A DNA stretch of 64,000 nucleotides from SAR202 cluster bacterium (GCA_016872285.1 VGZZ01000010.1:1-64000); one strand, 5' to 3'; shown: positions 1-64,000, counted from the first letter of the stretch. Program-made: numbers and translations. The notes: a model not told the origin generated them from the sequence alone.

Positions 1-477
1 GTTGCCGCCGTCCCACTCGCGTTTGCGCGTGCAGTGACGGCACAACAGCGGGCAGATGTCCGTTATGACAAAAAGCGCCCGGTCAGGGTACCTGTGCACC
101 AGCCCGGGGACCGGCGAATCGTCCCGCTCGTCCAGCGGGTCGTCCTCACCCGCCTCGGGGTGAGTAATCTCTTCAAAGGATGGCAGGGACTGCAGCAATA
201 CCGGGTCGTTGGGGTCGTCGGCCTGGACCAGCGACAGGTAGTAAGGGGTTATGGAAAAGGGGTACTTGACGCTGACCAGCTCCAGCTGCTTCCTCTGAGT
301 CTCCGTAAGCGGATAGACTCTAGCCAGCTTCTCAACGTTATTGAACCGGTTCCTGAAGTGCCATTTCCAGTCGTCCCACTGCTCCTGGGTAGGCTTTAAC
401 GCCTCCCAAATGCGGTCTTTTAAGGTAAGTTTGGGCCTACTACCCGGAGGCTCCTTGATTTGGGTTATGGTGGTCAT
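1..477 (-). CDS. KamA-family radical SAM aminomutase (N-terminal part, cut by window edge)
   Basis: Partial gene: 159 codons from an ATG at 477 run off the left edge in frame. The N-terminal block with WKWHFRNRF resembles the start of lysine/glutamate 2,3-aminomutases. The segment RYPDRALFVITDICPLLCRHCTRKRE holds the CxxxCxxC radical SAM cluster motif followed by the HCTRKR stretch typical of KamA-type enzymes. Family members move an amino group from the alpha to the beta carbon using SAM, PLP and an Fe4S4 cluster; the PLP lysine would lie outside the window. An AGAGGA-like ribosome site precedes the ATG. It is the last visible gene of a minus-strand cluster with two ATP-grasp ligases and a GNAT fragment. 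The substrate (lysine, glutamate or other) cannot be told from this part. The family call is secure; the specific function is not. Confidence 0.88.
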   Translation of the reverse strand, partial: MTTITQIKEPPGSRPKLTLKDRIWEALKPTQEQWDDWKWHFRNRFNNVEKLARVYPLTETQRKQLELVSVKYPFSITPYYLSLVQADDPNDPVLLQSLPSFEEITHPEAGEDDPLDERDDSPVPGLVHRYPDRALFVITDICPLLCRHCTRKREWDGGN

Positions 478-547
478 CAGACTATTCCTCTTTCTTGCTT
501 TTTAGGCCGCGGCCAACGTGCAGGGTTCCACAGGGCAATTCAGGAAG

Positions 548-760
548 TCAGGGCGTCATTCCTTGCGTACCTCCCCCGCTAAAAATCCTGCGTAAGGCAA
601 ACCAGGAATCCCCTATATCATGAAAGTCAGGTATGACGCTCACTTGGATGTATCCCGATGAGCGATAAAACCCCCGGGCGGGACGGTATTTCCGGGACGG
701 CCAACTATCAGCGGCCGCCATTTTCTCGGCCTTCCTATGAAGCGCGTATCGCGGCGTCAT
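548..760 (-). pseudogene. GNAT acetyltransferase, C-terminal remnant
   Basis: A 70-codon frame ends like a GNAT acetyltransferase: PARGFYRSSGY matches the conserved A-R-x-F-Y-R-x-x-G-[FY] segment near the C-terminus, followed by an IPDFHDIGDSW stretch and a short basic tail. Complete GNATs are about 140-170 residues. The acetyl-CoA binding loop (R/Q-x-x-G-x-G/A) and the first strands are absent, so about half the domain is missing. Its ATG lies inside the 3' end of the upstream ATP-grasp gene (26-base overlap), as in a coupled operon, so an internal or 5' deletion of a once complete gene is likely. The residues before the homologous part (MTPRYALHRKAEKMA) could be leftover N-terminus. It is probably not functional, but a sequencing deletion is possible. 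Confidence 0.6.
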
Positions 761-1763
761 GGCTATGAGATCTGGCTCCTTCTAGAGCAAGCTCCATAAT
801 TTGTCCCACCAGGTCCTTATATGTCATCTCGCAGGTCCTGGACTGCAAAGCCAGGCCCGCGCCGGGGGATAGGTCCGGGTTTGGGTTCACCTCCAGGAGA
901 TGCAAGCGTCCCGCGACGTCCCCCCTAAGGTCCACCCTGGCGTAATCAGGCGCCCCGACGATCCGGTGGGCCGACAGGGCCATCGCCTCGATTTCCCGCA
1001 TTGTCTCCTGCTCCACCAGCGCCGGGCAGACCGGCGTCGCCTTCTTGTATGCCGGGTCGCTGGTTGTCCACTTCGACGCGTAGGTCAGTATGCGAGGACC
1101 AGGATAGTCCTCAGCGTAAACAATCTCAGACGGCGGCAAGACCCTGGGGTTTTTCCCTCCAAGAATGGAAGCGTTAAACTCCCGGCCCGGCAAGAACAGT
1201 TCCACCAGCGCGGGCTGCCGGTACGTCTCGACTATAAACTCAACCTGTCGATCCAGTTCGCTGACGTTATATACAACGCTGGAGAAGTTGCAGCCCTGGG
1301 AGGCATCCTCCCGTGCCGGCTTTACGATCACTGGGAACTCCAGGCGGAACTGCCCTGGTTCCACTTTCTCGAACACCTGGTAATCAGCCGTCAGCACACC
1401 AAAGGAGCGCAGCCGCTCCTTGGTCCTGGCCTTGTCCAGACAGAGCGCGAGGGTGGAAGAAGCCGCTCCGGTAAAGGGCCGGCCCATATCCTCCAGCACT
1501 TCGGCTAGCTGCCATTCAGTATCGGAATCGTCCCCGAAGCCCTCAAAAAGATTAAAGAACACGTCCGCGTCGCAGGCGCGCAGCTTTTCAACGGCGCTAG
1601 CCAGCGGGGGCTCCAGTCCCAAAAGGGTTGTGGTATAGACCAGGGCGTCCAGCGATTCCTTGATGGCCGCCACTGACTCCATAACGCCGGCAATGGCCGC
1701 CTTGTCGCCGCGGGTCCACCGTTTTGAGGGAGCAGGCTGGTTATAAATGACCGCCACTCGCAA
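735..1763 (-). CDS. ATP-grasp ligase, D-Ala-D-Ala ligase-like (second of tandem pair)
   Basis: A 342-residue ATP-grasp protein. A preATP-grasp domain (about residues 1-100) contains DVFFNLFEGFGDDS, then LALCLDKARTKERLRSFGV, then the nucleotide-binding part with FPVIVKPAREDASQG and ALVELFLPGREF. The C-terminal metal site is HLLEVNPNPDLSPGAG, the E-x-N motif of D-alanine-D-alanine ligases. It should form an amide bond between a carboxylate (activated as acyl phosphate) and an amine. The start is a TTG at 1763, six bases after the stop of the paralogue upstream, so the pair is co-transcribed and probably coupled. It resembles that neighbour throughout (shared LALCLDK block, YRQPALVE segment), so the two arose by tandem duplication. 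It is unlikely to be the cell-wall Ddl given the pairing with a KamA-type enzyme; the substrate is unknown. Confidence 0.85.
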   Translation of the reverse strand: MRVAVIYNQPAPSKRWTRGDKAAIAGVMESVAAIKESLDALVYTTTLLGLEPPLASAVEKLRACDADVFFNLFEGFGDDSDTEWQLAEVLEDMGRPFTGAASSTLALCLDKARTKERLRSFGVLTADYQVFEKVEPGQFRLEFPVIVKPAREDASQGCNFSSVVYNVSELDRQVEFIVETYRQPALVELFLPGREFNASILGGKNPRVLPPSEIVYAEDYPGPRILTYASKWTTSDPAYKKATPVCPALVEQETMREIEAMALSAHRIVGAPDYARVDLRGDVAGRLHLLEVNPNPDLSPGAGLALQSRTCEMTYKDLVGQIMELALEGARSHSHDAAIRAS

Positions 1764-1768
1764 CGTGG

Positions 1769-2779
1769 TTATTTCACACCTACCAGTTCACAGCGTTCCA
1801 GGGCGGCTTCCAAGATACCCCCAATTAACTGGTTGTAGCTTTGGCCCATGAGTCCTGCCATAATCGGCAAGTCGCTATAAACCGGCGATAACCCCGGCAG
1901 GGGATTCACCTCAAGAAAATAGGGTCGATTTTTTCCATCGACCCGGAAGTCAAATCGCGCCATGTCTCTGCATTGCAGTCCTTTATGCAAAGCCAGCGCC
2001 ATGCCCTCTATCTCCTTCAGCGTCTGCGGGGGCAAATGCGCCGGACAGCGATACGACACCAGCCGCTGCCAGTCCCGTTTCACCTCCAGCGTATACATGA
2101 AATTGTCCCCCGCGCCGTTGCGCGGCACCACCTCCATAACTCCTGCCACCTGCGGCGGGCGATTTCCCGTAACCCCTACTGTTATCTCCTTGCCGGCGAT
2201 GAACTCTTCCACCAGAGCGGGCTGCCTATACATCCTATGTACGGCTTCAACCGACGCCGCCAGGTCTTCCAGATTTCCCACTTTAGAAGTGAGCCGGATA
2301 CCCTTGCTGGAACCTTCAAAAGCTGGCTTGACAACCAGAGGCAGGCTAAGTCCATCAGCTAGGGCCAGGTCAACGGCCTGCGTATGATCTAAAACAGCGT
2401 AGCGCGGCGTCCTGACTCCCAGGGACTCGGCCACTCTCTTGGTGAGGGGTTTGTCCAAACAAAGCGCCAGGGTCAGCGGGTCAGCCCCGGCGTATGGGAT
2501 CCTTAGCATCTCCAGGACGCCGGGCACCTGCGCTTCACGGCTTCGATAGGTGCCGCGGCCTTCGGAAATGTTGAAGACAAAGTCTACCTTCTCGTTCAGG
2601 ACCGACTGCAAAAACTCGATCCCGCCTCCCAGACGTACCACCTTGTGCCCCAGCCGCTCAATTTCGCCAGCCAGGGCGTCAATGGTATCCGGAGGGTCAC
2701 ACTCCTCGGTCTCGTCCTCCGGAGCGCCCGGGCGTACCTCTACCGCGGTCTTCAGGTCGTAGGTGAGCCCTATCTTCAA
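1769..2779 (-). CDS. ATP-grasp ligase, D-Ala-D-Ala ligase-like (first of tandem pair)
   Basis: A 336-residue member of the D-Ala-D-Ala ligase-like ATP-grasp group. Visible motifs in order are VDFVFNISEGRGT (N-terminal domain), LALCLDKPLTKRVAESLGV, LPLVVKPAFEGSSKGI (ATP-grasp lysine and glycine-rich loop), ALVEEFIAGKEITVGV and YFLEVNPLPGLSPVYSD (metal-binding E-x-N). A TTG start at 2779 is preceded by a strong GAGGAGAGG ribosome site. It heads the minus-strand cluster that continues with a paralogous ATP-grasp gene, a GNAT remnant and a KamA-like aminomutase. Inference: the two ligases may condense an unusual (for example beta-) amino acid with another substrate. A plain Ddl role is less likely because no mur genes are nearby. 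The family call is strong. Confidence 0.87.
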   Translation of the reverse strand: MKIGLTYDLKTAVEVRPGAPEDETEECDPPDTIDALAGEIERLGHKVVRLGGGIEFLQSVLNEKVDFVFNISEGRGTYRSREAQVPGVLEMLRIPYAGADPLTLALCLDKPLTKRVAESLGVRTPRYAVLDHTQAVDLALADGLSLPLVVKPAFEGSSKGIRLTSKVGNLEDLAASVEAVHRMYRQPALVEEFIAGKEITVGVTGNRPPQVAGVMEVVPRNGAGDNFMYTLEVKRDWQRLVSYRCPAHLPPQTLKEIEGMALALHKGLQCRDMARFDFRVDGKNRPYFLEVNPLPGLSPVYSDLPIMAGLMGQSYNQLIGGILEAALERCELVGVK

Positions 2780-3260
2780 CGTCCTCTCCTCAATTAGTTT
2801 TCTATGGCGTTGGACTATGCGAAAACAGAGAAGGACATAGGTATAGAAATTTGCCGGGGCTTAAACCTGAGGTAGGACGAGGGACAAAGGGAGAGCGCTA
2901 AACGATTGGAACTCTTAAAAAATGGAGCAATGGATATCGAAAGAAAACGGGGCGTGAGTACACTGTCCTTCAAAATCTGGCCTGCGTTCGCCGCTATGTT
3001 ACCTGGCCACCGCCGAGATACTTTCATCTCAGCCCAGTTTTTTCTTTCTCCTGAAGGCAGTGAAATAGTACTAAAAAAACCTTGCCACAATATACCACCG
3101 TTGTCAAGGCATTTATCATCGATTTTATAAAAGTGCCAGGACAGATTTTATACCAGTTTTTTAATCGGCCATTTCCTCTGACAAACCTTCTTTACGGTCT
3201 CCTTATCCAGGCAGTATATCCTTCCATCCAAAGTTGCGCTATAATTTTATCCATGCCACT
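2780..3260. other. Intergenic region between divergent genes
   Basis: About 480 bases separate the minus-strand ATP-grasp cluster from the plus-strand metal block. Open frames on both strands here overlap each other and have no recognisable domains, so no gene is called. The region is richer in A/T than its surroundings and should hold divergent promoters. TATAAT at 3240-3245 is a good -10 hexamer for the plus strand and sits 15 bases before the ATG at 3261, giving a very short leader. A matching -35 is not evident. No RNA gene or repeat was recognised. Confidence 0.4.
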
Positions 3261-3701
3261 ATGACGCGGACCTTTATACATAAACTCTTCCATGGTCTTG
3301 GCAAAGTCGGAGCGGCGTCCATAGCCGCCTCCCTTATCCTGACGTCCTTCGGTCCCGCCCTGGACCACCACTTCCCGGAACGCAACCCCTTCCACCTCCA
3401 CCTATATCCCCACACATCCTCACCGCCCTCCTCCCATTCTCACCCCTACCAGGCGCCTCACAGCCACACCGCCCATAGCCACGACTCCCCCGAGTCCAAC
3501 GCTTTTTCCAGCGAGACGGTGTATCTCTCACCATCAGACGGTATTAGCCGTGCTGTCTCCATGACTCCTCCCATCCCTGCCGAGCAAGCTCCCATGTATT
3601 CTGACGGCGGCATCGCCGACAATCTGTTCCCCCTCCCATCTGACAATCTTCTTCAGTACACCAGCCACATATCCCTGGCCAAGAAGCCGCCTCGATCCTG
3701 A
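3261..3701 (+). CDS. His-rich exported protein of unknown function
   Basis: A small protein (146 residues from the ATG at 3261; an upstream ATG at 3234 is in frame but overlaps the likely -10 box). The N-terminus has a positive stretch and a hydrophobic segment (VGAASIAASLILTSFG), a probable signal peptide or anchor. Residues about 30-80 hold clusters of histidines with serines and prolines (DHHFPERNPFHLHLYPH, SHSHPY, HSHTAHSHD). Such sequences often bind zinc, copper or nickel. The gene opens a plus-strand run with a CopC-CopD protein, a Fur-type regulator and a ZnuABC importer, so a metal-buffering or sensing role outside the membrane is a fair inference. No domain family was recognised and the C-terminal half is not informative. 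It could be a fast-evolving lineage-specific gene. Confidence 0.55.
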   Translation: MTRTFIHKLFHGLGKVGAASIAASLILTSFGPALDHHFPERNPFHLHLYPHTSSPPSSHSHPYQAPHSHTAHSHDSPESNAFSSETVYLSPSDGISRAVSMTPPIPAEQAPMYSDGGIADNLFPLPSDNLLQYTSHISLAKKPPRS

Positions 3702-3790
3702 GCTCCTCTTCCCTCTTCCAGAACCCTTCGGAGGCAATTAGCCGCTGAAGGGTGATTGCCACACACATTTATATATAGAGGAGCCGTCCT

Positions 3791-4423
3791 ATGTTTTCGT
3801 GGAATAGACCTGCTCTTGCCGCTGTCCTCTTAGCCCTCCTGGTCCTGGCGCTCAACCTCGCCGTCGTCCAGGCCCATGAGCGGCGAAACGTTGGTCCCTA
3901 CAAGTTCGTCGTCGGCTGGGATGCGGAACCAGCTTACGAAGGCCAGAGGAACGGCGTTGGCGTGCGCATCACCGCATCCAACACGACACAGCCCGTCGAA
4001 GGCGCCCAGGAAACCTTGCAGGTGGAAGTGACCCACGTCCCTTCGGGTGCCAGGCAGACTTCACTTATGCGCGCAGTCTTTCGAGACCCCGGCCACTACA
4101 CCGTGGACATCCTGCCGACGGCCCCCGGCCAGTACCGCTTCCGGTTCTTCGGCACGGTGGGCGGCACGACGGTGAACGAGACCTTCGAGTCGGGTCCTAA
4201 CACTTTCGACGACATGGAGGCCATAGACGCCATCCAGTTCCCCGAAAAGCTGGCGTCCCTCCGCCAGATCGAAGGCGCGGCCCGCGGCGCCCAGACCGCC
4301 GCCTCCGAAGCTGATGACAAAGCCTCCAGCGCTCAGGTCTTGGCCGTGGCTGGCATCGCCTTGGGCGTAATCGGCCTCATCGCCGGCGGCGCGGGCCTCT
4401 GGCTCGCCTTGCGCAGAAAATAG
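3791..4423 (+). CDS. Exported, C-terminally anchored protein of the copper block
   Basis: 210 residues. A signal peptide (LAAVLLALLVLALNLAVVQA) would be cleaved after A-x-A to leave His as the first mature residue (HERRNVGPYKF). The middle part reads as a beta-sandwich exported domain with no cysteines (VEVTHVPSGARQTS, FRDPGHYTVDILPTAPGQYRF). A predicted coiled/helical stalk rich in Ala and Glu (about 155-180) leads to a C-terminal membrane helix (VLAVAGIALGVIGLIAGGAGLWLALRR). The following gene is a CopC-CopD fusion whose mature N-terminus is also His. An N-terminal His is a copper ligand in CopC and in histidine-brace enzymes, so copper binding is proposed by inference only. The layout resembles the 182-residue protein at 14742. 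A strong terminator follows immediately. Confidence 0.7.
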   Translation: MFSWNRPALAAVLLALLVLALNLAVVQAHERRNVGPYKFVVGWDAEPAYEGQRNGVGVRITASNTTQPVEGAQETLQVEVTHVPSGARQTSLMRAVFRDPGHYTVDILPTAPGQYRFRFFGTVGGTTVNETFESGPNTFDDMEAIDAIQFPEKLASLRQIEGAARGAQTAASEADDKASSAQVLAVAGIALGVIGLIAGGAGLWLALRRK

Positions 4424-4431
4424 TTTTAAGA

Positions 4432-4465
4432 AAAGCGGCCAGGCACGCGCGTGCCTGGCCGCTTT
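4432..4465 (+). terminator. Perfect 17-bp inverted repeat, probable terminator
   Basis: Two perfectly complementary 17-base arms (4432-4448 and 4449-4465; AAAGCGGCCAGG... paired with ...CCTGGCCGCTTT) start 8 bases after the stop codon at 4423. The stem is very GC-rich and flanked by AAA/TTT, so it could end transcription in both directions, although the T run is short. It lies between two genes of the metal block, so it may only lower downstream expression. Because its right arm would be the first codons of a GTG start at 4451, the ATG at 4487 is the better start of the next gene. Confidence 0.7.
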
Positions 4466-4486
4466 ATCTGTAACCGCGGGGTGCCT

Positions 4487-6778
4487 ATGAAATTCTCTTT
4501 ATTGACCCCTACACGAGTTGTTCTAGCAGCCCTTTTGCTGGGTCTGGCCGCCCTCTTCTCGCTTCCCTCCGCCGCGCCCGCCTCTGCCCATGCCAACCTC
4601 ATCCAGTCCGGACCTGCCCCTGACTCGGTCCTGGACTCGACTCCGGCCGGCATTACCTTACGGTTCAGCGAGCCTATCGCTCCGTCCTTCAGCTCTATCG
4701 AAGTCCTGAACGCCGCGGGGCAGCGCGTGGACCAGCGCGCCCTGCGATTCGACGCCAACGACTTGACGCTTATGGCGCTGGACCTGCCTGTCCTGCCCAA
4801 CGGCACCTACACCGTCGTCTGGCGCAACCTCTCCACGGTGGACGGCCACTCGGTCAGAGGCAGCTTCGCCTTTTCCATCGGCGAGCCGCTTACACCCCAG
4901 GAGCCGGTGGAATCCGAGCCAGGGTTGTTTCAGTCTCCAGCCTCGCCTCCGATACGATGGCTCGTTCTCCTAAGCGGGATGGTCATGGTTGGCGGCTTGG
5001 CTTTCTACACTCTGGTGTTGTCGCCATTCTTCTCGAAAAACTCCACAAGCCCACAAATACGGAAACTCGGCCAGTCCCTAAAATCCCAAGCGCTGAAAAC
5101 TTCGCTTCTGATGGCGCTCCTCTTTCTCGCAGCTTCCGCAGCCCAGCTCTTGGTCCAGGCCTCCACAGCCGCCGACACGACCTTCCTCAAGGCCTTCGGC
5201 AGTCCCCTGCGTACGGCCCTTCGCGACACCGAATGGGGCCATCTTTGGCTTTGGCGGACTGGACTGGGCCTTGCCCTTGTCCTCACCCTGGGCTGCCTAT
5301 CGTTTAAAGCCTTCCAGTCCTCCGACGCGAAACGTGAAAGCATCCGTGTATATCTCGAAACCTTCGGCCCCTACCTGGCCCTGGCCCTTGGCTGCGCCTC
5401 CCTCTTCGCCATCAGCATGGCCAGCCACAGCGCCGCCCTTACCGATATTAAGGCCGCCGCGGTCTTCACCGATTACAGCCATCTGCTGGCTTCCGCCTTC
5501 TGGGCCGGAGCCCTGGTCCATCTGGCCCTGGCCCTGCCCCTCTTCTTTAAGTCCCTCAACCCCTCGGAACGTCAGACCGCCCTGGCCTCCCTGACGCCTC
5601 GATTTTCCATCATCGCGACCTTGAGCGTCGGGACGCTCATCATCACCGGCCTCTACAGCGCCTGGATGCACGTCGGCTCCTTTTCCGCTGTCGACACTCC
5701 CTATGCATACACCCTTATCGCGAAGACTGTCATTATCCTGCCTCTCCTCGCCTTCGGCGCCCTCAACATCCTCTGGGTGCGCCCTCGATTAAAGGGTAAC
5801 TCTGCGGCCAGCCTCTGGCTAAGAAGGTTTGTGATAGGCGAAACCGTCCTGGTGGTCCTGGTGGCGCTGTCCGTCGGTTTTCTCACAAGCCTGGAGCCCG
5901 CCAGGCAGGCGGACGAGTCCGACGGCGTCTCAGGCGCGGGCATACGGTTGAGCGACACCGTCGAGGGCATCAATGTCACCCTGCGCGTCGAGCCTGGGCA
6001 GATAGGCGTGAACCGCGCCTCGGCGGAGCTTCGAGACGCCGGAGGGACGCCCGTCGGCAACGCGTCGCAGGTGGAGGTCACCTTCGCTTATCTGGAGGCC
6101 GACGTCGGCGCGTCGACTCTAACCCTATCCAACCAGGGCCGCGGGATTTACGTCTCGGACTCCGCCTTCCTCAGTCTCCAGGGCCAGTGGCAGGCTGAGG
6201 TGACAGTCCGCCGCCCCGACGCCTTTGATACCCGCACCGCCTTTCGATTTGCTGTCGCCGCTCCGGGCCAGGCTGTCGGTGGCGCCGCCCCGGAAGAGGA
6301 CATCGCCAGACTGCTTCTGGGCATCGAGATCATTTTGATGGGAGCGCTCTTCGTATCGGTGGGCATCGCCGTCGGCGGCTGGTTTACCGGCAGGGGGGCG
6401 GTCCTTGTGGGGCCGGGCGTCGTGGCGGCCATCTTCGGGGTCTCACTAATGTTCAACAGCGGCGCTTTCTCGGACGAGGAAATAACCACAGGCCCCTTCC
6501 CGCCCAACGCCGAGTCGCTGGCTAAAGGCAAGGCTTTATACCAACAGCACTGCATCGCCTGCCACGGCGTCGGCGGCCGGGGCGACGGCCCCGCCGCCGG
6601 CGGACTCAGCCCGCCTCCCCTGGACCTGACGGTACACGTGCCCCTGCACACCGCCCAGGAGCTGCTCGGCTTCATCGAAAACGGAATCCCCGGCACCGCC
6701 ATGCCCGCCTTTGACGACGTACTCTCATACGAAGAGAAATGGCACCTTATCAACTACATCAAGTCTCTGGCCGAATGA
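4487..6778 (+). CDS. CopC-CopD-cytochrome c fusion, copper resistance/import protein
   Basis: 763 residues from the ATG at 4487. After a signal peptide ending A-S-A, the mature protein begins HANLIQSGPAPDS, the CopC copper domain, with the second ligand pair visible in STVDGHSVRGSF. A CopD-like region follows with about eight membrane helices, including a TYSHL-type site (FTDYSHLLASAFWAGALVHL). After it come a beta-rich extracytoplasmic segment (about 480-600), two more membrane helices and a C-terminal class I cytochrome c domain with CIACHG (haem attachment) and a probable Met ligand in GTAMPAFDD. YcnJ-type CopC-CopD fusions are known; the added cytochrome domain is unusual and suggests that copper transfer or redox change is linked to electron transfer. 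Single polypeptide, no frameshift seen. It sits after an exported protein and before a Fur-family regulator. Confidence 0.9.
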   Translation: MKFSLLTPTRVVLAALLLGLAALFSLPSAAPASAHANLIQSGPAPDSVLDSTPAGITLRFSEPIAPSFSSIEVLNAAGQRVDQRALRFDANDLTLMALDLPVLPNGTYTVVWRNLSTVDGHSVRGSFAFSIGEPLTPQEPVESEPGLFQSPASPPIRWLVLLSGMVMVGGLAFYTLVLSPFFSKNSTSPQIRKLGQSLKSQALKTSLLMALLFLAASAAQLLVQASTAADTTFLKAFGSPLRTALRDTEWGHLWLWRTGLGLALVLTLGCLSFKAFQSSDAKRESIRVYLETFGPYLALALGCASLFAISMASHSAALTDIKAAAVFTDYSHLLASAFWAGALVHLALALPLFFKSLNPSERQTALASLTPRFSIIATLSVGTLIITGLYSAWMHVGSFSAVDTPYAYTLIAKTVIILPLLAFGALNILWVRPRLKGNSAASLWLRRFVIGETVLVVLVALSVGFLTSLEPARQADESDGVSGAGIRLSDTVEGINVTLRVEPGQIGVNRASAELRDAGGTPVGNASQVEVTFAYLEADVGASTLTLSNQGRGIYVSDSAFLSLQGQWQAEVTVRRPDAFDTRTAFRFAVAAPGQAVGGAAPEEDIARLLLGIEIILMGALFVSVGIAVGGWFTGRGAVLVGPGVVAAIFGVSLMFNSGAFSDEEITTGPFPPNAESLAKGKALYQQHCIACHGVGGRGDGPAAGGLSPPPLDLTVHVPLHTAQELLGFIENGIPGTAMPAFDDVLSYEEKWHLINYIKSLAE

Positions 6779-6785
6779 GCAGATA

Positions 6786-6815
6786 TTGACATGCGTGCGA
6801 GAAATCATGTAATAT
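6786..6815 (+). promoter_or_regulatory. Sigma70-type promoter of the fur-znu block
   Basis: TTGACA at 6786-6791 and TAATAT at 6810-6815 are separated by 18 bases and lie 28 bases before the ATG of the Fur-family gene. The match is good for a vegetative promoter. No clear 19-bp Fur/Zur palindrome was recognised, so autoregulation is only a possibility. Confidence 0.6.
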
Positions 6816-6842
6816 GTGGATAATTGAGAGTATGTATCAATA

Positions 6843-7283
6843 ATGGTCTCAGAAAAGCACATAACCATCTCCCAGCTTGAGGAGCCTTTCGCCCGCCGCA
6901 CCTCCTCCCGCCGCGCCGTCCTTGACGCTGTCGCCGCATGGCCCGGCCACTTCTCCGCCGAGGAGCTTTGCAAGACCGTCCCCCGCGCGGGCCGCGCTAC
7001 CGTCTACCGTACCCTGGCATCCCTGCAAGAAGCCGGCATCCTCTGCCGCGTCATGGTAGACAACGGCTCGCCACGATACGAGTTGGGCGGCGGCAGGCAC
7101 CACCACCATCTGGTCTGCGTCGACTGCGGCCAGGTACAGGACATCGCCGGCTGCGGCCTCGACGATTTTGTCGAGCGCGTGTCCCGGCGCTTCGGCTACG
7201 AGACTGAGGGCCACCGACTGGAGGTCTATGGACGGTGCGCCAGGTGCCGCGATACTAACGGAAAAGAAGGAACACCGCCTTAA
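6843..7283 (+). CDS. Fur-family metal-responsive transcriptional regulator
   Basis: 146 residues, usual length for the family. The N-terminal winged helix contains RRAVLDAVAAWPGHFSAEEL and GRATVYRTLASLQEAGIL, the recognition-helix consensus of Fur/Zur/PerR. The C-terminal dimerisation part has the histidine cluster GGGRHHHHLVCVDCGQVQDI with the first CxxC (CVDC) and a second CxxC (CARC) near the end, giving the structural zinc site. The gene is followed by a ZnuABC-type importer with only a short gap, so control of zinc (Zur) or manganese uptake is likely. Fur (iron) or PerR roles cannot be excluded from sequence. It has its own promoter upstream. Confidence 0.9.
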   Translation: MVSEKHITISQLEEPFARRTSSRRAVLDAVAAWPGHFSAEELCKTVPRAGRATVYRTLASLQEAGILCRVMVDNGSPRYELGGGRHHHHLVCVDCGQVQDIAGCGLDDFVERVSRRFGYETEGHRLEVYGRCARCRDTNGKEGTPP

Positions 7284-7344
7284 ATCTTAGCCTCTCTTTT
7301 TTTGAAGTTTAGTGATACTACATCTCATTAATAAGGAGACAGCA

Positions 7345-8370
7345 TTGTCCACTCTCGCCGGTCATATAAAACGTCACAGCCTACGATTGCTGGCATCTTT
7401 CCCTCTCGCACTTTGCCTACTGGCGGGCCTGGCCCTGTCAGCCTGCGGCGATAACGGCTCCGCCCGCGCGTCCGACAAGCTAAAAATAGTCACCACCGCC
7501 AGCTTCATTGATGACTGGGTCCGGGAGGTGGGCGGGGAGCGGGTGGACAGCTTTAGCCTCATCCCCCTCGGCGCCGACCCCCACACCTACCAGCCAGGCG
7601 CCGGCGATGTCAGCCGCTTAGCAGACGCTAACATCGTATTCAAGCTCGGCCTCACTTTCGAGTCCTCAAACTTCGACCGCCTGCTGGATAACACCGTAAC
7701 CGACAAAACAAATCTTGTCGCTCTAGGCGAATCGGTGCAGCCTATACCCTTTGAAGAGACTCACGAAGAGCACGTGGACGAGGAGGAGGCGGAACACGAT
7801 GAGGAGGAAGAGGAGGGCGAACATGAAGAAGAGCATGGCAAATTCGACCCCCATTTCTGGTTTGACCCCTTAAAGGTTAAGGATGCGGTCAGCAAAATCG
7901 CCGACACGCTTTCTCAAGCCGACTCTGACGGCGCCGCCGTTTACTCGCGGAACGCTGGCCGCTATATTCAGCAGCTTGATGAGCTTCATGAGTGGATACG
8001 GCAGCAGGTGGCGCAAATTCCCGTGGAGCGGCGGCTTTTGATAACCAGCCACGAGAGCCTGGGATACTTTGCTCACCGGTATGAATTTGAGGTGGCTGGC
8101 GCCATCATTCCAAGCCTGAGCACAGAGCAGGAGCCATCGGCCCAGGCCATTGCCCACCTCGTGGAAGAAATAAAAGAACACAACGCGCGCGCCATATTTG
8201 CCGAAAGCACCCTCAGCGACCGTCTGGCCCAAAATATAGCCCGCGATGCTGGCGTCAAAGTGGTCACTAAACTCTACACCGAGTCCTTAGGCCCCTCCGG
8301 GAGCGGCGCCGATACATATATAAGTATGATGCGTTACAATGTTCAGGCCATTGTGCACGCCCTGAAGTGA
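7345..8370 (+). CDS. znuA: Zinc/manganese ABC transporter substrate-binding lipoprotein (ZnuA/TroA type)
   Basis: 341 residues. The TTG at 7345 is chosen because AAGGAG lies six bases upstream (7333-7338); the longer GTG frame from 7312 has no such site. The N-terminus has a lipobox (LALSAC), so the protein is membrane-tethered. TroA-family metal ligands are visible: GADPHTYQPG (first His), DPHFWFDPLKV (second His), SHESLGYFAHRYEFE (third His) and a final acidic ligand in IFAESTLSD. Between the first two lies a loop of about 40 residues almost entirely Glu, Asp and His (HEEHVDEEEAEHDE...). His-rich loops here are typical of zinc ZnuA proteins; this one is mainly acidic. It overlaps the ATPase gene by four bases (GTGA), showing translational coupling. 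Confidence 0.92.
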   Translation: MSTLAGHIKRHSLRLLASFPLALCLLAGLALSACGDNGSARASDKLKIVTTASFIDDWVREVGGERVDSFSLIPLGADPHTYQPGAGDVSRLADANIVFKLGLTFESSNFDRLLDNTVTDKTNLVALGESVQPIPFEETHEEHVDEEEAEHDEEEEEGEHEEEHGKFDPHFWFDPLKVKDAVSKIADTLSQADSDGAAVYSRNAGRYIQQLDELHEWIRQQVAQIPVERRLLITSHESLGYFAHRYEFEVAGAIIPSLSTEQEPSAQAIAHLVEEIKEHNARAIFAESTLSDRLAQNIARDAGVKVVTKLYTESLGPSGSGADTYISMMRYNVQAIVHALK

Positions 8371-9149
8371 ACTCCCAAAATGGCAGCAAGCCCCTCGCCG
8401 TCGAGGCCAGAGACCTTGTAGTTGAGCTGGGGGGCGTACGCGTGCTGGAGAGCGTCAGTTTCGGCGTGAAACAGGGCGTGCTTATGGGCGTGGTCGGCCC
8501 CAACGGCGCGGGCAAGTCAACGCTATTCAACACCATTGCCGGGCTGGTCGCTCCACAGCATGGACAGGTGCTAATTCACGGCCATGCACCCCAGCGAGTC
8601 CGAGGGCCCCTGGCCTACGTGCCCCAGCGTGAGCAGGTGAACTGGCGATTTCCCCTCACCGTGTGGGATGTGGTGCTGCTGGGCCGCTGCTGCAAAATCG
8701 GCGTTGTTCGCCGCCCGGGCCGCGCTGACCGGGAATTAGCCATAGTGTGTCTGGAAAAGGTTGGACTCCTGGATAAACGCCTGGCCCTGGTCTCCCAGCT
8801 TTCCGGCGGCCAGCGGCAGCGGGTCTTTGTCGCCCGCGCCCTCGCCCAGGAGGCCGATGTCCTTCTGCTGGACGAGGCCTTCAGCGGCATCGACGTCGGC
8901 TCCCAAGAAGGTCTTGTGGAAGTCCTCAGGACTCTTCGAGACGAGGGCAAGACCATCCTCACCGCTACCCACGACCTCACCAATCTCGCCCGCCGTTTTG
9001 ATGAGGTTCTGTGTATTAACCGCCATATCTGCGCCTGCGGTCCGCCGTCCCAAGTTTTCACGCCCGCGGTCCTGGAGGAACTGTACGGGGCCCATGGGAT
9101 GCTCTATACCAACCCTTCGGTTGAGCAAGGTCATGGACACCATAGTTAA
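8367..9149 (+). CDS. znuC: Metal ABC transporter ATP-binding protein (ZnuC type)
   Basis: 260 residues from a GTG at 8367 that overlaps the stop of the binding-protein gene. All ABC ATPase motifs are intact: Walker A GPNGAGKSTL, Q-loop YVPQREQVNW, signature LSGGQRQRVFVARAL, Walker B VLLLDEAFSGID and H-loop TATHDL. The protein would energise zinc or manganese import with the permease encoded directly downstream, whose start lies 17 bases inside this gene. The DEAFSGID sequence after Walker B is common in ZnuC/MntB-type ATPases. No odd features. Confidence 0.93.
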   Translation: MNSQNGSKPLAVEARDLVVELGGVRVLESVSFGVKQGVLMGVVGPNGAGKSTLFNTIAGLVAPQHGQVLIHGHAPQRVRGPLAYVPQREQVNWRFPLTVWDVVLLGRCCKIGVVRRPGRADRELAIVCLEKVGLLDKRLALVSQLSGGQRQRVFVARALAQEADVLLLDEAFSGIDVGSQEGLVEVLRTLRDEGKTILTATHDLTNLARRFDEVLCINRHICACGPPSQVFTPAVLEELYGAHGMLYTNPSVEQGHGHHS

Positions 9150-9957
9150 TTATCTGGCCGATCCTTTTCAGTACGGCTTTATGGTGCGGGCCTTAGTCGC
9201 CAGTGTGCTGGTGGGAATCCTCTGTCCCCTCCTGGGCGGCTACGTGGTGACTCGCGGCTTTGCCTTTATGGGCGACGCCCTTTCCCATGCCATTCTCCCC
9301 GGCGTTATCGCCGCATTCATCGTCGGCGTGAGTCCCTTTATCGGCTCCGTTCCCGTGGCCATAGCCCTGGCCCTGCTCATCGGATTTGTTGTCCAGAGAA
9401 CGGGTGTCAGCGAAGACACATCCATCGGCATTCTCTTTGCCAGCCTGTTCGCCCTCGGCCTTGTGCTCCTGTCCCTCAACGACGGCCTGAGAGTGAATCT
9501 GGAGGACCTTCTGTTAGGCCAGGTACTTGGCGTTTCCACGGCGGACATTTTCGTGACTGTGGCCCTGGCGGCCCTGGTAATTCTGCTGCTTTTCCTGTTC
9601 CACAAAGAGATGGTCTTCACCAGCTTCGACCCCGTGGGGGCAAAAGTTGTGGGTCTGCCCACAGCGGCAATTGACTACTTGCTGGTGGCCCTGTTGGCCC
9701 TAGTCATAGTCATCTCGGTCCAGACAGTGGGCATAGTTCTCGTCATGGCCATGCTGGTCACACCCGCCGCGACGGCCTATCTGCTGGCGGGGCGCTTTGT
9801 GGGCGTGATGCTCTTGGGCGCCGTCCTGGGAATGGCGTCGGCTATTACCGGCCTCTATCTCTCCTACTATTTGGACTTACCATCCGGCGCTGCCATGACC
9901 CTTGTAGCTACCGGCGGGTTTACCATCGCCGCGATTTTCAGGAAGAGAACCGTTTAA
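9133..9957 (+). CDS. znuB: Metal ABC transporter permease (ZnuB type)
   Basis: 274 residues from the ATG at 9133, preceded by CAAGG and overlapping the ATPase gene by 17 bases. The same frame stays open further upstream, but that part is a shadow of the ATPase gene. The protein belongs to the ABC-3 family: an FQYGFMVRALVAS start, GFAFMGDALSHAILPGV (a conserved segment of these permeases) and about eight membrane helices ending in GFTIAAIFRKR. It would form the membrane channel of the zinc/manganese importer. The order binding protein, ATPase, permease is classical, and the three genes are tightly coupled behind the Fur-family gene. Confidence 0.92.
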   Translation: MDTIVNYLADPFQYGFMVRALVASVLVGILCPLLGGYVVTRGFAFMGDALSHAILPGVIAAFIVGVSPFIGSVPVAIALALLIGFVVQRTGVSEDTSIGILFASLFALGLVLLSLNDGLRVNLEDLLLGQVLGVSTADIFVTVALAALVILLLFLFHKEMVFTSFDPVGAKVVGLPTAAIDYLLVALLALVIVISVQTVGIVLVMAMLVTPAATAYLLAGRFVGVMLLGAVLGMASAITGLYLSYYLDLPSGAAMTLVATGGFTIAAIFRKRTV

Positions 9958-10022
9958 CCTATCGCGGGTAAATGGCGGGCTAAGGCCCTCCAAAAAGGCC
10001 CAATAAACAACAAGGAGAGGAT

Positions 10023-10208
10023 ATGCAGTTCTACAACGTAAAGACTCGGAAAAAGGTTGATGTGCCGGACAGCAGGATCAAAAAGGTGGTCCTGAAGCGT
10101 AAGACCGGCGGGCAGACCTATGCCGCCACCGCGGAAGACAATGGCGTCAAAATATTCAAGATTATCAGCAAGGCTCAGTACGATTCTCTAAAAGCCGCCA
10201 AAGGATAG
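10023..10208 (+). CDS. Small basic protein of unknown function
   Basis: 61 residues with a strong AAGGAGAGG ribosome site just before the ATG. The protein is rich in Lys (KTRKKVDV, KKVVLKRKTGG) and ends with an Ala/Lys helix (KAQYDSLKAAKG); it has no membrane segment and no Cys. The spacing of charged and hydrophobic residues suggests a small beta-strand pair followed by a helix. No family was recognised. It lies 65 bases after the importer and 14 bases before a second unknown gene, with which it is probably co-transcribed. The good ribosome site and clean boundaries support a real gene. Confidence 0.65.
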   Translation: MQFYNVKTRKKVDVPDSRIKKVVLKRKTGGQTYAATAEDNGVKIFKIISKAQYDSLKAAKG

Positions 10209-10222
10209 GGTGTCAATTAGCC

Positions 10223-10744
10223 ATGTGGTGGTTTAAGAGGGCCGCTTTCCATAAGGCAGAGCCGCAATCCCAGATAATGCATCCCTGGTATCTGGATTAC
10301 GAGCTGGTGGAAGAGCCTATAAGAGGACTGGTCTGGAGCCTTAATCATACGGACCTGGTGGAAACCCTCTCATCCTGCTGCGGACATCCTGAAAATGAGG
10401 AATGGGCTGCCAACAGCAGGGTAGGGTATGTCCTCTATCGGGTGATACGGCCCTCTTTGTGGAAGGTGGTTTTGACGGAAATCCAGAAAGCCAGCGCTTC
10501 TTGGAGCGCCGTGGAACTTTTAATAGGGGGACGCAGGGAACAGTCTATGGCCTTCCAGGCTAGACCTTCCGACCCGGAGCGGATCAGGGATGCCTTATAC
10601 AGGGCCTACCGCCAAACGGAGACAATTGTGGCCCGCCATCTAGACCCGGACTGCTTGTCTCTGAGTCCTGGCGCTAACCTCGTCAACAATTTGTCTAAGA
10701 CGGCCCGGGTGAGACCTTTGGACAATTTCACAGCATCAAAATAG
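10223..10744 (+). CDS. Hypothetical protein with an SCCGHPE motif
   Basis: 173 residues, soluble, not recognised. A notable segment is GLVWSLNHTDLVETLSSCCGHPENEEW, where paired cysteines followed by Gly-His could bind a metal or form a redox site. Later parts (VGYVLYRVIRPSLWKVVLTEIQKAS, then AFQARPSDPERIRDALYRAYRQTE) look like an alpha/beta fold. It follows the 61-residue gene closely and ends before a clear terminator, so the two make a small unit that may be transcribed from the metal importer. A metal link is suggested only by position and by the Cys-Cys-Gly-His motif. Confidence 0.65.
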   Translation: MWWFKRAAFHKAEPQSQIMHPWYLDYELVEEPIRGLVWSLNHTDLVETLSSCCGHPENEEWAANSRVGYVLYRVIRPSLWKVVLTEIQKASASWSAVELLIGGRREQSMAFQARPSDPERIRDALYRAYRQTETIVARHLDPDCLSLSPGANLVNNLSKTARVRPLDNFTASK

Positions 10745-10801
10745 AGTTCTTTGCTTCATATGATGGGGTTAAGCCGGGCCGGCACCTGGTTTGCCCTCTC
10801 T

Positions 10802-10845
10802 AACTGGCTGGGAGCCGACCTCCCTCCCAGCCGGTTTTCTTTTTC
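10802..10845 (+). terminator. Rho-independent terminator after the metal block
   Basis: AACTGGCTGGGAG (10802-10814) pairs with CTCCCAGCCGGTT, with one wobble, around a short loop, and is followed by TTTTCTTTTT. It closes transcription of the upstream unit about 60 bases after the stop at 10744. Confidence 0.85.
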
Positions 10846-10966
10846 CTACGGTCTTCCCCTAGCGTGAGTCCCACCATCGGCGGCTTTGTATATACAATGC
10901 ATACCATCTCCCACACTTATCTCAGAGTAAATAGCCGCTGATGCTCGTCCAAAACCCTGGTTTAGA

Positions 10967-11023
10967 TGTTATAATTCCACAGGCTGGCGCCTCTTAGAAA
11001 CTTGCGCGCCGGCCTATTTTTTT
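10967..11023 (+). promoter_or_regulatory. Extended -10 promoter followed at once by a terminator-like hairpin
   Basis: TGTTATAAT at 10967-10975 is a full extended -10 element; no good -35 is seen, as often with this class. Transcription would start near 10982, exactly where AGGCTGGCGC (10981-10990) begins a 10-bp stem with GCGCCGGCCT (11006-11015, one G-U pair), followed by A and seven T (11017-11023). This has the form of an intrinsic terminator. It precedes the ATG of the MFS gene at 11038, so either transcripts are attenuated in the leader or a very short RNA is made. Alternatively the hairpin is a relic terminator and the promoter is fortuitous. Confidence 0.45.
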
Positions 11024-11037
11024 AGACCTCAGGCTTT

Positions 11038-13128
11038 ATGGCTTTCCTCCCTTTCTTACAACCTGCGCCCTCCCTCTCCCCAGAGGCACGGGATCGCGCC
11101 CTGCGGCTCGCTACCTGGGAGGGCGTCGCGTCGATTGGCTTCGGCAGCATCATCACCAGCGGGTTCCTGGCTGCCTTCGCCCTTGCCCTGGGCGCCAACA
11201 ACTTCCAGGTCGGCATCCTGGCGTCCCTGCCCTTCCTCACCCAGCTCCTCCAGCTCCCTTACATCCTGGTTATCGAAAAACTCCGCCGCCGAAAGATCAT
11301 CGCCGTACCCACCTGGGCCGCCGCCCAGCTTATGTGGTTTCCCATAGCCCTTATTCCCGTTCTGATTGACACCCCCGGGGACCTGGCGGTGTCCGCGCTC
11401 ATTGTCCTTATAGGCCTTCGAGGCGTTGTCAACTCAGCCACCAACTGCGCGTGGAATAGCTGGATGCGAGACCTTATCCCCCAGCAAATCCTGGGGCTGT
11501 TCTTCTCACGAAGGCTCGCCTGGGCCACCCTGGCCGCCGCGGTCTTTGGCCTGTCCGCCGCCTTCTTTGTCGACTACTGGAGCGACCGCAACCCCGCTGA
11601 AGACGAGGTCTACGCTTACACCCTAGTCCTGCTCTTCGGCGCCGCCTTTATGGGCATGACCAGCCTTTTCTTGATGACGCGTATCCCTGAGCCTCAAATG
11701 TCCCCCGCCGAAGGAAAGCCCCTCTCCATTCGCGAAGCCTTGACTGTCCCGCTTAGGGATAAAAATTTCCGGCAGCTTCTAAAATTCCTCTTCTGCTGGG
11801 GCGTAGCTCTCAACCTCGCTACCCCATTTTTTGCCGTCTATATGCTCAACGAGCTGGACTACCCCGTGTCCGCCGTCATCCAGCTTAGCGTCTTAAGTCA
11901 GATGGCCAACGCCCTGTCCCTCAGGATGTGGGGCCTTCTGGTGGACCGCTTCAGCTCCAAGACTGTCCTGTCCATGGGCGCCTCCCTTTACGCCCTGGTC
12001 ATCCTCGGCTGGGCCTTAAGCACCCTGCCCGAAGGCTACTCCGCCACCCTTCCTATCCTCGCCGCCCTCCACCTCATGGCGGGCGTCGCCGCCGCCGGCG
12101 TGTCCTTGGGAATCAGCACCATCGGCATGAAGCTGGCGCCCCAGGGCCAGGCCACCTCCTATCTCACCGCCGCCTCCCTCGCCACCAACATCGGCACTGC
12201 CATCGGCCCCCTCCTGGGCGGCCTCTTCGCCGACTTCTTCAGCGTTCGCGACCTTCAAATAAACTTCTCCTGGACCAGCCCTGCCAGGAACATAGACCTG
12301 GGAATCGTTCATCTCAACGGCTACGACTTTCTGTTCGTTATCGCCTTTATCCTGGGAGTCGGCACCCTCAATCTCCTGAGCACCCTCAAGGAGCAGGGAG
12401 ATGTCAGCAAAGAGGAGGCCCTCGGCGCGCTGATGGCCCACACCCAGGACACCACCCGGGCCGTAAGCTCCGTCCCCGGCCTGGGCTTCGTCGCCAGCTT
12501 CCCTTTGACTCGATTGGGCCGGGTCCCCGGCCTGGATGTAGCCCTTGGCGTGACCGCTTACCAGGTGTCGGAGACCCTGCGCACCGCCGCTGCCGCTGCC
12601 GCCCGCGGCGGCCGGGCCACGGCCAGCATAAGAAGCCTGGTCGGTGATACGGCTAAGGAGTTGGTGGAAAGCATGGGCCACGTCGGCGTCCACGGCTACC
12701 AGGTCGCGCGGCACGTGGCCCGGGGCGCTATGCACGCCTCCGACGAGGTCAAGGAGGAGGTAGGCCATGCCGCCCATCAGACCATGGTCAGCGTCTTCGA
12801 CGTACTGGCCGAGGGCGCCAAGGCCGACCATGAGCAGGTCCTATGGGGCGCCGCCTATGGCCTGCTGGAAGGGGCCGAGGAGATTGGCGCCGACCTCTTC
12901 GACACCGCCGGCCAGGCCCTCAAAAGCGCCAAGGAAATCGCCGAGCAGACTGGTCTTGAGCCCGACGCCGTCGCCAGCCAGGTCGCCACCGGCCTCTCCC
13001 TCGCCGCCCGCGCCCGCGGCCCCGAGGCCGTAGCCAAAGTCGACGCCGCCATCAAGCAGCATGAGGAGTCCTCCAACTCCACGGAGGCAGACAAGAGCGG
13101 GCCGTCTCACACTGACAGCAAAGGGTAA
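11038..13128 (+). CDS. MFS transporter with a long soluble C-terminal domain
   Basis: 696 residues. Residues about 15-450 form a major facilitator core with 12 predicted membrane helices (LGANNFQVGILASLPFL, LLVDRFSSKTVLSMGASLYAL, GPLLGGLFADFF). Typical MFS proteins end at about 400-450 residues. Here a further 240 residues follow, rich in Ala, Gly and Glu, with short amphipathic helices (KEEALGALMAHTQDTT, LVGDTAKELVESMGHVG, AAYGLLEGAEEIGADLFDTA, DAVASQVATGLSLAARARG) and a hydrophilic tail. The added part has no cysteines and no recognised family; it could be a cytoplasmic interaction or regulatory domain. No partner gene is adjacent and no transported substrate can be inferred. The leader contains a promoter and a terminator-like hairpin. 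Confidence 0.85.
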   Translation: MAFLPFLQPAPSLSPEARDRALRLATWEGVASIGFGSIITSGFLAAFALALGANNFQVGILASLPFLTQLLQLPYILVIEKLRRRKIIAVPTWAAAQLMWFPIALIPVLIDTPGDLAVSALIVLIGLRGVVNSATNCAWNSWMRDLIPQQILGLFFSRRLAWATLAAAVFGLSAAFFVDYWSDRNPAEDEVYAYTLVLLFGAAFMGMTSLFLMTRIPEPQMSPAEGKPLSIREALTVPLRDKNFRQLLKFLFCWGVALNLATPFFAVYMLNELDYPVSAVIQLSVLSQMANALSLRMWGLLVDRFSSKTVLSMGASLYALVILGWALSTLPEGYSATLPILAALHLMAGVAAAGVSLGISTIGMKLAPQGQATSYLTAASLATNIGTAIGPLLGGLFADFFSVRDLQINFSWTSPARNIDLGIVHLNGYDFLFVIAFILGVGTLNLLSTLKEQGDVSKEEALGALMAHTQDTTRAVSSVPGLGFVASFPLTRLGRVPGLDVALGVTAYQVSETLRTAAAAAARGGRATASIRSLVGDTAKELVESMGHVGVHGYQVARHVARGAMHASDEVKEEVGHAAHQTMVSVFDVLAEGAKADHEQVLWGAAYGLLEGAEEIGADLFDTAGQALKSAKEIAEQTGLEPDAVASQVATGLSLAARARGPEAVAKVDAAIKQHEESSNSTEADKSGPSHTDSKG

Positions 13129-13170
13129 GTACGCGCATCATTGGGGCCGGGATGCCCTTGTCACATCTGG

Positions 13171-13305
13171 TCCCCCCTCTTCTCCTATTTCAAGGGAGAA
13201 GAGGGGGATAGGGGATGATGAGGTGATCCTTCATATCTCTTACCCTTCCAGCAGGCTGTACTCAGTCCCGATGCAGTCGGGAAAGGGGCCAGGGGATGGA
13301 ATCCC
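13171..13305. repeat. Dispersed intergenic repeat, family A copy 1
   Basis: About 135 bases that recur near 23129 and 24708. The unit opens with an inverted repeat (CCCTCTTCTCC ... GGAGAAGAGGG), then a GATGAGGTGATCC segment, then CTTCCAGCAGGCTGTACTC, a small hairpin CCCGA-TGCAG-TCGGG and the end block GGGGATGGNATCCC. It is non-coding and lies between the MFS gene and the first amidohydrolase paralogue. It looks like a REP/MITE-like element. Confidence 0.85.
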
Positions 13306-13396
13306 TACTGAGGGGAGGTCTGCTTTTTCATGTTACCTGGTGATGGAATCGTGAGGCCCAACGCCCCCTTTCCTGCAAACCATCCTTCACCCTAAG

Positions 13397-13424
13397 TTGA
13401 CAACGGCCTTCCCCTTGCTATATT
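13397..13424 (+). promoter_or_regulatory. Sigma70-type promoter of amidohydrolase paralogue 1
   Basis: TTGACA at 13397-13402 and TATATT at 13419-13424 with a 16-base spacer, about 58 bases before the TTG start at 13483. A strong AAGGAGG ribosome site follows near 13469. This is one of the best promoter matches in the window. Confidence 0.65.
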
Positions 13425-13482
13425 AAAGGTTGCGCACAACGACAGAAAATAAACACCTAGGCAGCAAATAAGGAGGCTATCC

Positions 13483-14673
13483 TTGAAGTACAACGTCATC
13501 TCCGGCGATTCGCACGTAGATATGAGCTGGCTACCCGGCGACCTCTTCGTCAAAAATTGCAGCAAACCCAAGCTTCGGGATCTCATGCCACGCATCGTCG
13601 AGACCAAGGACGGCCTTCGATGGATCGCTGAGAAGGACAACGTCCTCGGCGTCGCCCAGTCCGCCGGATTCGAGTTCATCAAGCCCCAGCCCGGAAGATG
13701 GCGCCGCACCGACAAGATGCTGGCCGCCGGCTTCTACGACGGCCCCGCCCGCCCCGTCGACCCAGAGCTTCGCCTCAAGGACATGATGACCGACGGCGTA
13801 GACTGCGAAATCCTCTACGGCATCACCGGCGCAGGCAAGAACCTCCACCAGGACGATGTCATCGCCGAGGTCTACCGCACATACACCGACTGGGCTAATG
13901 AGTTCGCCGGCAGCTATCCGGGCCGCTGGTATGTCCTCGCGCCCCTGCCCTTCCACGACGGCAAGCTGGCCGCCGCCGAGGCCCGGCGTGCCTCCAAGCT
14001 CAAGTACGTCCGTGGCTTCGACCTCATGGCCAGCCAGTGCAAACATCCCATCTACGCCCGTGACGGCTATTGGGACGAGCTGTGGGAAGTCGTCAACGAC
14101 ACCGGCCTCTCCATCTCATCCCATCTTGGCGGCGGGCGCATCCCTGTCCAGGACCCGCCCGGCGGCAGCACCGCCTTCGTCATTGAAGGCCGCAAAGCCA
14201 ACCAGAACGAGATCGCCTGGCGCGGCGTCATGGGCGCGCTGGGACAGCTCAGCGGCGTTCAGTATATGTGCGCCTTCCTCATGAACGGCGCCTGCCAGAA
14301 GTACGAAAACTTTAAGTTTGTAATGGGCGAGGCCGGCACTGGCTGGATACCCTTCATCCTCAACCGGCTGGACCACGCCTACAGCGAGCAGTACTTCGAG
14401 AGGATTGTCAAGAACCCGCCCATGCCTGAGCCGCCCAGCTACTACTGGGCCAGGCAGGGCTACACCACCTTCCAGGAAGAGCCCAGCGCCGGCCAGCTGG
14501 CCCACCTCGTCGGCATCAACAACGTCATGTGGGGCAGTGACTATCCCCACCCCGACAGCACCTGGCCCGATTCCCAGGAGGTCATCCACGAAGCCCTGGG
14601 TAACCTCAAACCCGCCGACTTGAAGAAAGTCCTCCGCGACAACGCCATTAAACTCTACAACGTGGGCAAGTAA
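13483..14673 (+). CDS. Amidohydrolase-2 family metal-dependent hydrolase, paralogue 1
   Basis: 396 residues from a TTG with AAGGAGG eight bases upstream. The protein is a TIM-barrel hydrolase or decarboxylase of the amidohydrolase-2 family (PF04909 type). Metal-site candidates are ISGDSHVDMSW (Asp/His at strand 1, in place of the usual D-x-H-x-H), SSHLGGGR (central His) and MWGSDYPHPDS (C-terminal Asp and the SDYPH signature). It shares long identical blocks with the gene at 23395 (NCSKP, FYDGPARPVDPELRLKDMM, DCEILYGITG) and fewer with that at 20593. The three copies frame a set of catabolic genes. The family includes decarboxylases and lactone/amide hydrolases acting on aromatic or cyclic compounds; the exact substrate is unknown. 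Confidence 0.88.
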   Translation: MKYNVISGDSHVDMSWLPGDLFVKNCSKPKLRDLMPRIVETKDGLRWIAEKDNVLGVAQSAGFEFIKPQPGRWRRTDKMLAAGFYDGPARPVDPELRLKDMMTDGVDCEILYGITGAGKNLHQDDVIAEVYRTYTDWANEFAGSYPGRWYVLAPLPFHDGKLAAAEARRASKLKYVRGFDLMASQCKHPIYARDGYWDELWEVVNDTGLSISSHLGGGRIPVQDPPGGSTAFVIEGRKANQNEIAWRGVMGALGQLSGVQYMCAFLMNGACQKYENFKFVMGEAGTGWIPFILNRLDHAYSEQYFERIVKNPPMPEPPSYYWARQGYTTFQEEPSAGQLAHLVGINNVMWGSDYPHPDSTWPDSQEVIHEALGNLKPADLKKVLRDNAIKLYNVGK

Positions 14674-14686
14674 CCCTGTCCGCCAC

Positions 14687-14729
14687 GCCGCCCCGACCGC
14701 CGAAAGGCTTCGGGGCGGCTTTTCTTTTT
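14687..14729 (+). terminator. Rho-independent terminator
   Basis: GCCGCCCCGA (14687-14696) pairs perfectly with TCGGGGCGGC (14710-14719), followed by TTTTCTTTTTA. It separates amidohydrolase paralogue 1 from the small exported-protein gene that starts at 14742. Confidence 0.88.
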
Positions 14730-14741
14730 AGGGGGCGCCCT

Positions 14742-15290
14742 GTGCCCTTCCCAATCTACATCACCACTATCTTTGCTTTACTGACTGCTATCCTTTTCTC
14801 GCTGTCTATCGCATCCGCCAACGGCATCCACCCCAGCAGCGAGGAAATCTTCAACGGCCCCATAGGCCCTTACACCGCCCGCGTCCTGGCCGTCCGGCAG
14901 GGCAGCCAGTTCCACCTCACCATCGCCATAGTCGACACCAGCAGCGCCATCCTCCCCTCGCGCCCCACCGTAGTCGTGCGAGGCCAAAGCGTCGCCGAAC
15001 CCGGCCTTACCATCGGCCCAGCCACTGCCGAGCCCTCCAGCGCGGGCGAGCAGTGGCATACCGTCACCTTCCCGGCTCCCAAGCCCAGCCAGTGGCGCTT
15101 CCACATGACCATCAACGGCCCTCTGGGCCAGGCCTCTACCAACTTTGAAGGCCCCATCCGCGAAGGCGGCGGCTTCAACTGGTTTTACCCCATCGCCGCC
15201 ATCGCCGCCCTGGCCGGCGCTTGGGGATACCTTGCCTGGCGTAGAAACCAGGCCTTGAAGAAAATAACCCGCCTCAAACAAAGCCCCTAA
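14742..15290 (+). CDS. Exported protein with C-terminal membrane anchor
   Basis: 182 residues from a GTG at 14742. An N-terminal signal segment (TTIFALLTAILFSLSIASA) is followed by a mature region starting NGIHPSSEE, an Ig-like/beta-sandwich stretch (GPYTARVLAVRQGSQFHLTIAI, HTVTFPAPKPSQWRFHMTINGP) and a single C-terminal helix (WFYPIAAIAALAGAWGYLAWRR) with a basic tail. The overall plan matches the 210-residue protein at 3791 (GPY motif near the mature start, beta domain, stalk, anchor). The two may be distant paralogues, perhaps metal- or redox-related. It sits just after a terminator, so it probably has its own transcript. No family name can be given. Confidence 0.65.
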   Translation: MPFPIYITTIFALLTAILFSLSIASANGIHPSSEEIFNGPIGPYTARVLAVRQGSQFHLTIAIVDTSSAILPSRPTVVVRGQSVAEPGLTIGPATAEPSSAGEQWHTVTFPAPKPSQWRFHMTINGPLGQASTNFEGPIREGGGFNWFYPIAAIAALAGAWGYLAWRRNQALKKITRLKQSP

Positions 15291-15547
15291 TCTTGCCGGC
15301 TGTTATTACTGCGATTCGCCTCTTGCGAGATTCACGGAGCCAGTCATTTTCCGCGATGGCTGGCTGTGGAAGAATCTCCTCAAGTTCTCCCCCTTCGGCC
15401 TGGAGGGCGAAGAGGGATTAAGGGGATGAGGTCGTGCCAAATGAGAACAAGGTTAACTATTTCCAATAAACAGCCCTCATAAAACCGCACCTTGCGCCCC
15501 CGCGCTTCCACCACTACACTTTCCCCCATCCTTCTCTGAGGCCTCTC

Positions 15548-16600
15548 ATGCCTATCAATCTGGTCACCATACCGCTCAATCAGTTGGACGACTTCACCTA
15601 CCGATGCTTCCGCGCCATGGGCGTCCCCGACGACGAAGCCCGCATGTGCGCCAATGCCCTCATGCAAAGCGAGCTCCACTGCCTCCCCGGCCAGGGCCAG
15701 GGCGTCCGACGCCTTCCCAACTACTACGAGCGCATCACTAAAGGCCACGTCAAGCCCGGCGCCCCGTTCCAAATCGTGAAAGAAAGCTCTGCCCTCGCGC
15801 TGGTCGACGCCCATAACGGCCTCGGCTCGCCCATCGGCCAGAAATCAATGCGACTCGCCGCCAAGAAAGCCAAGGCTTCGGGCGTCGGCACCGTCATCGT
15901 CAGAAACAGCACCCACTACGGCTCCTCCGCCGTCCACGCCCGCATCGCCGTCGATAACGACTGCATCGGCATCGCCATGACCAACGCCGGGCCCGAGATG
16001 GCCCCCTGGGGCGGCAGCCAGGGCCGAGTAGGCACCAACCCCTGGGCCATCGCCGCGCCCACCGGCGGCCCCTTCCCCGTTGTCCTCGACATCGCCCTCA
16101 CCACGGCAGGCAAAGGCATGATGCGATGGTACGCCCGTGAGGGCAAGAAGATGCCCCTGGACTGGGCATTGACGCCTGACGGCCACGAGACCGACGACCC
16201 CAACGCCGCCATGGCGGGCGCTCTTTTGGGCATCGGCAGGCACAAGGGCTACGGCCTCGCCATGATGACCGACGTGTTGACCGGCGTCATCAGCGGCGGC
16301 GGCTTTGGTCTCGCGCCCTATTCCGGCCCGATTCAAGACTGCTCCCACACCTTCATCGCCCTGGACATCGCCTGGTTCATGCCCGTGGCCGAATTTAAGT
16401 CGCGAATGGACGCCTTCGTTAAAGAGGTCAAGTCCAGCAAGCGGCGCCCGGGCTTCGACGAAATCCTCGTCCCCGGCGAGTTCGACTACCGCCAGGAGCA
16501 GCACTTCCGCAAGCACGGCTGCCAGATAGACCCTGTAATAGTTGAAGAGCTACGCCAACTAGCCAAAACATTGAAAATAGACTCCCCATTTAAGAAATAG
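15548..16600 (+). CDS. Ldh2/AllD-family NAD(P)-dependent 2-hydroxyacid dehydrogenase
   Basis: 350 residues, usual for the malate/L-lactate dehydrogenase family that is unrelated to classical LDH. Conserved pieces are VRNSTHYGSSAVHARIA (catalytic His region), ITMTN-type AMTNAGPEMAPWGGSQGRVGTNPWAIAAP (nucleotide-binding GTNP motif) and GRHKGYGLAMMTDVLTGVISGGGFG. Such enzymes oxidise 2-hydroxyacids (lactate, malate, ureidoglycolate, sulfolactate) with NAD(P). It lies between amidohydrolase paralogue 1 and an M19 dipeptidase, so it may oxidise a hydroxyacid released by those hydrolases (inference). The 257 bases upstream carry a degenerate CTCCCCCTTC/GAAGAGGGA repeat but no gene. The start has only a weak GAGG ribosome site. 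Confidence 0.88.
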   Translation: MPINLVTIPLNQLDDFTYRCFRAMGVPDDEARMCANALMQSELHCLPGQGQGVRRLPNYYERITKGHVKPGAPFQIVKESSALALVDAHNGLGSPIGQKSMRLAAKKAKASGVGTVIVRNSTHYGSSAVHARIAVDNDCIGIAMTNAGPEMAPWGGSQGRVGTNPWAIAAPTGGPFPVVLDIALTTAGKGMMRWYAREGKKMPLDWALTPDGHETDDPNAAMAGALLGIGRHKGYGLAMMTDVLTGVISGGGFGLAPYSGPIQDCSHTFIALDIAWFMPVAEFKSRMDAFVKEVKSSKRRPGFDEILVPGEFDYRQEQHFRKHGCQIDPVIVEELRQLAKTLKIDSPFKK

Positions 16601-16611
16601 AGATCCCAATA

Positions 16612-16727
16612 TGTCATTCTGAGCGAAGTCGGTACTCCGACGTAGTCGAAGAATCTGTTCTGACGGCTGACACGCTACACTCTCACGCGATACGTCAGGC
16701 CGGATCCCTCAATCTCTCAGCGTGACA
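16612..16727. repeat. Dispersed repeat, family B copy 1, with terminal inverted repeats
   Basis: The element starts TGTCATTCTGAG (16612-16623) and ends CTCAGCGTGACA (16716-16727); the ends are inverted copies of each other with 10 of 12 matches. Inside lies the hairpin GTCGG-TACT-CCGAC followed by a GTAGTCGAAGAATCTG block. Two shorter relatives occur at 21837 and 30628 with compensating hairpins. The size of about 116 bases and the inverted ends fit a MITE-like element. The GTG at 16722 falls in its right end, so it is not a trustworthy start for the dipeptidase. Confidence 0.8.
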
Positions 16728-16790
16728 AAAGCAGGCCACATGCCCCAACTTCTTTTCCCCCTCGCCAAACAGGTGGGCCGAGTGCCCTCC

Positions 16791-17855
16791 ATGACCCTGC
16801 CCCTGGATGCCAAACAAGATGCCCGATTCAAGAAGCTCATGGAAGAAGCGGTCATGGTGGACCTCCACGAGCACCCCATGGTCCTGCCCGACGACATGAC
16901 AAACATCATCGAATACCTCCGCGTCGGCGACTACGATTGGGGGTATCAGGCCGCGGAGCATGGCGGCTGGGCCGCGGTGGCGACGGCCAACTGCTTCCGA
17001 GGCATGGCCAAAAACCGCGAGCTATCATATATCTCCTTCGAAGACCTGGCCGACGAGGTCGGCATGATGGTGGCCCACATGGTCCAGCACAAAGACTCGG
17101 TGGTCAAGGTCACTACCGCCGACGAGATCCTGAAAGCCAAGGCCTACGGCAAGGTAGGCTTCATGCCCACCGTCGAGCACATGGCCCTCGGCGACCAGAT
17201 CCAGCGCGTCGATACCCTCTACGCCCTCGGCGTTCGCATCGCCGGCCTCACCTACAACCTCCAGAACAACCTCGGCTCGGGCCTCACAGAGCGCCACGAC
17301 GCCGGCCTCACCAAATTCGGCATCGACGTCGTCCACCGCATGAACGACCTGGGCGTCGCAGTGGATGTGTCCCACGCCGGCATGCAGACCGCCCTGGACG
17401 CCGTCAAGCACTCCAAGGCCCCCATCCTTTTTAGCCACAACGCCGCCTACACCCTGCGGCCCACCTGGCGCACTCGAAAGGACGAGGAACTGAAAGCCTG
17501 CGCCAAGAAGGGCGGGCTGGTGGCCGTCACCGCCGTACCCAACTCCCTCAGCGACGATCCCAAGCACAATATCAATGTCGTCCTCGACCATTACGATTAT
17601 CTAGTCAAACTCCTGGGCATCGACCACGTCGCCATCGGCACTGACACCCTCATCGGCGACCACGTGGCGTATCACAAGCTCATGCTGCCGGGTATGCTGC
17701 GCCAGTACCCCGTGCCCTACCTGGACGGCCTCGAGTCCCCAGCCGACGGCAAAAACCTTATCCGGGGCTTCATCCTCCGAGGCTACACCGACCCCCAGAT
17801 TAAAAAACTCGCCGGCGAAAACGCCCTCAATTTCCTCAGAAGGACGGTAGGTTAG
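16791..17855 (+). CDS. Membrane dipeptidase-like hydrolase (peptidase family M19)
   Basis: 354 residues from ATG 16791 (MTLPLDAKQ). Upstream in-frame starts at 16722 (GTG inside a repeat) and 16740 exist; the start is uncertain. M19/renal-dipeptidase features are visible: VDLHEHP at the first metal site (HxH instead of the usual HxD), MPTVEHM with the bridging Glu, VDVSHAGMQTALDAVKHSKAPILFSHNAA with the two zinc histidines, and IDHVAIGTDTL near the end. Family members cleave dipeptides or N-acyl/lactam compounds with a dinuclear zinc centre. There is no signal peptide, so it is probably cytoplasmic. The SDR gene begins 3 bases after its stop, so they are co-transcribed. The substrate is probably a small amide of the same pathway. 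Confidence 0.85.
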   Translation: MTLPLDAKQDARFKKLMEEAVMVDLHEHPMVLPDDMTNIIEYLRVGDYDWGYQAAEHGGWAAVATANCFRGMAKNRELSYISFEDLADEVGMMVAHMVQHKDSVVKVTTADEILKAKAYGKVGFMPTVEHMALGDQIQRVDTLYALGVRIAGLTYNLQNNLGSGLTERHDAGLTKFGIDVVHRMNDLGVAVDVSHAGMQTALDAVKHSKAPILFSHNAAYTLRPTWRTRKDEELKACAKKGGLVAVTAVPNSLSDDPKHNINVVLDHYDYLVKLLGIDHVAIGTDTLIGDHVAYHKLMLPGMLRQYPVPYLDGLESPADGKNLIRGFILRGYTDPQIKKLAGENALNFLRRTVG

Positions 17856-17857
17856 TT

Positions 17858-18706
17858 ATGGAAAAACGACTTCAAGGCAAAGCTGTTCTAGTAACCGGCG
17901 CCGCGTTAGGCTTCGGCGCGGGCATCGCCCGCGCCCTGGGCCGCGCCGGCGCCCGCGTCCTCGCTACCGACGTCAACGACGCCAATCTGGCCCGCTCCGT
18001 CGCCGACATGAAGTCCGACGGTTCCGACGTCGTGTCCCTCCACCTGGACGCCGCAGACCTTAAGGCCTTCCAGTCTGCCGTCAACCAGGTGGTGAGCAAG
18101 CATGGCCGCATCGACGCCATTGTTCACGCCGGCGTCATCATGCCCCTCCAGGCCTGGGAGGATACCCCTGAGGAGCAGTGGTGGCGCGAGATGCGCGTCA
18201 GCTTTGGTGGCTACATGAACGGTGCCCGCGCTGCCTGGGAGGCGATGAAGCGGCAGGGCGGCGGCCATATCATCGGCATCGCCAGCGGCTCCAGCTTCCG
18301 AGGTTATAAGAACGAAGTCGTTTACTGCGCCGGCAAGCACGCCATCGAAGGCTTTATCAAGGCCCTGGCCCTGGAGGCCGTGCCCTACAAGATTTCGCTC
18401 AACGCCGTCGGCCCGGGCAAGCGCATCAAGCCCACCGCCCTGGGCTGGGACCAGATACAGCGCACGCCGCCGGCAGTCCGTGACCAGTGGTTCGACGCCG
18501 CCGAGTTGGGCAAGGCCTTCGTCTGGCTCATATCCCAGCCGCCGGGCAAGTATACCGGCCTTCGATTTGACGCCGGCCCCATCTACGACACCATCACCAA
18601 AGAAGGCTGGGACTTCAAGTTCGCCCCCGAGAAGGTCTCCACTCTTCCCGAAGATGTGAAGTACCGCATGAACTGGCACGCCAACTACGACAAGGTGAAC
18701 GGGTAA
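17858..18706 (+). CDS. SDR-family oxidoreductase
   Basis: 282 residues. Classical SDR features: cofactor loop VLVTGAALGFGAGIARAL, an Asp at the end of strand 2 (ATDVNDANL) favouring NAD(H), strand 4 AIVHAGVIMP in place of NNAG, catalytic Ser in IGIASGSSF and the YCAGK (YxxxK) pair. The C-terminal 60 residues are longer than in typical SDRs and end in DVKYRMNWHANYDKVNG. It is the middle gene of a tight unit: dipeptidase (3-base gap), this gene, and the isochorismatase-like gene whose ATG shares one base with the stop (TAATG). It would oxidise or reduce an alcohol/ketone group of the substrate handled by the flanking hydrolases; the substrate is unknown. Confidence 0.88.
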   Translation: MEKRLQGKAVLVTGAALGFGAGIARALGRAGARVLATDVNDANLARSVADMKSDGSDVVSLHLDAADLKAFQSAVNQVVSKHGRIDAIVHAGVIMPLQAWEDTPEEQWWREMRVSFGGYMNGARAAWEAMKRQGGGHIIGIASGSSFRGYKNEVVYCAGKHAIEGFIKALALEAVPYKISLNAVGPGKRIKPTALGWDQIQRTPPAVRDQWFDAAELGKAFVWLISQPPGKYTGLRFDAGPIYDTITKEGWDFKFAPEKVSTLPEDVKYRMNWHANYDKVNG

Positions 18707-19395
18707 TGATTATTCGCCATCCCGTGCCTCTGCTGACCAAGGAGACCAAGCCCCTCCTCCTCACCAAGCGCAACACCTGCCTCGTCTGCGTCGACATGCA
18801 CAACCCCTTCTCGGACCGCAATGGCCTCCTCGCCCAGCGAATCAAGGCCAAAGTCCTGGACCGCGAGTTCGACGAATATTTTCACCTCCTCCGCCTCATC
18901 ACCCCCAACATCCCGCGAGTCCTAGACGCCTGCCGGAGCCTCGGGGTCAGCGTCGCTTATAGCTGTCTAGGCTATAAGAAAGGCGAAAAACCCTCCGAGT
19001 TCCAGAAAGCCACCGGCTGGGAGTGGGACCTGGACGGCCCCCTGGGCGGCTTCCCCCATGCCTGGAGGCCCCTGCCCGATGAGCCTGTCTTCTCCAAGCC
19101 CGCCTGGAGCGCCCTCGCCAACCCCAAATTTGAACGATGGCTTAAAGACAACAAGTTCAACAACGTTGTCCTCATGGGCTGCTACTTCGACTTCGGTGTG
19201 CGCCAGACCGCCATGGAGCTAAACGACCGCGGCGTCAGCAGCCTCGTCATCACCGACTGCTCCGCCGGCACCACCCAGTTTGGCCACGACTATACCTTCG
19301 ACAGCATCAGCCAGGGCCTCATCAAGCTCCGCTACACCGGCGAGCTTCTAGGTCTCTTTGACGTTATGAAACAGCAGGGGAAGGTGTTGGTCTAA
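18706..19395 (+). CDS. Isochorismatase-like hydrolase with Gly in the nucleophile position
   Basis: 229 residues with the isochorismatase/cysteine-hydrolase fold. The catalytic Asp is in CLVCVDMHNPFSD and the Lys in PVFSKPAWSAL. The usual [GA]-V-x-T-D-x-C-V-x-x-T-A motif reads MGCYFDFGVRQTAMEL, so the nucleophilic Cys position is Gly, with a Cys moved next to the first Gly. EntB/PhzD-type isochorismatases also have Gly there and hydrolyse a vinyl ether, whereas amidases of the family need the Cys. Hydrolysis without a covalent intermediate, or a changed role, is therefore inferred. The ATG overlaps the SDR stop by one base, so translation is coupled. Soluble, no signal peptide. Confidence 0.85.
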   Translation: MIIRHPVPLLTKETKPLLLTKRNTCLVCVDMHNPFSDRNGLLAQRIKAKVLDREFDEYFHLLRLITPNIPRVLDACRSLGVSVAYSCLGYKKGEKPSEFQKATGWEWDLDGPLGGFPHAWRPLPDEPVFSKPAWSALANPKFERWLKDNKFNNVVLMGCYFDFGVRQTAMELNDRGVSSLVITDCSAGTTQFGHDYTFDSISQGLIKLRYTGELLGLFDVMKQQGKVLV

Positions 19396-19447
19396 CGCTG
19401 AAATCATTATCACCTGAGGATTACTAAATGCCGTGTCCCTGCTTCAT

Positions 19448-19572
19448 ATTTCCTCTCCCCTCGTGGGAGAGGACTAAGGTGAGGGGTAAACACTGGAGGC
19501 ACGTTCCTTTATCAGTGCCACCTGCCACGCTGCGAAATCTCCTTTCCCCCGCTCAGTGGGGGAAGGTTAGAA
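19448..19572. repeat. Two family C stem-loop repeats
   Basis: Two units in one intergenic gap: TTTCCTCTCCCCTCGTGGGAGAGG followed by TAAGGTGAGGGG (about 19448-19487), and CTCCTTTCCCCCGCTCAGTGGGGGAAGG followed by TTAGAAAGGGGGG (about 19539-19572). Each is a hairpin plus a G-rich tail. The tail of the second lies 17 bases before the ATG at 19589 and offers the only ribosome-site-like AAGGGGGG. Related units lie at 30731 and 57101. Confidence 0.65.
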
Positions 19573-19588
19573 AGGGGGGTCCAATCCC

Positions 19589-20548
19589 ATGATCCAGACC
19601 GTCCTCGGTCCCATAAAAGAAAAAGACCTCGGCGTCTGCCTGCCTCACGAGCACATCTGGTGCGACCAGAACCTCGGTCCCCGCCTCGACCTCCTGGGCG
19701 CGACGCGAGACCCCGCCGGCTTCATGAAGCTGGACAGTTTCGACCGCGTCGTCGGCGAGCTCAAGGCCTACAAGGCCGCCGGCGGCGGCGCCATCATCGA
19801 GGTCACCTGCCAGGGCTGGGGCCGCGACCTGGACATGCTGGCCCGCCTCTCCTACGAGTCGGAAGTCCACATTATCTCCACTTCCGGCTATTACATCGAG
19901 CCTCACATGCCGTGGCATATCAGCGAGTGGTCGGTGGAAAAAATCGCCGACCACATCACCCGCGAGATTACCGAAGGCATCGGCCCTGACAAGCGGCGCT
20001 GCGGCCTCTTCAAGTCCGCCATCCACCGCGCTCGAGTCGAAGGCCCGGAGCTAAAAGCCCTCAAGGCCATCGCCATTGCCCAGAAGCGCACCGGCGCCGC
20101 CATCACCTCCCACACCACCGGCGCGCGGCGCATGGAAGTCCCCGGCGGCGTCGCCGGCGTCCACCAGACCGAAATCCTCGCCGCCGAGGGCGTGGACTTG
20201 CGGCGTTTTATCGTCGGCCACGTCGACGAGCGCCCTGACATCGACGTGTTGTCCAAGCTGGCCGATAAAGGCTCTTTCATCCAGTTCGACGTCATCGGCA
20301 AAGAGCACTACCTCTTTGACGAGACCCGCGCTGAGATAGTCCATGCCTTAATCGGACGAGGTTATGTAAATCAGCTCATGATCTCCCACGACCGCAACCG
20401 TGACCACGAGATGCGCTACAGCGGCAGCACCGGCTACTGCCACATCTTCGAGACCTTTCTGCCCCGCCTCCGCAAGCTGGGCGTCACCGAAGCCCAGATC
20501 AACACCATCATGGTCAAGAACCCGGCCAAGGCCTTGTCGATGAACTAA
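19589..20548 (+). CDS. Phosphotriesterase-family metal-dependent hydrolase
   Basis: 319 residues, the normal size of the PTE/PHP-PLL family. Motifs in order: LGVCLPHEHIWCD (HxH metal pair), LFKSAIHRARV (lysine that is carboxylated and bridges the metals), GAAITSHTTGARR (His), FIVGHVDERPD (His) and LMISHDRNRDHE (final Asp). Family members hydrolyse lactones, phosphoesters or amides with a dinuclear metal site. A coding start at the ATG at 19589 is supported by MIQTVLGPIKEKDLGVCLPHEH. It lies between the dipeptidase-SDR-isochorismatase unit and amidohydrolase paralogue 2, all on one strand. A lactonase or related role in the same pathway is plausible; organophosphate activity is not implied. 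Confidence 0.9.
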   Translation: MIQTVLGPIKEKDLGVCLPHEHIWCDQNLGPRLDLLGATRDPAGFMKLDSFDRVVGELKAYKAAGGGAIIEVTCQGWGRDLDMLARLSYESEVHIISTSGYYIEPHMPWHISEWSVEKIADHITREITEGIGPDKRRCGLFKSAIHRARVEGPELKALKAIAIAQKRTGAAITSHTTGARRMEVPGGVAGVHQTEILAAEGVDLRRFIVGHVDERPDIDVLSKLADKGSFIQFDVIGKEHYLFDETRAEIVHALIGRGYVNQLMISHDRNRDHEMRYSGSTGYCHIFETFLPRLRKLGVTEAQINTIMVKNPAKALSMN

Positions 20549-20592
20549 CCTTGTTGTGCTAAAGTGTCCCTAACAAAGGGTGAGGTACCGCC

Positions 20593-21771
20593 ATGAAATA
20601 CAACCTCGTCTCCGGCGACTCCCACGTAGACCTCAGCTGGCTCCCCGGCGACCTCTTCAAAGCCAACGCCCGGCCCCACCTCAAAGACAAAGTCCCCCAG
20701 GTCCACGACACCCCTGAAGGCCCCCGATGGGTGGCGGAAGGCCGCGTCCTCGGCGTCGTCCACGGCGCGGGCCACGGCTTCGTCCAGGCCCGCCCGGACA
20801 TGCGCCGCCGCATCCAGCGCATGAAAGAGGCCGGCTTCTACGACGGCAAGCCCCACCCCGTCGACCCGGAACTGCGACTCAACCACATGGCCGTGGACGG
20901 CATCGACGCCGAGATTCTTTACGGCATCACCGGCACCGGCATGAGGCTTAAAGACCACGAGACTATCGCTGAGACGTATCGCATTTATAACGATTGGGTG
21001 GCCGACTTCTGCGCCACCAACCCAGGGCGATGGTATGCCCTCGCCTGCGTCCCCATCCACGACCCCAACCTCGCCGCCCAGGAGCTGCGACGCGCCGCCA
21101 AAAGCGCCTACGTCCGCGGCGCCGATTTAATCGCCAGCGAGGTCACCCACCCCATCTACGTCCGTGACGGCTACTGGGACCCACTATGGCAGGCCGTGGC
21201 GGACACCCAGGCCCCCGTCTCCTTCCACGTCGGCGGAGGCCGAATCCCCGTGCCCAAGCCCCCCGGCGCCGCCGCCGACCCCGCATTCGGCCAGGAAGTC
21301 GGCCAGAACGACCTCTCCTTCCAGGGCGTCACCCAGGCCCTGGGCCAGTTCTCCTGCGTCCAGTGGCTCATTGGCATCATATACAGCGGCGCCTGCGAAA
21401 AGTTCCCCAATTTCCGTTTTGTCATGGGAGAAAGCGGCGCGGGCTGGATACCCTTCGCCCTCAACCGCATGGACCACATATATAAGGATGCTGCCCTGGA
21501 CAAAAAGTTCGATCCGCCCATGTCCCTCCTCCCCAGCGAGTACTGGTTCCGCCAGGGCGCGACGACCTTCCAGGAAGAGCCCTGCGTCGGCGATATGGCC
21601 CACCTCGTCGGCGAGGACAACCTTATGTGGGGCAGCGACTACCCCCATCCCGACGGCGTCTGGCCCGACTCCAAAGAAGTCATCCACGACACCATGGGCC
21701 AACTCAAGCCAAAGGTCCTCAAAAAAATCGTCTGCGACAACGCCGTCCGTACATACCGAATGGGCAAATAG
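20593..21771 (+). CDS. Amidohydrolase-2 family metal-dependent hydrolase, paralogue 2
   Basis: 392 residues from ATG 20593 with GGTGAGGT upstream. It is clearly related to the genes at 13483 and 23395 (GDSHVDLSWLPGDLF, FYDGKPHPVDPELRL, DAEILYGITGTG, WGSDYPHPDGVWPDSKEVIHD) but more divergent: the N-terminal NCSKP block is replaced by a shorter ANARPHLKD segment and the central His lies in SFHVGGGRIPV. The metal-binding Asp and His positions are the same. It probably uses a related but different substrate. It follows the phosphotriesterase-like gene by 44 bases, so co-transcription is likely. A family B repeat follows. Confidence 0.88.
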   Translation: MKYNLVSGDSHVDLSWLPGDLFKANARPHLKDKVPQVHDTPEGPRWVAEGRVLGVVHGAGHGFVQARPDMRRRIQRMKEAGFYDGKPHPVDPELRLNHMAVDGIDAEILYGITGTGMRLKDHETIAETYRIYNDWVADFCATNPGRWYALACVPIHDPNLAAQELRRAAKSAYVRGADLIASEVTHPIYVRDGYWDPLWQAVADTQAPVSFHVGGGRIPVPKPPGAAADPAFGQEVGQNDLSFQGVTQALGQFSCVQWLIGIIYSGACEKFPNFRFVMGESGAGWIPFALNRMDHIYKDAALDKKFDPPMSLLPSEYWFRQGATTFQEEPCVGDMAHLVGEDNLMWGSDYPHPDGVWPDSKEVIHDTMGQLKPKVLKKIVCDNAVRTYRMGK

Positions 21772-21836
21772 CAAGTCACAGGCGTCAGGACAGCCGTTGT
21801 TGACAGAGGGTTGAGGCTAGTAAAAAGAGGAATGCC

Positions 21837-21888
21837 TGTCATTCTGAGCGAAGTCGGTAATCCGACGTAGCCGAAGAATCTGTTGCCA
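21837..21888. repeat. Dispersed repeat, family B copy 2 (partial)
   Basis: CTGTCATTCTGAGCGAAGTCGG, then a TAAT loop, CCGAC and GTAGCCGAAGAATCTG. It matches the left half of the element at 16612; the right end with CTCAGCGTGACA is missing. It lies just upstream of the truncated ABC-transporter genes at 21969-22101 and could have taken part in that rearrangement. Confidence 0.75.
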
Positions 21889-21968
21889 CTGGAATGCAGG
21901 CCCCATCCTCTGATAGGCGGCATCACCGCTTGCATAGGGGCGAGGTTGCCTCGCCCTTCCTTCTCCTG

Positions 21969-22052
21969 CTACTTATCCTTCCCTTTCTCATACCCCGCCG
22001 CCTTAATACACGCCGCCCAGTGGCCCGTCGCCACCTCCCGCAGCTCCGGCGC
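21969..22052 (-). pseudogene. C-terminal remnant of an Opp/Dpp-type ABC ATPase
   Basis: Read on the minus strand, 22049-21969 encodes PELREVATGHWAACIKAAGYEKGKDK (given here as consecutive pieces PELREVATGHWAAC and IKAAGYEKGKDK) and a TAG stop. This is the hallmark C-terminus of oligopeptide/dipeptide ABC transporter ATP-binding proteins (consensus P-x-L-R-E-V-x-x-G-H-x-x-A-C). Similarity stops at about 22050, where the + strand coding of a permease C-terminus begins. Everything before the last 26 residues is gone. It is a 3' scar of a lost gene, pointing opposite to the surviving permease. Confidence 0.75.
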
Positions 22053-22053
22053 C

Positions 22054-22101
22054 GTCGATTTGCTCTACGCCGTCGCCGACCCACGCGTCAGGTACGAATA
22101 G
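22054..22101 (+). pseudogene. C-terminal remnant of a DppB-type ABC permease
   Basis: The last 15 codons, VDLLYAVADPRVRYE followed by TAG, match the near-universal C-terminus of DppB/OppB permeases (V-D-L-L-Y-A-x-x-D-P-R-[IV]-R-Y). The intact DppC-type permease starts two bases later, the usual dppB-dppC spacing. Upstream of 22054 the similarity ends abruptly and the sequence belongs to an opposite-strand ATPase tail. This shows that a dppB gene stood here and was replaced by a rearrangement. Confidence 0.78.
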
Positions 22102-22102
22102 C

Positions 22103-23023
22103 ATGGCGCGAGCAGCTCCCATCGACGCTCCGTCGGACTCCTTCCAATTCGACAGCTTGTGGGCGCTGACCGCCAAACGGCTGCTGCGACATAAGGTCGC
22201 CCTGGCGGGACTGGTCGTCATCGGCGTCATCGCCCTCGCCGCCATCTTCGCCCCCATCATCAGCGCCGACCCCAACGCCCAGGACTACACCGTCATCAAC
22301 CACGGCCCTAGTTTCTCCCACTGGTTCGGCACCGACTATCTGGGGCGGGACATCTTCAGCCGGGTAGTCCACGGCGCTCGGGTTTCCCTAATGGTCGGCA
22401 TTTTCACTCAGGTCATAATCCTCGCCATCGGTCTGCCCCTCGGCGCCCTGGCGGGCTACATAGGCGGCAAGACTGATAACTTCCTGATGAGATTCGTTGA
22501 CATCATCTACGCCTTCCCCGACCTCCTCTTTATCATCCTCTTGCGAAGCGTCCTGGGCGGCGGCATCTTCATGCTGTTCCTTTCCATCGCCCTGGTGTCC
22601 TGGGTGGATATCGCCCGGCTGGCCCGGGGGCAAGTCCTTGTAGCCAAAGAGATGGACTACGTCAAGGCTGCCAAAGCCCTGGGCGCGCCGCCGCGATGGA
22701 TATTAATGAAGCACGTGCTGCCCAACTCCATCGGCCCCATCATCGTCGCCGTCACTTTCGCCGTGCCGCGGGCCATCTTCATCGAGACCGCCCTGAGCTA
22801 CATTGGCATTGGCGTCCGCCCGCCGACGCCCAGCTGGGGGTCCATGGTCCAAGACGGCTACTCGCTAATCTTCGCCTCTCCTCATCTGGTCCTCTTCCCC
22901 ACCATCGCCATCGGCCTGCTAATGATGGCTTTCACCTTTCTCGGCGACGGCCTCCGCGACGCCCTGGACCCCCGCGCCCCGCTCCGCGCCCGCACCTCCC
23001 ACCGAATCACACTCAGCTCCTGA
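22103..23023 (+). CDS. Peptide/nickel-type ABC transporter permease (DppC family), orphan
   Basis: 306 residues. DppC-type permease: an N-terminal cytoplasmic part, a first membrane helix (VALAGLVVIGVIALAAIFAPII), then NHGPSFSHWFGTDYLGRDIFSRVVHGAR, a conserved signature of this family, several helices and the EAA loop AAKALGAPPRWILMKHVLPNS that contacts the ATPase. The C-terminus GDGLRDALDPR is also typical. It appears intact, but its partner permease is reduced to 15 codons, and no binding protein or intact ATPase lies nearby. It would need partners encoded elsewhere or be on the way to loss. Original substrates may have been peptides or compounds linked to the flanking hydrolases. Confidence 0.88.
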   Translation: MARAAPIDAPSDSFQFDSLWALTAKRLLRHKVALAGLVVIGVIALAAIFAPIISADPNAQDYTVINHGPSFSHWFGTDYLGRDIFSRVVHGARVSLMVGIFTQVIILAIGLPLGALAGYIGGKTDNFLMRFVDIIYAFPDLLFIILLRSVLGGGIFMLFLSIALVSWVDIARLARGQVLVAKEMDYVKAAKALGAPPRWILMKHVLPNSIGPIIVAVTFAVPRAIFIETALSYIGIGVRPPTPSWGSMVQDGYSLIFASPHLVLFPTIAIGLLMMAFTFLGDGLRDALDPRAPLRARTSHRITLSS

Positions 23024-23128
23024 CGCCTGGTGGCCCGGAACTTTAGCCCGTACATTCTTCGTTATGGTAAGGCTTGTCTTGCTACCACAAGCCTTTTGTG
23101 CGAGATGGTACCGAGAGTTTCCTTCTGG

Positions 23129-23263
23129 TTCTCCCTCTTCTCCTATAGCAAAGGAGAAGATGGAGTTAGAGGGTGATGAGGTGATCCTTATTTTCCTTCC
23201 CCTTCCAGCAGGCTGTACTCAGTCCCGATGCAGTCGGGAAAGGGGCTAGGGGATGGTATCCCG
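23129..23263. repeat. Dispersed intergenic repeat, family A copy 2
   Basis: Same order as the unit at 13171: CTCCCTCTTCTCC/GGAGAAGATGGAG inverted repeat, GATGAGGTGATCC, CTTCCAGCAGGCTGTACTC, CCCGATGCAGTCGGG hairpin and GGGGATGGTATCCCGCC. It lies between the orphan permease and amidohydrolase paralogue 3. The rest of the roughly 370-base gap (23024-23394) shows no gene. Confidence 0.85.
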
Positions 23264-23394
23264 CCTATGACTAGGTTGGTATCAAACATCAAGGTTTTGA
23301 TGGAGAGGAACAGAACGGGAGCTAACCCCACGGCACCTGGCGGACTCCTCAAATTTCTGTTAAATTAGGATGAAAATGCAACTAAGAGGTGCGC

Positions 23395-24588
23395 ATGGTT
23401 AAGTACAACCTTATTTCAGGTGACTCCCACGTAGATATGAGCTGGCTCCCGGGAGACCTCTTCGTCAAGAACTGCTCCAAGCCTGAACTGCTGGAGCTTA
23501 TGCCCCGCATAGTGGAGACAAAGAAGGGCCTCCAGTGGATCGCCGAAAAGGACAACGTCCTCGGCGTCGCCCAGTCCGCAGGCTTCGAGTTCATCGCCCC
23601 CACCCGCGGACGTCGCATGCGCACCGACAAGATGCTGGACGCCGGCTTCTACGACGGCCCTGCCCGCCCCGTCGACCCCGAACTGCGCCTCAAGGACATG
23701 ATGACCGACGGCGTGGACTGCGAAATCCTCTACGGCATCACCGGCTCAGGCAAGAACCTCAAACAGATGCCTGTGGTGACCGAGGTCTATCGAATTTATA
23801 ACGACTGGGTCAACGAGTTCGGCGCCAGCTACCCCGGCCGATGGTACGGCCTGGCATGCCTCCCCGTCCACGACTCCAAGCTGGCCGCCGCTGAAGCCCG
23901 GCGCGTCGCCAATCTCAAATTCATCCGCGGCTGCGACCTCATGGCCGGCGGCCTCAACTACCCCCTCTACGCCCGCGATGGCTACTGGGACGGCCTCTGG
24001 GAAGCCATGGTGGACATCAACATGCCCATCTCCTTCCACATCGGCGGCACCCGCATCCCCATCGGCACTACGCCCGACATGGAGACCGGCTTCGCCGTCC
24101 AAGGCCGAGACTTCACTCAGAACGAGCAGGCTTTCCAACTGGTGCGCGGCGCCCTGGGCATGTTCTCCATGGTGCAACACATGATGTCCATGATCGCCTC
24201 CGGCGCCCTGGACAAGTTCCCCAAGCTCAAGTTCGTCATGGCCGAATGCGGCGTGGGCTGGGTCCCCTTCGCCCTGGACCGCATGGACCACGTCTACCAC
24301 GACGGTATGTACGAAAACAAGTTCACCAGTCCTTCCATGAAGATGAAGCCCAGCGAGTACTGGGCCCGCAACGGCATGACCACCTTCCAGGAAGAGTACG
24401 ACGTGGCCGACATGATACCCCTGGTCGGCGAAGACAACATCATGTGGGGTTCCGACTATCCCCACCCCGACAGCGTCTGGCCCGACTCCCATAAAGTCCT
24501 GGACCACGCCCTCAACGGCGTCAAACCCAGCATAAGGGCCAAGATCACCAAGGACACCGCCACCAAGCTCTACAAAATCGGCAAGTAG
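23395..24588 (+). CDS. Amidohydrolase-2 family metal-dependent hydrolase, paralogue 3
   Basis: 397 residues from the ATG at 23395, five bases after AGAGG; a GTG two codons earlier is less likely. It is the closest relative of paralogue 1 (shared DSHVDMSWLPGDLFVKNCSKP segment, IAEKDNVLGVAQSAGFEF, RTDKMLDAGFYDGPARP). Metal-site candidates are GDSHVD, SFHIGGTR and MWGSDYPHPDSVW. The central third differs (LMAGGLNYPLYARDG, TTPDMETGFAVQGRD), which fits a changed substrate pocket. It has its own intergenic region with a family A repeat upstream and a terminator downstream, so it is probably a single-gene transcript. Confidence 0.88.
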   Translation: MVKYNLISGDSHVDMSWLPGDLFVKNCSKPELLELMPRIVETKKGLQWIAEKDNVLGVAQSAGFEFIAPTRGRRMRTDKMLDAGFYDGPARPVDPELRLKDMMTDGVDCEILYGITGSGKNLKQMPVVTEVYRIYNDWVNEFGASYPGRWYGLACLPVHDSKLAAAEARRVANLKFIRGCDLMAGGLNYPLYARDGYWDGLWEAMVDINMPISFHIGGTRIPIGTTPDMETGFAVQGRDFTQNEQAFQLVRGALGMFSMVQHMMSMIASGALDKFPKLKFVMAECGVGWVPFALDRMDHVYHDGMYENKFTSPSMKMKPSEYWARNGMTTFQEEYDVADMIPLVGEDNIMWGSDYPHPDSVWPDSHKVLDHALNGVKPSIRAKITKDTATKLYKIGK

Positions 24589-24607
24589 TTCCAACCAAGG
24601 AAACTTT

Positions 24608-24646
24608 TAAGAGGGGCCGCTGTTTCAGCGGTCCCTCTCTTTTTTA
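24608..24646 (+). terminator. Rho-independent terminator
   Basis: AAGAGGGGCCGCTG pairs with CAGCGGTCCCTCT across a TTT loop, followed by CTTTTTTA. It ends the amidohydrolase paralogue 3 transcript about 20 bases after the stop codon. Confidence 0.88.
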
Positions 24647-24707
24647 CTCACACCGACGGCTAGCGTTTGGATGCGTTGGAGTCAAGTCTGAGCACCTCCC
24701 TTCGGGT

Positions 24708-24871
24708 ACCCCCTCTTCTCCTATTGCAAAAGAGAAGAGGGGGATAGAGCCTGCCCTGAGCCTGGCCGAAGGGGGGTGATGAGGTGCTTTTTATTTCCTT
24801 CACCTTCCAGCAGGCTGTACTCAGTCCCGATGCAGTCGGGGAAGGGGTCAGGGGATGGTATCCCGCCTATG
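24708..24871. repeat. Dispersed intergenic repeat, family A copy 3, with insertion
   Basis: Third copy: CCCCTCTTCTCC/AGAGAAGAGGGG, then an extra block of about 28 bases (GAGCCTGCCCTGAGCCTGG + CCGAAGG) absent from the other copies, then GTGATGAGGTG, CTTCCAGCAGGCTGTACTC, CCCGATGCAGTCGGG and GGGGATGGTATCCCGCC. The inserted block recurs at about 37155-37183, so it is a mobile or modular sub-repeat. Confidence 0.85.
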
Positions 24872-24898
24872 AACAGCGCTGCATTTTCGTGAAAGATG

Positions 24899-26230
24899 CT
24901 ACGAAACCATCATCGAGGCCGTCGGCCTCTCCGGTCTCCTCGCCCTAAATACCAGATACGCCGCCACTAAATTCAACAAATTCATCACAATAAACAGCGC
25001 GTAATAACTCCCCGTCGTGTCCTTCACCACAGCCCCGATCACCGGCCCCATTCCCAGCGCCACCGTCTGGCTCGGCATCATCAACCCGGATATCGTCCCG
25101 TAGGACCCCCGCCCAAAATACTGCGCCAGCATCATCTGCTCCAGCACACCCACAGTCCCCGTCAGCAGCCCGTACACCATCCCGAACACGTACGCCGAGG
25201 CCAGCGAGTCAATAAAAGGTATGTAGAGCGCCGTCGCCCCTGTCGCCACCAGGAGGACCATCAACACCCTTCTGGGGCTGAACCGGTCCGCCACATACGC
25301 CCACCCCACGTTCGCCACCGACAAAAAAGTGCTGAGGCTGAACACACCAGCGGCCTGCGCCGTCGATATAGACGCCTGGTCCACCAGGAACGGCACCATG
25401 CTGTAGCCAATGGTCGCCGCGCCTAGGAGGCTGAGAAACGCCGTGATGCCAATGAGCCAGAAAGCGTTGGTCCTGACAGCCTCCCGCGCGTTCCAGCTCT
25501 CCTCAGGCGAAAGCGGCGATGGTTGGCCCTTGCTGTGTCCCGGATTCGACGCGATAGCCGCGCCGGCCTCCCGCCCCGTCTCTGCCTTCGCGCCGTCTGG
25601 CAGAAGGCCGATGTCCTCGGGCTGGCGACGCATTACCGCCACCAGCGGCAGAATCAGCGCGAAGCTCGCTATCCCCAGCCCTCGATATGCGTTGCGCCAC
25701 CCCCATCGCCCCGCCACCGCCGATATTATCTGTATATTGATGGCGCCGCCCAGGGGCCTGAAAGTAGAGCTTATAGCCAGCGCCAGGTTCCGCCGTCGAC
25801 GGAAGAAGTTTACCGCCGTCGTCCTCGGCACTACCCCTATCACCACCGGGTTGCTGATGGCGCGCCCCACAATGTACGCTGCGTAGAAATGCCACACGGC
25901 GTGTATCCCTGCCAGCCCAAAGAAGCACACCCCCGCCGCTATAAGCCCCGCCGGCATAAGCCATCGAGGCCCGTGCCGGTCCGCCAGCCTTCCCACCAGC
26001 GGCGATATCAGCCCCGACGTCCACGTTCCAATGCTCACCGCCAGCGCGATAGTGCTGCGGTTCCACCCTGTCTCATCGAAAATGAAGTTCTGAATGGCGC
26101 CCAGGACTATCTGCGTGAACCCCGTGGCAGCAAAGGTCGCCAGGGCCGCCATGGCCAGCACCAGCCAGCCGTAGTAAAAGGGCGTCGGGGGCCGCCAGTC
26201 CAGCGCCGACCGCAAGGCCTTAATTAGCAA
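24899..26230 (-). CDS. MFS transporter (oxalate/formate-antiporter-like)
   Basis: 443 residues with 12 predicted membrane helices and the MFS loop motif GRLADRHGPRWLMPAG between helices 2 and 3. The start FYYGWLVLAMAALATFAATG is typical of the monocarboxylate/OFA-type subgroup. A hydrophilic loop in the middle (about 205-245) separates the halves. The proposed start is a TTG at 26230; TTG codons slightly downstream are alternatives. It lies 22 bases after the dihydropyrimidinase-like gene in the same direction, so the pair should be co-transcribed: uptake or export of the compound that the hydrolase acts on, or of an organic-acid product. Confidence 0.87.
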   Translation of the reverse strand: MLIKALRSALDWRPPTPFYYGWLVLAMAALATFAATGFTQIVLGAIQNFIFDETGWNRSTIALAVSIGTWTSGLISPLVGRLADRHGPRWLMPAGLIAAGVCFFGLAGIHAVWHFYAAYIVGRAISNPVVIGVVPRTTAVNFFRRRRNLALAISSTFRPLGGAINIQIISAVAGRWGWRNAYRGLGIASFALILPLVAVMRRQPEDIGLLPDGAKAETGREAGAAIASNPGHSKGQPSPLSPEESWNAREAVRTNAFWLIGITAFLSLLGAATIGYSMVPFLVDQASISTAQAAGVFSLSTFLSVANVGWAYVADRFSPRRVLMVLLVATGATALYIPFIDSLASAYVFGMVYGLLTGTVGVLEQMMLAQYFGRGSYGTISGLMMPSQTVALGMGPVIGAVVKDTTGSYYALFIVMNLLNLVAAYLVFRARRPERPTASMMVS

Positions 26231-26252
26231 AGGTCTGAAGCCACAGACTCGA

Positions 26253-27701
26253 CTAAAACGCAGGCCGCTGCAAATAAGCTGGCGTCATCTTCCTCGGTAT
26301 TAACTGCCCGTCGCCTGGCTTCCCTAGCAGCTTCCCGCCGTCCACCATAACCTTCCCCCTCAGCAGCACCGTCGTCGGCCACCCCTGCACCTCCCAGCCC
26401 TCCCACGGGCTGTAGTCCCGCACGTGCAGGTCCTTCATCGTCAGTTTTTTCTTTAACTTGGGGTCGATAATGCAGATGTCGGCGTCGCTGCCGATGGCGA
26501 TGACCCCCTTCCGAGGGTAGAAGCCCAGCATCCTGGCGGCGTTGGTGGACGTGATGTCGGCATAGCGCTCCAGGCTCAGCCCACGCTTCACCACCGCCTC
26601 CGAATACACCACCCCCATACGTATCTCGATGCCAATGTTCCCGCCTCGCATGTCCAGCACGTTGCGGCCCGCAATCTTGTCTGTGTATGTAGTAAATCCG
26701 CTGTCCGTTGCCGTGACGGTAAGCTCGCCATGAAGCAGCCCCTTCCATAATCGCTGCTTGTCCTCTTCATACTTCAACGACGGATAAGTATGAAACTTCA
26801 TCCCGTCGGAGGCCTTGTAGTTGTCGGCGTTGAAGCTTAGCGCCAGGGTCAGCACCTCGCCGTACACCGCCATCCCGTCGCTTCGCGCCTCCTCGATAGC
26901 CTCCAGCCCCTCCTTGGCCGTCACATGGACAAAATACATCCCTACGCCCGTCTTCTTCGCCAGCCGGACCACCCGCTGGAACGCCATCTCCTCCACCAGG
27001 TTGGAATGGACCTTGGAGATGTGCGGCCAGTCCCACCACCCCATCTGCTTGGCGATGAGGTAGTTGTACATCGTCAGCTCGTCGTCCGCCCCGTGCACCG
27101 CCAGCATCCCATCTTCCCTCTGCATCACCCGCATCAGCGCGTCCAGCCGCCCCATGTCAATCTTGGCGACGACGCTGTACGACGGCCTGTGCCCCTCCGG
27201 CCTCGTGTCCGTAGTGAAAATCTTGACGCTGGGAAATCCCGCCCTCACCAGCTCGCCATACCGAGAAATCGCGTCGGGCGTGCTCTTGTCTGTATAAACA
27301 CAGTGCGTCGAATAATCGGTGTAACCCTGCCCCTTCCACACCTTCATGAAATCGTGGACGCCTTTGACTAAATCGCCTTCATTAGGCACCGGCGCAAAGT
27401 CCACCACCGTCGTCGTGCCGCCCCATATCGCCCCCAGCGTGTGGTCCAACGGCCCCGCGTTGGGCATGTCCGGCACGATTTGCGGTATGTTCGGCTGGAG
27501 GTTCGACGCCGCATGTATGTGCGGCTCGATGCCCCCCGGCACCACAATCCGCCCCTCGGCGTTGACGATGCGCTTAGCCTCCATCGGCACCGACTCCGGC
27601 GCCGCCACCACCACAATCCTCTCCCCGATAATCCCCACATCCCACTTCCCCACACCCGCAGACGTCACTACCGTCCCGCCCTTTATCACCGTGTCCAGCA
27701 T
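26253..27701 (-). CDS. Dihydropyrimidinase/hydantoinase-like amidohydrolase
   Basis: 482 residues, close to the usual dihydropyrimidinase/allantoinase length, starting with ATG 27701 behind AGGAGGG. The beta-sandwich start (DTVIKGGTVVTSAG) leads to GGIEPHIHAASN (HxH pair), SVKIFTTD (lysine expected to be carboxylated), MLAVHGADDE and MYFVHVTAKEG (two more His ligands) and VTATDSGFTTY (final Asp; the usual TDHxP is altered). The closing part returns to the sandwich (GSDADICIIDPKLKKKL). It should open cyclic amides such as hydantoins, dihydropyrimidines or related imides. The MFS gene follows on the same strand. The altered TDHxP suggests a substrate outside classical pyrimidine breakdown. Confidence 0.87.
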   Translation of the reverse strand: MLDTVIKGGTVVTSAGVGKWDVGIIGERIVVVAAPESVPMEAKRIVNAEGRIVVPGGIEPHIHAASNLQPNIPQIVPDMPNAGPLDHTLGAIWGGTTTVVDFAPVPNEGDLVKGVHDFMKVWKGQGYTDYSTHCVYTDKSTPDAISRYGELVRAGFPSVKIFTTDTRPEGHRPSYSVVAKIDMGRLDALMRVMQREDGMLAVHGADDELTMYNYLIAKQMGWWDWPHISKVHSNLVEEMAFQRVVRLAKKTGVGMYFVHVTAKEGLEAIEEARSDGMAVYGEVLTLALSFNADNYKASDGMKFHTYPSLKYEEDKQRLWKGLLHGELTVTATDSGFTTYTDKIAGRNVLDMRGGNIGIEIRMGVVYSEAVVKRGLSLERYADITSTNAARMLGFYPRKGVIAIGSDADICIIDPKLKKKLTMKDLHVRDYSPWEGWEVQGWPTTVLLRGKVMVDGGKLLGKPGDGQLIPRKMTPAYLQRPAF

Positions 27702-27832
27702 ATCGCCCTCCTGCCTCTAACCCCTGCCAAAGAATGAGCCGATTGTAGTCCTAGCCTGGTAGGTGTCAAGTCGGCCATAGGCTGCGTCCTAAAATCTCGC
27801 TATACTACCGCCATCCCTTGAGGTAGAACGCC

Positions 27833-28954
27833 ATGCCAAAAGAAACTCTTCGAGTCGGCATCATCGGTGCGGGGCGATGGGCCCAGTTCGCCCACCTGCC
27901 TGCCTGGAGCCGTCAGCAGAACGTCAAACTCGTCTGGGTCTGTGACATCGACGAGGCCCTCGCCGGTCAGATGTCTAAAGAGTACAACGCGCCTCACGCC
28001 ACCACCAACTGGCAGAAAGTCGTCTCGCGCCCTGACCTGGACATCATCGATATCTGCACTCCCTCCCAGACCCACTATGAAATCGCTCAGGCTGCCATCG
28101 CCTCCGGCAAGCACGTCCTCTGCGAAAAGCCCGTCAACTATGACTTCCGCAAGACCCTCGCCCTCAGCCAGGAGGCCAAGCGAAAGCGCCTCAAGACCAA
28201 GCTAGGCTTCACCTTCCGCTACACTCCGGGCGTCCGCTACGCCAAGTCGCTTATCGACGAAGGCTTCGTCGGGCGGCCCCTCATCTTCAACGGCTACGAG
28301 CAGAACTCTCAGTGGCTCAACCCCCAGACGCCCCTGCGCGACTCCCAGGTCAAGACCGAAAAGCCCGGCATCAACGTCGCCTCCCTGGAAGGCTACGGCG
28401 CGCCTATCATCGACATCAGCCGATGGTGGGTCGGCGCCGACTATACCAGCGTCGTCGGCACCATGCGCAACTTTATCCCCGAGCGCGCCATCCGCGGCAA
28501 GACCGGCCTGCACCGCGTCAACATCGACGACGGCGATGTCTTCCTGGCCGAATACGCCAACGGCGCCTTCGCCACTATCCAGACCAGCTTCTGCACCGTC
28601 GGCAACTTCCCCGGCGTCGAGGCCCGCTTCTACGGCGACAAGGGCGCGATAATCGTCCGCGTCGTCGAGGAGTTCGGCGTGCCCGAGACCGTCCGTGCCG
28701 CCAAGCCGGACAGCATCGAATACAAGCAGCTGGACATCCCCCGCCGCTTCTTCCCCCGCGACTACGTCCCCGGCGAGTCTGCCAGGAACACTTTCTATAC
28801 CAACCTCGTCACCGATTTTGTCGAGGAGATTCACGACGGCGGCGCCAGAAATCAGGGCAACTTTGACGACGGAGCCTGGGTCCAGGAGATGATTAACGCC
28901 GTCGAAATTTCCCACCATCAGCGCCGCTGGGTGGACCTCCCCCTCCCTCGATAA
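27833..28954 (+). CDS. Gfo/Idh/MocA-family oxidoreductase
   Basis: 373 residues. An N-terminal Rossmann domain begins LRVGIIGAGRWAQFAHLPAW, followed by WVCDIDEALAG, IDICTPSQTHYEIAQAAI and the EKP motif (HVLCEKPVNYDF). The C-terminal alpha/beta domain has GYGAPIIDISRWWVGADY in the place of the catalytic G-G-x-x-x-D-x-x-H region (here IIDISRW: Asp kept, His replaced by Trp). Members oxidise or reduce sugars, inositols and related compounds with NAD(P). ATG 27833 has GAGGT nearby. The DUF885 gene begins two bases after its stop, so both are translated together. The substrate is unknown. Confidence 0.88.
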   Translation: MPKETLRVGIIGAGRWAQFAHLPAWSRQQNVKLVWVCDIDEALAGQMSKEYNAPHATTNWQKVVSRPDLDIIDICTPSQTHYEIAQAAIASGKHVLCEKPVNYDFRKTLALSQEAKRKRLKTKLGFTFRYTPGVRYAKSLIDEGFVGRPLIFNGYEQNSQWLNPQTPLRDSQVKTEKPGINVASLEGYGAPIIDISRWWVGADYTSVVGTMRNFIPERAIRGKTGLHRVNIDDGDVFLAEYANGAFATIQTSFCTVGNFPGVEARFYGDKGAIIVRVVEEFGVPETVRAAKPDSIEYKQLDIPRRFFPRDYVPGESARNTFYTNLVTDFVEEIHDGGARNQGNFDDGAWVQEMINAVEISHHQRRWVDLPLPR

Positions 28955-28956
28955 CC

Positions 28957-30624
28957 ATGGATACGCAAGCCAAGTACTTCGACCGCGCCCTGGACCACTT
29001 CCTGCGGTTCTTCTACGCCCACCACCCCGTGGACGCCACCTTCATCGGCGTACATGACTACGACGGCAACCTTCCCGACTTCTCGCCTGGCGGCGTCCAC
29101 TCCCTCCTCTACGCCCTCGCCCGCCGAGGCCGCGAATTGCGGGCCATCTCCCCCGCCTCCCTCACTCACACCCAGGCCCTCGACAAAAAGCTGGTCGAAG
29201 GTTTCATCGCCACCCGCACCTGGGAATACTCCTCCGGCTTCCTGATAAACCACTGCCCGGCCGTCTACTCCGGCGAGGCCGCCCTTGGCCTCATCGCCCT
29301 TCTCCGCCGACCCTTCGCCCCTATACAGCAACGCGCCGAGTCATTAATCCAGCGCCTTGAGGCCATCCCCGCCTTCCTACAACAAGCCCAGGCCAACCTT
29401 CAGGACGCGCCCCCATCATGGACTGACCGGGCCATCAAGGAGTGCGTCGGCGCACGTATATTGATCGATAAAGGCATCCCCATCCTCGCCAAACAGGAAG
29501 GCTTCGCCAGCTCTACCCTCAATTCCGCCCTCACGAAAGGAAGTGCCGCCTTCGCCAAGTTCCAGCACTTCCTGGAATCCGACCTGCGCCAACGCCCCAG
29601 CGACGCCTACTCCTGCGGCCCCGAAGCCCTGGACATCATCATCAAAAAGTGCCATTTCCTCAAAGAGTCCGCCGCCGAAATCGAGGCCTACGCCTTGGAG
29701 CAGTTCCACACCTCCCGCGCCCTCCTGGAGGCCGGCGCCCTCAAGATGGGCGTCCGCGACTACCCCACCGCCCTGGCCCTCCTCGATGACCATCAGGCCA
29801 GCGCCAGCGGCTTCTACGCCAGCCACCAGCGCCACCACGACGCCGTCCGCGCCGCCGCCATAGAACACCACCTCTTCGCCTGGCCCGAGGACTATGACAT
29901 CCAGTTCGTCCAGCAGCCGCCCTGGCTCCGCGAGGCCGCCCCATACCTCTACGTCCTCCCCTACCATTCCGAGCCCGCCTTTGACCACCTCCCCTTCGTC
30001 GATTACATGATGCGTCCCATGCCCGACGACCCCTCCGCCCATAAACCCTTCCTCCGCGCCAACAACGACAGCGTGGTCAAGCTCAACTACGTCGTCCACC
30101 ACGGCGGCCTGGGCCATCACATCCAAAACTATTACGCCTACCGCGCCAAGTCGCGCATAGGGCAGATTGCCGCCGTCGATGTCGCCTACCGAATCGCTAT
30201 GCTCAGCGGCGGCACGTTGTGCGAGGGCTGGGCCCAATATACCGTTGACTTGATGGAAGAGATCGGTCTCATGACGCCCTTGGAGAAGTACAGCCAGCAC
30301 TACGCCCGGATGCGCGCCGCCGCCCGTGCCATCGTAGATGTTAAACTCCACACCGGCCAGTGGAGTTTCGAGACCTGCGAGGCCTTCTATAAAGAGCACG
30401 TCAACTTCACGCCCGCCGCCGCCCGCACCGAGACCGTCCGCGACGCTATCATCCCCGGGGTCGGTATGATGTACCTCTTGGGCATCGACGGCATCAAAAA
30501 CCTCCGCCGCGACATGCAGCGCAAAGAAGGCGCCAGCTTCAACCTCCAGTCCTTCCACGACCGCCTCCTCGCCTACGGCTCTATTCCCGTCCCCCTTATC
30601 GCTGAGGCTATGCTAGGCGATTAG
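28957..30624 (+). CDS. DUF885-family protein lacking the HE zinc motif
   Basis: 555 residues, typical for DUF885 proteins (predicted zinc carboxypeptidase-like, mostly helical). The family usually carries HE[AS]xPGHH; here the corresponding site reads VVHHGGLGHHIQNYYA, so the catalytic Glu is His and the Pro-Gly is Leu-Gly. The second family motif (GWAEGWA-x-Y) appears as GTLCEGWAQYTVDLM, so its Glu is kept. The last helices (RDAIIPGVGMMYLLGIDGI) match the family C-terminus. No signal peptide, so it acts in the cytoplasm. It is coupled to the upstream MocA-type gene. The changed motif may mean altered catalysis rather than loss, since histidines are plentiful at the site. Confidence 0.8.
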   Translation: MDTQAKYFDRALDHFLRFFYAHHPVDATFIGVHDYDGNLPDFSPGGVHSLLYALARRGRELRAISPASLTHTQALDKKLVEGFIATRTWEYSSGFLINHCPAVYSGEAALGLIALLRRPFAPIQQRAESLIQRLEAIPAFLQQAQANLQDAPPSWTDRAIKECVGARILIDKGIPILAKQEGFASSTLNSALTKGSAAFAKFQHFLESDLRQRPSDAYSCGPEALDIIIKKCHFLKESAAEIEAYALEQFHTSRALLEAGALKMGVRDYPTALALLDDHQASASGFYASHQRHHDAVRAAAIEHHLFAWPEDYDIQFVQQPPWLREAAPYLYVLPYHSEPAFDHLPFVDYMMRPMPDDPSAHKPFLRANNDSVVKLNYVVHHGGLGHHIQNYYAYRAKSRIGQIAAVDVAYRIAMLSGGTLCEGWAQYTVDLMEEIGLMTPLEKYSQHYARMRAAARAIVDVKLHTGQWSFETCEAFYKEHVNFTPAAARTETVRDAIIPGVGMMYLLGIDGIKNLRRDMQRKEGASFNLQSFHDRLLAYGSIPVPLIAEAMLGD

Positions 30625-30627
30625 ACC

Positions 30628-30678
30628 TGTCATTCTGAGCGAAGTCGGAACTCCGACGCAGCCGAAGAAGCTGGTCCT
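30628..30678. repeat. Dispersed repeat, family B copy 3 (partial)
   Basis: CTGTCATTCTGAGCGAAGTCGG, AACT loop, CCGAC, GCAGCCGAAGAAGCTG: left half of the family B element, three bases after the DUF885 stop codon. The loop differs from other copies while the stem is kept, which suggests selection on, or replication by, the hairpin. Confidence 0.75.
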
Positions 30679-30730
30679 ACTTTAGTCTAGTATCACATTC
30701 ATTTTCCTGTCATCGCCAAGCAGTTCCCTC

Positions 30731-30766
30731 CTTCTCCCCTTGTGGGAGAAGGTGCAGGTTGAGGGG
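30731..30766. repeat. Family C stem-loop repeat
   Basis: TCCTTCTCCCCTTGTGGGAG + AAGGTGCAGGTTGAGGGG: hairpin with a G-rich tail, like the units at 19448-19572 and 57101. Non-coding; the remaining bases up to the TPP-enzyme gene at 30881 show no gene. Confidence 0.65.
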
Positions 30767-30880
30767 TGGAACCCTAGCTCCGCGTAACGGGTGTTATTCA
30801 AAGCTTCCATTCAGGAAGTGGGTGGGGTAAAGGTCTGAAACTTCTGTTATCATCTACCCACCAACCGAGGGAGGCCCATC

Positions 30881-32530
30881 ATGCGCACCATAGACGTCAT
30901 GGCCCAAATCTTAAAGAAGGAAGGCGTCCAGTTCCTCAGCGCCTTCCCCACTACGCCCGTCATCGAAGCCTGCGCCGAGGCTGGCATTCGTCCCGTCATC
31001 TGCCGACAGGAGCGCGTCGGTGTCGGCATCGCCGACGGCTTCACCCGCGTCACCAACGCCAATCCTCCAGGCGCCTTCGCCATGCAGTACGGCCCCGGCG
31101 CCGAGAACGCCTACGCCGGCGTCGCCACCGCCTTCTCCGACGCCGTTCCCATGCTCCTCCTCCCCTTGGGCCATCCCAGGCATCAGGACGGCATCTTCCC
31201 TCACTTCAGCTCCCTTAGGAACTACGCCCCTATTACCAAGCACATCGAGCAGGTCAACTCCCCGGAGCGCATCGCCCCTGCCCTCAGACGCGCCTTCGCC
31301 GCCATGAAGATGGGCCGGCCCGGCCCGGCCATGGTAGAGATCCCCGTAGACATTGCCACCTCCCAGGCCGATTCCGCCTTGGCCGAGAACTACCAGCCCG
31401 TCAAGAGGACCATGTCCCAGGGCAATCCTGACGATGTCCTCGCCGCCGCCAAGGCCCTTCTCAAGGCCAAAGCCCCCGTCATTCATGCCGGCCAGGGCGT
31501 CCTCTACGCCGACGCCACTAACGAACTCATCGAACTAGCCGAACTCCTCCAGGTCCCCGTCGTCACCACTATGGCCGGCAAAAGCGGCTTCCCTGAAGGA
31601 CACCCCCTCGCCCTCGGCAGCGTCTCCACCACCATGAACGGCGCGGCCTACTCTTTCCTCAAGAACGCCGACCTGGTCTTCGCCATCGGCTCCAGCCTAA
31701 CCAAGCATGCCATGACCACCCACATTCCCGCTGGCAAGACGATTATCCACGCCACCAACGATTCTATCGACATCTCCAAGGACTACGTGGTGGACTACCC
31801 CGTCATCGGCGACGCCAGGCTGGTCCTCCGCCAGTTCATCGAGGCTTGCAAAGACCTCCTGGGCAAGAAGTCGCGCAACGGCAAGACCGAGGCGGAGGTC
31901 GCCAAGGCCCGCCAAGCCTGGCTCAAGGAGTGGAACCCCCGTCTCACCTCCAGCGAAGTCCCCATCAGCCCCTATCGCGTCATTCATGAATTCATGCAAG
32001 CGGTGAAGCCCTCCGAAGCCATCATGACCCACGACTCCGGCAGCCCCCGAGACCAGATCATGCCCTTTTACAAGTCCGACGGCCCTCGCACCTATATCGG
32101 CTGGGGCAAGTCCCACGGCTTGGGCACCGGCCTGGGCCTTATCATGGGCGCCAAGATGGCCCAGCCTGAGAAGTTCTGCGTCAACCTTATGGGCGATGCT
32201 GCCTTCGGCATGGTCGGCACCGACTTCGAGACCGCGGCCCGCTCAGGCATCCCCATCTGCACGATAGTCTTAAACAACTCCTCCATGGCCTGCGAGACCG
32301 ACGCCATGGCCGCCTCCCACCGCCTTTATAACGCCCGCGACCTCGGCGGTAACTACGCTGATATGGCCAGTGCCATGGGCGGCTGGTCGGAGCGCGTCAC
32401 CGACCCGGGCAAAATCGCCGGGGCCATCAAGCGCGCTCGTAAGGCGACGGAGGGCGGCAAGGCCGCCTTGCTGGAGTTCATCACCAAGCAGGAGACCCAG
32501 ACCTCCCACAAGCGGGCGTTCCAGGGGTAG
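30881..32530 (+). CDS. Thiamine-diphosphate-dependent enzyme (acetolactate synthase/decarboxylase superfamily)
   Basis: 549 residues, normal for the family. Three domains: N-terminal Pyr domain with the catalytic Glu in CRQERVGVGIADGF and the glycine-rich GPGAENAYAGVATAF; central Rossmann-like domain (APVIHAGQGVLYADA, LVFAIGSSLTKHAM); C-terminal PP domain with the ThDP motif GDAAFGMVGTDFETAARS...NN (GD to NN spacing about 28). Members decarboxylate or join 2-keto acids (acetolactate synthase, benzoylformate or phosphonopyruvate decarboxylase, oxalyl-CoA decarboxylase). No small regulatory subunit gene is adjacent, arguing against the housekeeping ilvB. A GGGAGGCC ribosome site precedes ATG 30881. 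In this island it may cleave a 2-keto acid made by the nearby dehydrogenases. Confidence 0.88.
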   Translation: MRTIDVMAQILKKEGVQFLSAFPTTPVIEACAEAGIRPVICRQERVGVGIADGFTRVTNANPPGAFAMQYGPGAENAYAGVATAFSDAVPMLLLPLGHPRHQDGIFPHFSSLRNYAPITKHIEQVNSPERIAPALRRAFAAMKMGRPGPAMVEIPVDIATSQADSALAENYQPVKRTMSQGNPDDVLAAAKALLKAKAPVIHAGQGVLYADATNELIELAELLQVPVVTTMAGKSGFPEGHPLALGSVSTTMNGAAYSFLKNADLVFAIGSSLTKHAMTTHIPAGKTIIHATNDSIDISKDYVVDYPVIGDARLVLRQFIEACKDLLGKKSRNGKTEAEVAKARQAWLKEWNPRLTSSEVPISPYRVIHEFMQAVKPSEAIMTHDSGSPRDQIMPFYKSDGPRTYIGWGKSHGLGTGLGLIMGAKMAQPEKFCVNLMGDAAFGMVGTDFETAARSGIPICTIVLNNSSMACETDAMAASHRLYNARDLGGNYADMASAMGGWSERVTDPGKIAGAIKRARKATEGGKAALLEFITKQETQTSHKRAFQG

Positions 32531-32581
32531 AACTGACCCTACAAGAACAGGTTTTGACGACTCTCTTACTAGGAGGTCGAG

Positions 32582-33952
32582 TTGATTCCTCTGTCTATGC
32601 CCTGGAGTCGGAGAGTAGACCGTATCAGACATCTGCTTGTTGTCGCTCTAGCAGTCGGATTTTCTGTAGGTCTAGCTTGCAGTGATAGCGGGCCCCTGTG
32701 AGGCATTGATTGTGGGGATGACAAAGAGTTGGATTATTCGAACTATAGTCTTCTCCCAAATGGTCAAGTGGTACTCCTACACACTAACGGAAAACCCAGC
32801 AATCCTGTCACAAGAGTAGCAAGTTATGACCCGTTGACAACAAAGCCCTACACGATACCAGAGGCCAATGAAATGGGAACGCTTAAGACCGGACGGATTG
32901 ATGCGTCTGTACACCTTCTTTCAAACGGACATTTGGTTGTGTACGGAGGCTTCCGAGCTGGTAAGGCAATCGGCAAGATCGAACAATACAACCCGTCATT
33001 AAATGAGTGGGATCCAGGCGTGGATATCCCTACTGACAAAGCTTCCAGGCTGATTACTCTAGAAGACGGGCGCCTGCTGACGCTAGGTATCAAAGGGTAT
33101 GGGGTTTACGACCCATTAAATCTCAGATGGGTTGAGGGAAAAGGTTCTTGGACTGCGCGAATTGGCTATTCCGCCACGACCCTATCTGACGGTAGAGTTC
33201 TTCTGGTCGGAGGTAATCTATGCTCTGTTGAAAATGAATTCTGTGGAGGTGATGCTACGAATTTGGTAGAGATCTTCGATCCCCGAGAGGAGTCATTAGT
33301 CCTCACGGCGACCTTACCACGTCCAAGCGCCGGACATACAGCTACACTAATGAAAGATGGGAGAGTTCTAATTACGGGCGGCGTAATCTGTAAGCCAGGG
33401 GTCTCACTTTGCTCCTCGACCTCTTCATCAGCCGAACTATTTGACCCTTCGACAAACAGATGGATACCAGTCAACAGCATGATGAGGCCTCGGGAAGGAC
33501 ATGCGGCGATTGTGTTGAATGACGGAAGAATCCTAATAGTCGGCGGACGGACAGGTGATGTTTACAATCCCTTCAACACAGACTCCGAGATTTACGATTC
33601 AGTTGCCAACGACTGGTCCCTCACATCTCTGATGCGTTATCCTCGTGTTTTACCGCGTCTAAGGGACATTGGTGACGGACGAATCTTGGTCATCGGCGGT
33701 GTTCCAAATGTCCCAGCCGTGGAAGGCAATTATGCTGAATCGGAAATATACGACCTCCAGAACGGACACTGGCAAAGCACTGTAGATAAAAAATTTAATG
33801 GTAGTGTATACGGAGTTTTTAGTGCTCAGAGTGGCACGACGTTGGCAGTGGGATTTAATAAGTTCTGTGGTGGCTGGATTATGACTTCTGTTGAAGTATT
33901 CGATCCACAAAGCGACCGCTGGACTGATCTACCTGTATTAACTGGCATATAA
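32582..33952 (+). pseudogene. Kelch-repeat lipoprotein interrupted by an in-frame TGA
   Basis: A TTG at 32582 sits five bases after a perfect AGGAGG (32571-32576) and opens a frame with a lipoprotein signal peptide (LLVVALAVGFSVGLACSDSG, lipobox GLAC). The frame meets TGA at 32699-32701 and continues without break for 417 codons to 33952. The downstream part carries repeated kelch blades with GRLLTLG, GRVLLVGG, GRVLITGG, GRILIVGG and GRILVIGG motifs, about six or seven blades of a beta-propeller. Without the signal the domain would stay in the cytoplasm, so the TGA is probably a nonsense mutation (or a sequence error). The gene is clearly richer in A/T and uses codons such as AAT, GGA and AGA more than its neighbours, suggesting transfer. 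A TTG at 32729 could start a shorter product. Confidence 0.75.
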
Positions 33953-34071
33953 GCGTCGATGTGACCAAAAAGCATGCTATAGCAAGCAAATTCTACGGAT
34001 GAGCAGTCAGCCCGCTTCTATGAAGCCTGGTGATAGCTGTAGAATCAGGCCGCCTGTAATATCATTACTGC

Positions 34072-34296
34072 ATGCAGCGCATCACCACATCTCTACCAGA
34101 CGACCTGATGCAGCGATTGCGCGCCATCGCCGTGGAGCGCAACATATCCATGGCCCCTTTGGTTCGTGAAGCTATAGAGGAGAAGGTCAACCGCCATCGT
34201 CCAAAACCCAGAAGCTTCGGAATTGGTGCCTCTGGCTACACCGACACTGCCATGCGCAGCGCCGTGGAGCGTCCCAAGCCAAGTAGCTGGAATTAG
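34072..34296 (+). CDS. Ribbon-helix-helix (CopG/VapB-like) DNA-binding protein
   Basis: 74 residues. The first 40 fit the ribbon-helix-helix fold: strand RITTSLPDDLMQRL, helix RLRAIAVERN, helix SMAPLVREAIEEKV. The tail with GIGASGYTDTA resembles the part of VapB-type antitoxins that reaches into a toxin. No PIN or RelE-type toxin gene follows; the next gene is a convergent SDR. It is therefore an orphan antitoxin relative or a stand-alone regulator. TAATAT at 34057-34062 lies just ahead of the ATG, so the transcript may be nearly leaderless. It shares its small AT-richer neighbourhood with the kelch gene and may have come with it. Confidence 0.72.
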   Translation: MQRITTSLPDDLMQRLRAIAVERNISMAPLVREAIEEKVNRHRPKPRSFGIGASGYTDTAMRSAVERPKPSSWN

Positions 34297-34314
34297 CAAA
34301 TCCTCATCCGCCCC

Positions 34315-35076
34315 CTACGGATGCGCCATCAGTCCGCCGTCAATGTATATCGCCTGCCCTGACACAAACTCGCACGCGTCCGACGCCAGGTACGCTACCA
34401 GCGCCCCAATGTCCTGCGGCCTCCCCCGTTTCCGCAGCGGAATGTACTTCACCAGCTTCTCGTCCTCCAACGCGCCCGCCCCTGTATTCTGCCCCTCCTG
34501 CCAGCCCACGCCCACCGCGTTGACCCGCACCCCCTTCTTCGCCCACTCCAGCGACAGCGCGCGAGTGAACCCCATCATGGCGCTCTGTGTCGCGCAGAAG
34601 GCCGTCGAGTTCCACTGCCCCCGCTCCGCCAGCCCCGACACCACGTTGATAATCCTGCCCTTGCCCTGCTTCAAGAACTCCTTCCCAATCCGATGGCTCA
34701 GCACATACGCCGAGCGCAGGTTCTTTCGCACCGCCTCATCCCACTCCTGCGGCGTCACTTCCTCGAAAGGCTTGGCGAAGGGCACCCTCGAGTTGTTGAC
34801 CAGGATGTCCACCCGCCCGAATATCGGCATGAACGCCGCCATCCCCTTCTCCAGTCCCACCGCGTCCGACGGGTCGCCGAATAACCCCAGCGCCTGCCCT
34901 CCGATCTTAGACGCCGCCGTCATCCCGCCCTCCACCGTCACCTGTCGAGGCGCGAACATGAACACCTTTGCCCCGGCCTCCACCATCGCCGCCGCGATGA
35001 CCGGGCTCTCTCCCTCACCCTCGCCAGCGATGAACGCAATCTTGCCATCCAATCGAAACTCAGGAAGTACAGGCAT
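34315..35076 (-). CDS. SDR-like protein without the catalytic Tyr and Lys
   Basis: 253 residues with an SDR fold (DGKIAFIAGEGEGESPVIAAA, VDILVNNSRVPFAKP, GRIINVVSGLAERG, YLASDACEFVSGQAIYIDGG). However the cofactor loop TGxxxGxG reads AGEGEGES, and the catalytic YxxxK reads FCATQ (TAFCATQSAMMGF), so both Tyr and Lys are lost while the Ser is kept. This should abolish ordinary dehydrogenase chemistry. It may be a non-catalytic partner of the intact SDR encoded directly upstream in the same unit (gap of 10 bases), or a decaying copy. ATG 35076 follows a clean AAGGAG, so it is still expressed. Confidence 0.82.
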   Translation of the reverse strand: MPVLPEFRLDGKIAFIAGEGEGESPVIAAAMVEAGAKVFMFAPRQVTVEGGMTAASKIGGQALGLFGDPSDAVGLEKGMAAFMPIFGRVDILVNNSRVPFAKPFEEVTPQEWDEAVRKNLRSAYVLSHRIGKEFLKQGKGRIINVVSGLAERGQWNSTAFCATQSAMMGFTRALSLEWAKKGVRVNAVGVGWQEGQNTGAGALEDEKLVKYIPLRKRGRPQDIGALVAYLASDACEFVSGQAIYIDGGLMAHP

Positions 35077-35086
35077 ATCGTCTCCT

Positions 35087-35869
35087 TTATCTAAGAGCCA
35101 CCACCGGCGCGTACCCCGTCGGTGAGAACCCCGCCGCCATAGCCGCTCCGTCCACCGATATCATCTCCCCCGTCATATAGTCCGACGCCTCCGACGCCAG
35201 GAACACCGCCACCGGCCCCAGGTCCTCCGGCTTCGGGAACTTCCCCGTCGGCATGTACTCCGGGTTCGTCCCCTGCCCCTCTCGCGTCGGTATAAACCCG
35301 GGGACGATGGTGTTGGCCGTCACGCCGTAGGGCGCCAGGCTGAGCGCCAACGTCCGTGTTAGCTGTATGACCCCGCCCTTGGCGCACGTGTACGTATACA
35401 TATCCTTCCCGCCCCGCATCCCGTATCCTGACGCCACGTTGATTATCTTCCCCCTCCGCCGGTCCGCCATGTGTTTGGCAATGGCCCGGCTGCAATAGAA
35501 CGCGCTAGTCAAGGTGGTGTCCATGCCCACTCGCCACTCCTCGTCCGACATGTCCCATATCGGCGTGCGAGGCGCGCCTAACTGCGCCGCGTTGTTCATC
35601 AGCACGTCCACCTTCCCGAAATGCGACAGCACCTTCTTCACCATCGCGTTAGCCTGGTCCGACTTTGTCAGGTCAGCAGTTATGGCAACAGCGTCCCGCC
35701 CCAGCGACTTCACCTCTGCCGCCACCTCCTCGATAGGCTCCCTCCGTCTCGCCGACAGCGCGATGTTGGACCCGGCCCTCGCCAGCGCCCGCACCATCGC
35801 GCGGCCCAATCCCGTCCCGCCGCCGGTCACAATCGTCACTTTACCGTCCAGACTCAGCTTATCGAGCAT
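35087..35869 (-). CDS. SDR-family oxidoreductase (classical, intact)
   Basis: 260 residues. The motifs are complete: VTIVTGGGTGLGRAMVRAL (TGxxxGxG), VDVLMNNAAQLGA (NNAA), KIINVASGYGM (Ser), YTCAK (YxxxK) and IVPGFIPT, with the C-terminal MTGEMISVDGA block. An Arg after strand 2 (SARRREPIEE) suggests NADP(H). Start: ATG 35869 with GGGAG six bases upstream is preferred to the adjacent TTG 35872. It overlaps the biotin ligase gene by 11 bases, so it is part of the same minus-strand transcript (cupin, birA, this SDR, SDR-like protein). The substrate is unknown. Pairing with the catalytically altered SDR is notable. Confidence 0.88.
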   Translation of the reverse strand: MLDKLSLDGKVTIVTGGGTGLGRAMVRALARAGSNIALSARRREPIEEVAAEVKSLGRDAVAITADLTKSDQANAMVKKVLSHFGKVDVLMNNAAQLGAPRTPIWDMSDEEWRVGMDTTLTSAFYCSRAIAKHMADRRRGKIINVASGYGMRGGKDMYTYTCAKGGVIQLTRTLALSLAPYGVTANTIVPGFIPTREGQGTNPEYMPTGKFPKPEDLGPVAVFLASEASDYMTGEMISVDGAAMAAGFSPTGYAPVVALR

Positions 35870-36677
35870 CAACTGCTCCCTTCATTCCAGTTTCTTCCGA
35901 TGCCTTCTTGAAAGTGACCTCCCCCGCCGTCAGCCGCGCCAGCGTCCCGTCGTCGCGGCGCACCATCAGATGCCCCATCTCGTCCACGTCCTCCGCCACG
36001 CCGGCGATCACCTCCTCCTTCCACCGTACCTCCACCCGCTGCCCCAGCGTCGCCAGGTGTTCCCTCCACTCGCTCACCGGCGACCACCCCTCCCGCATCG
36101 ACACATACAGCCCGTCCATCGCGTACAGCAGCCGACGCAGCACGCCCGCCTGGCTTATATCCTTCCCGGCCTCGGCGTTGAGACTCGTCGCGATGTCTTT
36201 TATCTCCGGGTACGCCGACGTGTCCAGCGATACGTTCAGCCCTACGCCGACGATGGCATGCGTTACCTTCTGCCCCTCGATGGCGTTCTCCACTAGCAGC
36301 CCGCACACCTTTTCCCCCCGCAGCAGGATGTCGTTAGGCCACTTGATGCTCGGTCTCAGCGTGGTCTCCTGCTCGATGGCTCTGACCACCGCCAGCGACG
36401 CCACAATGCTCAAGAACGGCAGCGTCTTCAGCGACGGATAGAAAACCACCGAGAATAGCAGGTTCCCAGCCTCTGACACCCACAGGCGCTGGAACCGACC
36501 CCTCCCCTGGCTCTGCCTCCCCGCCACCACCACCGTCCCCTCCATCGCCCCGCCCGAGGCCTCGGACACCGCCCGGTCCATAGTGGAAGTCAGCTCCTCA
36601 AAGTAAAGGAGCCGCTTGCCTACCACTCGAGTGTACAGGCCGCCTTTGAGGACCTCTTGCACCAGGTTGACAGCCAA
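35859..36677 (-). CDS. birA: Biotin-[acetyl-CoA-carboxylase] ligase, short form
   Basis: 272 residues from a TTG at 36677. The catalytic domain is complete: ELTSTMDRA, AGRQSQGRGRFQRLW (biotinyl-AMP GRGRxxR loop), IKWPNDILLRGEKVCGLLVE (KWPND) and GVGLNV. The C-terminal SH3-like domain follows (HLATLGQRVEVRWK...). No N-terminal winged helix is present, so it is an enzyme only and cannot act as the BirA repressor. It attaches biotin to carboxyl-carrier proteins. It lies one base after the cupin gene stop and overlaps the SDR gene. Confidence 0.92.
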   Translation of the reverse strand: MAVNLVQEVLKGGLYTRVVGKRLLYFEELTSTMDRAVSEASGGAMEGTVVVAGRQSQGRGRFQRLWVSEAGNLLFSVVFYPSLKTLPFLSIVASLAVVRAIEQETTLRPSIKWPNDILLRGEKVCGLLVENAIEGQKVTHAIVGVGLNVSLDTSAYPEIKDIATSLNAEAGKDISQAGVLRRLLYAMDGLYVSMREGWSPVSEWREHLATLGQRVEVRWKEEVIAGVAEDVDEMGHLMVRRDDGTLARLTAGEVTFKKASEETGMKGAVDAR

Positions 36678-36678
36678 G

Positions 36679-37029
36679 CTAGTCCAGCACCACGCATATG
36701 GATATTCGGGTCTGGTTGCCCACTACGCGGGTTATGTGCCCCTGGCCCGTCAGGTCGTCGGCCAGCATCACGTCGCCGGGCCCAAACCGCCGCTTCTCAC
36801 CAGTCCCAGCCTCAATCTCCGCCATGCCCTGCACCGTGATAACATACTGCTTCTTCGGCGCTGGATGCCAGTTCTGCACCACTCCCGGCGGCTGGCGGCG
36901 GAACAACACCATCTTGGCGCCGCCTGAAAACTCTCCCGTCTTGGTCAGGTCGGCTGGATTAAAATTCAGCTTCAAGTCCTCAAAACGCGATTTCCCGTCC
37001 GGGCCGGTGTATATGCGCGAGAATGCCAT
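36679..37029 (-). CDS. Cupin-domain protein
   Basis: 116 residues, single cupin barrel. The first cupin motif is changed: PPGVVQNWHPAPKKQYVITVQGMAEIEAG has one His (NWH) and a Lys-Gln pair where H-x-H and E normally lie; the second motif region is RFGPGDVMLADDLTGQGHITRV with a conserved-position His. Metal binding is thus uncertain. Small cupins of this kind act as isomerases, dioxygenases or sensors. It heads the transcript with birA and the two SDRs; ATG 37029 follows AGAGGT. Confidence 0.8.
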   Translation of the reverse strand: MAFSRIYTGPDGKSRFEDLKLNFNPADLTKTGEFSGGAKMVLFRRQPPGVVQNWHPAPKKQYVITVQGMAEIEAGTGEKRRFGPGDVMLADDLTGQGHITRVVGNQTRISICVVLD

Positions 37030-37106
37030 TCCAGTACCTCTTTACTGAATTGATGTAGAAAGCGCCCCCAATCTACCAGTTTTGCCAGAGTGCTGAAAGG
37101 CCTTTC

Positions 37107-37190
37107 CTTTAGGTTCCCTCACCCTCAAGGGGGGAAGGTTAGAGCCTGTCCTGAGGGAGCCTGCCCTGAGCCTGGTCGAAGGGCCGAAGG
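37107..37190. repeat. Composite intergenic repeat
   Basis: TTCCCTCACCCTCAAGGGGG + GAAGG hairpin (family C type) followed by GAGCCTGTCCTGAGG and GAGCCTGCCCTGAGCCTGG + TCGAAGG. The last block is the same as the insertion in the repeat at 24708. It shows that these modules combine freely. No gene lies in 37030-37234. Confidence 0.65.
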
Positions 37191-37234
37191 AATGGGAGGT
37201 CAGAGTGGTGCGTGGGGTTATCTCCTCCCGATGC

Positions 37235-38635
37235 TTACAGATTCAGCACCAGGTGCGCCACCAGGAAATACACGCCCACGCCGATGATGTCCATAAACGT
37301 GGTTATGAACGGCGCCGACACTAGCGCCGGGTCCAGCTTTAGCCATCGAAACAGGAACGGCAGCCCGCCCCCCGTCATCGCCGCCGTCGCCGCGATGACC
37401 ACCATGGTTATCCCTACCACAAATCCCACGTCCAACTCCCGCCCCAGTAGGAACGCCCACCCGATGACTATTGCCCCTAGTGCCACGCCTAGCAGTGCGC
37501 CCACCGCTATCTCGCGCCCAATGACATATACCGCCTGGCTCCTTGTCACTTCCCCGGTCGCGATGCCTCGTATTACCACCGTCGACGACTGCGCCCCCAC
37601 GTTGCCTCCCGTCCCGATAAGCAGCGGCACAAACGCCGCCAGTATCACCACCTCCTCCAGCAAGTCCGATTGGCTGGCGATGATCGAACCCGTGACAGTG
37701 TTGACCAGAATTAGAAGGAACAGCCACACCACTCGCCGCCTTGCCACGTCCAGCAGCCTTGACTTGAAATAGCTCACCTCGGTCTCAGGCACGGTGCCGT
37801 ATCGATATATGTCTTCCGTGGCCTCTTCCTTCAGCACGTCCACCAAGTCATCACCCAGGATTATTCCCAACGGCCTCTGGTTCTCATCCGCCACCGGAAG
37901 AAAGCTCAGGTCATAGCGCTCCTTGATGCGGGCGCACTCCTCCTGGTCTGCTGTGGGCAGGACCCACTTCACATCCGTGTTCATCACCTGAGACACGCGA
38001 GTATTTGGACGCGCCAGCGCCAGCCGCGTAACGCTTAGCAGTCCCACCAGCCTCCCCGCGTTGTCCACCACCAGCAGCGACCCGATATCCTCAGCCATCG
38101 GCCCGTATATTCCCAGCAAATCCAAGGCGTTGGCCGCCCGCAGGTCCGCCCGCACCGACGGGAACTCTGTGACCATCAGGCCGCCGGCGCTTTCGTCGGG
38201 GTACTTCAGCAAGGCCAGCAGCTCCTCCGGCCTGCCCATGACCTCCAGAATCCTGCGCGACTGCTCCTCCGGCAATCGCCTGAGTATGTCCGTCGCCACG
38301 TCCTCCGTCGTCTCTCGCAAGACCCTCGCGGCCCTAGGCCCCTCTAGCTGCTCGACAAGCCTCGAGGCCACCTCGGCGTCCAGATGCTCCATAATCCGGG
38401 CCGTTTCTTCCGACCTCAGGGCCTTCAGTAGCGCCAGCTGCCGCTCCGATGGCAGGGCTGACAGCACCTCGGCCTGGTCCGCCGGGTGCTGGCTCACGAA
38501 AAGGGCCATCGCCGGGCCCTGGTCCTCACCGCTGAGAAGCTCCGTCAGCTCGCCAATCAACCTCTCGATGCGCTCCCTGTCCGTGACCTGCGTTTCGGGA
38601 GCGGCCTCCGGCGATTTGATTTCGGGCTGGTGCAC
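37235..38635 (-). CDS. mgtE: Magnesium transporter MgtE
   Basis: 466 residues from GTG 38635. N-terminal helical MgtE-N superhelix (SQHPADQAEVLSALPSE, DILRRLPEEQSRRILEVM), tandem CBS domains (DIGSLLVVDNAGRLVGLLSV; DLSFLPVADENQRPLGII) and a five-helix pore domain (RRVVWLFLLILVNTVTGSII; VPLLIGTGGNVGAQSSTVV, the conserved GGNxGxQSS stretch; ends FMDIIGVGVYFLVAHLVL). MgtE is a magnesium-gated Mg2+ channel of the inner membrane; the cytosolic domains close it at high Mg2+. No M-box leader was recognised upstream. It is 10 bases downstream of the epimerase gene on the same strand. Confidence 0.95.
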   Translation of the reverse strand: MHQPEIKSPEAAPETQVTDRERIERLIGELTELLSGEDQGPAMALFVSQHPADQAEVLSALPSERQLALLKALRSEETARIMEHLDAEVASRLVEQLEGPRAARVLRETTEDVATDILRRLPEEQSRRILEVMGRPEELLALLKYPDESAGGLMVTEFPSVRADLRAANALDLLGIYGPMAEDIGSLLVVDNAGRLVGLLSVTRLALARPNTRVSQVMNTDVKWVLPTADQEECARIKERYDLSFLPVADENQRPLGIILGDDLVDVLKEEATEDIYRYGTVPETEVSYFKSRLLDVARRRVVWLFLLILVNTVTGSIIASQSDLLEEVVILAAFVPLLIGTGGNVGAQSSTVVIRGIATGEVTRSQAVYVIGREIAVGALLGVALGAIVIGWAFLLGRELDVGFVVGITMVVIAATAAMTGGGLPFLFRWLKLDPALVSAPFITTFMDIIGVGVYFLVAHLVLNL

Positions 38636-38645
38636 TGTCTGCAGC

Positions 38646-39626
38646 CTAATCTTTGTAGCTGAACTCGGTGCGCCACTTCATGTACGCCGTTAGCCCCTGC
38701 ACAATGCTGTGCTCCGGCGTGTACCCCAGTTCCCGCAGCCTGCCCGTGTCCACCAGCGCCCGCCTCAAGTCCTCCTCAGGAGCCGGTTTCGCCCCTGTAA
38801 ACGTAACCTTAGGCCACGCCTTCTTCATTGCCTCCAACATCTCGTCCGAGCTAACTCGAAGGCCACGGCCCACGTTATATACGCTATACGCTCCGTGCTT
38901 ATGTTTGCTAGCCGGGGCGTCGAGGACAGTCTGGATTGCCTTAGCAGCGTCCGGGGCGTAGATAAAGTCCCGGTCCTGAGATGTCAGCGACATGTCCACC
39001 GCCTCACCGCGTATCGCCGCGCGAGTCCACTGCGTCGGCAGCGACAGGTTGGACCTGTGCCCGCTGACCCGCTCCATGGGCCCGTAAAGCGAGGTCATGC
39101 GCACCCCCACCGTCTCAAACCCGTGTACCTGTCCGTACTTGCCCACGATCATTTCAGACGCCAGCTTGCTTATCCCGTAAAAGCTATCTGGGAACAGCTT
39201 CACGTCCTCCTTCAGCACGTCCTTGTGCGACCTCGGCCCCGTATATACCCCCGCCGTCCCCACGTATAGGAACCGCCGCACTCCTGCCTTCCGCGCCATC
39301 TCAACGATGTTGACTGTGCCAGTTATGTTTATATCGAGTATTCGCTGCCCGTTCAGCTTCTCGGTCTCAGGCCGGGAGCCTGTGAAGGCCGCGGCGTGCA
39401 CAACCTTGTCAAATTTATGCTTGGAGGCCAGCTCATCCAACCCCTTTCGGTCCAGGATATCTCCCTCCAACCACCGCACCCGGCCCTTCCACGGTTCCAG
39501 GTATCTTTTCGCCAAAGCGTCCACAGGCGCCACGTCTAGCGACACCACCTCATGGCCCGACTGCGCCAGCGCCCTCACAATGTTTGACCCGGCGAATCCA
39601 ACGCCTCCCGTCACCAGAGTAGCCAT
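38646..39626 (-). CDS. NAD-dependent epimerase/dehydratase (extended SDR)
   Basis: 326 residues. Extended-SDR features: LVTGGVGFAGSNIVRAL (TGxxGxxG), SLDVAP, VVHAAAFTG, YVGTAGVYTG (catalytic Thr/Ser), FYGISKLASEMI (YxxxK) and VRMTSLYGPMERVSGHRS. The C-terminal part binds a nucleotide sugar or other substrate (DFIYAPDAAKAIQTVLDAPA). Typical reactions are 4-epimerisation or dehydration of NDP-sugars, but many relatives act on other substrates. AAGGAGG precedes ATG 39626. It probably shares a transcript with mgtE downstream. The specific product is not known. Confidence 0.88.
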   Translation of the reverse strand: MATLVTGGVGFAGSNIVRALAQSGHEVVSLDVAPVDALAKRYLEPWKGRVRWLEGDILDRKGLDELASKHKFDKVVHAAAFTGSRPETEKLNGQRILDINITGTVNIVEMARKAGVRRFLYVGTAGVYTGPRSHKDVLKEDVKLFPDSFYGISKLASEMIVGKYGQVHGFETVGVRMTSLYGPMERVSGHRSNLSLPTQWTRAAIRGEAVDMSLTSQDRDFIYAPDAAKAIQTVLDAPASKHKHGAYSVYNVGRGLRVSSDEMLEAMKKAWPKVTFTGAKPAPEEDLRRALVDTGRLRELGYTPEHSIVQGLTAYMKWRTEFSYKD

Positions 39627-39663
39627 GCTGGCCTCCTTACACTTTTATCGGCGCGATTTTCAA

Positions 39664-39693
39664 TTGACACCCCGTAATCCTAGTCCATAAACT
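39664..39693 (+). promoter_or_regulatory. Probable promoter of yvcK-glmS
   Basis: TTGACA at 39664-39669 and TAAACT at 39688-39693 with an 18-base spacer, about 70 bases ahead of ATG 39764. It is in the gap between the divergent epimerase and yvcK genes. Confidence 0.5.
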
Positions 39694-39763
39694 TAACGAT
39701 GAAAACTTCGTATCCTGATTAGTCCTTATCACTCCCAGCTTAAAGGCGCGGCGGTGCTGTCCG

Positions 39764-40747
39764 ATGTCGGATAAGAAAATAGTCGTCATTGGCGGAGGGA
39801 CTGGTAATCATACCACCCTCTCGGGACTCAAGAAAAAGGACTGCGACATCACCGCCATCGTGAGCATGAGCGACGAAGGCGGCAGCTCAGGCCGCCTCCG
39901 CGACGACCTCGGCCAGCTTCCACCCGGCGACATCCGCCAGTGCCTCGTCGCCCTGGCCGCCGACGACGGCGTCTCCGCCCAGCTTCGCAAGCTCTTCAAC
40001 TATCGCTTCACCGCCGGCGAGGGCCTCAACGGCCACAGCTTCGGCAACCTCTTCCTCTCCGCCCTCACCGAAATCACCGGCGACGCCGCCTCCGCCATCA
40101 TCGAGGCCTCCCGCATGCTCCGTATCAAGGGCCAGGTGCTGCCTGTGACCCTCACCAAAAGTGTCCTCAAAGCCCGCCTGACCGACGGCACCGAGATCGC
40201 CGGCGAGTCTAACATAGACCTGCGCAAGGAGAAGCTGGACACGCCCATAGACTACGTCTCCCTAGATCCCAAGGCCTACCCCTACCGTCCTGTGCTGGAG
40301 GCCATATCCAACGCCCACGCTATCGTCATCGGCCCCGGCGACATTTACACCAGCATCCTCCCGAATCTTCTGGTGGAGGACGTGGCCGAGACTGTTAGAC
40401 AGTCCAAAGCCGTCAAAATCTTTGTCTGCAACCTCATGACCAAACCCGGCGAGAGCGACGGCTTCAAAGCCTCCGACTTCCTTCGCACCGTCTCCGAGTA
40501 TCTCGGCAGAGCCGGCTCCATTGATTACTGTCTAATAAACAACACTAGACTCCATGAGCGGCTTCGCAAACGGTATGGCAGCTTCGGCCAGCACCAGGTC
40601 GTCTCCGACATCGAAAACTGCAAACCCTACGTCCGCCATGTCGTCGAAGCGCCTCTTATGATGGAAGGCTTGTACGTCCGCCACAATCCCGACGCCCTGG
40701 CCGACGCCATCATGTCCATAGTGGACAGCCCTGCCCTGCGGAGATAG
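39764..40747 (+). CDS. yvcK: YvcK/GlmR-family UDP-sugar-binding regulator
   Basis: 327 residues, CofD/YvcK superfamily. The start KIVVIGGGTGNHTTLSGLK is the family signature; MSDEGGSSGRLRDDLGQLPPGDIRQCLVAL and GEGLNGHSFGNLFL are also conserved. AIVIGPGDIYTSILPNLLV is the GPGSxYTSxxPNLLV motif of YvcK rather than the F420 enzyme CofD. In Bacillus the protein (GlmR) binds UDP-GlcNAc and stimulates GlmS, supporting growth on gluconeogenic carbon. Here it stands directly upstream of glmS (68-base gap), which agrees with that link. The protein is cytoplasmic. Confidence 0.93.
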   Translation: MSDKKIVVIGGGTGNHTTLSGLKKKDCDITAIVSMSDEGGSSGRLRDDLGQLPPGDIRQCLVALAADDGVSAQLRKLFNYRFTAGEGLNGHSFGNLFLSALTEITGDAASAIIEASRMLRIKGQVLPVTLTKSVLKARLTDGTEIAGESNIDLRKEKLDTPIDYVSLDPKAYPYRPVLEAISNAHAIVIGPGDIYTSILPNLLVEDVAETVRQSKAVKIFVCNLMTKPGESDGFKASDFLRTVSEYLGRAGSIDYCLINNTRLHERLRKRYGSFGQHQVVSDIENCKPYVRHVVEAPLMMEGLYVRHNPDALADAIMSIVDSPALRR

Positions 40748-40815
40748 CATATTCCCAGGGGCCTCAATCAGAGGCGCATCATGCTCTCCCTCTAGCCTAT
40801 ACATTCGAGGCGCTC

Positions 40816-42646
<1,831 letters not shown>

Positions 42647-42660
<14 letters not shown>

Positions 42661-44878
42661 CCTGTTCCGAGGACACGCGCTTTATGGGCCAACGCCTTCT
42701 CAGCCGCCCCTCCGGCAGCACGACATAGGCCAACCCCGCCACAGCAGTTAAAAGCGCAGTCACAACTAAAATCAGCATCCAATTTCTTCGCCCGAAGGTA
42801 ATACTAGCCGGCGAACCGTCACTCGAAAACACAGGACTCATGCCCAGACTGACCGCCACCGGTCGGTCCCCGTCCTTCCGCCAGTGGCGCATCGTTGTCC
42901 CATACTTGGTCGCCAGCGCTAAATATTCGCCCTGAGATGTGTCCACTGAATATCCGGTCATGCCCTCTTTCTTCACTGCGGGCACGCCAAAGTCAGGATT
43001 TCCTCTAAACGGCACGCCGCTTGGAGATACCTGGCGTTCTAACACAAATACGCCACCCAATACATCCTCTTCCCTGCTTATTTCAACAAACCTGTCGAAC
43101 CGGCTCATTCGGTATACCCGACCGGGTGAATACACCGGCGAGACTAGATGCTTGTTCTTGTATAGGGTAATGGATTGGCCGCGCATCAGCGCCTCTAGGT
43201 CGCCTTGCCGGTCCAGGTATCCATACTGGCCATAGTCAGCTTCGTGCGCCAGGATCACATACTTAACATTCAAAGGCGCCAAAAGCTCCCCCAGGTTATG
43301 CACCTCGCTTGGCTTTGCGAGAAGGTATTCCACGTAGTCGCTGACCGGGTTCCTGCTCTGCGAGTATGTCCCATACTCAATGTTGTCCCCCGAAATAACG
43401 TTTCGGCCAAAGAAGCCCATGGACGGGCTTGCCAGCGTTTTGTCGTCGTTGGGCAGCCAGTCGAACCATGAGTACATATGCCAGGGGAGGAATAAGACGT
43501 TGTAATCATGCTCATCCTGCCCCAGGATATCGCGCGTCTCATGCCAGTCCTTGGGGTATTGCGTAGTGCCTAGCTGGCCCGCCGCGCCGAATATCGGGAA
43601 CGCTATGGCTATAGGCAATACCACCGCCAGCGCCGCGCCCCTTCCAGCCCACGCCTTCCCGCCTGTGCTGCTCAAACTCTTGGTTATCTGCCTCTTCAGT
43701 TCCTGGACTCCAAGACCTCCTAGGAAAGCGTATGCCAGCGCCAGTCCTGCCAGGAACTTGTGCGAGTCCCTGAAAATCGAGAATCCAGGCACTATGTCCC
43801 ACGCTCTCCAAAAAATAGATGAAGTGACGCCCGTAGCCATTCCTAAGGCGAGGATAAACGAGCCTACGCCCAGGACTCCCACCGCCCACGGCAGCCACTC
43901 CTTCCTTCGATAGTTTGCCTTCGTGGTCAGCCCCAAAAACGTCAGGAAAAGCGCGGCGACAAAAAACAGCCACCACGACCAAAAGAAATCGCCCGCGTAC
44001 TTGTAGCTGCCTCGCCAGAACCCATGTAATGACGCCACATCGAACGCCACGCCGAAGGACGAATCGGCCCGGGGCTGGTAGAGCGCGAGGTCGTTCCTGT
44101 CGAAGTTTCCCGCCACCGTCTCGCCGGACGCCGCGTCCGCCACCGACGGCACAATCCAGTACAGGTTGAGCAGCGCAAATACCGCCAGGCCAACTCCCAG
44201 CGCCATCCCTGCCGGCTTGTAAGCAAAAACCTTCCGCCCCCATACAACCTTCGCCGCCAGTATTACCAGGCCAATCCCAAGGAACAGCGCCAGGGCATGT
44301 AGCTGCGCCAGCCCTATGAGCGTCGTCCACAGAGCTAGCCGCATTCCTTTTTTCGTGTCCGGCCTGTCTAAAAGGTCCAGAAGGGTTTTGACCACAAAGG
44401 GTATCAGCGCATAGCCCAGCAGCAGGCCCCACTGGCCTGAAAAGAACCTGATATATGTAAACGGGTTGACGGCGTAAAAGACTCCGCAGTAATAACGGCC
44501 CAGCCCTTCCAGCATCGGCAGCCGGCTGGCCCCCCAGCCCGCCAGGAAGAAGATCAGCAGCAGCAAAGCCTTTTGCACCAGCCAGCCTGGCAGGAACAGG
44601 TCGAAGAATCGCAAAATCAGTGACAGCGGCGCCGAATTGTCCGTCGCGCCAAAAACGCTCGTCGATATGCTGGTCAACCCTGCAAGGTGCGCCCACGGGT
44701 CCTGGTTAAAAGCTATTGGAGAGTCTAAAGTGAGTATGTAGCCAGGCGTTAGCAGCGGGCCCAGGATTAAAAGAGATAGAACGGCAAAAAAAGCGGCCCC
44801 CTGTATCTTTCCGGCAGGCCTACCGTCAGTCTTGACGCCCAAAGCCGCGCCTGCTTCATAGCCATGGTTTAGAGACAC
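42647..44878 (-). CDS. Large multi-spanning membrane protein, GT-C-like
   Basis: 743 residues from GTG 44878. About 11-12 predicted membrane helices in the first 430 residues, separated by extracytoplasmic loops, then a soluble region (about 440-690) and a final membrane helix near the C-terminus (WMLILVVTALLTAVAGLAYVVLP) with a basic tail. Segments such as GRYYCGVFYAVNPFTYIRFFSGQWGLLLGYALIPFV and SIFRDSHKFLAGLALAYAFLGGLGVQEL resemble the membrane parts of GT-C-type transferases and AftD/YfhO-like proteins. A role in moving lipid-linked sugars to an exported acceptor is inferred, supported by the nearby polyprenyl-phosphate-mannose-type synthase. The enzyme class is not certain. Confidence 0.65.
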
Positions 44879-44946
44879 GAGTATAATGTGACGCTTGATT
44901 GCTTCGAGGGATTTCCCTAATCCTCAATAGCCTCGGAGGTCTCATT

Positions 44947-46137
44947 TTGTTGGATGTCATCGTAATCGGCGCTGGGCCGGGAGGCAATAACGCCGCAAGC
45001 CTGTTAGCCCAAAAGGGCTACGACGTGGCCGTTATCGAACGCAAAGAGCGCATCGGCGACAAGCTCTGCACCGGCATCGTCGGCGCCGAATGCGTCCGAC
45101 GCTTCCCCGCTCCGCCGGAAACTGTCCTTCGAGAGGCCCGTGCCGCCGTCTTCACCTCGCCTTCTGGCGTCGACGTGGGTCTCCAAAAAGACACAACCCA
45201 GGCCTATGTCCTCGACCGTGTCTGCTACGTGGACTCTTTTGCCGTCCGCGCCGTCGCTGCCGGCGCCCGGTATCTCCAGCGCCAGGTGGTTGGCCTCGAC
45301 GTCAGACATGATAGAGTGGCCGTTGTTTCCGAGGATAATGGCTCCACCCAGGTTATGGAGGCAAAAGCCGTCGTCATCGCCAACGGCTTCGGCTCCAAGT
45401 TTCCCCAGCAGTTGGGAATGGGTTCTGTGGGCGATTTCGCCACCGGCGCTCAGGCCGAGGTGCAAGTCGCCGACGATGATGCGGTCCACATCTTCTTTGG
45501 ACGCGACCTGGCCCCTGACTTTTTCGCCTGGCTGGTGCCTACCCGTCCAGGCCGCGCCTTGGCGGGTCTCATATCCCGCCGCGGCGCCCGTGAGCGCCTG
45601 GCAGGCTTCCTTGCGATGCTTGGGTCCCAGCAGAAGATCTTGAATGTCATCAAGCCCTCCAGCCAGTGGGGCATACCCCTGGAGCCTCTCCCCCACACTT
45701 ATCGTGACCGAGTTCTAGTAGTCGGCGACGCCGCGGGGCAGGTCAAACCCACCACCGGCGGCGGCATCTACTATGCCCTCCTGGCCGGCGAAAGCGCCGC
45801 CGGCACCCTCCACTCCGCCCTCTCTCGAAATGACTTCTCCGCCTCGTAACTGTCCAGCTACGAAAAGGCCTGGAAGTCAGTCATGTTTCGCGATATGAAG
45901 GTAGGACGCAGTGCCCGCCGCATCTTCGAGAGCCTCAAGGACTGGCAGATCGATTCGCTGATGCAGACCATCGCCACCGACGGCATCCGCCGCGATGTCC
46001 TTAACAGCAAGGATTTCTCCTTCGACTGGCACAGCAGCGCCATTGTCACCGCCCTGGGCCACCCCCTCCTCTCTGGCGCCCTGCGGGTCGTCAGCCCCCT
46101 GGCCACCCGTATGGCCGCCCGCATCATCACTAGGTAG
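44947..46137 (+). pseudogene. Geranylgeranyl-reductase-family flavoprotein split by an in-frame TAA
   Basis: The frame starts at TTG 44947, six bases after GGAGGT. It encodes an FAD-dependent reductase of the geranylgeranyl reductase family: DVIVIGAGPGGNNAASLLAQKG (dinucleotide fold), IERKERIGDKLCTGIVG, and late VLVVGDAAGQVKPTTGGGIYYALLAGESAA (GD motif and P-T-x-G-G-G-I). A TAA at 45847-45849 follows SRNDFSAS, but the same frame continues with LSSYEKAWKSVMFRDMKVG and runs to 46137, matching the usual C-terminal helical part (L-x-x-Y-E-x-x-W). So one nonsense codon interrupts an otherwise whole gene of about 396 codons. The first part still has the FAD domain. These enzymes saturate isoprenoid chains. 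Sequence error must be ruled out. Confidence 0.8.
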
Positions 46138-46152
46138 CCAGCCAACCTTGGC

Positions 46153-46881
46153 TTGGACTTCGACTTGAACGGCCCCGCCAAGCACGTCTCCATCATCATC
46201 CCCACTTACAACGAGCGAGAGAACATCGCCCCTCTCATCGAAGCCCTTGGCCGGACCCTACAGGACCAGTCCCACGAAATCATTGTTGTCGACGACAGCA
46301 GCCCCGACGGCACCTTTGACGCTGTCCAGCAGGTTTCCGCTGGCAATCCCCGGGTAAAAGCCATCCAACGCCCCGGCAAGCTGGGTCTCGCTTCGGCTGT
46401 CATGGAGGGCTTCCGAGCCTCCACCGGCGCCGCCATCGTCATGATGGATGCCGACTTCTCCCACCGTCCCCAGGATCTGCCCCGACTTCTAATCGCCGCC
46501 TCTGACGCCGACATCGTCATCGGCTCTCGATACGTCCCTGGCGGCGGCATCGTCGGCTGGTCCCCGCTGCGGCACCTGGCTAGTCGAGTCGCCATCTGGT
46601 CTTCCAAACTAATTCTGGGCCTCAAGATGAGCGATACTTCCTCAGGCTTCGCAGTGTTCAAACGGTCCGTCTTGGAGAACGCCGCGCCACACTTGCGCCC
46701 CGCGGGTTTCAAGCTTCTCCTGGAAGTACTCGCGCTCTCGCCGCAGGCCAGGGTTGTGGAGGTCCCTATAACCTTTGCCAACCGCCGCGCTGGCAAGTCC
46801 AAGTTCGGCTCTGGCGAGGTTATAACCTTCTTCCGTCTCTGCCTGGACCTCCGAAAGCGTCGGCGCGCGCTGCCGCGTTAA
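46153..46881 (+). CDS. Polyprenol-phosphate mannosyltransferase-like glycosyltransferase (GT2)
   Basis: 242 residues from TTG 46153. GT-A fold with VSIIIPTYNERENIAPLI, IIVVDDSSPDGTFDAV, GKLGLASAVMEGF, MMDADFSHRPQDLPRL (DxD-type metal site) and DTSSGFAVFKRSVLE, all typical of DPM1-like dolichol/polyprenyl-phosphate mannose synthases. There is no C-terminal membrane pair, as in the single-domain class. It transfers a sugar from a nucleotide donor to a polyprenyl phosphate. It lies directly after the broken isoprenoid reductase, which suggests a polyprenyl-lipid pathway, and near the GT-C-like protein that could use its product. Overlaps the convergent cobU gene by 4 bases. Confidence 0.9.
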   Translation: MDFDLNGPAKHVSIIIPTYNERENIAPLIEALGRTLQDQSHEIIVVDDSSPDGTFDAVQQVSAGNPRVKAIQRPGKLGLASAVMEGFRASTGAAIVMMDADFSHRPQDLPRLLIAASDADIVIGSRYVPGGGIVGWSPLRHLASRVAIWSSKLILGLKMSDTSSGFAVFKRSVLENAAPHLRPAGFKLLLEVLALSPQARVVEVPITFANRRAGKSKFGSGEVITFFRLCLDLRKRRRALPR

Positions 46882-47435
46882 CCTCTCCTGCTCTTTGTAT
46901 CCATCCCAGGCTTGACCTGCACCGGCAGCCCTGAGACCATTAAATACACCCTATCCGATGCGCCAGCCAGCATCTGGTTAGCCTTGCCCAGTAAGTCGCT
47001 GAAGCGCCTGGATATAGTGTTCGCCGGCACCACGCCCATGCCCACCTCATTCGTCACTAGCACCATAGACACGCTCATCCTGCGCCGCCACTCCAAAACA
47101 TCATGCACAGGCCCCAATACAGATTCTTCGGGACCGTCCTCATCCCTCAGTAGCAGGTTGGTCACCCACAAGGTCACGCAGTCCAGTAGCACAAAGTCAC
47201 ACCCGCCCTTCCAACGCCGCAGCGCCCCCGCCACATCCAGCGGCTCCTCCAGCGTCGCCCATTCCCTCGGCCTCGACTCTCGATGCCGCCGGATCCGCTC
47301 CCACATATCCTTGTCCAACTCCTGCGCTGTCGCGACAAACAAAACTTTGCCCTCCGACTTTTCAGCCATCGATTGCGCGAAGGCGCTCTTGCCGGACCGC
47401 ACGCCGCCTGTGACCAGTACCAGTTCCCCCTTCAT
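46878..47435 (-). CDS. cobU: Adenosylcobinamide kinase/adenosylcobinamide-phosphate guanylyltransferase
   Basis: 185 residues. P-loop VLVTGGVRSGKSAFAQSMAE (GGxRSGKS is the CobU signature), VLFVATAQELDKDMWERIRRHRESRP and the VLLDCVTLWVTNLL segment, then VLVTNEVGMGVVPANTISRRFSDLLG, all characteristic. It phosphorylates adenosylcobinamide and links GMP to it during assembly of the nucleotide loop. It is the last gene of the cobalamin operon and overlaps cobQ by four bases. The C-terminus is slightly longer than usual. Confidence 0.95.
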   Translation of the reverse strand: MKGELVLVTGGVRSGKSAFAQSMAEKSEGKVLFVATAQELDKDMWERIRRHRESRPREWATLEEPLDVAGALRRWKGGCDFVLLDCVTLWVTNLLLRDEDGPEESVLGPVHDVLEWRRRMSVSMVLVTNEVGMGVVPANTISRRFSDLLGKANQMLAGASDRVYLMVSGLPVQVKPGMDTKSRRG

Positions 47436-48955
47436 ATCGCTGCCCTGGCCAACCCAGTCATCTTGTAAATCAGGTCCATCTTCAGACTGCTGCGCACCCA
47501 GTCCGCCAGCTTGTCGTACTCCAAGTCCTGCTCAAAGTCAGCGCTCGGCGGCAGCGCAGCTCCCTTCCATTCCGCCATCTGCTCCAAAATCGCCCTGCGC
47601 AGCCTTGGGTTCTGAAACAGTCCGTGTACGTACGTGCCCATGACCCGGCCCGAGGCGTCAAGACAGCCGTCGAAAACAATCTCCCCTCTCGCGGAACCGC
47701 GCTTCAGTCGCATTGCCGGTTCACCCCCGGCGCGGGACGACTGCCCCATATGAATCTCATATCCCTGGAACGCTAGACCCTTCGCCTTAGCAAACAGGCC
47801 GCGTCCTTCCATTACCTCACCATCGATTCGGTAGGTATCTTTGGATGCCGTAAACCCGGTGTCCACCGGCAGCAGCCCCATTCCCTCCGCCTCCCGCTCC
47901 GGCGACTCCACCCCCAGCGGGTCCCGCAGGCTTCGCCCCAGCATCTGATACCCGCCGCATATCCCGATAACCGCCTTGCCTCGCTCCGCTAACCTCTTAA
48001 TCGACGACTCCAGCCCTCGTTCCCGCATCCAGAACAGGTCTGCCATTGTTGTCTTGGTGCCGGGAATGATTACTGCGTCCGGATCCCCCAACTCTTTCAC
48101 CGATGTTACGTATCGAAGCCTGACACCCTGTTCCCTAGCCAGCGGGTCGAAGTCGTCAAAGTTTGATATGTGCGGCAGCCGCACCACCGCGATGTCGAGC
48201 ACAGCTGGAGGCTTATCAGTCCTTCGCTCCTGCAAATACACCCCGTCCTCCTCCGGGATGTGTATGTCCTTGAAAAAAGGCACCACACCCAGCACCGGCA
48301 GCCCCGTGCGCTCCTCCAGGAACGACACCCCGCTGTCGAACAGGCTGGCGTCGCCCCTAAACTTGTTCACTATCAGCCCCTTGACCAGCGCCCGCTCCTC
48401 CGGCTCCAGCAAGTCCAGCGTGCCGATAAGCGAGGCGAATACGCCTCCTCGGTCTATGTCCGACGCCAGTATCACCGGCGACTCCGCGTATCGCGCCACC
48501 CGCATGTTCACAATCTCCCGCGCCCGCAGGTTGACCTCGGCCGGGCTTCCAGCTCCTTCGATGACCACGACCTCGTACTGCTGCCTCAGCCTGTCTAGCG
48601 CCGAGGTCACGACTCCCCACAAGTGGGTGTGCATGTCGAAATACTCCCTCGCGCCCGCCGTCCTCATCGGCTTCCCCATTACCACCACCTGGGACCTGGC
48701 GTCGGCCTCGGGCTTCAGCAGTATCGGGTTCATCTCCACCGAAGGCTTCACACCTGCCGCCTGGGCCTGGTTGGCCTGGGCCCGCCCGATTTCCAACCCG
48801 TCCGGCGTGACATAGGAGTTCAGCGACATGTTCTGCGATTTGAAAGGCGCTGCCCAGAAACCGTCCTGACGAAATATCCGGCACAGCGCCGCCACCAGCA
48901 CGCTCTTCCCCACGTGCGACGCCGTCCCCTGCACCATCAGCACCCTGGCCGTCAC
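47432..48955 (-). CDS. cobQ: Cobyric acid synthase
   Basis: 507 residues from GTG 48955 (VTARVLMVQGTASHVGKS). This start overlaps the cobC stop as GTGA and has AAAGGA upstream; the longer frame to 49060 lies over cobC. The N-terminal dethiobiotin-synthetase-like P-loop ATPase (QGTASHVGKSVLVAALCR, FKSQNMSLNSYVT) is joined to a C-terminal glutamine amidotransferase of class I (IGICGGYQMLG with the nucleophile Cys; final His in YVHGLFQNP). It amidates four side chains of adenosylcobyrinate a,c-diamide. No other corrin-ring genes are in the window, so its substrate would come from elsewhere in the genome or from scavenged precursors. Confidence 0.95.
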   Translation of the reverse strand: MTARVLMVQGTASHVGKSVLVAALCRIFRQDGFWAAPFKSQNMSLNSYVTPDGLEIGRAQANQAQAAGVKPSVEMNPILLKPEADARSQVVVMGKPMRTAGAREYFDMHTHLWGVVTSALDRLRQQYEVVVIEGAGSPAEVNLRAREIVNMRVARYAESPVILASDIDRGGVFASLIGTLDLLEPEERALVKGLIVNKFRGDASLFDSGVSFLEERTGLPVLGVVPFFKDIHIPEEDGVYLQERRTDKPPAVLDIAVVRLPHISNFDDFDPLAREQGVRLRYVTSVKELGDPDAVIIPGTKTTMADLFWMRERGLESSIKRLAERGKAVIGICGGYQMLGRSLRDPLGVESPEREAEGMGLLPVDTGFTASKDTYRIDGEVMEGRGLFAKAKGLAFQGYEIHMGQSSRAGGEPAMRLKRGSARGEIVFDGCLDASGRVMGTYVHGLFQNPRLRRAILEQMAEWKGAALPPSADFEQDLEYDKLADWVRSSLKMDLIYKMTGLARAAI

Positions 48956-49566
48956 GTCGATTCCTTTAGATGAGAGGTGTTGTTCATCATCTCCAGCGTG
49001 ACGCTTTTGTCGCCCACTTCCAGGACCGTCAGCCCGCACGAGTCCAGCTTCATTCGCCATCCATTCATCAGCGGCATATCCAGCAACACCATAATTAAAG
49101 CCCGCAGCGAGCCTCCATGTCCTACCACGAGAATGTTGCCTCTGATACGCCTTGCTTTTGCCTCTTCTGCAAACACCCTCACCCGTTTCCCCACATACCC
49201 AAAACTTTCACCGCCTGGCGGCGTAAAACTCTCGTAAGATTTCATCATCTCCGCGTAAAGCTTTGGTTCTCGCACCTCAATCTGCTCATAGCTCAGTCCC
49301 TCCCAGTACCCAAAACCCTGCTCCCTCAGCAGCGGCGACTTGATGACAGCCGCATTGGTTCCCTTCAGCGCCAGCGTCGCGGTCTCGACGCACCGAATCA
49401 GGTCGCTGGTATACGCGGCGTCGAATTTGATATTCGAGAACCTGTCCCCGAGGCGCTCCGCCTGCCGGCGGCCTCGGTCGTTTATTGTCACGTCCTGGTG
49501 GCCCTGAAGCCTGCCTTCGGCGTTCCAGGAGGTCTCGCCATGGCGTGTCAGATACCATTTAGCCAT
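48952..49566 (-). CDS. cobC: Histidine phosphatase, probable alpha-ribazole phosphatase (CobC)
   Basis: 204 residues. Phosphoglycerate-mutase-like phosphatase: YLTRHGETSWNAEGRLQG (RHGE with the phosphorylated His), AYTSDLIRCVETA, EQGFGYWEGLSYEQI and VVGHGGSLRALIMVLL (second His). Within the B12 operon the likely role is dephosphorylation of alpha-ribazole-5-phosphate or adenosylcobalamin-5-phosphate. The family is broad, so the assignment depends on context. AAGGCG precedes ATG 49566. Overlaps cobQ by 4 bases. Confidence 0.85.
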   Translation of the reverse strand: MAKWYLTRHGETSWNAEGRLQGHQDVTINDRGRRQAERLGDRFSNIKFDAAYTSDLIRCVETATLALKGTNAAVIKSPLLREQGFGYWEGLSYEQIEVREPKLYAEMMKSYESFTPPGGESFGYVGKRVRVFAEEAKARRIRGNILVVGHGGSLRALIMVLLDMPLMNGWRMKLDSCGLTVLEVGDKSVTLEMMNNTSHLKEST

Positions 49567-49596
49567 TTTTCGTCGCCTTCGCTGGCATTTTATCTC

Positions 49597-50352
49597 CTAG
49601 AAAAAAGGCTGCGATAACTCCGTCGAAGCCAGCCCCGCCACCATCACCAGCACCGCCGCCTCCGACGATTCGTTAATCGCCCCGTAGGTGTCGCCCGTCA
49701 GCCCGCCTAGCATCGATGCCATAACCCTCCCCAGCAGCACCGACACCCCCGTCGCCAGTGACAGCAAAATCATGCCACCGACGCCACCCAGCAGCAATGC
49801 CGCCGCCAGTATGGATATCCCAGCAATTACTAAAGGTGTCGCCTTCGGCCCTTCCTGAAATGCCCTCCCCAACCCCTCCGATCTGGCATACGGAAACGCT
49901 GTCACCGACATCACCATAGCCCATTTGCCCATCGCAGGAAAGAGAAGGAGCGTCCAGCCCCTAGATGGCCCGTCAAGAGACATCAAAACTGACCATTTAA
50001 CTAGCAACAGGACGACCACTCCCATCACTGCAAAGGCCCCAACATGCGGGTCGCGCATAATCTCCAATCGCCGCTCCCGAGTGTGTCCCCCCAGCAGGCC
50101 GTCGCAGGTGTCCATGAACCCTTCGGTATGCAGCCCGCGAGTCATGATCATCAACGCCGCCACCAGCAGCGCCGCGATAACTGCGTCCGGCAGCCGGCCT
50201 TCCATCCCCTTATCTATGCCCCACAAAGCTGCGCCGATAGCCAGACCAACGACTGGGAAATAGGCCATGGACATGGAGTAATTAGAACCCATCATGGCCC
50301 TAGGCACAGGAGCAATCGTCAAAAATCCCAGGGCCGTGAAAAACGCCCTCAA
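49597..50352 (-). CDS. cobS: Adenosylcobinamide-GDP ribazoletransferase (cobalamin synthase)
   Basis: 251 residues, integral membrane protein with about six helices. CobS motifs: AFFTALGFLTIAPVP at the start, TRGLHTEGFMDTCDGLLGGHTRERRLEIMRDPHVGAFA (the D-x-x-D-G-x-x-G site) and GGLTGDTYGAINESSEAAVL. It joins AdoCbi-GDP to alpha-ribazole(-phosphate), the last step of lower-loop assembly, at the membrane. TTG 50352 overlaps the cobT stop as TTGA, so the two are coupled. Confidence 0.95.
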   Translation of the reverse strand: MRAFFTALGFLTIAPVPRAMMGSNYSMSMAYFPVVGLAIGAALWGIDKGMEGRLPDAVIAALLVAALMIMTRGLHTEGFMDTCDGLLGGHTRERRLEIMRDPHVGAFAVMGVVVLLLVKWSVLMSLDGPSRGWTLLLFPAMGKWAMVMSVTAFPYARSEGLGRAFQEGPKATPLVIAGISILAAALLLGGVGGMILLSLATGVSVLLGRVMASMLGGLTGDTYGAINESSEAAVLVMVAGLASTELSQPFF

Positions 50353-51416
50353 TCCTGCCTCTGCTCTGACCGTTCAGATACACCCGCGCTGGAAAACGTC
50401 GACATCTCCGACAGGCACTTGGCTGCGCCCTCGATTATCGGCATCGCCAGCGCCGCGCCGGTCCCCTCTCCTAATCGCATCCTCATATCCAGCAGCGGCT
50501 TGAGTCTTAGATGCGCTAGTTGTCTCCTGTGCCCCGGCTCCACAGACCGATGGGACGCGATGAGGTATTCCCGTGCCCTTGGCGCTATCCCGCAGGCAAT
50601 CAGCGCCGACGCCCCGCTGATGAAACCGTCCAGCACCACCGGCCTCCCACACTTCGCCCCGCCCAGGATTACCCCCGCCAGCATCCCTATCTCAAATCCT
50701 CCCACCTTCGACAGTACATCTATGGCGTCTTCCGGGTCCGGCCCGTTCACTCGCAGCGCCCGGCTCAGCACCTCCGCCTTCCGCCGCCATACCTCCTCCG
50801 ATATACCTGTCCCTCGCCCCGTCACCGCCTCCGACAGCGCGCCTGTTATCGCTGATGTCACCGCGCTGGCTGACGTGGTATTCCCAATCCCCATATCTCC
50901 CGTCGCCAGCAATGACGCCCCATCTCCCACCAATTCCTCCGCCAGACACATACCCTCCTCTAGGCACCTCAATGCTTGCGCCCTGGTCATCGCTGGTCCT
51001 TTGGCCATGTTCTTAGTGCCTGGCCCAATTCTCAGCGACCGTAGGTTTTCGCTCGGCGGCAGCTTGGCCTTCACACCGGCGTCCACCACAACCACCTCTG
51101 CCTCCACGTGTCGCGCTAGCACATTTATGGCGGCCCCGCCCTTTAGAAAGTTCAGCACCATCTGCCCAGTGACTTCCGATGGGTATGCGCTGACACCCTC
51201 TTCGGTAACGCCGTGGTCGGCAGCCGCCACCACAATCACCTTCCGACCAACCTTAGGTGTCGCTTCTCTATAAATTCCTGCCAGCTTTACCGATAGCTCC
51301 TCCAGCCGTCCCAGGCTGCCCGCTGGCTTGGTGAGGATTGCCTGTCTCCGTTGCGCCGACGACATAGCCCGCCGGTCCAGCGGCACAATCTCTTCATTTA
51401 TGTCATCTATCCACAT
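50349..51416 (-). CDS. cobT: Nicotinate-nucleotide-dimethylbenzimidazole phosphoribosyltransferase
   Basis: 355 residues, standard length. CobT features: KPAGSLGRLEELSVKLAGI, VIVVAAADHGVTEEGVSAYP, AINVLARHVEAEVVVVDAGV, GDMGIGNTTSASAV and GFEIGMLAGVILGGAKCGRPVVLDGFISGASAL. A catalytic Glu would be in the C-terminal region (EGAAKC; here LAMPIIEGAAKCLSEM). It activates the lower-ligand base to alpha-ribazole phosphate. With cobS, cobU and cobC it completes the nucleotide loop. Fourth step of the operon order, 13 bases after cobO. Confidence 0.95.
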   Translation of the reverse strand: MWIDDINEEIVPLDRRAMSSAQRRQAILTKPAGSLGRLEELSVKLAGIYREATPKVGRKVIVVAAADHGVTEEGVSAYPSEVTGQMVLNFLKGGAAINVLARHVEAEVVVVDAGVKAKLPPSENLRSLRIGPGTKNMAKGPAMTRAQALRCLEEGMCLAEELVGDGASLLATGDMGIGNTTSASAVTSAITGALSEAVTGRGTGISEEVWRRKAEVLSRALRVNGPDPEDAIDVLSKVGGFEIGMLAGVILGGAKCGRPVVLDGFISGASALIACGIAPRAREYLIASHRSVEPGHRRQLAHLRLKPLLDMRMRLGEGTGAALAMPIIEGAAKCLSEMSTFSSAGVSERSEQRQD

Positions 51417-51429
51417 TCAGAAGCCCGCC

Positions 51430-52011
51430 CTAGAACTCGACGCCTGGCTGGGCCTTGATGCCCTGGTCCTTGTACGGATGCTTGACCACCTTCATCTCCG
51501 TCACCAGGTCCGCGAACTCGATGAGCTTCTCCGGCGCGTCTCGCCCAGTGATGATGACATGCATCATATGCGGCTTCTGTCGAAGGGTTTCGATTACCTC
51601 CTCCACAGGCACCCAGCCGTAGTGCAGCGGGTAAGTGAACTCGTCCATGATTAGCACATCGTGGCCGCCCTTCAGGATCAAGTCCTTGCACCGCTCCCAC
51701 TGCTTAATCGCCAGGGCCTTGGTCTGCTCCATATCCTTGGAGCGCCATGTAAACCCGTCGCCCATCGCCTCCAGGTCGATGCCCAGCTTCTTGGCGGCGC
51801 GGTGCTCACCGAAATGCGCGCCGGTGTGCTTTAAGAACTGCCTCATGCACACCTTCATATCGCGACCCCATGCCCTGAAAAGCACCCCGAGGGCCGCGGT
51901 AGTCTTCCCCTTGCCGTCGCCGGTGTTGACGATGACCAACCCCTTCTTCACCCCCGGCCCCTTTACTGATTGCGGCTCCTCCGCCTTGCACACGCCCTTG
52001 TTTGGTTCCAT
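51430..52011 (-). CDS. cobO: Cob(I)yrinic acid a,c-diamide adenosyltransferase (CobA/CobO type)
   Basis: 193 residues. P-loop [25 protein letters not shown], typical of the CobA/CobO/BtuR family, followed by [11 protein letters not shown] and [22 protein letters not shown] and [20 protein letters not shown]. It transfers the 5'-deoxyadenosyl group from ATP to the cobalt of corrinoids, so imported corrinoids become coenzyme forms. GGGAGG lies before ATG 52011. It follows the transporter ATPase gene by 13 bases, which places adenosylation directly after uptake. Confidence 0.95.
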
Positions 52012-52024
52012 CTTGTTGCCTCCC

Positions 52025-53305
52025 TCAGCTTCTCGACTGCGACAGCGCCAGCCGCACGCCCTCCACCACCTTCTCCGCCCTGCTCACCAGTCCTCGACGG
52101 CGCAGATCTGCGTACAGCGACGCCGCCTTCCCGCCGGTGAAGTCCCTGCTTTCGAAGCACAATTCCTCCACCAGCACCAGCCGTCCCGCCGCCCCCGCCG
52201 CCTCCAAATTCAAGAAGTTGTTCTCGCCGATGCATATGTCCGCTACTACCACACACTGAGCTTGCCGAATCAACTCCAGGTGTTCCTGGTGCAGAGCCGG
52301 GCTTATAGACGCGAACGAAGGCTGCTTCACGCATGGTATCGACAGCATCTGCGCGGCGTGGAAATCGGTGTCGCCCTCGCCCAGCACTCCCGCCGTCACA
52401 TCGAAGCCCGCGTCTTTGAGCAGGTACATCACACGGCTTCCCTTGCCTCCACCCGCAATCACATGGACCCTCTGAGGCGTACCCGTCTTCCCGCCCTTAT
52501 CTGACGCCTGAGAAAGCACTCGAACCGCCAGCGTGTCCGTCACGGGGTCTGTATATACCAGCGCCTTCACCGCAAAAGCCCTCTCGATGTTCTCCGGTGT
52601 CAGCACATCCCACGGCGTCCCCTCCGCCAGCACCCTGCCCTTGCTCATAAGTATCAGCCGATGGCAGTATCGCGCCGCCAGCGTCAGGTCGTGCATGGCC
52701 GCCACCGCCGCCAGCCCCCTGTCCGTCAGCCCCCGCACCAGCTCCATAACTTGAATCTGGTACTGGATATCAAGGTTGGCCGTCGGCTCATCCAGCAGCA
52801 GCACCCTCGGCCCCTGCGCCAGCGCCCGCGCCACCATCACCCGCTGCCGCTCGCCCCCCGAAAGCGTAGTCACCTGGCGGTCGGCAAAACCCTCCACCTC
52901 CGTCTTTGCCATGGCCTCCATCGCTATGCGACGGTCCGCCTCCCCTTCCACCTGGAACCTGCTCATGTGCGGGTAACGGCCCATGACCACCACCTCCAGG
53001 GCCGTGAAGCCGAAGGTGTATGGCGCGGCCTGGGGCACCATAGCCAGCGCCTGCGCAATCTCCTTCGGCGACATGCCGTCCATGTCGCGCCCCTCCAACG
53101 CCACGGCGCCCCCTTGGCGGCGCATCAGCCCGGACATCGCCTTTATAAGCGTTGTCTTGCCCGCCCCGTTAGGCCCGATAAGCCCCACCAGCTCACCCCG
53201 CCCCACTCCCATGCTGACCGAGTCCAGCAGGCGCGCCGCCTCCACCTCCACCGTCACCCCCACGGCGTCTAAGGGTTTGCCTGAATCCGACGCTGGATTC
53301 TTCAT
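52025..53305 (-). CDS. btuD: Cobalamin ABC transporter ATPase with extra C-terminal domain
   Basis: 426 residues from ATG 53305; the upstream frame to 53404 runs into the preceding binding-protein gene. Residues about 10-235 form an ABC ATPase of the FecCD-associated class ([55 protein letters not shown]). A linker leads to an additional domain of about 150 residues ([61 protein letters not shown]) with a nucleotide-binding-like glycine loop. Such C-terminal extensions are known in some archaeal and bacterial corrinoid ATPases; the function is unclear. The operon partners are btuF and btuC. Vitamin B12 uptake is inferred from the riboswitch and cob genes. Confidence 0.88.
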
Positions 53306-53324
53306 CTGTGTCCGTGCCTTCTCA

Positions 53325-54452
53325 TTACGGGGAACTGAACCCTCCGAACTGTTTATTGGCGAAGTCCTGCGGCCACAATATCTTTGCCAGGTCCTCCGCG
53401 CCACGCAGGTTCCAGTGGGAAAGAGTGGTATACAGCTTAGGGTCTACCACGTAAATCTTGTTGTTCTTTATCGCCGGCACCTGGGCCAGCGCCGCGTTCT
53501 TCATAAGCTGGTCTTTGAATGGGTCGCCGCTGTCGTTGGGCTGAGTGATAATTATGACTTCCGGGCTCATGGATATGATACTTTCGGCGCTGATGACCGG
53601 GTTGAACTCCAGCTTAGCCTCCGCCGCCGCGTTGATGCCCCCGGCAGCCTCAATGATCCCGCCCTCGGTGGACTTCAGCCCCGCCGTGTATATCTGGTCA
53701 CCGTACGACGCCACCGCCAACACCTTGGGCTTGCTGGGCTTGTTCCCCACCACCGACTGCAGCGCCTTATGCCTGTCATCTATCTCCTTGGCAAAGGCGA
53801 TAGCCCGTTCCTCTTCGCCGTAGATGTACCCCATCAGCAAAATCGTGTTCCTGCGGCCCGCCGGATCGCCGCTCAGGTCCGTCACCAGCACCTGAAGGCC
53901 CGCTCTCTCCAGGGCGGCCACCTTTTCTTTATTGAAGAAGGCGCTGGTGACCATGATGTCCGGCTTGACCGAAAGTATAGTCTCAGGCTCGGTGCTGATC
54001 GACGGCGCTGCTTTCGCAATCTCGGCGACGTTGGAATACGTCGTATCCTTGGAGACCCCGCCGACGCCCACCACACGAGTTGCCGGCACCAGCGCGTAGG
54101 TTATCTCGTCGTGCCCAATCGACACCGTTACGATGCGGGCAGGTTTGGCCCTTATCTCAAATATGCCGTTCAGCACTTCCACCTGCCGGGGCCAGCCCCT
54201 GTTGTTTGGGTTCACGATCCCCGGTACGCCTGCAAAGGGGCTCGGCTGCGGCGTAGGCGTGGCTGTAGGTGCCGCCGTAGCCGTCGCAGTCGCTGTGGCT
54301 GTCGGAGCCGTCGTTGCTGTCGCGGTGGCCACTGGCGAAGCAGCGGGCTGCTGTGTCGCCGTCGATGTAGCGTCATCCCCGCACGCCGACAATAGAGCGG
54401 CCATTGCTATCAGTGTTCCCAGTATTAAAGCGATTCCCCTTCTTCCTATCAT
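53325..54452 (-). CDS. btuF: Corrinoid-type ABC transporter substrate-binding lipoprotein
   Basis: 375 residues with a lipobox (AALLSACGDD) and a long low-complexity linker of Ala, Thr and Pro (about residues 30-75). The linker suits a tether through a cell envelope layer. The binding domain is of the TroA/FepB-like class (ARIVTVSIGHDEITYALV, VVGVGGVSKDTTYSNV, ILSVKPDIMVTSAFFN, VISAESIISMSPEVIIIT). GGAGGAAAC precedes ATG 54452. Binding of cobalamin is inferred from the riboswitch and cob genes in the transcript; an iron siderophore would be the alternative ligand for this family. Confidence 0.88.
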   Translation of the reverse strand: MIGRRGIALILGTLIAMAALLSACGDDATSTATQQPAASPVATATATTAPTATATATATAAPTATPTPQPSPFAGVPGIVNPNNRGWPRQVEVLNGIFEIRAKPARIVTVSIGHDEITYALVPATRVVGVGGVSKDTTYSNVAEIAKAAPSISTEPETILSVKPDIMVTSAFFNKEKVAALERAGLQVLVTDLSGDPAGRRNTILLMGYIYGEEERAIAFAKEIDDRHKALQSVVGNKPSKPKVLAVASYGDQIYTAGLKSTEGGIIEAAGGINAAAEAKLEFNPVISAESIISMSPEVIIITQPNDSGDPFKDQLMKNAALAQVPAIKNNKIYVVDPKLYTTLSHWNLRGAEDLAKILWPQDFANKQFGGFSSP

Positions 54453-54473
54453 GTTTCCTCCGTTAGTTGAGCC

Positions 54474-55565
54474 TTAAAAAACTCCTGACTTACGCTTGTT
54501 TTTAATCAGCAGGAAAATGAAAAACGGCGCACCCACAAAGGCCGTCACAATGCCTACCTGGAACTCCGCCGGCTGTATCACTGTCCTCGCGATGGTATCC
54601 GCCGCCACCAGGAAAAAGGCCCCGCCCAGTGCGCTGACCGGAATGAGGACTCGATGGTCCGGGCCAAAGATAATCCGCAGCATATGCGGCGCCACCAGCC
54701 CCACGAAGGCCACCACCCCGCTTACCGCCACCGCCACGCCCGTAATCATGGATGCCACGCCGATGAGCATCGGCCTCAAAAGGCCCACCCTAACACCCAT
54801 GGACCGAGCGTCGTCGTCCCCCAACATCAATAAGTTCAAGTCCCGCGAAAAGACCAGGATTACCGCCGCGCCGCCTAGTATCAGCGGCGCCGATATCCCC
54901 ACATGTTCCCAAGAGCGCGAGTCCAGGCTCCCCGCCAGCCAGAAAAGTATCCCACGCAGCGAGTCCTCATCCGCCTCCACCACGATAATCGTTGAAATCA
55001 CCGCCCCTAAAAACGAGCTGACCGCTACGCCCGCAAGTATTATCGTCGCCATAGAGAACCGGCCTCCAACGCCGCCGATGCTGTACACAACAAAAGCCGC
55101 CGCCAGGGACCCCAGGAAAGCAAACGTCGGCAGCGCCATGTAGAAGAGGCCGCTCAGCCCTAACGCTATCGCCAGCACCGCGCCGGTGGCCCCGCCCATG
55201 GATACCCCGATGATCCCCGGGTCCGCCAGCGGGTTCCGAAAAAGGCCCTGCATCGTCGCTCCCGCCGCGCCCAGAGCCATCCCCACCAGTATCCCTACCA
55301 CAATCCTCGGCAGCCGCAGTTGTTCCAGCACCAGCGCCTCGGTCTCGGTGTGCTGCCACGCGTCGATCCCCACATTGTCCAGCATCGCGCTGGCGACGTT
55401 GGCGACGGGTATGTTCACTGGCCCCATACTCATCGACGCCATGCTTGTCCCCAGCAGCGCCAGCGACAGCAGCGCGACGCCAACGGTCAGCCGCCGCACG
55501 ACGCTGGAGTGTCGTGACACCTTCATCAAGCCCGACGCTTTTCTCTGTCCAACCGTTGCTTCCAC
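54474..55565 (-). CDS. btuC: Corrinoid-type ABC transporter permease (FecCD family)
   Basis: 363 residues from GTG 55565. FecCD/BtuC permease with about ten membrane helices: LRLPRIVVGILVGMALGAAGATMQGLFRNPLADPGIIGVSMGG is the strongly conserved signature, and VAFVGLVAPHMLRIIFGPDHRVLIPVSALGGAFFLVAADTIAR is the second. It forms the import channel with the ATPase and lipoprotein encoded next. It is the first gene after the cobalamin riboswitch. ATG at codon 14 is an alternative start. Confidence 0.93.
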   Translation of the reverse strand: MEATVGQRKASGLMKVSRHSSVVRRLTVGVALLSLALLGTSMASMSMGPVNIPVANVASAMLDNVGIDAWQHTETEALVLEQLRLPRIVVGILVGMALGAAGATMQGLFRNPLADPGIIGVSMGGATGAVLAIALGLSGLFYMALPTFAFLGSLAAAFVVYSIGGVGGRFSMATIILAGVAVSSFLGAVISTIIVVEADEDSLRGILFWLAGSLDSRSWEHVGISAPLILGGAAVILVFSRDLNLLMLGDDDARSMGVRVGLLRPMLIGVASMITGVAVAVSGVVAFVGLVAPHMLRIIFGPDHRVLIPVSALGGAFFLVAADTIARTVIQPAEFQVGIVTAFVGAPFFIFLLIKNKRKSGVF

Positions 55566-55596
55566 TCGTCCCTGCCTTGCCTAATTTCCGGACAAC

Positions 55597-55628
55597 AAAA
55601 AACCCCTAGCCGACTCTGGCCAGGGGTT
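55597..55628 (-). terminator. Intrinsic terminator between cobalamin riboswitch and btuC
   Basis: On the minus strand AACCCCTGGCC pairs with GGCTAGGGGTT around AGAGTC, followed by TTTTTT (stem spanning 55628-55597). It lies about 90 bases after the riboswitch core and about 30 before the btuC start, so it is the expression platform: terminated when cobalamin binds, read through when it does not. Confidence 0.85.
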
Positions 55629-55699
55629 AATCACGTACGCTTTGGCAATAGCAGGTGAAAGCCTGCCGCAGGAGCAATCTGTAAGGCGCAGAGTTTGGC

Positions 55700-55880
55700 T
55701 CCAATTTTCCTGAGCAGGTCTCCTGGCTCGCGGATCTTTGCTTGACCGACACCTTCCCGCCCCGGATTATCGGGACAGTGGTCTTATGTCGGCGGCTCCC
55801 CGCTTACAGTGGCGCTACCGCGACGGCTTTTCACCGTCTTCCCTTTTCAGCCTTTTCAGGCGCTCAAGGACAGTAATCTT
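55700..55880 (-). ncRNA. Cobalamin (AdoCbl) riboswitch
   Basis: Minus-strand RNA with the AdoCbl riboswitch marks in order: GGGAAGACGGTGAAAAGCCGTC (as two halves GGGAAGACGGTG and AAAAGCCGTC), GCGCCACTGTAAGCGGGGAG near 55806-55814 (the conserved GCCACTG core), GGGCGGGAAGGTGTCGG and the B12 box GAGCCAGGAGACCTGC at 55714-55729. Spacing and order agree with the Rfam Cobalamin class. It controls btuC-btuF-btuD and the cob genes downstream through the terminator at 55597. Confidence 0.95.
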
Positions 55881-55895
55881 TTAAAGAGCAACCCT

Positions 55896-55925
55896 ATCCT
55901 AAAGGCTATCCCGACTTTCTGTCAA
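55896..55925 (-). promoter_or_regulatory. Promoter of the cobalamin operon
   Basis: On the minus strand TTGACA (55925-55920) and TAGGAT (55901-55896) lie 18 bases apart, immediately ahead of the riboswitch. Transcription would start near 55889, a few bases before the first stem of the riboswitch, as expected. Confidence 0.65.
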
Positions 55926-55977
55926 TCAACTCTGTTGTATTATGGAATTAAGACTGGTGTAAGGAGTGGTAGTTGAT

Positions 55978-56973
55978 ATGGCCCACCAGCACACGCACCA
56001 GGACGCCTTTTTAGCCGACACGGTCCAGGGCTTGCGCGCCTCCCGGCTCACCTTCTTCGCCCTCTTGGCCGCCGCCGTTGGCGAAGCCGTGGTAGTCTAT
56101 TTCACTGACAGCGCCGGTCTCCTGGCCGACACCCTCCATGGCGGCAGCAACGCCGCCACCACCGTACCCCTATGGATCGCCTTTGCCCTCGGAAAGCGTC
56201 GGGCCAACCAGCGGTATCCCTACGGCTACTCGCGAATGGAGGACCTGGCCGGCCTGATAATCCTGGGTTTCATTGCCATCAGCGCCGTTGTCGTCGGCTA
56301 TCAGTCCGTCGATAAGCTTATAAACCGAGAGGAGCCTCACAATCTGGCCCTGGGCATGGCCGCCGGCGCAGCCACCTTTATAGTGGCTGAACTCGTGGCC
56401 CAGTACCGTGTCCGGGTCGGCAAGCAGATCGGCAGCGCCGCCCTCGTCGCCGACGGCCACCACGCCCGCGCTGACGGCCTGGGCTCCCTGGCCGTAGTTT
56501 TTGGCCTCATTGCCGCCGCCATTGGCTTCCCCATCGGCGACGCCCTCGTCGGCCTGGGTATAACCCTGCTCATCGTCTATATCCTCATTCGCGAGGCCGG
56601 CCCCGCCGTCATCTCCCGCGCCGTTGACCGCATGGATCCCAGCCTCCTCCAGCAGGTCAACGAAGCCGCCCTGGCCATCCCCGGCGTCCGCCGCGTTTAC
56701 GACGTGCGCGCCCGGTGGCTCGGCCACTCCCTCATCGCTGAGCTGAGCGTCGGCGTAAATCCAAACATCTCAGTGTCAGAAGGCCATCGCTTATCGCAGG
56801 AAGTCGAACACAAGCTGCTCCACGACATCTCCAAACTGCAGCGGTGTCTCGTCCACATCGAACCTTTCCCCGATGACGGCGCCCTCGTCCACGACATCAC
56901 CGGCCATCACTTCGTCTCTAAGACGGACGAAACCCACGACCATGATCGCGAACATGCTCACAAAAAGGAATGA
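55978..56973 (+). CDS. Cation diffusion facilitator (CDF) family metal efflux protein
   Basis: 331 residues from ATG 55978 (AAGGAG upstream; a GTG at 55966 overlaps the ribosome site). CDF features: six membrane helices starting SRLTFFALLAAAVGEAVVVYF, the metal site in helix 2 (LLADTLHGGSNAATTVPLW), the partner site in helix 5 (LVADGHHARADGLGSLAV: H-x-x-x-D with an extra His) and the cytoplasmic C-terminal domain (DPSLLQQVNEAALAIPGVRRVYDVRARWLG). His-rich ends (MAHQHTHQD, ETHDHDREHAHKKE) suggest zinc. It would export Zn2+, Mn2+ or Co2+. It is divergent from the cobalamin operon; a cobalt link is conceivable but unproven. Confidence 0.9.
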   Translation: MAHQHTHQDAFLADTVQGLRASRLTFFALLAAAVGEAVVVYFTDSAGLLADTLHGGSNAATTVPLWIAFALGKRRANQRYPYGYSRMEDLAGLIILGFIAISAVVVGYQSVDKLINREEPHNLALGMAAGAATFIVAELVAQYRVRVGKQIGSAALVADGHHARADGLGSLAVVFGLIAAAIGFPIGDALVGLGITLLIVYILIREAGPAVISRAVDRMDPSLLQQVNEAALAIPGVRRVYDVRARWLGHSLIAELSVGVNPNISVSEGHRLSQEVEHKLLHDISKLQRCLVHIEPFPDDGALVHDITGHHFVSKTDETHDHDREHAHKKE

Positions 56974-57382
56974 ATTGTCATTCCTGTGAAAATAGACGCC
57001 GCACTAGCCCGTTTCCCTAGGTTTCTTTCTTTTTGAACGCACGATGCTAGTTAAGGTTAGAGGCGTATGAAGTGGTTGACAGCCACCAGGAAAATTCCTT
57101 CCCCCTTGATGGGGGAAGGCGCAGGTCGAAGACTCACCGTGGAGAGATGATGGTGAAACACTAGCTCAACGCTTCGTCCGCCAGGCCGCACAACACCTCC
57201 CACTGGCTTGTCCTTTCCCCCTCATATTTAGTACTAGTACCAAAAAACTAGCATCACTCATCTTGAGAGGAAGAATTGGATAGAAGGATGGACAAAAGTT
57301 GTAGATTGACGCCGCCAGTCTATGAGGACTTAGCGCAAGTTTCTGTTGAATCCGTCCCCCTAGACTGTTAGCATGGGACGCC
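56974..57382. other. Intergenic region with a family C repeat
   Basis: About 410 bases with no credible gene. At 57101-57130 there is CCTTCCCCCTTGATGGGGG + AAGGCGCAGG, a family C stem-loop. A small palindrome TAGTACTAGTA lies near 57230. No preQ1 riboswitch could be recognised before the queuosine transporter gene at 57383. Confidence 0.5.
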
Positions 57383-58102
57383 ATGTCAGACCCTAAAGCC
57401 CAGCACTCCCATCCCATAACGCCCCTCTTCGTCCTCGTCGCCGCCCTCTTTGTCACCACCCTCATCACCGCCAACATCATCGCCGTCAAGCTCATTGTCA
57501 TCGCCGATGAGGTCCTCCCCGCCGCCATTGTCATCTTCCCAGTCAGCTATATCCTCGGCGACGTTCTTACCGAGGTGTTTGGCTTCCGACGCGCCCGGGC
57601 CGTCATATGGCTCGGCTTTCTGTGCAACCTCCTGGCCGTCGGCGGCATGTGGGTCGGCGGCCTGCTCCCCGCCGCCGGCTTCTGGCAGGAAAACGAGGCC
57701 GCCTACGACACCATCCTCGGCTACACACCCCGACTCCTGGCCGCCTCTTTCACCGCTTACCTGATAGGCGAGTTCGCCAACTCCATAATATTGTCCCGCA
57801 TGAAGGTGGCGACAAAGGGACGCTGGCTCTGGATGCGCACCATCGGCTCCACCATCGTCGGCCAGGGCCTGGACTCCGCTATCTTTATCACCATCGCCTT
57901 CGCCGGCGAGGTCCCTGACCTGTGGCGCCTGGTCTGGATCCAGTGGCTCGCCAAAGTCATATATGAAGTCGCCGCCACGCCCCTCACCTATCTGGTGGTC
58001 ACCTACCTCAAACGATGGGAACGCGTAGACGTTTACGACCGTGGCGTCTCCCTCAATCCTCTCCCCGCCTTCGACCAAAAGCTGGGCCGCCAGGTTTCTT
58101 AG
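57383..58102 (+). CDS. Queuosine precursor transporter (YhhQ/QueT-like, VUT family)
   Basis: 239 residues with about six membrane helices. Family marks: LFVTTLITANIIAVKLI, VFPVSYILGDVLTEVFGFRRARAVIWLGF (the conserved P-x-x-Y-x-x-x-D-x-x-x-E-V-x-G segment; Ile replaces Val), FANSIILSRMKVATKGRWLWMRTIGSTIVGQGLDSAIFITIAF and IYEVAATPLTYLVV. Members import queuine or preQ0/preQ1 for tRNA modification. Related que genes are not in the window. The start ATG 57383 lacks a strong ribosome site. The C-terminus is hydrophilic and slightly longer than usual. Confidence 0.92.
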   Translation: MSDPKAQHSHPITPLFVLVAALFVTTLITANIIAVKLIVIADEVLPAAIVIFPVSYILGDVLTEVFGFRRARAVIWLGFLCNLLAVGGMWVGGLLPAAGFWQENEAAYDTILGYTPRLLAASFTAYLIGEFANSIILSRMKVATKGRWLWMRTIGSTIVGQGLDSAIFITIAFAGEVPDLWRLVWIQWLAKVIYEVAATPLTYLVVTYLKRWERVDVYDRGVSLNPLPAFDQKLGRQVS

Positions 58103-58110
58103 CCTGATTC

Positions 58111-58308
58111 CTAAAGCCTCCGCCGGTCCAGCCATTCTATGACCTCCTGCGCCAGCGGACGAAGAAGCCATAACCCCGCAATAATTAGCCCTACGCCTGC
58201 CCCAACCAAAAGCGACATCTCCTGCTGGGAGCCCACTACCGTTAGGGTCGTCCCGCCTGCCAGCAGGATGATAGATATAAAAGTAATGTGCCCTAGCTTC
58301 CCAGTCAT
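58111..58308 (-). CDS. Small two-helix membrane protein
   Basis: 65 residues. Two hydrophobic segments (ITFISIILLAGGTTLTVVG and MSLLVGAGVGLIIAGLWLL) are joined by a short turn (SQQE), and a basic tail (EVIEWLDRRRL) suggests an in-in or hairpin topology. No family was recognised. It is convergent to the queuosine transporter gene (8-base gap). The clean hydrophobic pattern supports a real gene, but the ribosome site is weak. Confidence 0.5.
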   Translation of the reverse strand: MTGKLGHITFISIILLAGGTTLTVVGSQQEMSLLVGAGVGLIIAGLWLLRPLAQEVIEWLDRRRL

Positions 58309-58471
58309 GCCGCGACTTTATTCCAAACTAAGAGCCATAATAGCAACGCCGTCAACTTAACCGTACTTTCGGAGGTCGTCAATACAAATAGCGTTTTCGT
58401 CATGCTGGGATGATAAACTATGCCAAACTTTTGCCCCGCCTAGGGTTTTGCGACTATAACAAAGAATCGAA

Positions 58472-58942
58472 ATGAGCATTACTGACATACTGATTACTAT
58501 GGGCACTGCCGCCGCCCCTGTGGGCGAGCTGCGCGCCGCCATACCCCTGGCTATGGTGGAGTTCGGCGCCCATTGGTACGAGGCGTTCCTATGGGGAACC
58601 TTGGGAAACTTCATCCCGGCCCTGGTCCTTCCCTTTGTTTTATACCGGCTCGGGCATCTCTTGCTCAAGTCGCCCCAGCCCTTCAGAGGCGTCATCCTGT
58701 GGCGCATTGGGCGTCTTAAGAAAGGCGGCGGCGCATGGGCCCATAAACACGGAGGTTGGACTCTCATACTATTGGGGGCCGCCCCTTTGCCTTTCGCCGG
58801 CATATGGACCAGCTGCCTAGCCGCCTGGGCCATGGACCTCCACCCCAAACGCTCTATACCTTATTTGCTTTTGGGATCCTTATCTGAAGCGATTATCGTG
58901 CTGGTGCTGGTTCAACTAGGCGTATCGTTGCTTAAAATTTAG
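58472..58942 (+). CDS. Small multidrug-export family protein (predicted membrane protein)
   Basis: 156 residues, about four membrane helices. The N-terminal AAPVGELRAAIPLAMVEFGAHWYEAFLWGTLGNFIPALVLPFVLY is typical of the Sm_multidrug_ex/COG2426 family; the middle GGGAWAHKHGGWTLILLGAAPLPFAGIWTSCLAAWAM carries its other conserved block (PLPFTGxWT). The name multidrug export is historical and the function is not established. The coding start at ATG 58472 lacks a strong ribosome site. It may be co-transcribed with the 69-residue gene downstream. Confidence 0.85.
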   Translation: MSITDILITMGTAAAPVGELRAAIPLAMVEFGAHWYEAFLWGTLGNFIPALVLPFVLYRLGHLLLKSPQPFRGVILWRIGRLKKGGGAWAHKHGGWTLILLGAAPLPFAGIWTSCLAAWAMDLHPKRSIPYLLLGSLSEAIIVLVLVQLGVSLLKI

Positions 58943-58981
58943 TCGGATACTTAGAAAATATCGGGAGGTCCTTAGCCCTTC

Positions 58982-59191
58982 ATGTACAGCGATGATTTTG
59001 TCCGCCGTCACCGACTATCCGGCCTCGCAAATGGCGTGCTTATCGGCATGGGTCTGACCTTTGTTCTCTATGTTGAGGAAGTAGGGCTAATAGGCTTGGT
59101 TGGCCTATTCGCTGGCGTCGGACTGGAGATCTGGCAGCGGCGGCGAATACCTAAATCTAAAGACAACGATCCTTCCAATAAACAAGGGTAA
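58982..59191 (+). CDS. Small membrane protein of unknown function
   Basis: 69 residues. One or two hydrophobic helices (LANGVLIGMGLTFVLYVEEVGLIGLVGLFAGVGLEIW) lie between a charged start (MYSDDFVRRHRLSG) and a basic C-terminus (QRRRIPKSKDNDPSNKQG). GGGAGGT lies 13 bases ahead of the ATG, longer than ideal. It follows the small multidrug-export-like gene by 39 bases and is convergent to the UPF0182 gene. No family recognised. Confidence 0.5.
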   Translation: MYSDDFVRRHRLSGLANGVLIGMGLTFVLYVEEVGLIGLVGLFAGVGLEIWQRRRIPKSKDNDPSNKQG

Positions 59192-59229
59192 CTCTTGCCC
59201 GTCAATTCAAAGGTGTGGCTCCCGCTGCG

Positions 59230-62088
59230 CTACTGTCCTTCCGTCAGCTGCTGCAGAAGCCGCTCCAGCTCCTCCACCTTCATCCCCAGGTCTCGCAGCG
59301 CGTTTACCAGCGCCTCCAACTCTTGCGGCGACAACGTGACTCCACGCGACGGGGTTGGCCTGGGCGTACGGGTCCCTCCTGGTGTTGGAGTGCCTCCGGG
59401 AGTAGGAGTCCCGGCCAGCCCCCCTCCGTCCTCAGCCACCGCCGGCGCCACCGCCTGGATCTCCCCCTTCAGCGCCCTCACCGAGTCCTCCAGCGTCGGG
59501 TGCATTACCACCCGCTGTCCGTCCGCCAGGATTATTCGACGCAGCTCAGGGAAGGCCAGATTCTTGGGTTTTAAGAATATAGGCTCCGCGTACAAAATCG
59601 CGTCGCCCACAGGTATCACCAGCATGTCTCCGCGCTGCACCTCCGCGCCTACCTGTCCCCACAGCGTAAACTGTTGGGATATAGCCGCGTCGTTATCTAT
59701 CCGCGCCTCCACCTGGTTCGGCCCCAGGATGCTCCGCGCCTCTGGAAAGCGATAGAGAACCATCTGGCCGTAGCTGTCGCCGTCGTTGCGCACCGCCAGC
59801 CATGCCTTCAGCGGGTCGCGGCCCTCCGGTGTGAACGGCTGGATCAGCAAGAACTCCGCGTTGGGTTCATCAGGAAGGCGAGCGTAGATATAGTACGCTT
59901 CCAGGTTTCCTTGCCGGCCAAAGGAGTTTTGGCTCGGTATAGACCACCTATCGCTGCCTAGATAAAAAGTGTTTGAGTCTTCCACGTGGTACCGTAAGAA
60001 CATCCTGGACTGCACCAGGAACAAGTCTCTAGGATAGCGGACATGCTCTTGCAGATAAGCCGGCATCTCCTCCTTGGCTTTGAACACGCCAGGAAAAGTC
60101 TTCATGTAGCTCTGGATCATCGGATCGCTGGGGTCGAACACGTACAGGTCCACCGTGCCGTTATAAGCGTCCACCACCGCCTTGACGCTGTTCCGAATAT
60201 AGTTGAAGTTCCTGACCTGCCACGGCTCCGAATAAGGGAAATGATTGCTTGTTGTATAAGCATCCTGGATAAAGAAAATCCGCCCGTCGGCCACCACCTG
60301 GTACGGGTCTCCGTCCAGCTGCAAGAAGGGCGCGATGGTCTTTACCCGCTCCGGCACCACGCGGCGGTACTGAATTCGAGTCTTGGAATCGTTAACCTCG
60401 CCTGAAATCAGAATGTTGACATCTGCGAACTGCCACGCATAGGCCAGCCGCTTGATAATCGAGTTTATTCGCACGCCGCCCGCGCCGTCGTATTCGGTGA
60501 AGACCTGATCGCCGCCCTCCACTTTATAGTCCAGCTCTTGCAAATTAGTGCCTACCAGGACATAAGGCTCGCTCTTCAGCCCAAAATATATTGAGGGCTC
60601 GGTCAAAGCTAATTCCTCAAAGCCCGGGGCCGGTTCAGGCGGTATGTTATGCAGAAGCATCTTAGGCTGGCCGTTGGGGCCTACGTCGTTCACCGCACTG
60701 ACCGCCGCCCCGTGGCCGTGAGTATATATCAGGTGACGATTGGTCCACGTCTGGTCTTCGATCTCCAGCTTGTCGACCGCCAGCTCTCGCGTCGATAGCA
60801 TGACCTGGACCGTCTGGTCGTTGAGCTTATACCTGTCTACCCCCACTCTGACGAACTCGTAGAAAAACTGAACGAACTCCCGCTGGTTGTAAATCTGTCC
60901 CAAGGGCACTTCATCCCACAGCCGCAGGTTGTTAATAGTCTCTCGGTTGGCCTCTATGATATCCGTGTTAACTGCCTCCAGCCCCCTGTGCTCCCGCACC
61001 TGCTCAGGCTGCAAATCTATGTTATAAGCCTGCCTCGTCAACTCGATATTGTTTGCTAGATAATCCCTCTCCTTTGTCAACTCATTAGGATCAACCTGAA
61101 ACGTCTGAATTAAATATGGGAACAGCCCTCCCACCAGAATCGCCATTCCCAGCCACAATCCAATAGCTCCCACTATTAAACGGTATCCCGTCATAAACGC
61201 CCCGGCCACCACAAGGACCCCGCTCAGCAGCGCCACAAAGGTCAAAATGGTGCGTACCGGCAGCCTGGCATTATCGTCAGTGTATCCGACACCAAAAACC
61301 GCGCCGTGATGCCCGTACAACAGCTCGTAGCGGCCCAGCCAGTGGCCCGCCGCTATGGCGACAAAGACCAGGGCCACCAGAATCGCGCCGTGAAGCTTCA
61401 CGTCCCTGGCTATCACCAAGTTCATCTCCCGCAGCCCGAACACCACCAGATAGAAGATGCCTGTCAGGACCATCGAAGTTACCAATGCTCCCAGGACCCA
61501 TCCCCTGATGAAGCCCAGCATAGGCAGTTTAAAGACGTAGAACCCCGCCCCCATATTCAAGATAGGTTCTGTAATCCTTATGCTCTCGCCCGTGGCCGGG
61601 TCTACCCGCGTAAAAGCCGTGGGATTCATAAACAGCAGCACCGTCTCCCACCGGCCGGACGCCACCAGCCCAAAGACCAGGGCGCCTACCAACACTACCG
61701 CCACCGCAGCCCAAACCAACGCCTTTCGGACCACCTGGTAGGCCTGTGGCGTCAACGTCGGCGGTACCTCGCCTCGAGTCAGCCTGAAACCTGCGTAAAG
61801 GCTGGGCGCCGCGATAATCGAGAAAAGCCCGGCGCCTGCGAAAAAGAGCCACACCTTTGTCCATAACGTCTTTTTGTAGATGTCCAGGTAGCCGACATCC
61901 TCAAACCACAGCCAGTCCGTGTATACCCGCCTCACCCATGACAGCAGCACTATGAGAAGTATCAGACCTATGGCCGCTAAGACCCATTTGATCGACGTTA
62001 CCGCCCAGGGCGGCAGCTTCATGTCGTCTACGTCCAACGGACGCTGGCGGCCTCCGCGGCTCCCGTTCTGTCCGTACGGGTCCGGCAC
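59230..62088 (-). CDS. UPF0182-family large membrane protein
   Basis: 952 residues, typical length for UPF0182 (found mainly in Actinobacteria, Chloroflexota and cyanobacteria). Seven or so membrane helices in the first 320 residues (WVLAAIGLILLIVLLSWVRRVYTDWLWFEDVGYLDIYKKTLWTK is the family start; GRYELLYGHHGAVFGVGYTDDNA is conserved), then a large extracytoplasmic domain (PNELTKERDYLANNIELTRQAYNI; TNRHLIYTHGHGAAVSAVNDV). The C-terminus has a Thr/Pro/Gly linker (GTPTPGGTPTPGGT) and a helix with EELERLLQQLTEG. Function is unknown; an envelope role is assumed. The start is a GTG at 62088; ATG at codon 23 is possible. Confidence 0.93.
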   Translation of the reverse strand: MPDPYGQNGSRGGRQRPLDVDDMKLPPWAVTSIKWVLAAIGLILLIVLLSWVRRVYTDWLWFEDVGYLDIYKKTLWTKVWLFFAGAGLFSIIAAPSLYAGFRLTRGEVPPTLTPQAYQVVRKALVWAAVAVVLVGALVFGLVASGRWETVLLFMNPTAFTRVDPATGESIRITEPILNMGAGFYVFKLPMLGFIRGWVLGALVTSMVLTGIFYLVVFGLREMNLVIARDVKLHGAILVALVFVAIAAGHWLGRYELLYGHHGAVFGVGYTDDNARLPVRTILTFVALLSGVLVVAGAFMTGYRLIVGAIGLWLGMAILVGGLFPYLIQTFQVDPNELTKERDYLANNIELTRQAYNIDLQPEQVREHRGLEAVNTDIIEANRETINNLRLWDEVPLGQIYNQREFVQFFYEFVRVGVDRYKLNDQTVQVMLSTRELAVDKLEIEDQTWTNRHLIYTHGHGAAVSAVNDVGPNGQPKMLLHNIPPEPAPGFEELALTEPSIYFGLKSEPYVLVGTNLQELDYKVEGGDQVFTEYDGAGGVRINSIIKRLAYAWQFADVNILISGEVNDSKTRIQYRRVVPERVKTIAPFLQLDGDPYQVVADGRIFFIQDAYTTSNHFPYSEPWQVRNFNYIRNSVKAVVDAYNGTVDLYVFDPSDPMIQSYMKTFPGVFKAKEEMPAYLQEHVRYPRDLFLVQSRMFLRYHVEDSNTFYLGSDRWSIPSQNSFGRQGNLEAYYIYARLPDEPNAEFLLIQPFTPEGRDPLKAWLAVRNDGDSYGQMVLYRFPEARSILGPNQVEARIDNDAAISQQFTLWGQVGAEVQRGDMLVIPVGDAILYAEPIFLKPKNLAFPELRRIILADGQRVVMHPTLEDSVRALKGEIQAVAPAVAEDGGGLAGTPTPGGTPTPGGTRTPRPTPSRGVTLSPQELEALVNALRDLGMKVEELERLLQQLTEGQ

Positions 62089-62199
62089 GCTTAACTAGTT
62101 CTCATTATATGTTTATCAACTGAATAGCTTATGCTTTCGTCCCTGCGGCCAGACGCAATGCGAGCATTGTAGCATGGGACTTTCAAGGCGTCCAAGAAA

Positions 62200-63006
62200 T
62201 TAGCCGCGCCAAATGGCGGCAACATCCACACACCGCATAAAAGACACGCCCGGGAAGCCCTTGATGTAATTAATCAAACGCTCCAACATTAGCAGTCTTC
62301 CAGGCCTCCCAATGATGTATGGGTGCATGGTCAAGTGAAAGGAGCGACCGTACTTATACAGTCCGTCAAACTCCGCCTTCCAGCTTAAAAACACCTCGTC
62401 GGGACTTTTCATCGGCCCCGTGCGGTTCAGCGCGGGCGCATAAGAAAAATGCGGGGCGTCATCCAGAAGCCAGTGGATAGGCAGCTCCACCAGCGGCCCC
62501 TTAGACGTCTCCACCTTATATGGCGCGTCGTCTCCCATCAGGCTGCTGTCGTAATGAAATCCCAGCGACGCCAGGTACTCCAACGACTTCTCGCTGAGTT
62601 CCCACGCCGGCGAGCGATATCCGACGGGCGCTTTCCCCGTCAGTCTCTTCAAGATAGCGGAACCCTTCTTCAGCACTTCCAACTCTTCCGACGGCTTCAG
62701 CGTCGCGGGCGGCTCGTGCATGTAGCCGTGATGCCCCACCTCGTGACCCCGCTTAGCCACCTCTTTCACCATCGACTCATGGGTCTCGGCCACATAGCCT
62801 GGAATAAAAAAAGTGGCCTTGATACTGTGCGCGTCCAACAGGTCCAGGATTCGAGGCGCCGCCACGCTAGGGCCGTACTCTCCCATGGACAACAAACTTG
62901 GCATTCGGACCGCGTCCGGGTTGCGATTAATGAAGCCGGAAACGCCGTCCACGTCAAAGGTCAGCAAGGCGACGCACTGCAAATTTCCAGGCCAGATGCC
63001 GGACAC
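62200..63006 (-). CDS. Polysaccharide-deacetylase-family (PuuE-like) hydrolase
   Basis: 268 residues from GTG 63006 with AAGGAGGG upstream. NodB homology domain: VALLTFDVDGVSG (the T-F-D-x-D metal Asp), IKATFFIPGYVAETH, GHEVGHHGYMHEPP (the H-x-x-x-H zinc pair), APVGYRSPAWELSEKSLEYLASLGFHYDSSLMGDDAPY and FHLTMHPYIIGRPGRLLMLERLI. This pattern is closer to the PuuE/allantoinase-like group than to chitin deacetylases: there is no signal peptide, and the enzyme should be cytoplasmic. It could hydrolyse an amide such as allantoin or a related ring. It lies 26 bases after proS, perhaps on the same transcript. Confidence 0.88.
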   Translation of the reverse strand: MSGIWPGNLQCVALLTFDVDGVSGFINRNPDAVRMPSLLSMGEYGPSVAAPRILDLLDAHSIKATFFIPGYVAETHESMVKEVAKRGHEVGHHGYMHEPPATLKPSEELEVLKKGSAILKRLTGKAPVGYRSPAWELSEKSLEYLASLGFHYDSSLMGDDAPYKVETSKGPLVELPIHWLLDDAPHFSYAPALNRTGPMKSPDEVFLSWKAEFDGLYKYGRSFHLTMHPYIIGRPGRLLMLERLINYIKGFPGVSFMRCVDVAAIWRG

Positions 63007-63032
63007 AAGGCCCTCCTTACCGCAAACAAGAG

Positions 63033-64000
63033 CTAGGTGGACAGCGCCTCTCGCAGCGCGGGTGCAACCTCCCCTATTGGCACTTGCTTCGCCTCCATAT
63101 CCAGCCGCCGTTTTAACTCAATCGACTCCTTCTTCAGGCTGCGATTGCTTATCACCAGACGCACAGGCATCCCCAGCAGGTCCGCGTCGTTGAACTTTAC
63201 CCCCGCCGTTTCCTCCGGCCGGTCGTCAAACAAAACCTCGAACCCCTCCGCCCAAAGTGATTTATAAAGCTCGTCAGCCTTCTTCGCGGTACCAGGGTCG
63301 TTTAGATTGAGCCCCACCAGATGCGCCTGGTACGGCGCAATGGGCGCGGGCAGGGCCATGCCCTTATCGTCGTGGTTCTGCTCTATGGCCGCCGCCAGCA
63401 GACGCCCAACGCCTATACCGTAGCAGCCCATCATTACCGGGCGCTGCTTTCCTTCTCTATCGAGGAAATGCACGCCCAGTTTTTCGCTGTATACGGTGCC
63501 CAGCTTGAATATGTGGCCTACCTCTATGCCGCGCACTGACGCCAGACTTCCGTCGCATCGAGGACATTGCTGCCCCGGCTGCGCTTGCGCGATGTCGAGT
63601 ATCTGGTCCACGGTGAAATCGCGAGGGTAGTTGGCGTTGACAAAGTGAGCGTCTGCCTTGTTGGCCCCCACCGCAAAGTTGCTGCCCATCTCTATCGAGT
63701 CGTCGGCGATGCGCCTGATGCCCTTGAGTCCGATAGGCGAAGCCGAGCCGGCCACCAGCCCCGCCTTCCTAACCTCCCCCTCCGACGCCAGCCTCAGTTC
63801 ACGGCACTTCAAGAAGTTCTTCAGCTTGACCTCGTTAACCTCCATGTCGCCGCGAATCGTTACGATCACCACCTGGCCGTCGACGCTGTAAAAGACCGCC
63901 TTTAATGTCTTGGACGCCGGTATCTCCAGGAACTGTGACAGTTCTTCTATTGTCCTAACGTCGGGCGTGGCAATCTCTTTCAGCGCCTTTATAGGCTCCC
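63033..64000 (-). CDS. proS: Prolyl-tRNA synthetase, C-terminal part (cut by window edge)
   Basis: Partial: the frame is open from the right edge through to the stop at 63033. Present are part of the INS editing domain (ATPDVRTIEELSQFLEI, VVIVTIRGDMEVNEVKLKNFL, VRKAGLVAGSASPIGLKGI), a CPRCDGSL pair, class II motif 3 (GCYGIGVGRLLAAAIEQNHDD) and the anticodon-binding domain (APYQAHLVGLNLNDP, EVLFDDRPEETAGVKFNDADLLGMPVRLVI). Motifs 1 and 2 lie outside the window. This is the bacterial type with an editing insertion between motifs 2 and 3. Charges tRNA-Pro with proline. Confidence 0.96.
   Translation of the reverse strand, partial: EPIKALKEIATPDVRTIEELSQFLEIPASKTLKAVFYSVDGQVVIVTIRGDMEVNEVKLKNFLKCRELRLASEGEVRKAGLVAGSASPIGLKGIRRIADDSIEMGSNFAVGANKADAHFVNANYPRDFTVDQILDIAQAQPGQQCPRCDGSLASVRGIEVGHIFKLGTVYSEKLGVHFLDREGKQRPVMMGCYGIGVGRLLAAAIEQNHDDKGMALPAPIAPYQAHLVGLNLNDPGTAKKADELYKSLWAEGFEVLFDDRPEETAGVKFNDADLLGMPVRLVISNRSLKKESIELKRRLDMEAKQVPIGEVAPALREALST

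Follow-up and report, generated by a model that had tools for sequence, protein, structure and literature searches.

Several described systems bring together the kinds of enzymes that are encoded at the locus studied here. In the N-epsilon-acetyl-beta-lysine pathway (AblA/AblB, YodO/YodP), a KamA of the lysine 2,3-aminomutase type adjoins an acetyltransferase. ATP-grasp enzymes acting together with GNAT acetyltransferases make dipeptide solutes in other bacteria, and N-acetylglutaminylglutamine amide synthesis (AsnO/Ngg), in which an ATP-grasp ligase and a GNAT yield an acetylated dipeptide osmolyte, follows the same logic as the module described below. A comparable logic operates in pyrrolysine synthesis (PylB/PylC/PylD), where a radical SAM enzyme makes an isomer of lysine and an ATP-grasp ligase joins it to another amino acid. 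The D-alanine--D-alanine ligases (Ddl) and the VanA/VanG-type ligases share with our two ligases the fold, the ATP/Mg site and the catalytic Arg, Asp, Glu and Asn, and glutamate 2,3-aminomutase (TIGR04368) belongs, like our aminomutase, to the KamA family.

The locus differs from each of these systems. Compared with AblA/AblB it adds two Ddl-fold ligases, here called A and B, which are more constant than its acetyltransferase. Unlike the AsnO/Ngg proteins, its products are separate and not fused, lack an amidotransferase and include a radical SAM aminomutase; no asparagine-synthetase-like amidotransferase was recognised by eye beside the set in the window or in the loci read, and none was a recurrent neighbour. 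Unlike the pyrrolysine genes, it has two ligases and no PylD-like oxidase in the cluster, and KamA-type PLP aminomutases do not include PylB. The cluster is real and conserved, and it is neither an ordinary Ddl locus nor the known acetyl-beta-lysine operon, being instead a new combination of known kinds of enzymes. Our literature search found no paper describing such an aminomutase/ATP-grasp cluster, and a 2009 survey of ATP-grasp amidoligase neighbourhoods may list it.

Layout of the locus in the source genome

The window, a stretch of 64,000 nucleotides from a SAR202 cluster bacterium of the Dehalococcoidia, begins with the first base of contig C10; the source genome comprises 2.6 Mb in 83 contigs. 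A preliminary description of its first 2,779 positions had reported two tandem ATP-grasp ligases, a GNAT fragment and a KamA on one strand with tiny gaps, which both the open reading frames and the profile matches confirm. All four genes lie on the minus strand, with A followed by B (5 nt apart; 36% identity between the two), the GNAT relic and the start of kamA:

1769-2779, minus strand: ligase A, a Ddl-fold ATP-grasp protein of 336 aa with a TTG start, the first gene of the set here
735-1763, minus strand: ligase B, a second Ddl-fold ATP-grasp protein, of 342 aa with a TTG start
551-769, minus strand: GNAT acetyltransferase relic (alignable piece about 736-551), frame open, stop at 550-548
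1-477, minus strand: 5' part of kamA (radical SAM aminomutase), interrupted where the contig ends after 159 codons; these N-terminal codons encode CxxxCxxC
G000:C32:1-957 (ORF on another contig): remainder of kamA, joined in frame to the C10 part

The truncation of KamA noted earlier lies in the contig only. The missing stretch (residues 161-398 of the model) was found from base 1 of contig C32, and the two parts join in frame into a 477-aa protein, the junction falling between ...KREWDGGN and WWIRRQPQ... with zero residues missing in comparison with relatives, whose sequence at this point reads KREWDGGWWIRQKPQ or KREWDGENWWFRRTPQ. KamA is whole in the genome and the break belongs to the assembly, not to the gene; the in-frame second half on C32 rules out a pseudogene.

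Over residues ~111-172 of the 172-aa GNAT that relatives have in intact form, the GNAT relic shows 32% identity (E 2e-7), and in the frame opening at 769 the alignment runs from residue ~101 on. Since the alignment is confined to the last ~72 residues, the remnant is a true C-terminal relic (~72 of ~172 residues) whose acetyl-CoA half has been deleted. The earlier mention of an acetyltransferase relic thus holds for the window locus and no further, the gene being intact in nearly all relatives and a full-length, distant homologue being present elsewhere in the source genome (G000:C31:8838-9308, 157 aa, 37% identical to the cluster GNAT). This homologue groups (support 91) with GNATs of A-GNAT-B sets from another Chloroflexota class and may be standing in for the lost neighbouring copy; its presence weakens the idea that the source genome has lost the acetyl step. 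Close to it are spermidine-synthase-like and AdoMet-decarboxylase-like ORFs, named by eye (L192, 8835-11760).

Conservation of the four-gene module

Across the 393 Dehalococcoidia genomes of our class survey, a strong A was present in 74 and the KamA of the set in 78, with both in 73, A only in one and KamA only in five (Fisher p 4e-72, kinship ignored; the genomes are related to each other and the co-occurrences are not independent events). KamA, A, B and GNAT were contiguous on one strand in 32 of the 39 fetched loci according to ORF calling, and in 34 when tblastn was added, with reading frames mostly overlapping or nearly abutting. Together the four genes make up a conserved, operon-like module, which much of this difficult-to-culture bacterial class retains as one unit. 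That the four families belong together, as was proposed from the window alone, is upheld by this linkage, and the expected conservation in related genomes is seen in the KamA that accompanies A in 73 of 74 genomes. The cluster GNAT type is also tied to the module: it occurred in five of 60 relatives, all five with the KamA of the set.

The gene order is A-B-GNAT-KamA in the lineage of the window and KamA-A-B-GNAT elsewhere. Within the taxonomic order of the window genome, three genomes (G018, G019 and G055) carry the set and a fourth (G053) carries at least GNAT-KamA; six relatives in the same family are without A and B. Scanning of genome contigs recovered the set in three close Dehalococcoidia and at two Omnitrophota loci, with KamA-A at one of the latter (L026) and A-A'-KamA at the other (L027); a locus from Lake Baikal (L028) reads DUF3109-A-B-GNAT-KamA with frames overlapping or close, and another (L024) holds A-KamA only. 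Other Chloroflexota classes have the full KamA-A-B-GNAT (L176), KamA-A (L177) or A, GNAT and B together (L180 and L181, where KamA is not on the short loci read). Within the class survey, A-B-GNAT is unlinked from KamA in G329, where KamA is present on another contig.

Some loci are shorter. Only KamA and A, without B and GNAT, are found in g71, a small one-contig genus of family f54, and GNAT is missing from L129 as well as from L121 and L122. With B and GNAT absent from the g71 loci and GNAT from L129, the end product must vary.

Two further observations concern additional copies in family f54. A one-contig genome has a third, B-like ATP-grasp gene (377 aa; L193, 6175-7308) far from the cluster, and no kamA match was obtained on the L193 stretch around it. 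Three small genomes (G072, G107 and G154) show a second KamA match, for instance at G072:C1:317763-318854, which is embedded in a larger open frame of about 764-784 aa and perhaps represents a fusion.

Ligases outside the Ddl branch and a probable lysine-type aminomutase

Both ligases match Dala_Dala_lig_C (PF07478; A 1e-34, B 2e-24), and their AlphaFold2 models (pLDDT 91.7 for A and 89.0 for B) found only Ddl among the top Foldseek matches in the PDB (E about 1e-26 to 1e-22, TM relative to the target 0.71-0.89). The best NCBIfam matches of both are all labelled D-alanine--D-alanine ligase, and annotation pipelines see A and B as Ddl. The fold and these labels speak for A and B being ordinary or slightly diverged cell-wall ligases, of D-Ala-D-Ala or D-Ala-D-Ser/Lac type, that stand beside kamA by chance. 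We consider this reading highly improbable in view of scores, phylogeny, substrate residues and genomic context. Against the curated Ddl model PRK01372, with a cut-off of 243 bits, A reached 174 and B 121, whereas a control Ddl from Nitrosomonas reached 427. In a quick IQ-TREE analysis of 69 sequences, a branch with SH-aLRT 100 separated all 20 Ddl/VanA rows, among them fragments of the solved chains 4ZQI, 8EVY and 3SE7, from A and B; the B sequences all fell into one group and the Dehalococcoidia A into a second (support 96 each), with Ddl apart from both. The ligases therefore stand apart from ordinary cell-wall Ddl, and the grouping that would have refuted the preliminary reading is not seen.

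The residue comparison, for which 43 A and 41 B sequences were aligned with 20 of Ddl and numbered as in Ddl, points the same way. Nine ATP, Mg and catalytic positions (K97, K144, E180, E187, K215, R255, D257, E270 and N272) are kept in A and B with almost no exception, and because of this A and B should be active ATP-grasp ligases. The substrate positions of Ddl (the E15 region with its GGxSxE motif, H63, Y216, G276 and L282) are replaced: GGxSxE is missing from both A and B, both carry Glu in place of H63, Y216 is replaced by Arg in 43/43 A and by Trp in 41/41 B, G276 by Asp in 40/41 B, and L282 by Asp in 43/43 A and by Gly in all B. Moreover, S150 is A/G in 41/41 B, and S281 is retained in part of A only. 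The invariant Arg at the omega-loop position of A could, speculatively, bind an acidic partner. The genome itself has no MurC above the cut-off (best 29.6 bits against 335) and no other Ddl-like gene was found in it; cell-wall D-Ala-D-Ala synthesis is consequently not a sensible role for A and B, and the envelope component that the preliminary description had allowed for is disfavoured insofar as it would be made by D-Ala-D-Ala chemistry. A plasmid search with ligase A returned eight distant rhizobial ATP-grasp genes, all below 37% identity, which we set aside as relatives of the module given this distance and the absence of kamA from the two neighbourhoods read.

The kamA frame in the window (477-1) matches aminomutase models only (TIGR04368 2e-42, TIGR03820 8e-41), and the KamA of the Lake Baikal locus, 71% identical to the N-terminal part in the window, aligns with lysine 2,3-aminomutase 2A5H over 361 residues (E 7e-126). 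The PLP lysine K337 and the three cysteines of the 4Fe-4S cluster are present in 45/45 KamA sequences, the window gene included. The alignment to 2A5H also places D293 and D330, which we take to hold the side-chain amine of lysine in that structure, and each is found in 44/45 sequences (one gap), again including the window protein. At these two positions the module KamA keeps the lysine-type aspartates, whereas glutamate 2,3-aminomutase presumably has Lys and Asn, and its scores against the glutamate model TIGR04368 (437-480 bits) stay under the cut-off of 650. Scores against the AblA equivalog are 462-478 bits for the Dehalococcoidia proteins, under the cut-off of 525, and 537 bits, above it, for the Omnitrophota protein of L027. 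The preliminary description had KamA making a beta-amino acid, and the lysine-binding aspartates narrow this to beta-lysine as the likely product and lysine as the likely substrate; with scores below the AblA cut-off, arginine or another amino acid is possible.

A KamA with lysine-binding residues next to a GNAT also suggests that the locus could encode the N-epsilon-acetyl-beta-lysine osmolyte pathway, the ligases serving something else, all the more since beta-lysine is a known osmolyte precursor (PMC9337991). This is unlikely: besides the KamA scores, the cluster GNATs gave no match to the AblB model in NCBIfam, their best matches being to RimI-like and other GNAT models and all below cut-off, and A, found in 73 of the 78 KamA genomes, is more constant than GNAT, which L121, L122 and L129 do without. 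We regard as very unlikely, too, that the targets of KamA and the ligases are macromolecules, such as a protein or lipid to be beta-lysylated in the way EpmB/EpmA act on EF-P. EpmB is a relative of KamA and amide-forming enzymes are at hand, but the module KamA scores only 237-252 bits against the EpmB model (cut-off 369), the cluster showed no EpmA-like gene, and A and B resemble amino-acid ligases more than protein-modifying ATP-grasps.

Proposed pathway and neighbouring genes

Enzyme classes, intact catalytic residues, substrate pockets different from those of Ddl and tight gene linkage can all be read from the sequences; the specificity of ATP-grasp enzymes is unreadable in this way, and for the substrates, the bond and the role of the module we infer the following. 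The module would probably constitute a short biosynthetic pathway, running from lysine to beta-lysine, through one or two ligations, to acetylation. KamA, a radical SAM and PLP enzyme, would turn L-lysine into beta-lysine by moving its alpha-amino group. Ligase A would use ATP to form an acyl phosphate on one carboxylate, which would then be coupled to the amine of another amino acid; since KamA and A are the constant pair, A would most simply use the product of KamA, and its simplest product would be a dipeptide containing beta-lysine. B and GNAT look like later steps, and B is usually present where GNAT is. Ligase B would add a further unit or use what A has made, and an amine of the product would be acetylated by the GNAT, a task for which the C31 copy has perhaps replaced the dead neighbouring GNAT in the source genome. 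KamA and A would be the core and B and GNAT add-ons; the outcome would be a soluble small molecule, such as a compatible solute.

By analogy, a compatible-solute role is plausible, because beta-lysine derivatives act in this way elsewhere and dipeptide solutes made by an ATP-grasp enzyme with a GNAT are known in other bacteria. The beta-lysine derivatives that serve as compatible solutes in other organisms are described in PMC9337991 and PMC12776343. The scan for osmotic RNA switches described below, which found none near the clusters, speaks against this role. That one of the close relatives is from fresh water (Lake Baikal) lends no support to a response to salt as the sole reason for the module. 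More tentatively, and with the balance somewhat against it, the product may be an acetylated di- or tripeptide of beta-lysine, of a class not described before, made by dedicated non-Ddl ligases in Dehalococcoidia and in scattered other Chloroflexota and Omnitrophota, possibly as the main organic solute or as an intracellular signal. A defined product would account for the odd Ddl-like genes of genomes such as the one studied, which has no MurC above the cut-off; it would identify enzymes that form beta-peptide bonds independently of ribosomes and NRPS, and might prove to be a new compatible solute or a marker metabolite.

The neighbouring genes bear on whether the product is instead exported, as a secondary metabolite or metal-binding compound based on beta-lysine, and not a bulk solute. 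Among the loci examined, transporters lie upstream in some, of MFS type in 7 and of ArsB/CitMHS type in 11, and Fur-ZnuA-ZnuC-ZnuB genes are nearby in the window and in L121 and L122. The transporters, however, are not constant, the zinc genes near the cluster in the window and in L121 are only distantly homologous (ZnuA 23% identity) and not seen in other loci, and a gene set retained so widely in the class is more in keeping with a house-keeping function, which makes a secreted compound rather unlikely. The ArsB/CitMHS-family permeases, found upstream of KamA in L124-L126, L128, L134, L147, L148 and L158-L160, scored, where scanned, under the curated cut-offs for arsenite pumps. The Fur, ZnuA, ZnuC and ZnuB set of the window (6843-9957, plus strand) is about 4 kb from ligase A, and that of L121/L122 directly follows KamA-A; their proximity to the cluster is perhaps a coincidence, and the case for a zinc-related role is weak.

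Neither osmotic riboswitches (Na+, c-di-AMP) nor other Rfam RNA regulators were found near the ten cluster loci scanned or near the cluster in the window, whose sole Rfam match is a cobalamin riboswitch at 55696-55882 (minus strand, 115.8 bits). A cysteine-rich DUF3109 gene directly precedes A in the three nearest clusters only (L028, 5213-5827; L085, about 14179-14775; L088, 11994-12572). By genome, it stands beside A only in G018, G019 and G055, and it is missing from the window genome. Beside the cluster in the window is a CopC-CopD-cytochrome c fusion of 775 aa (4451-6778, plus strand).
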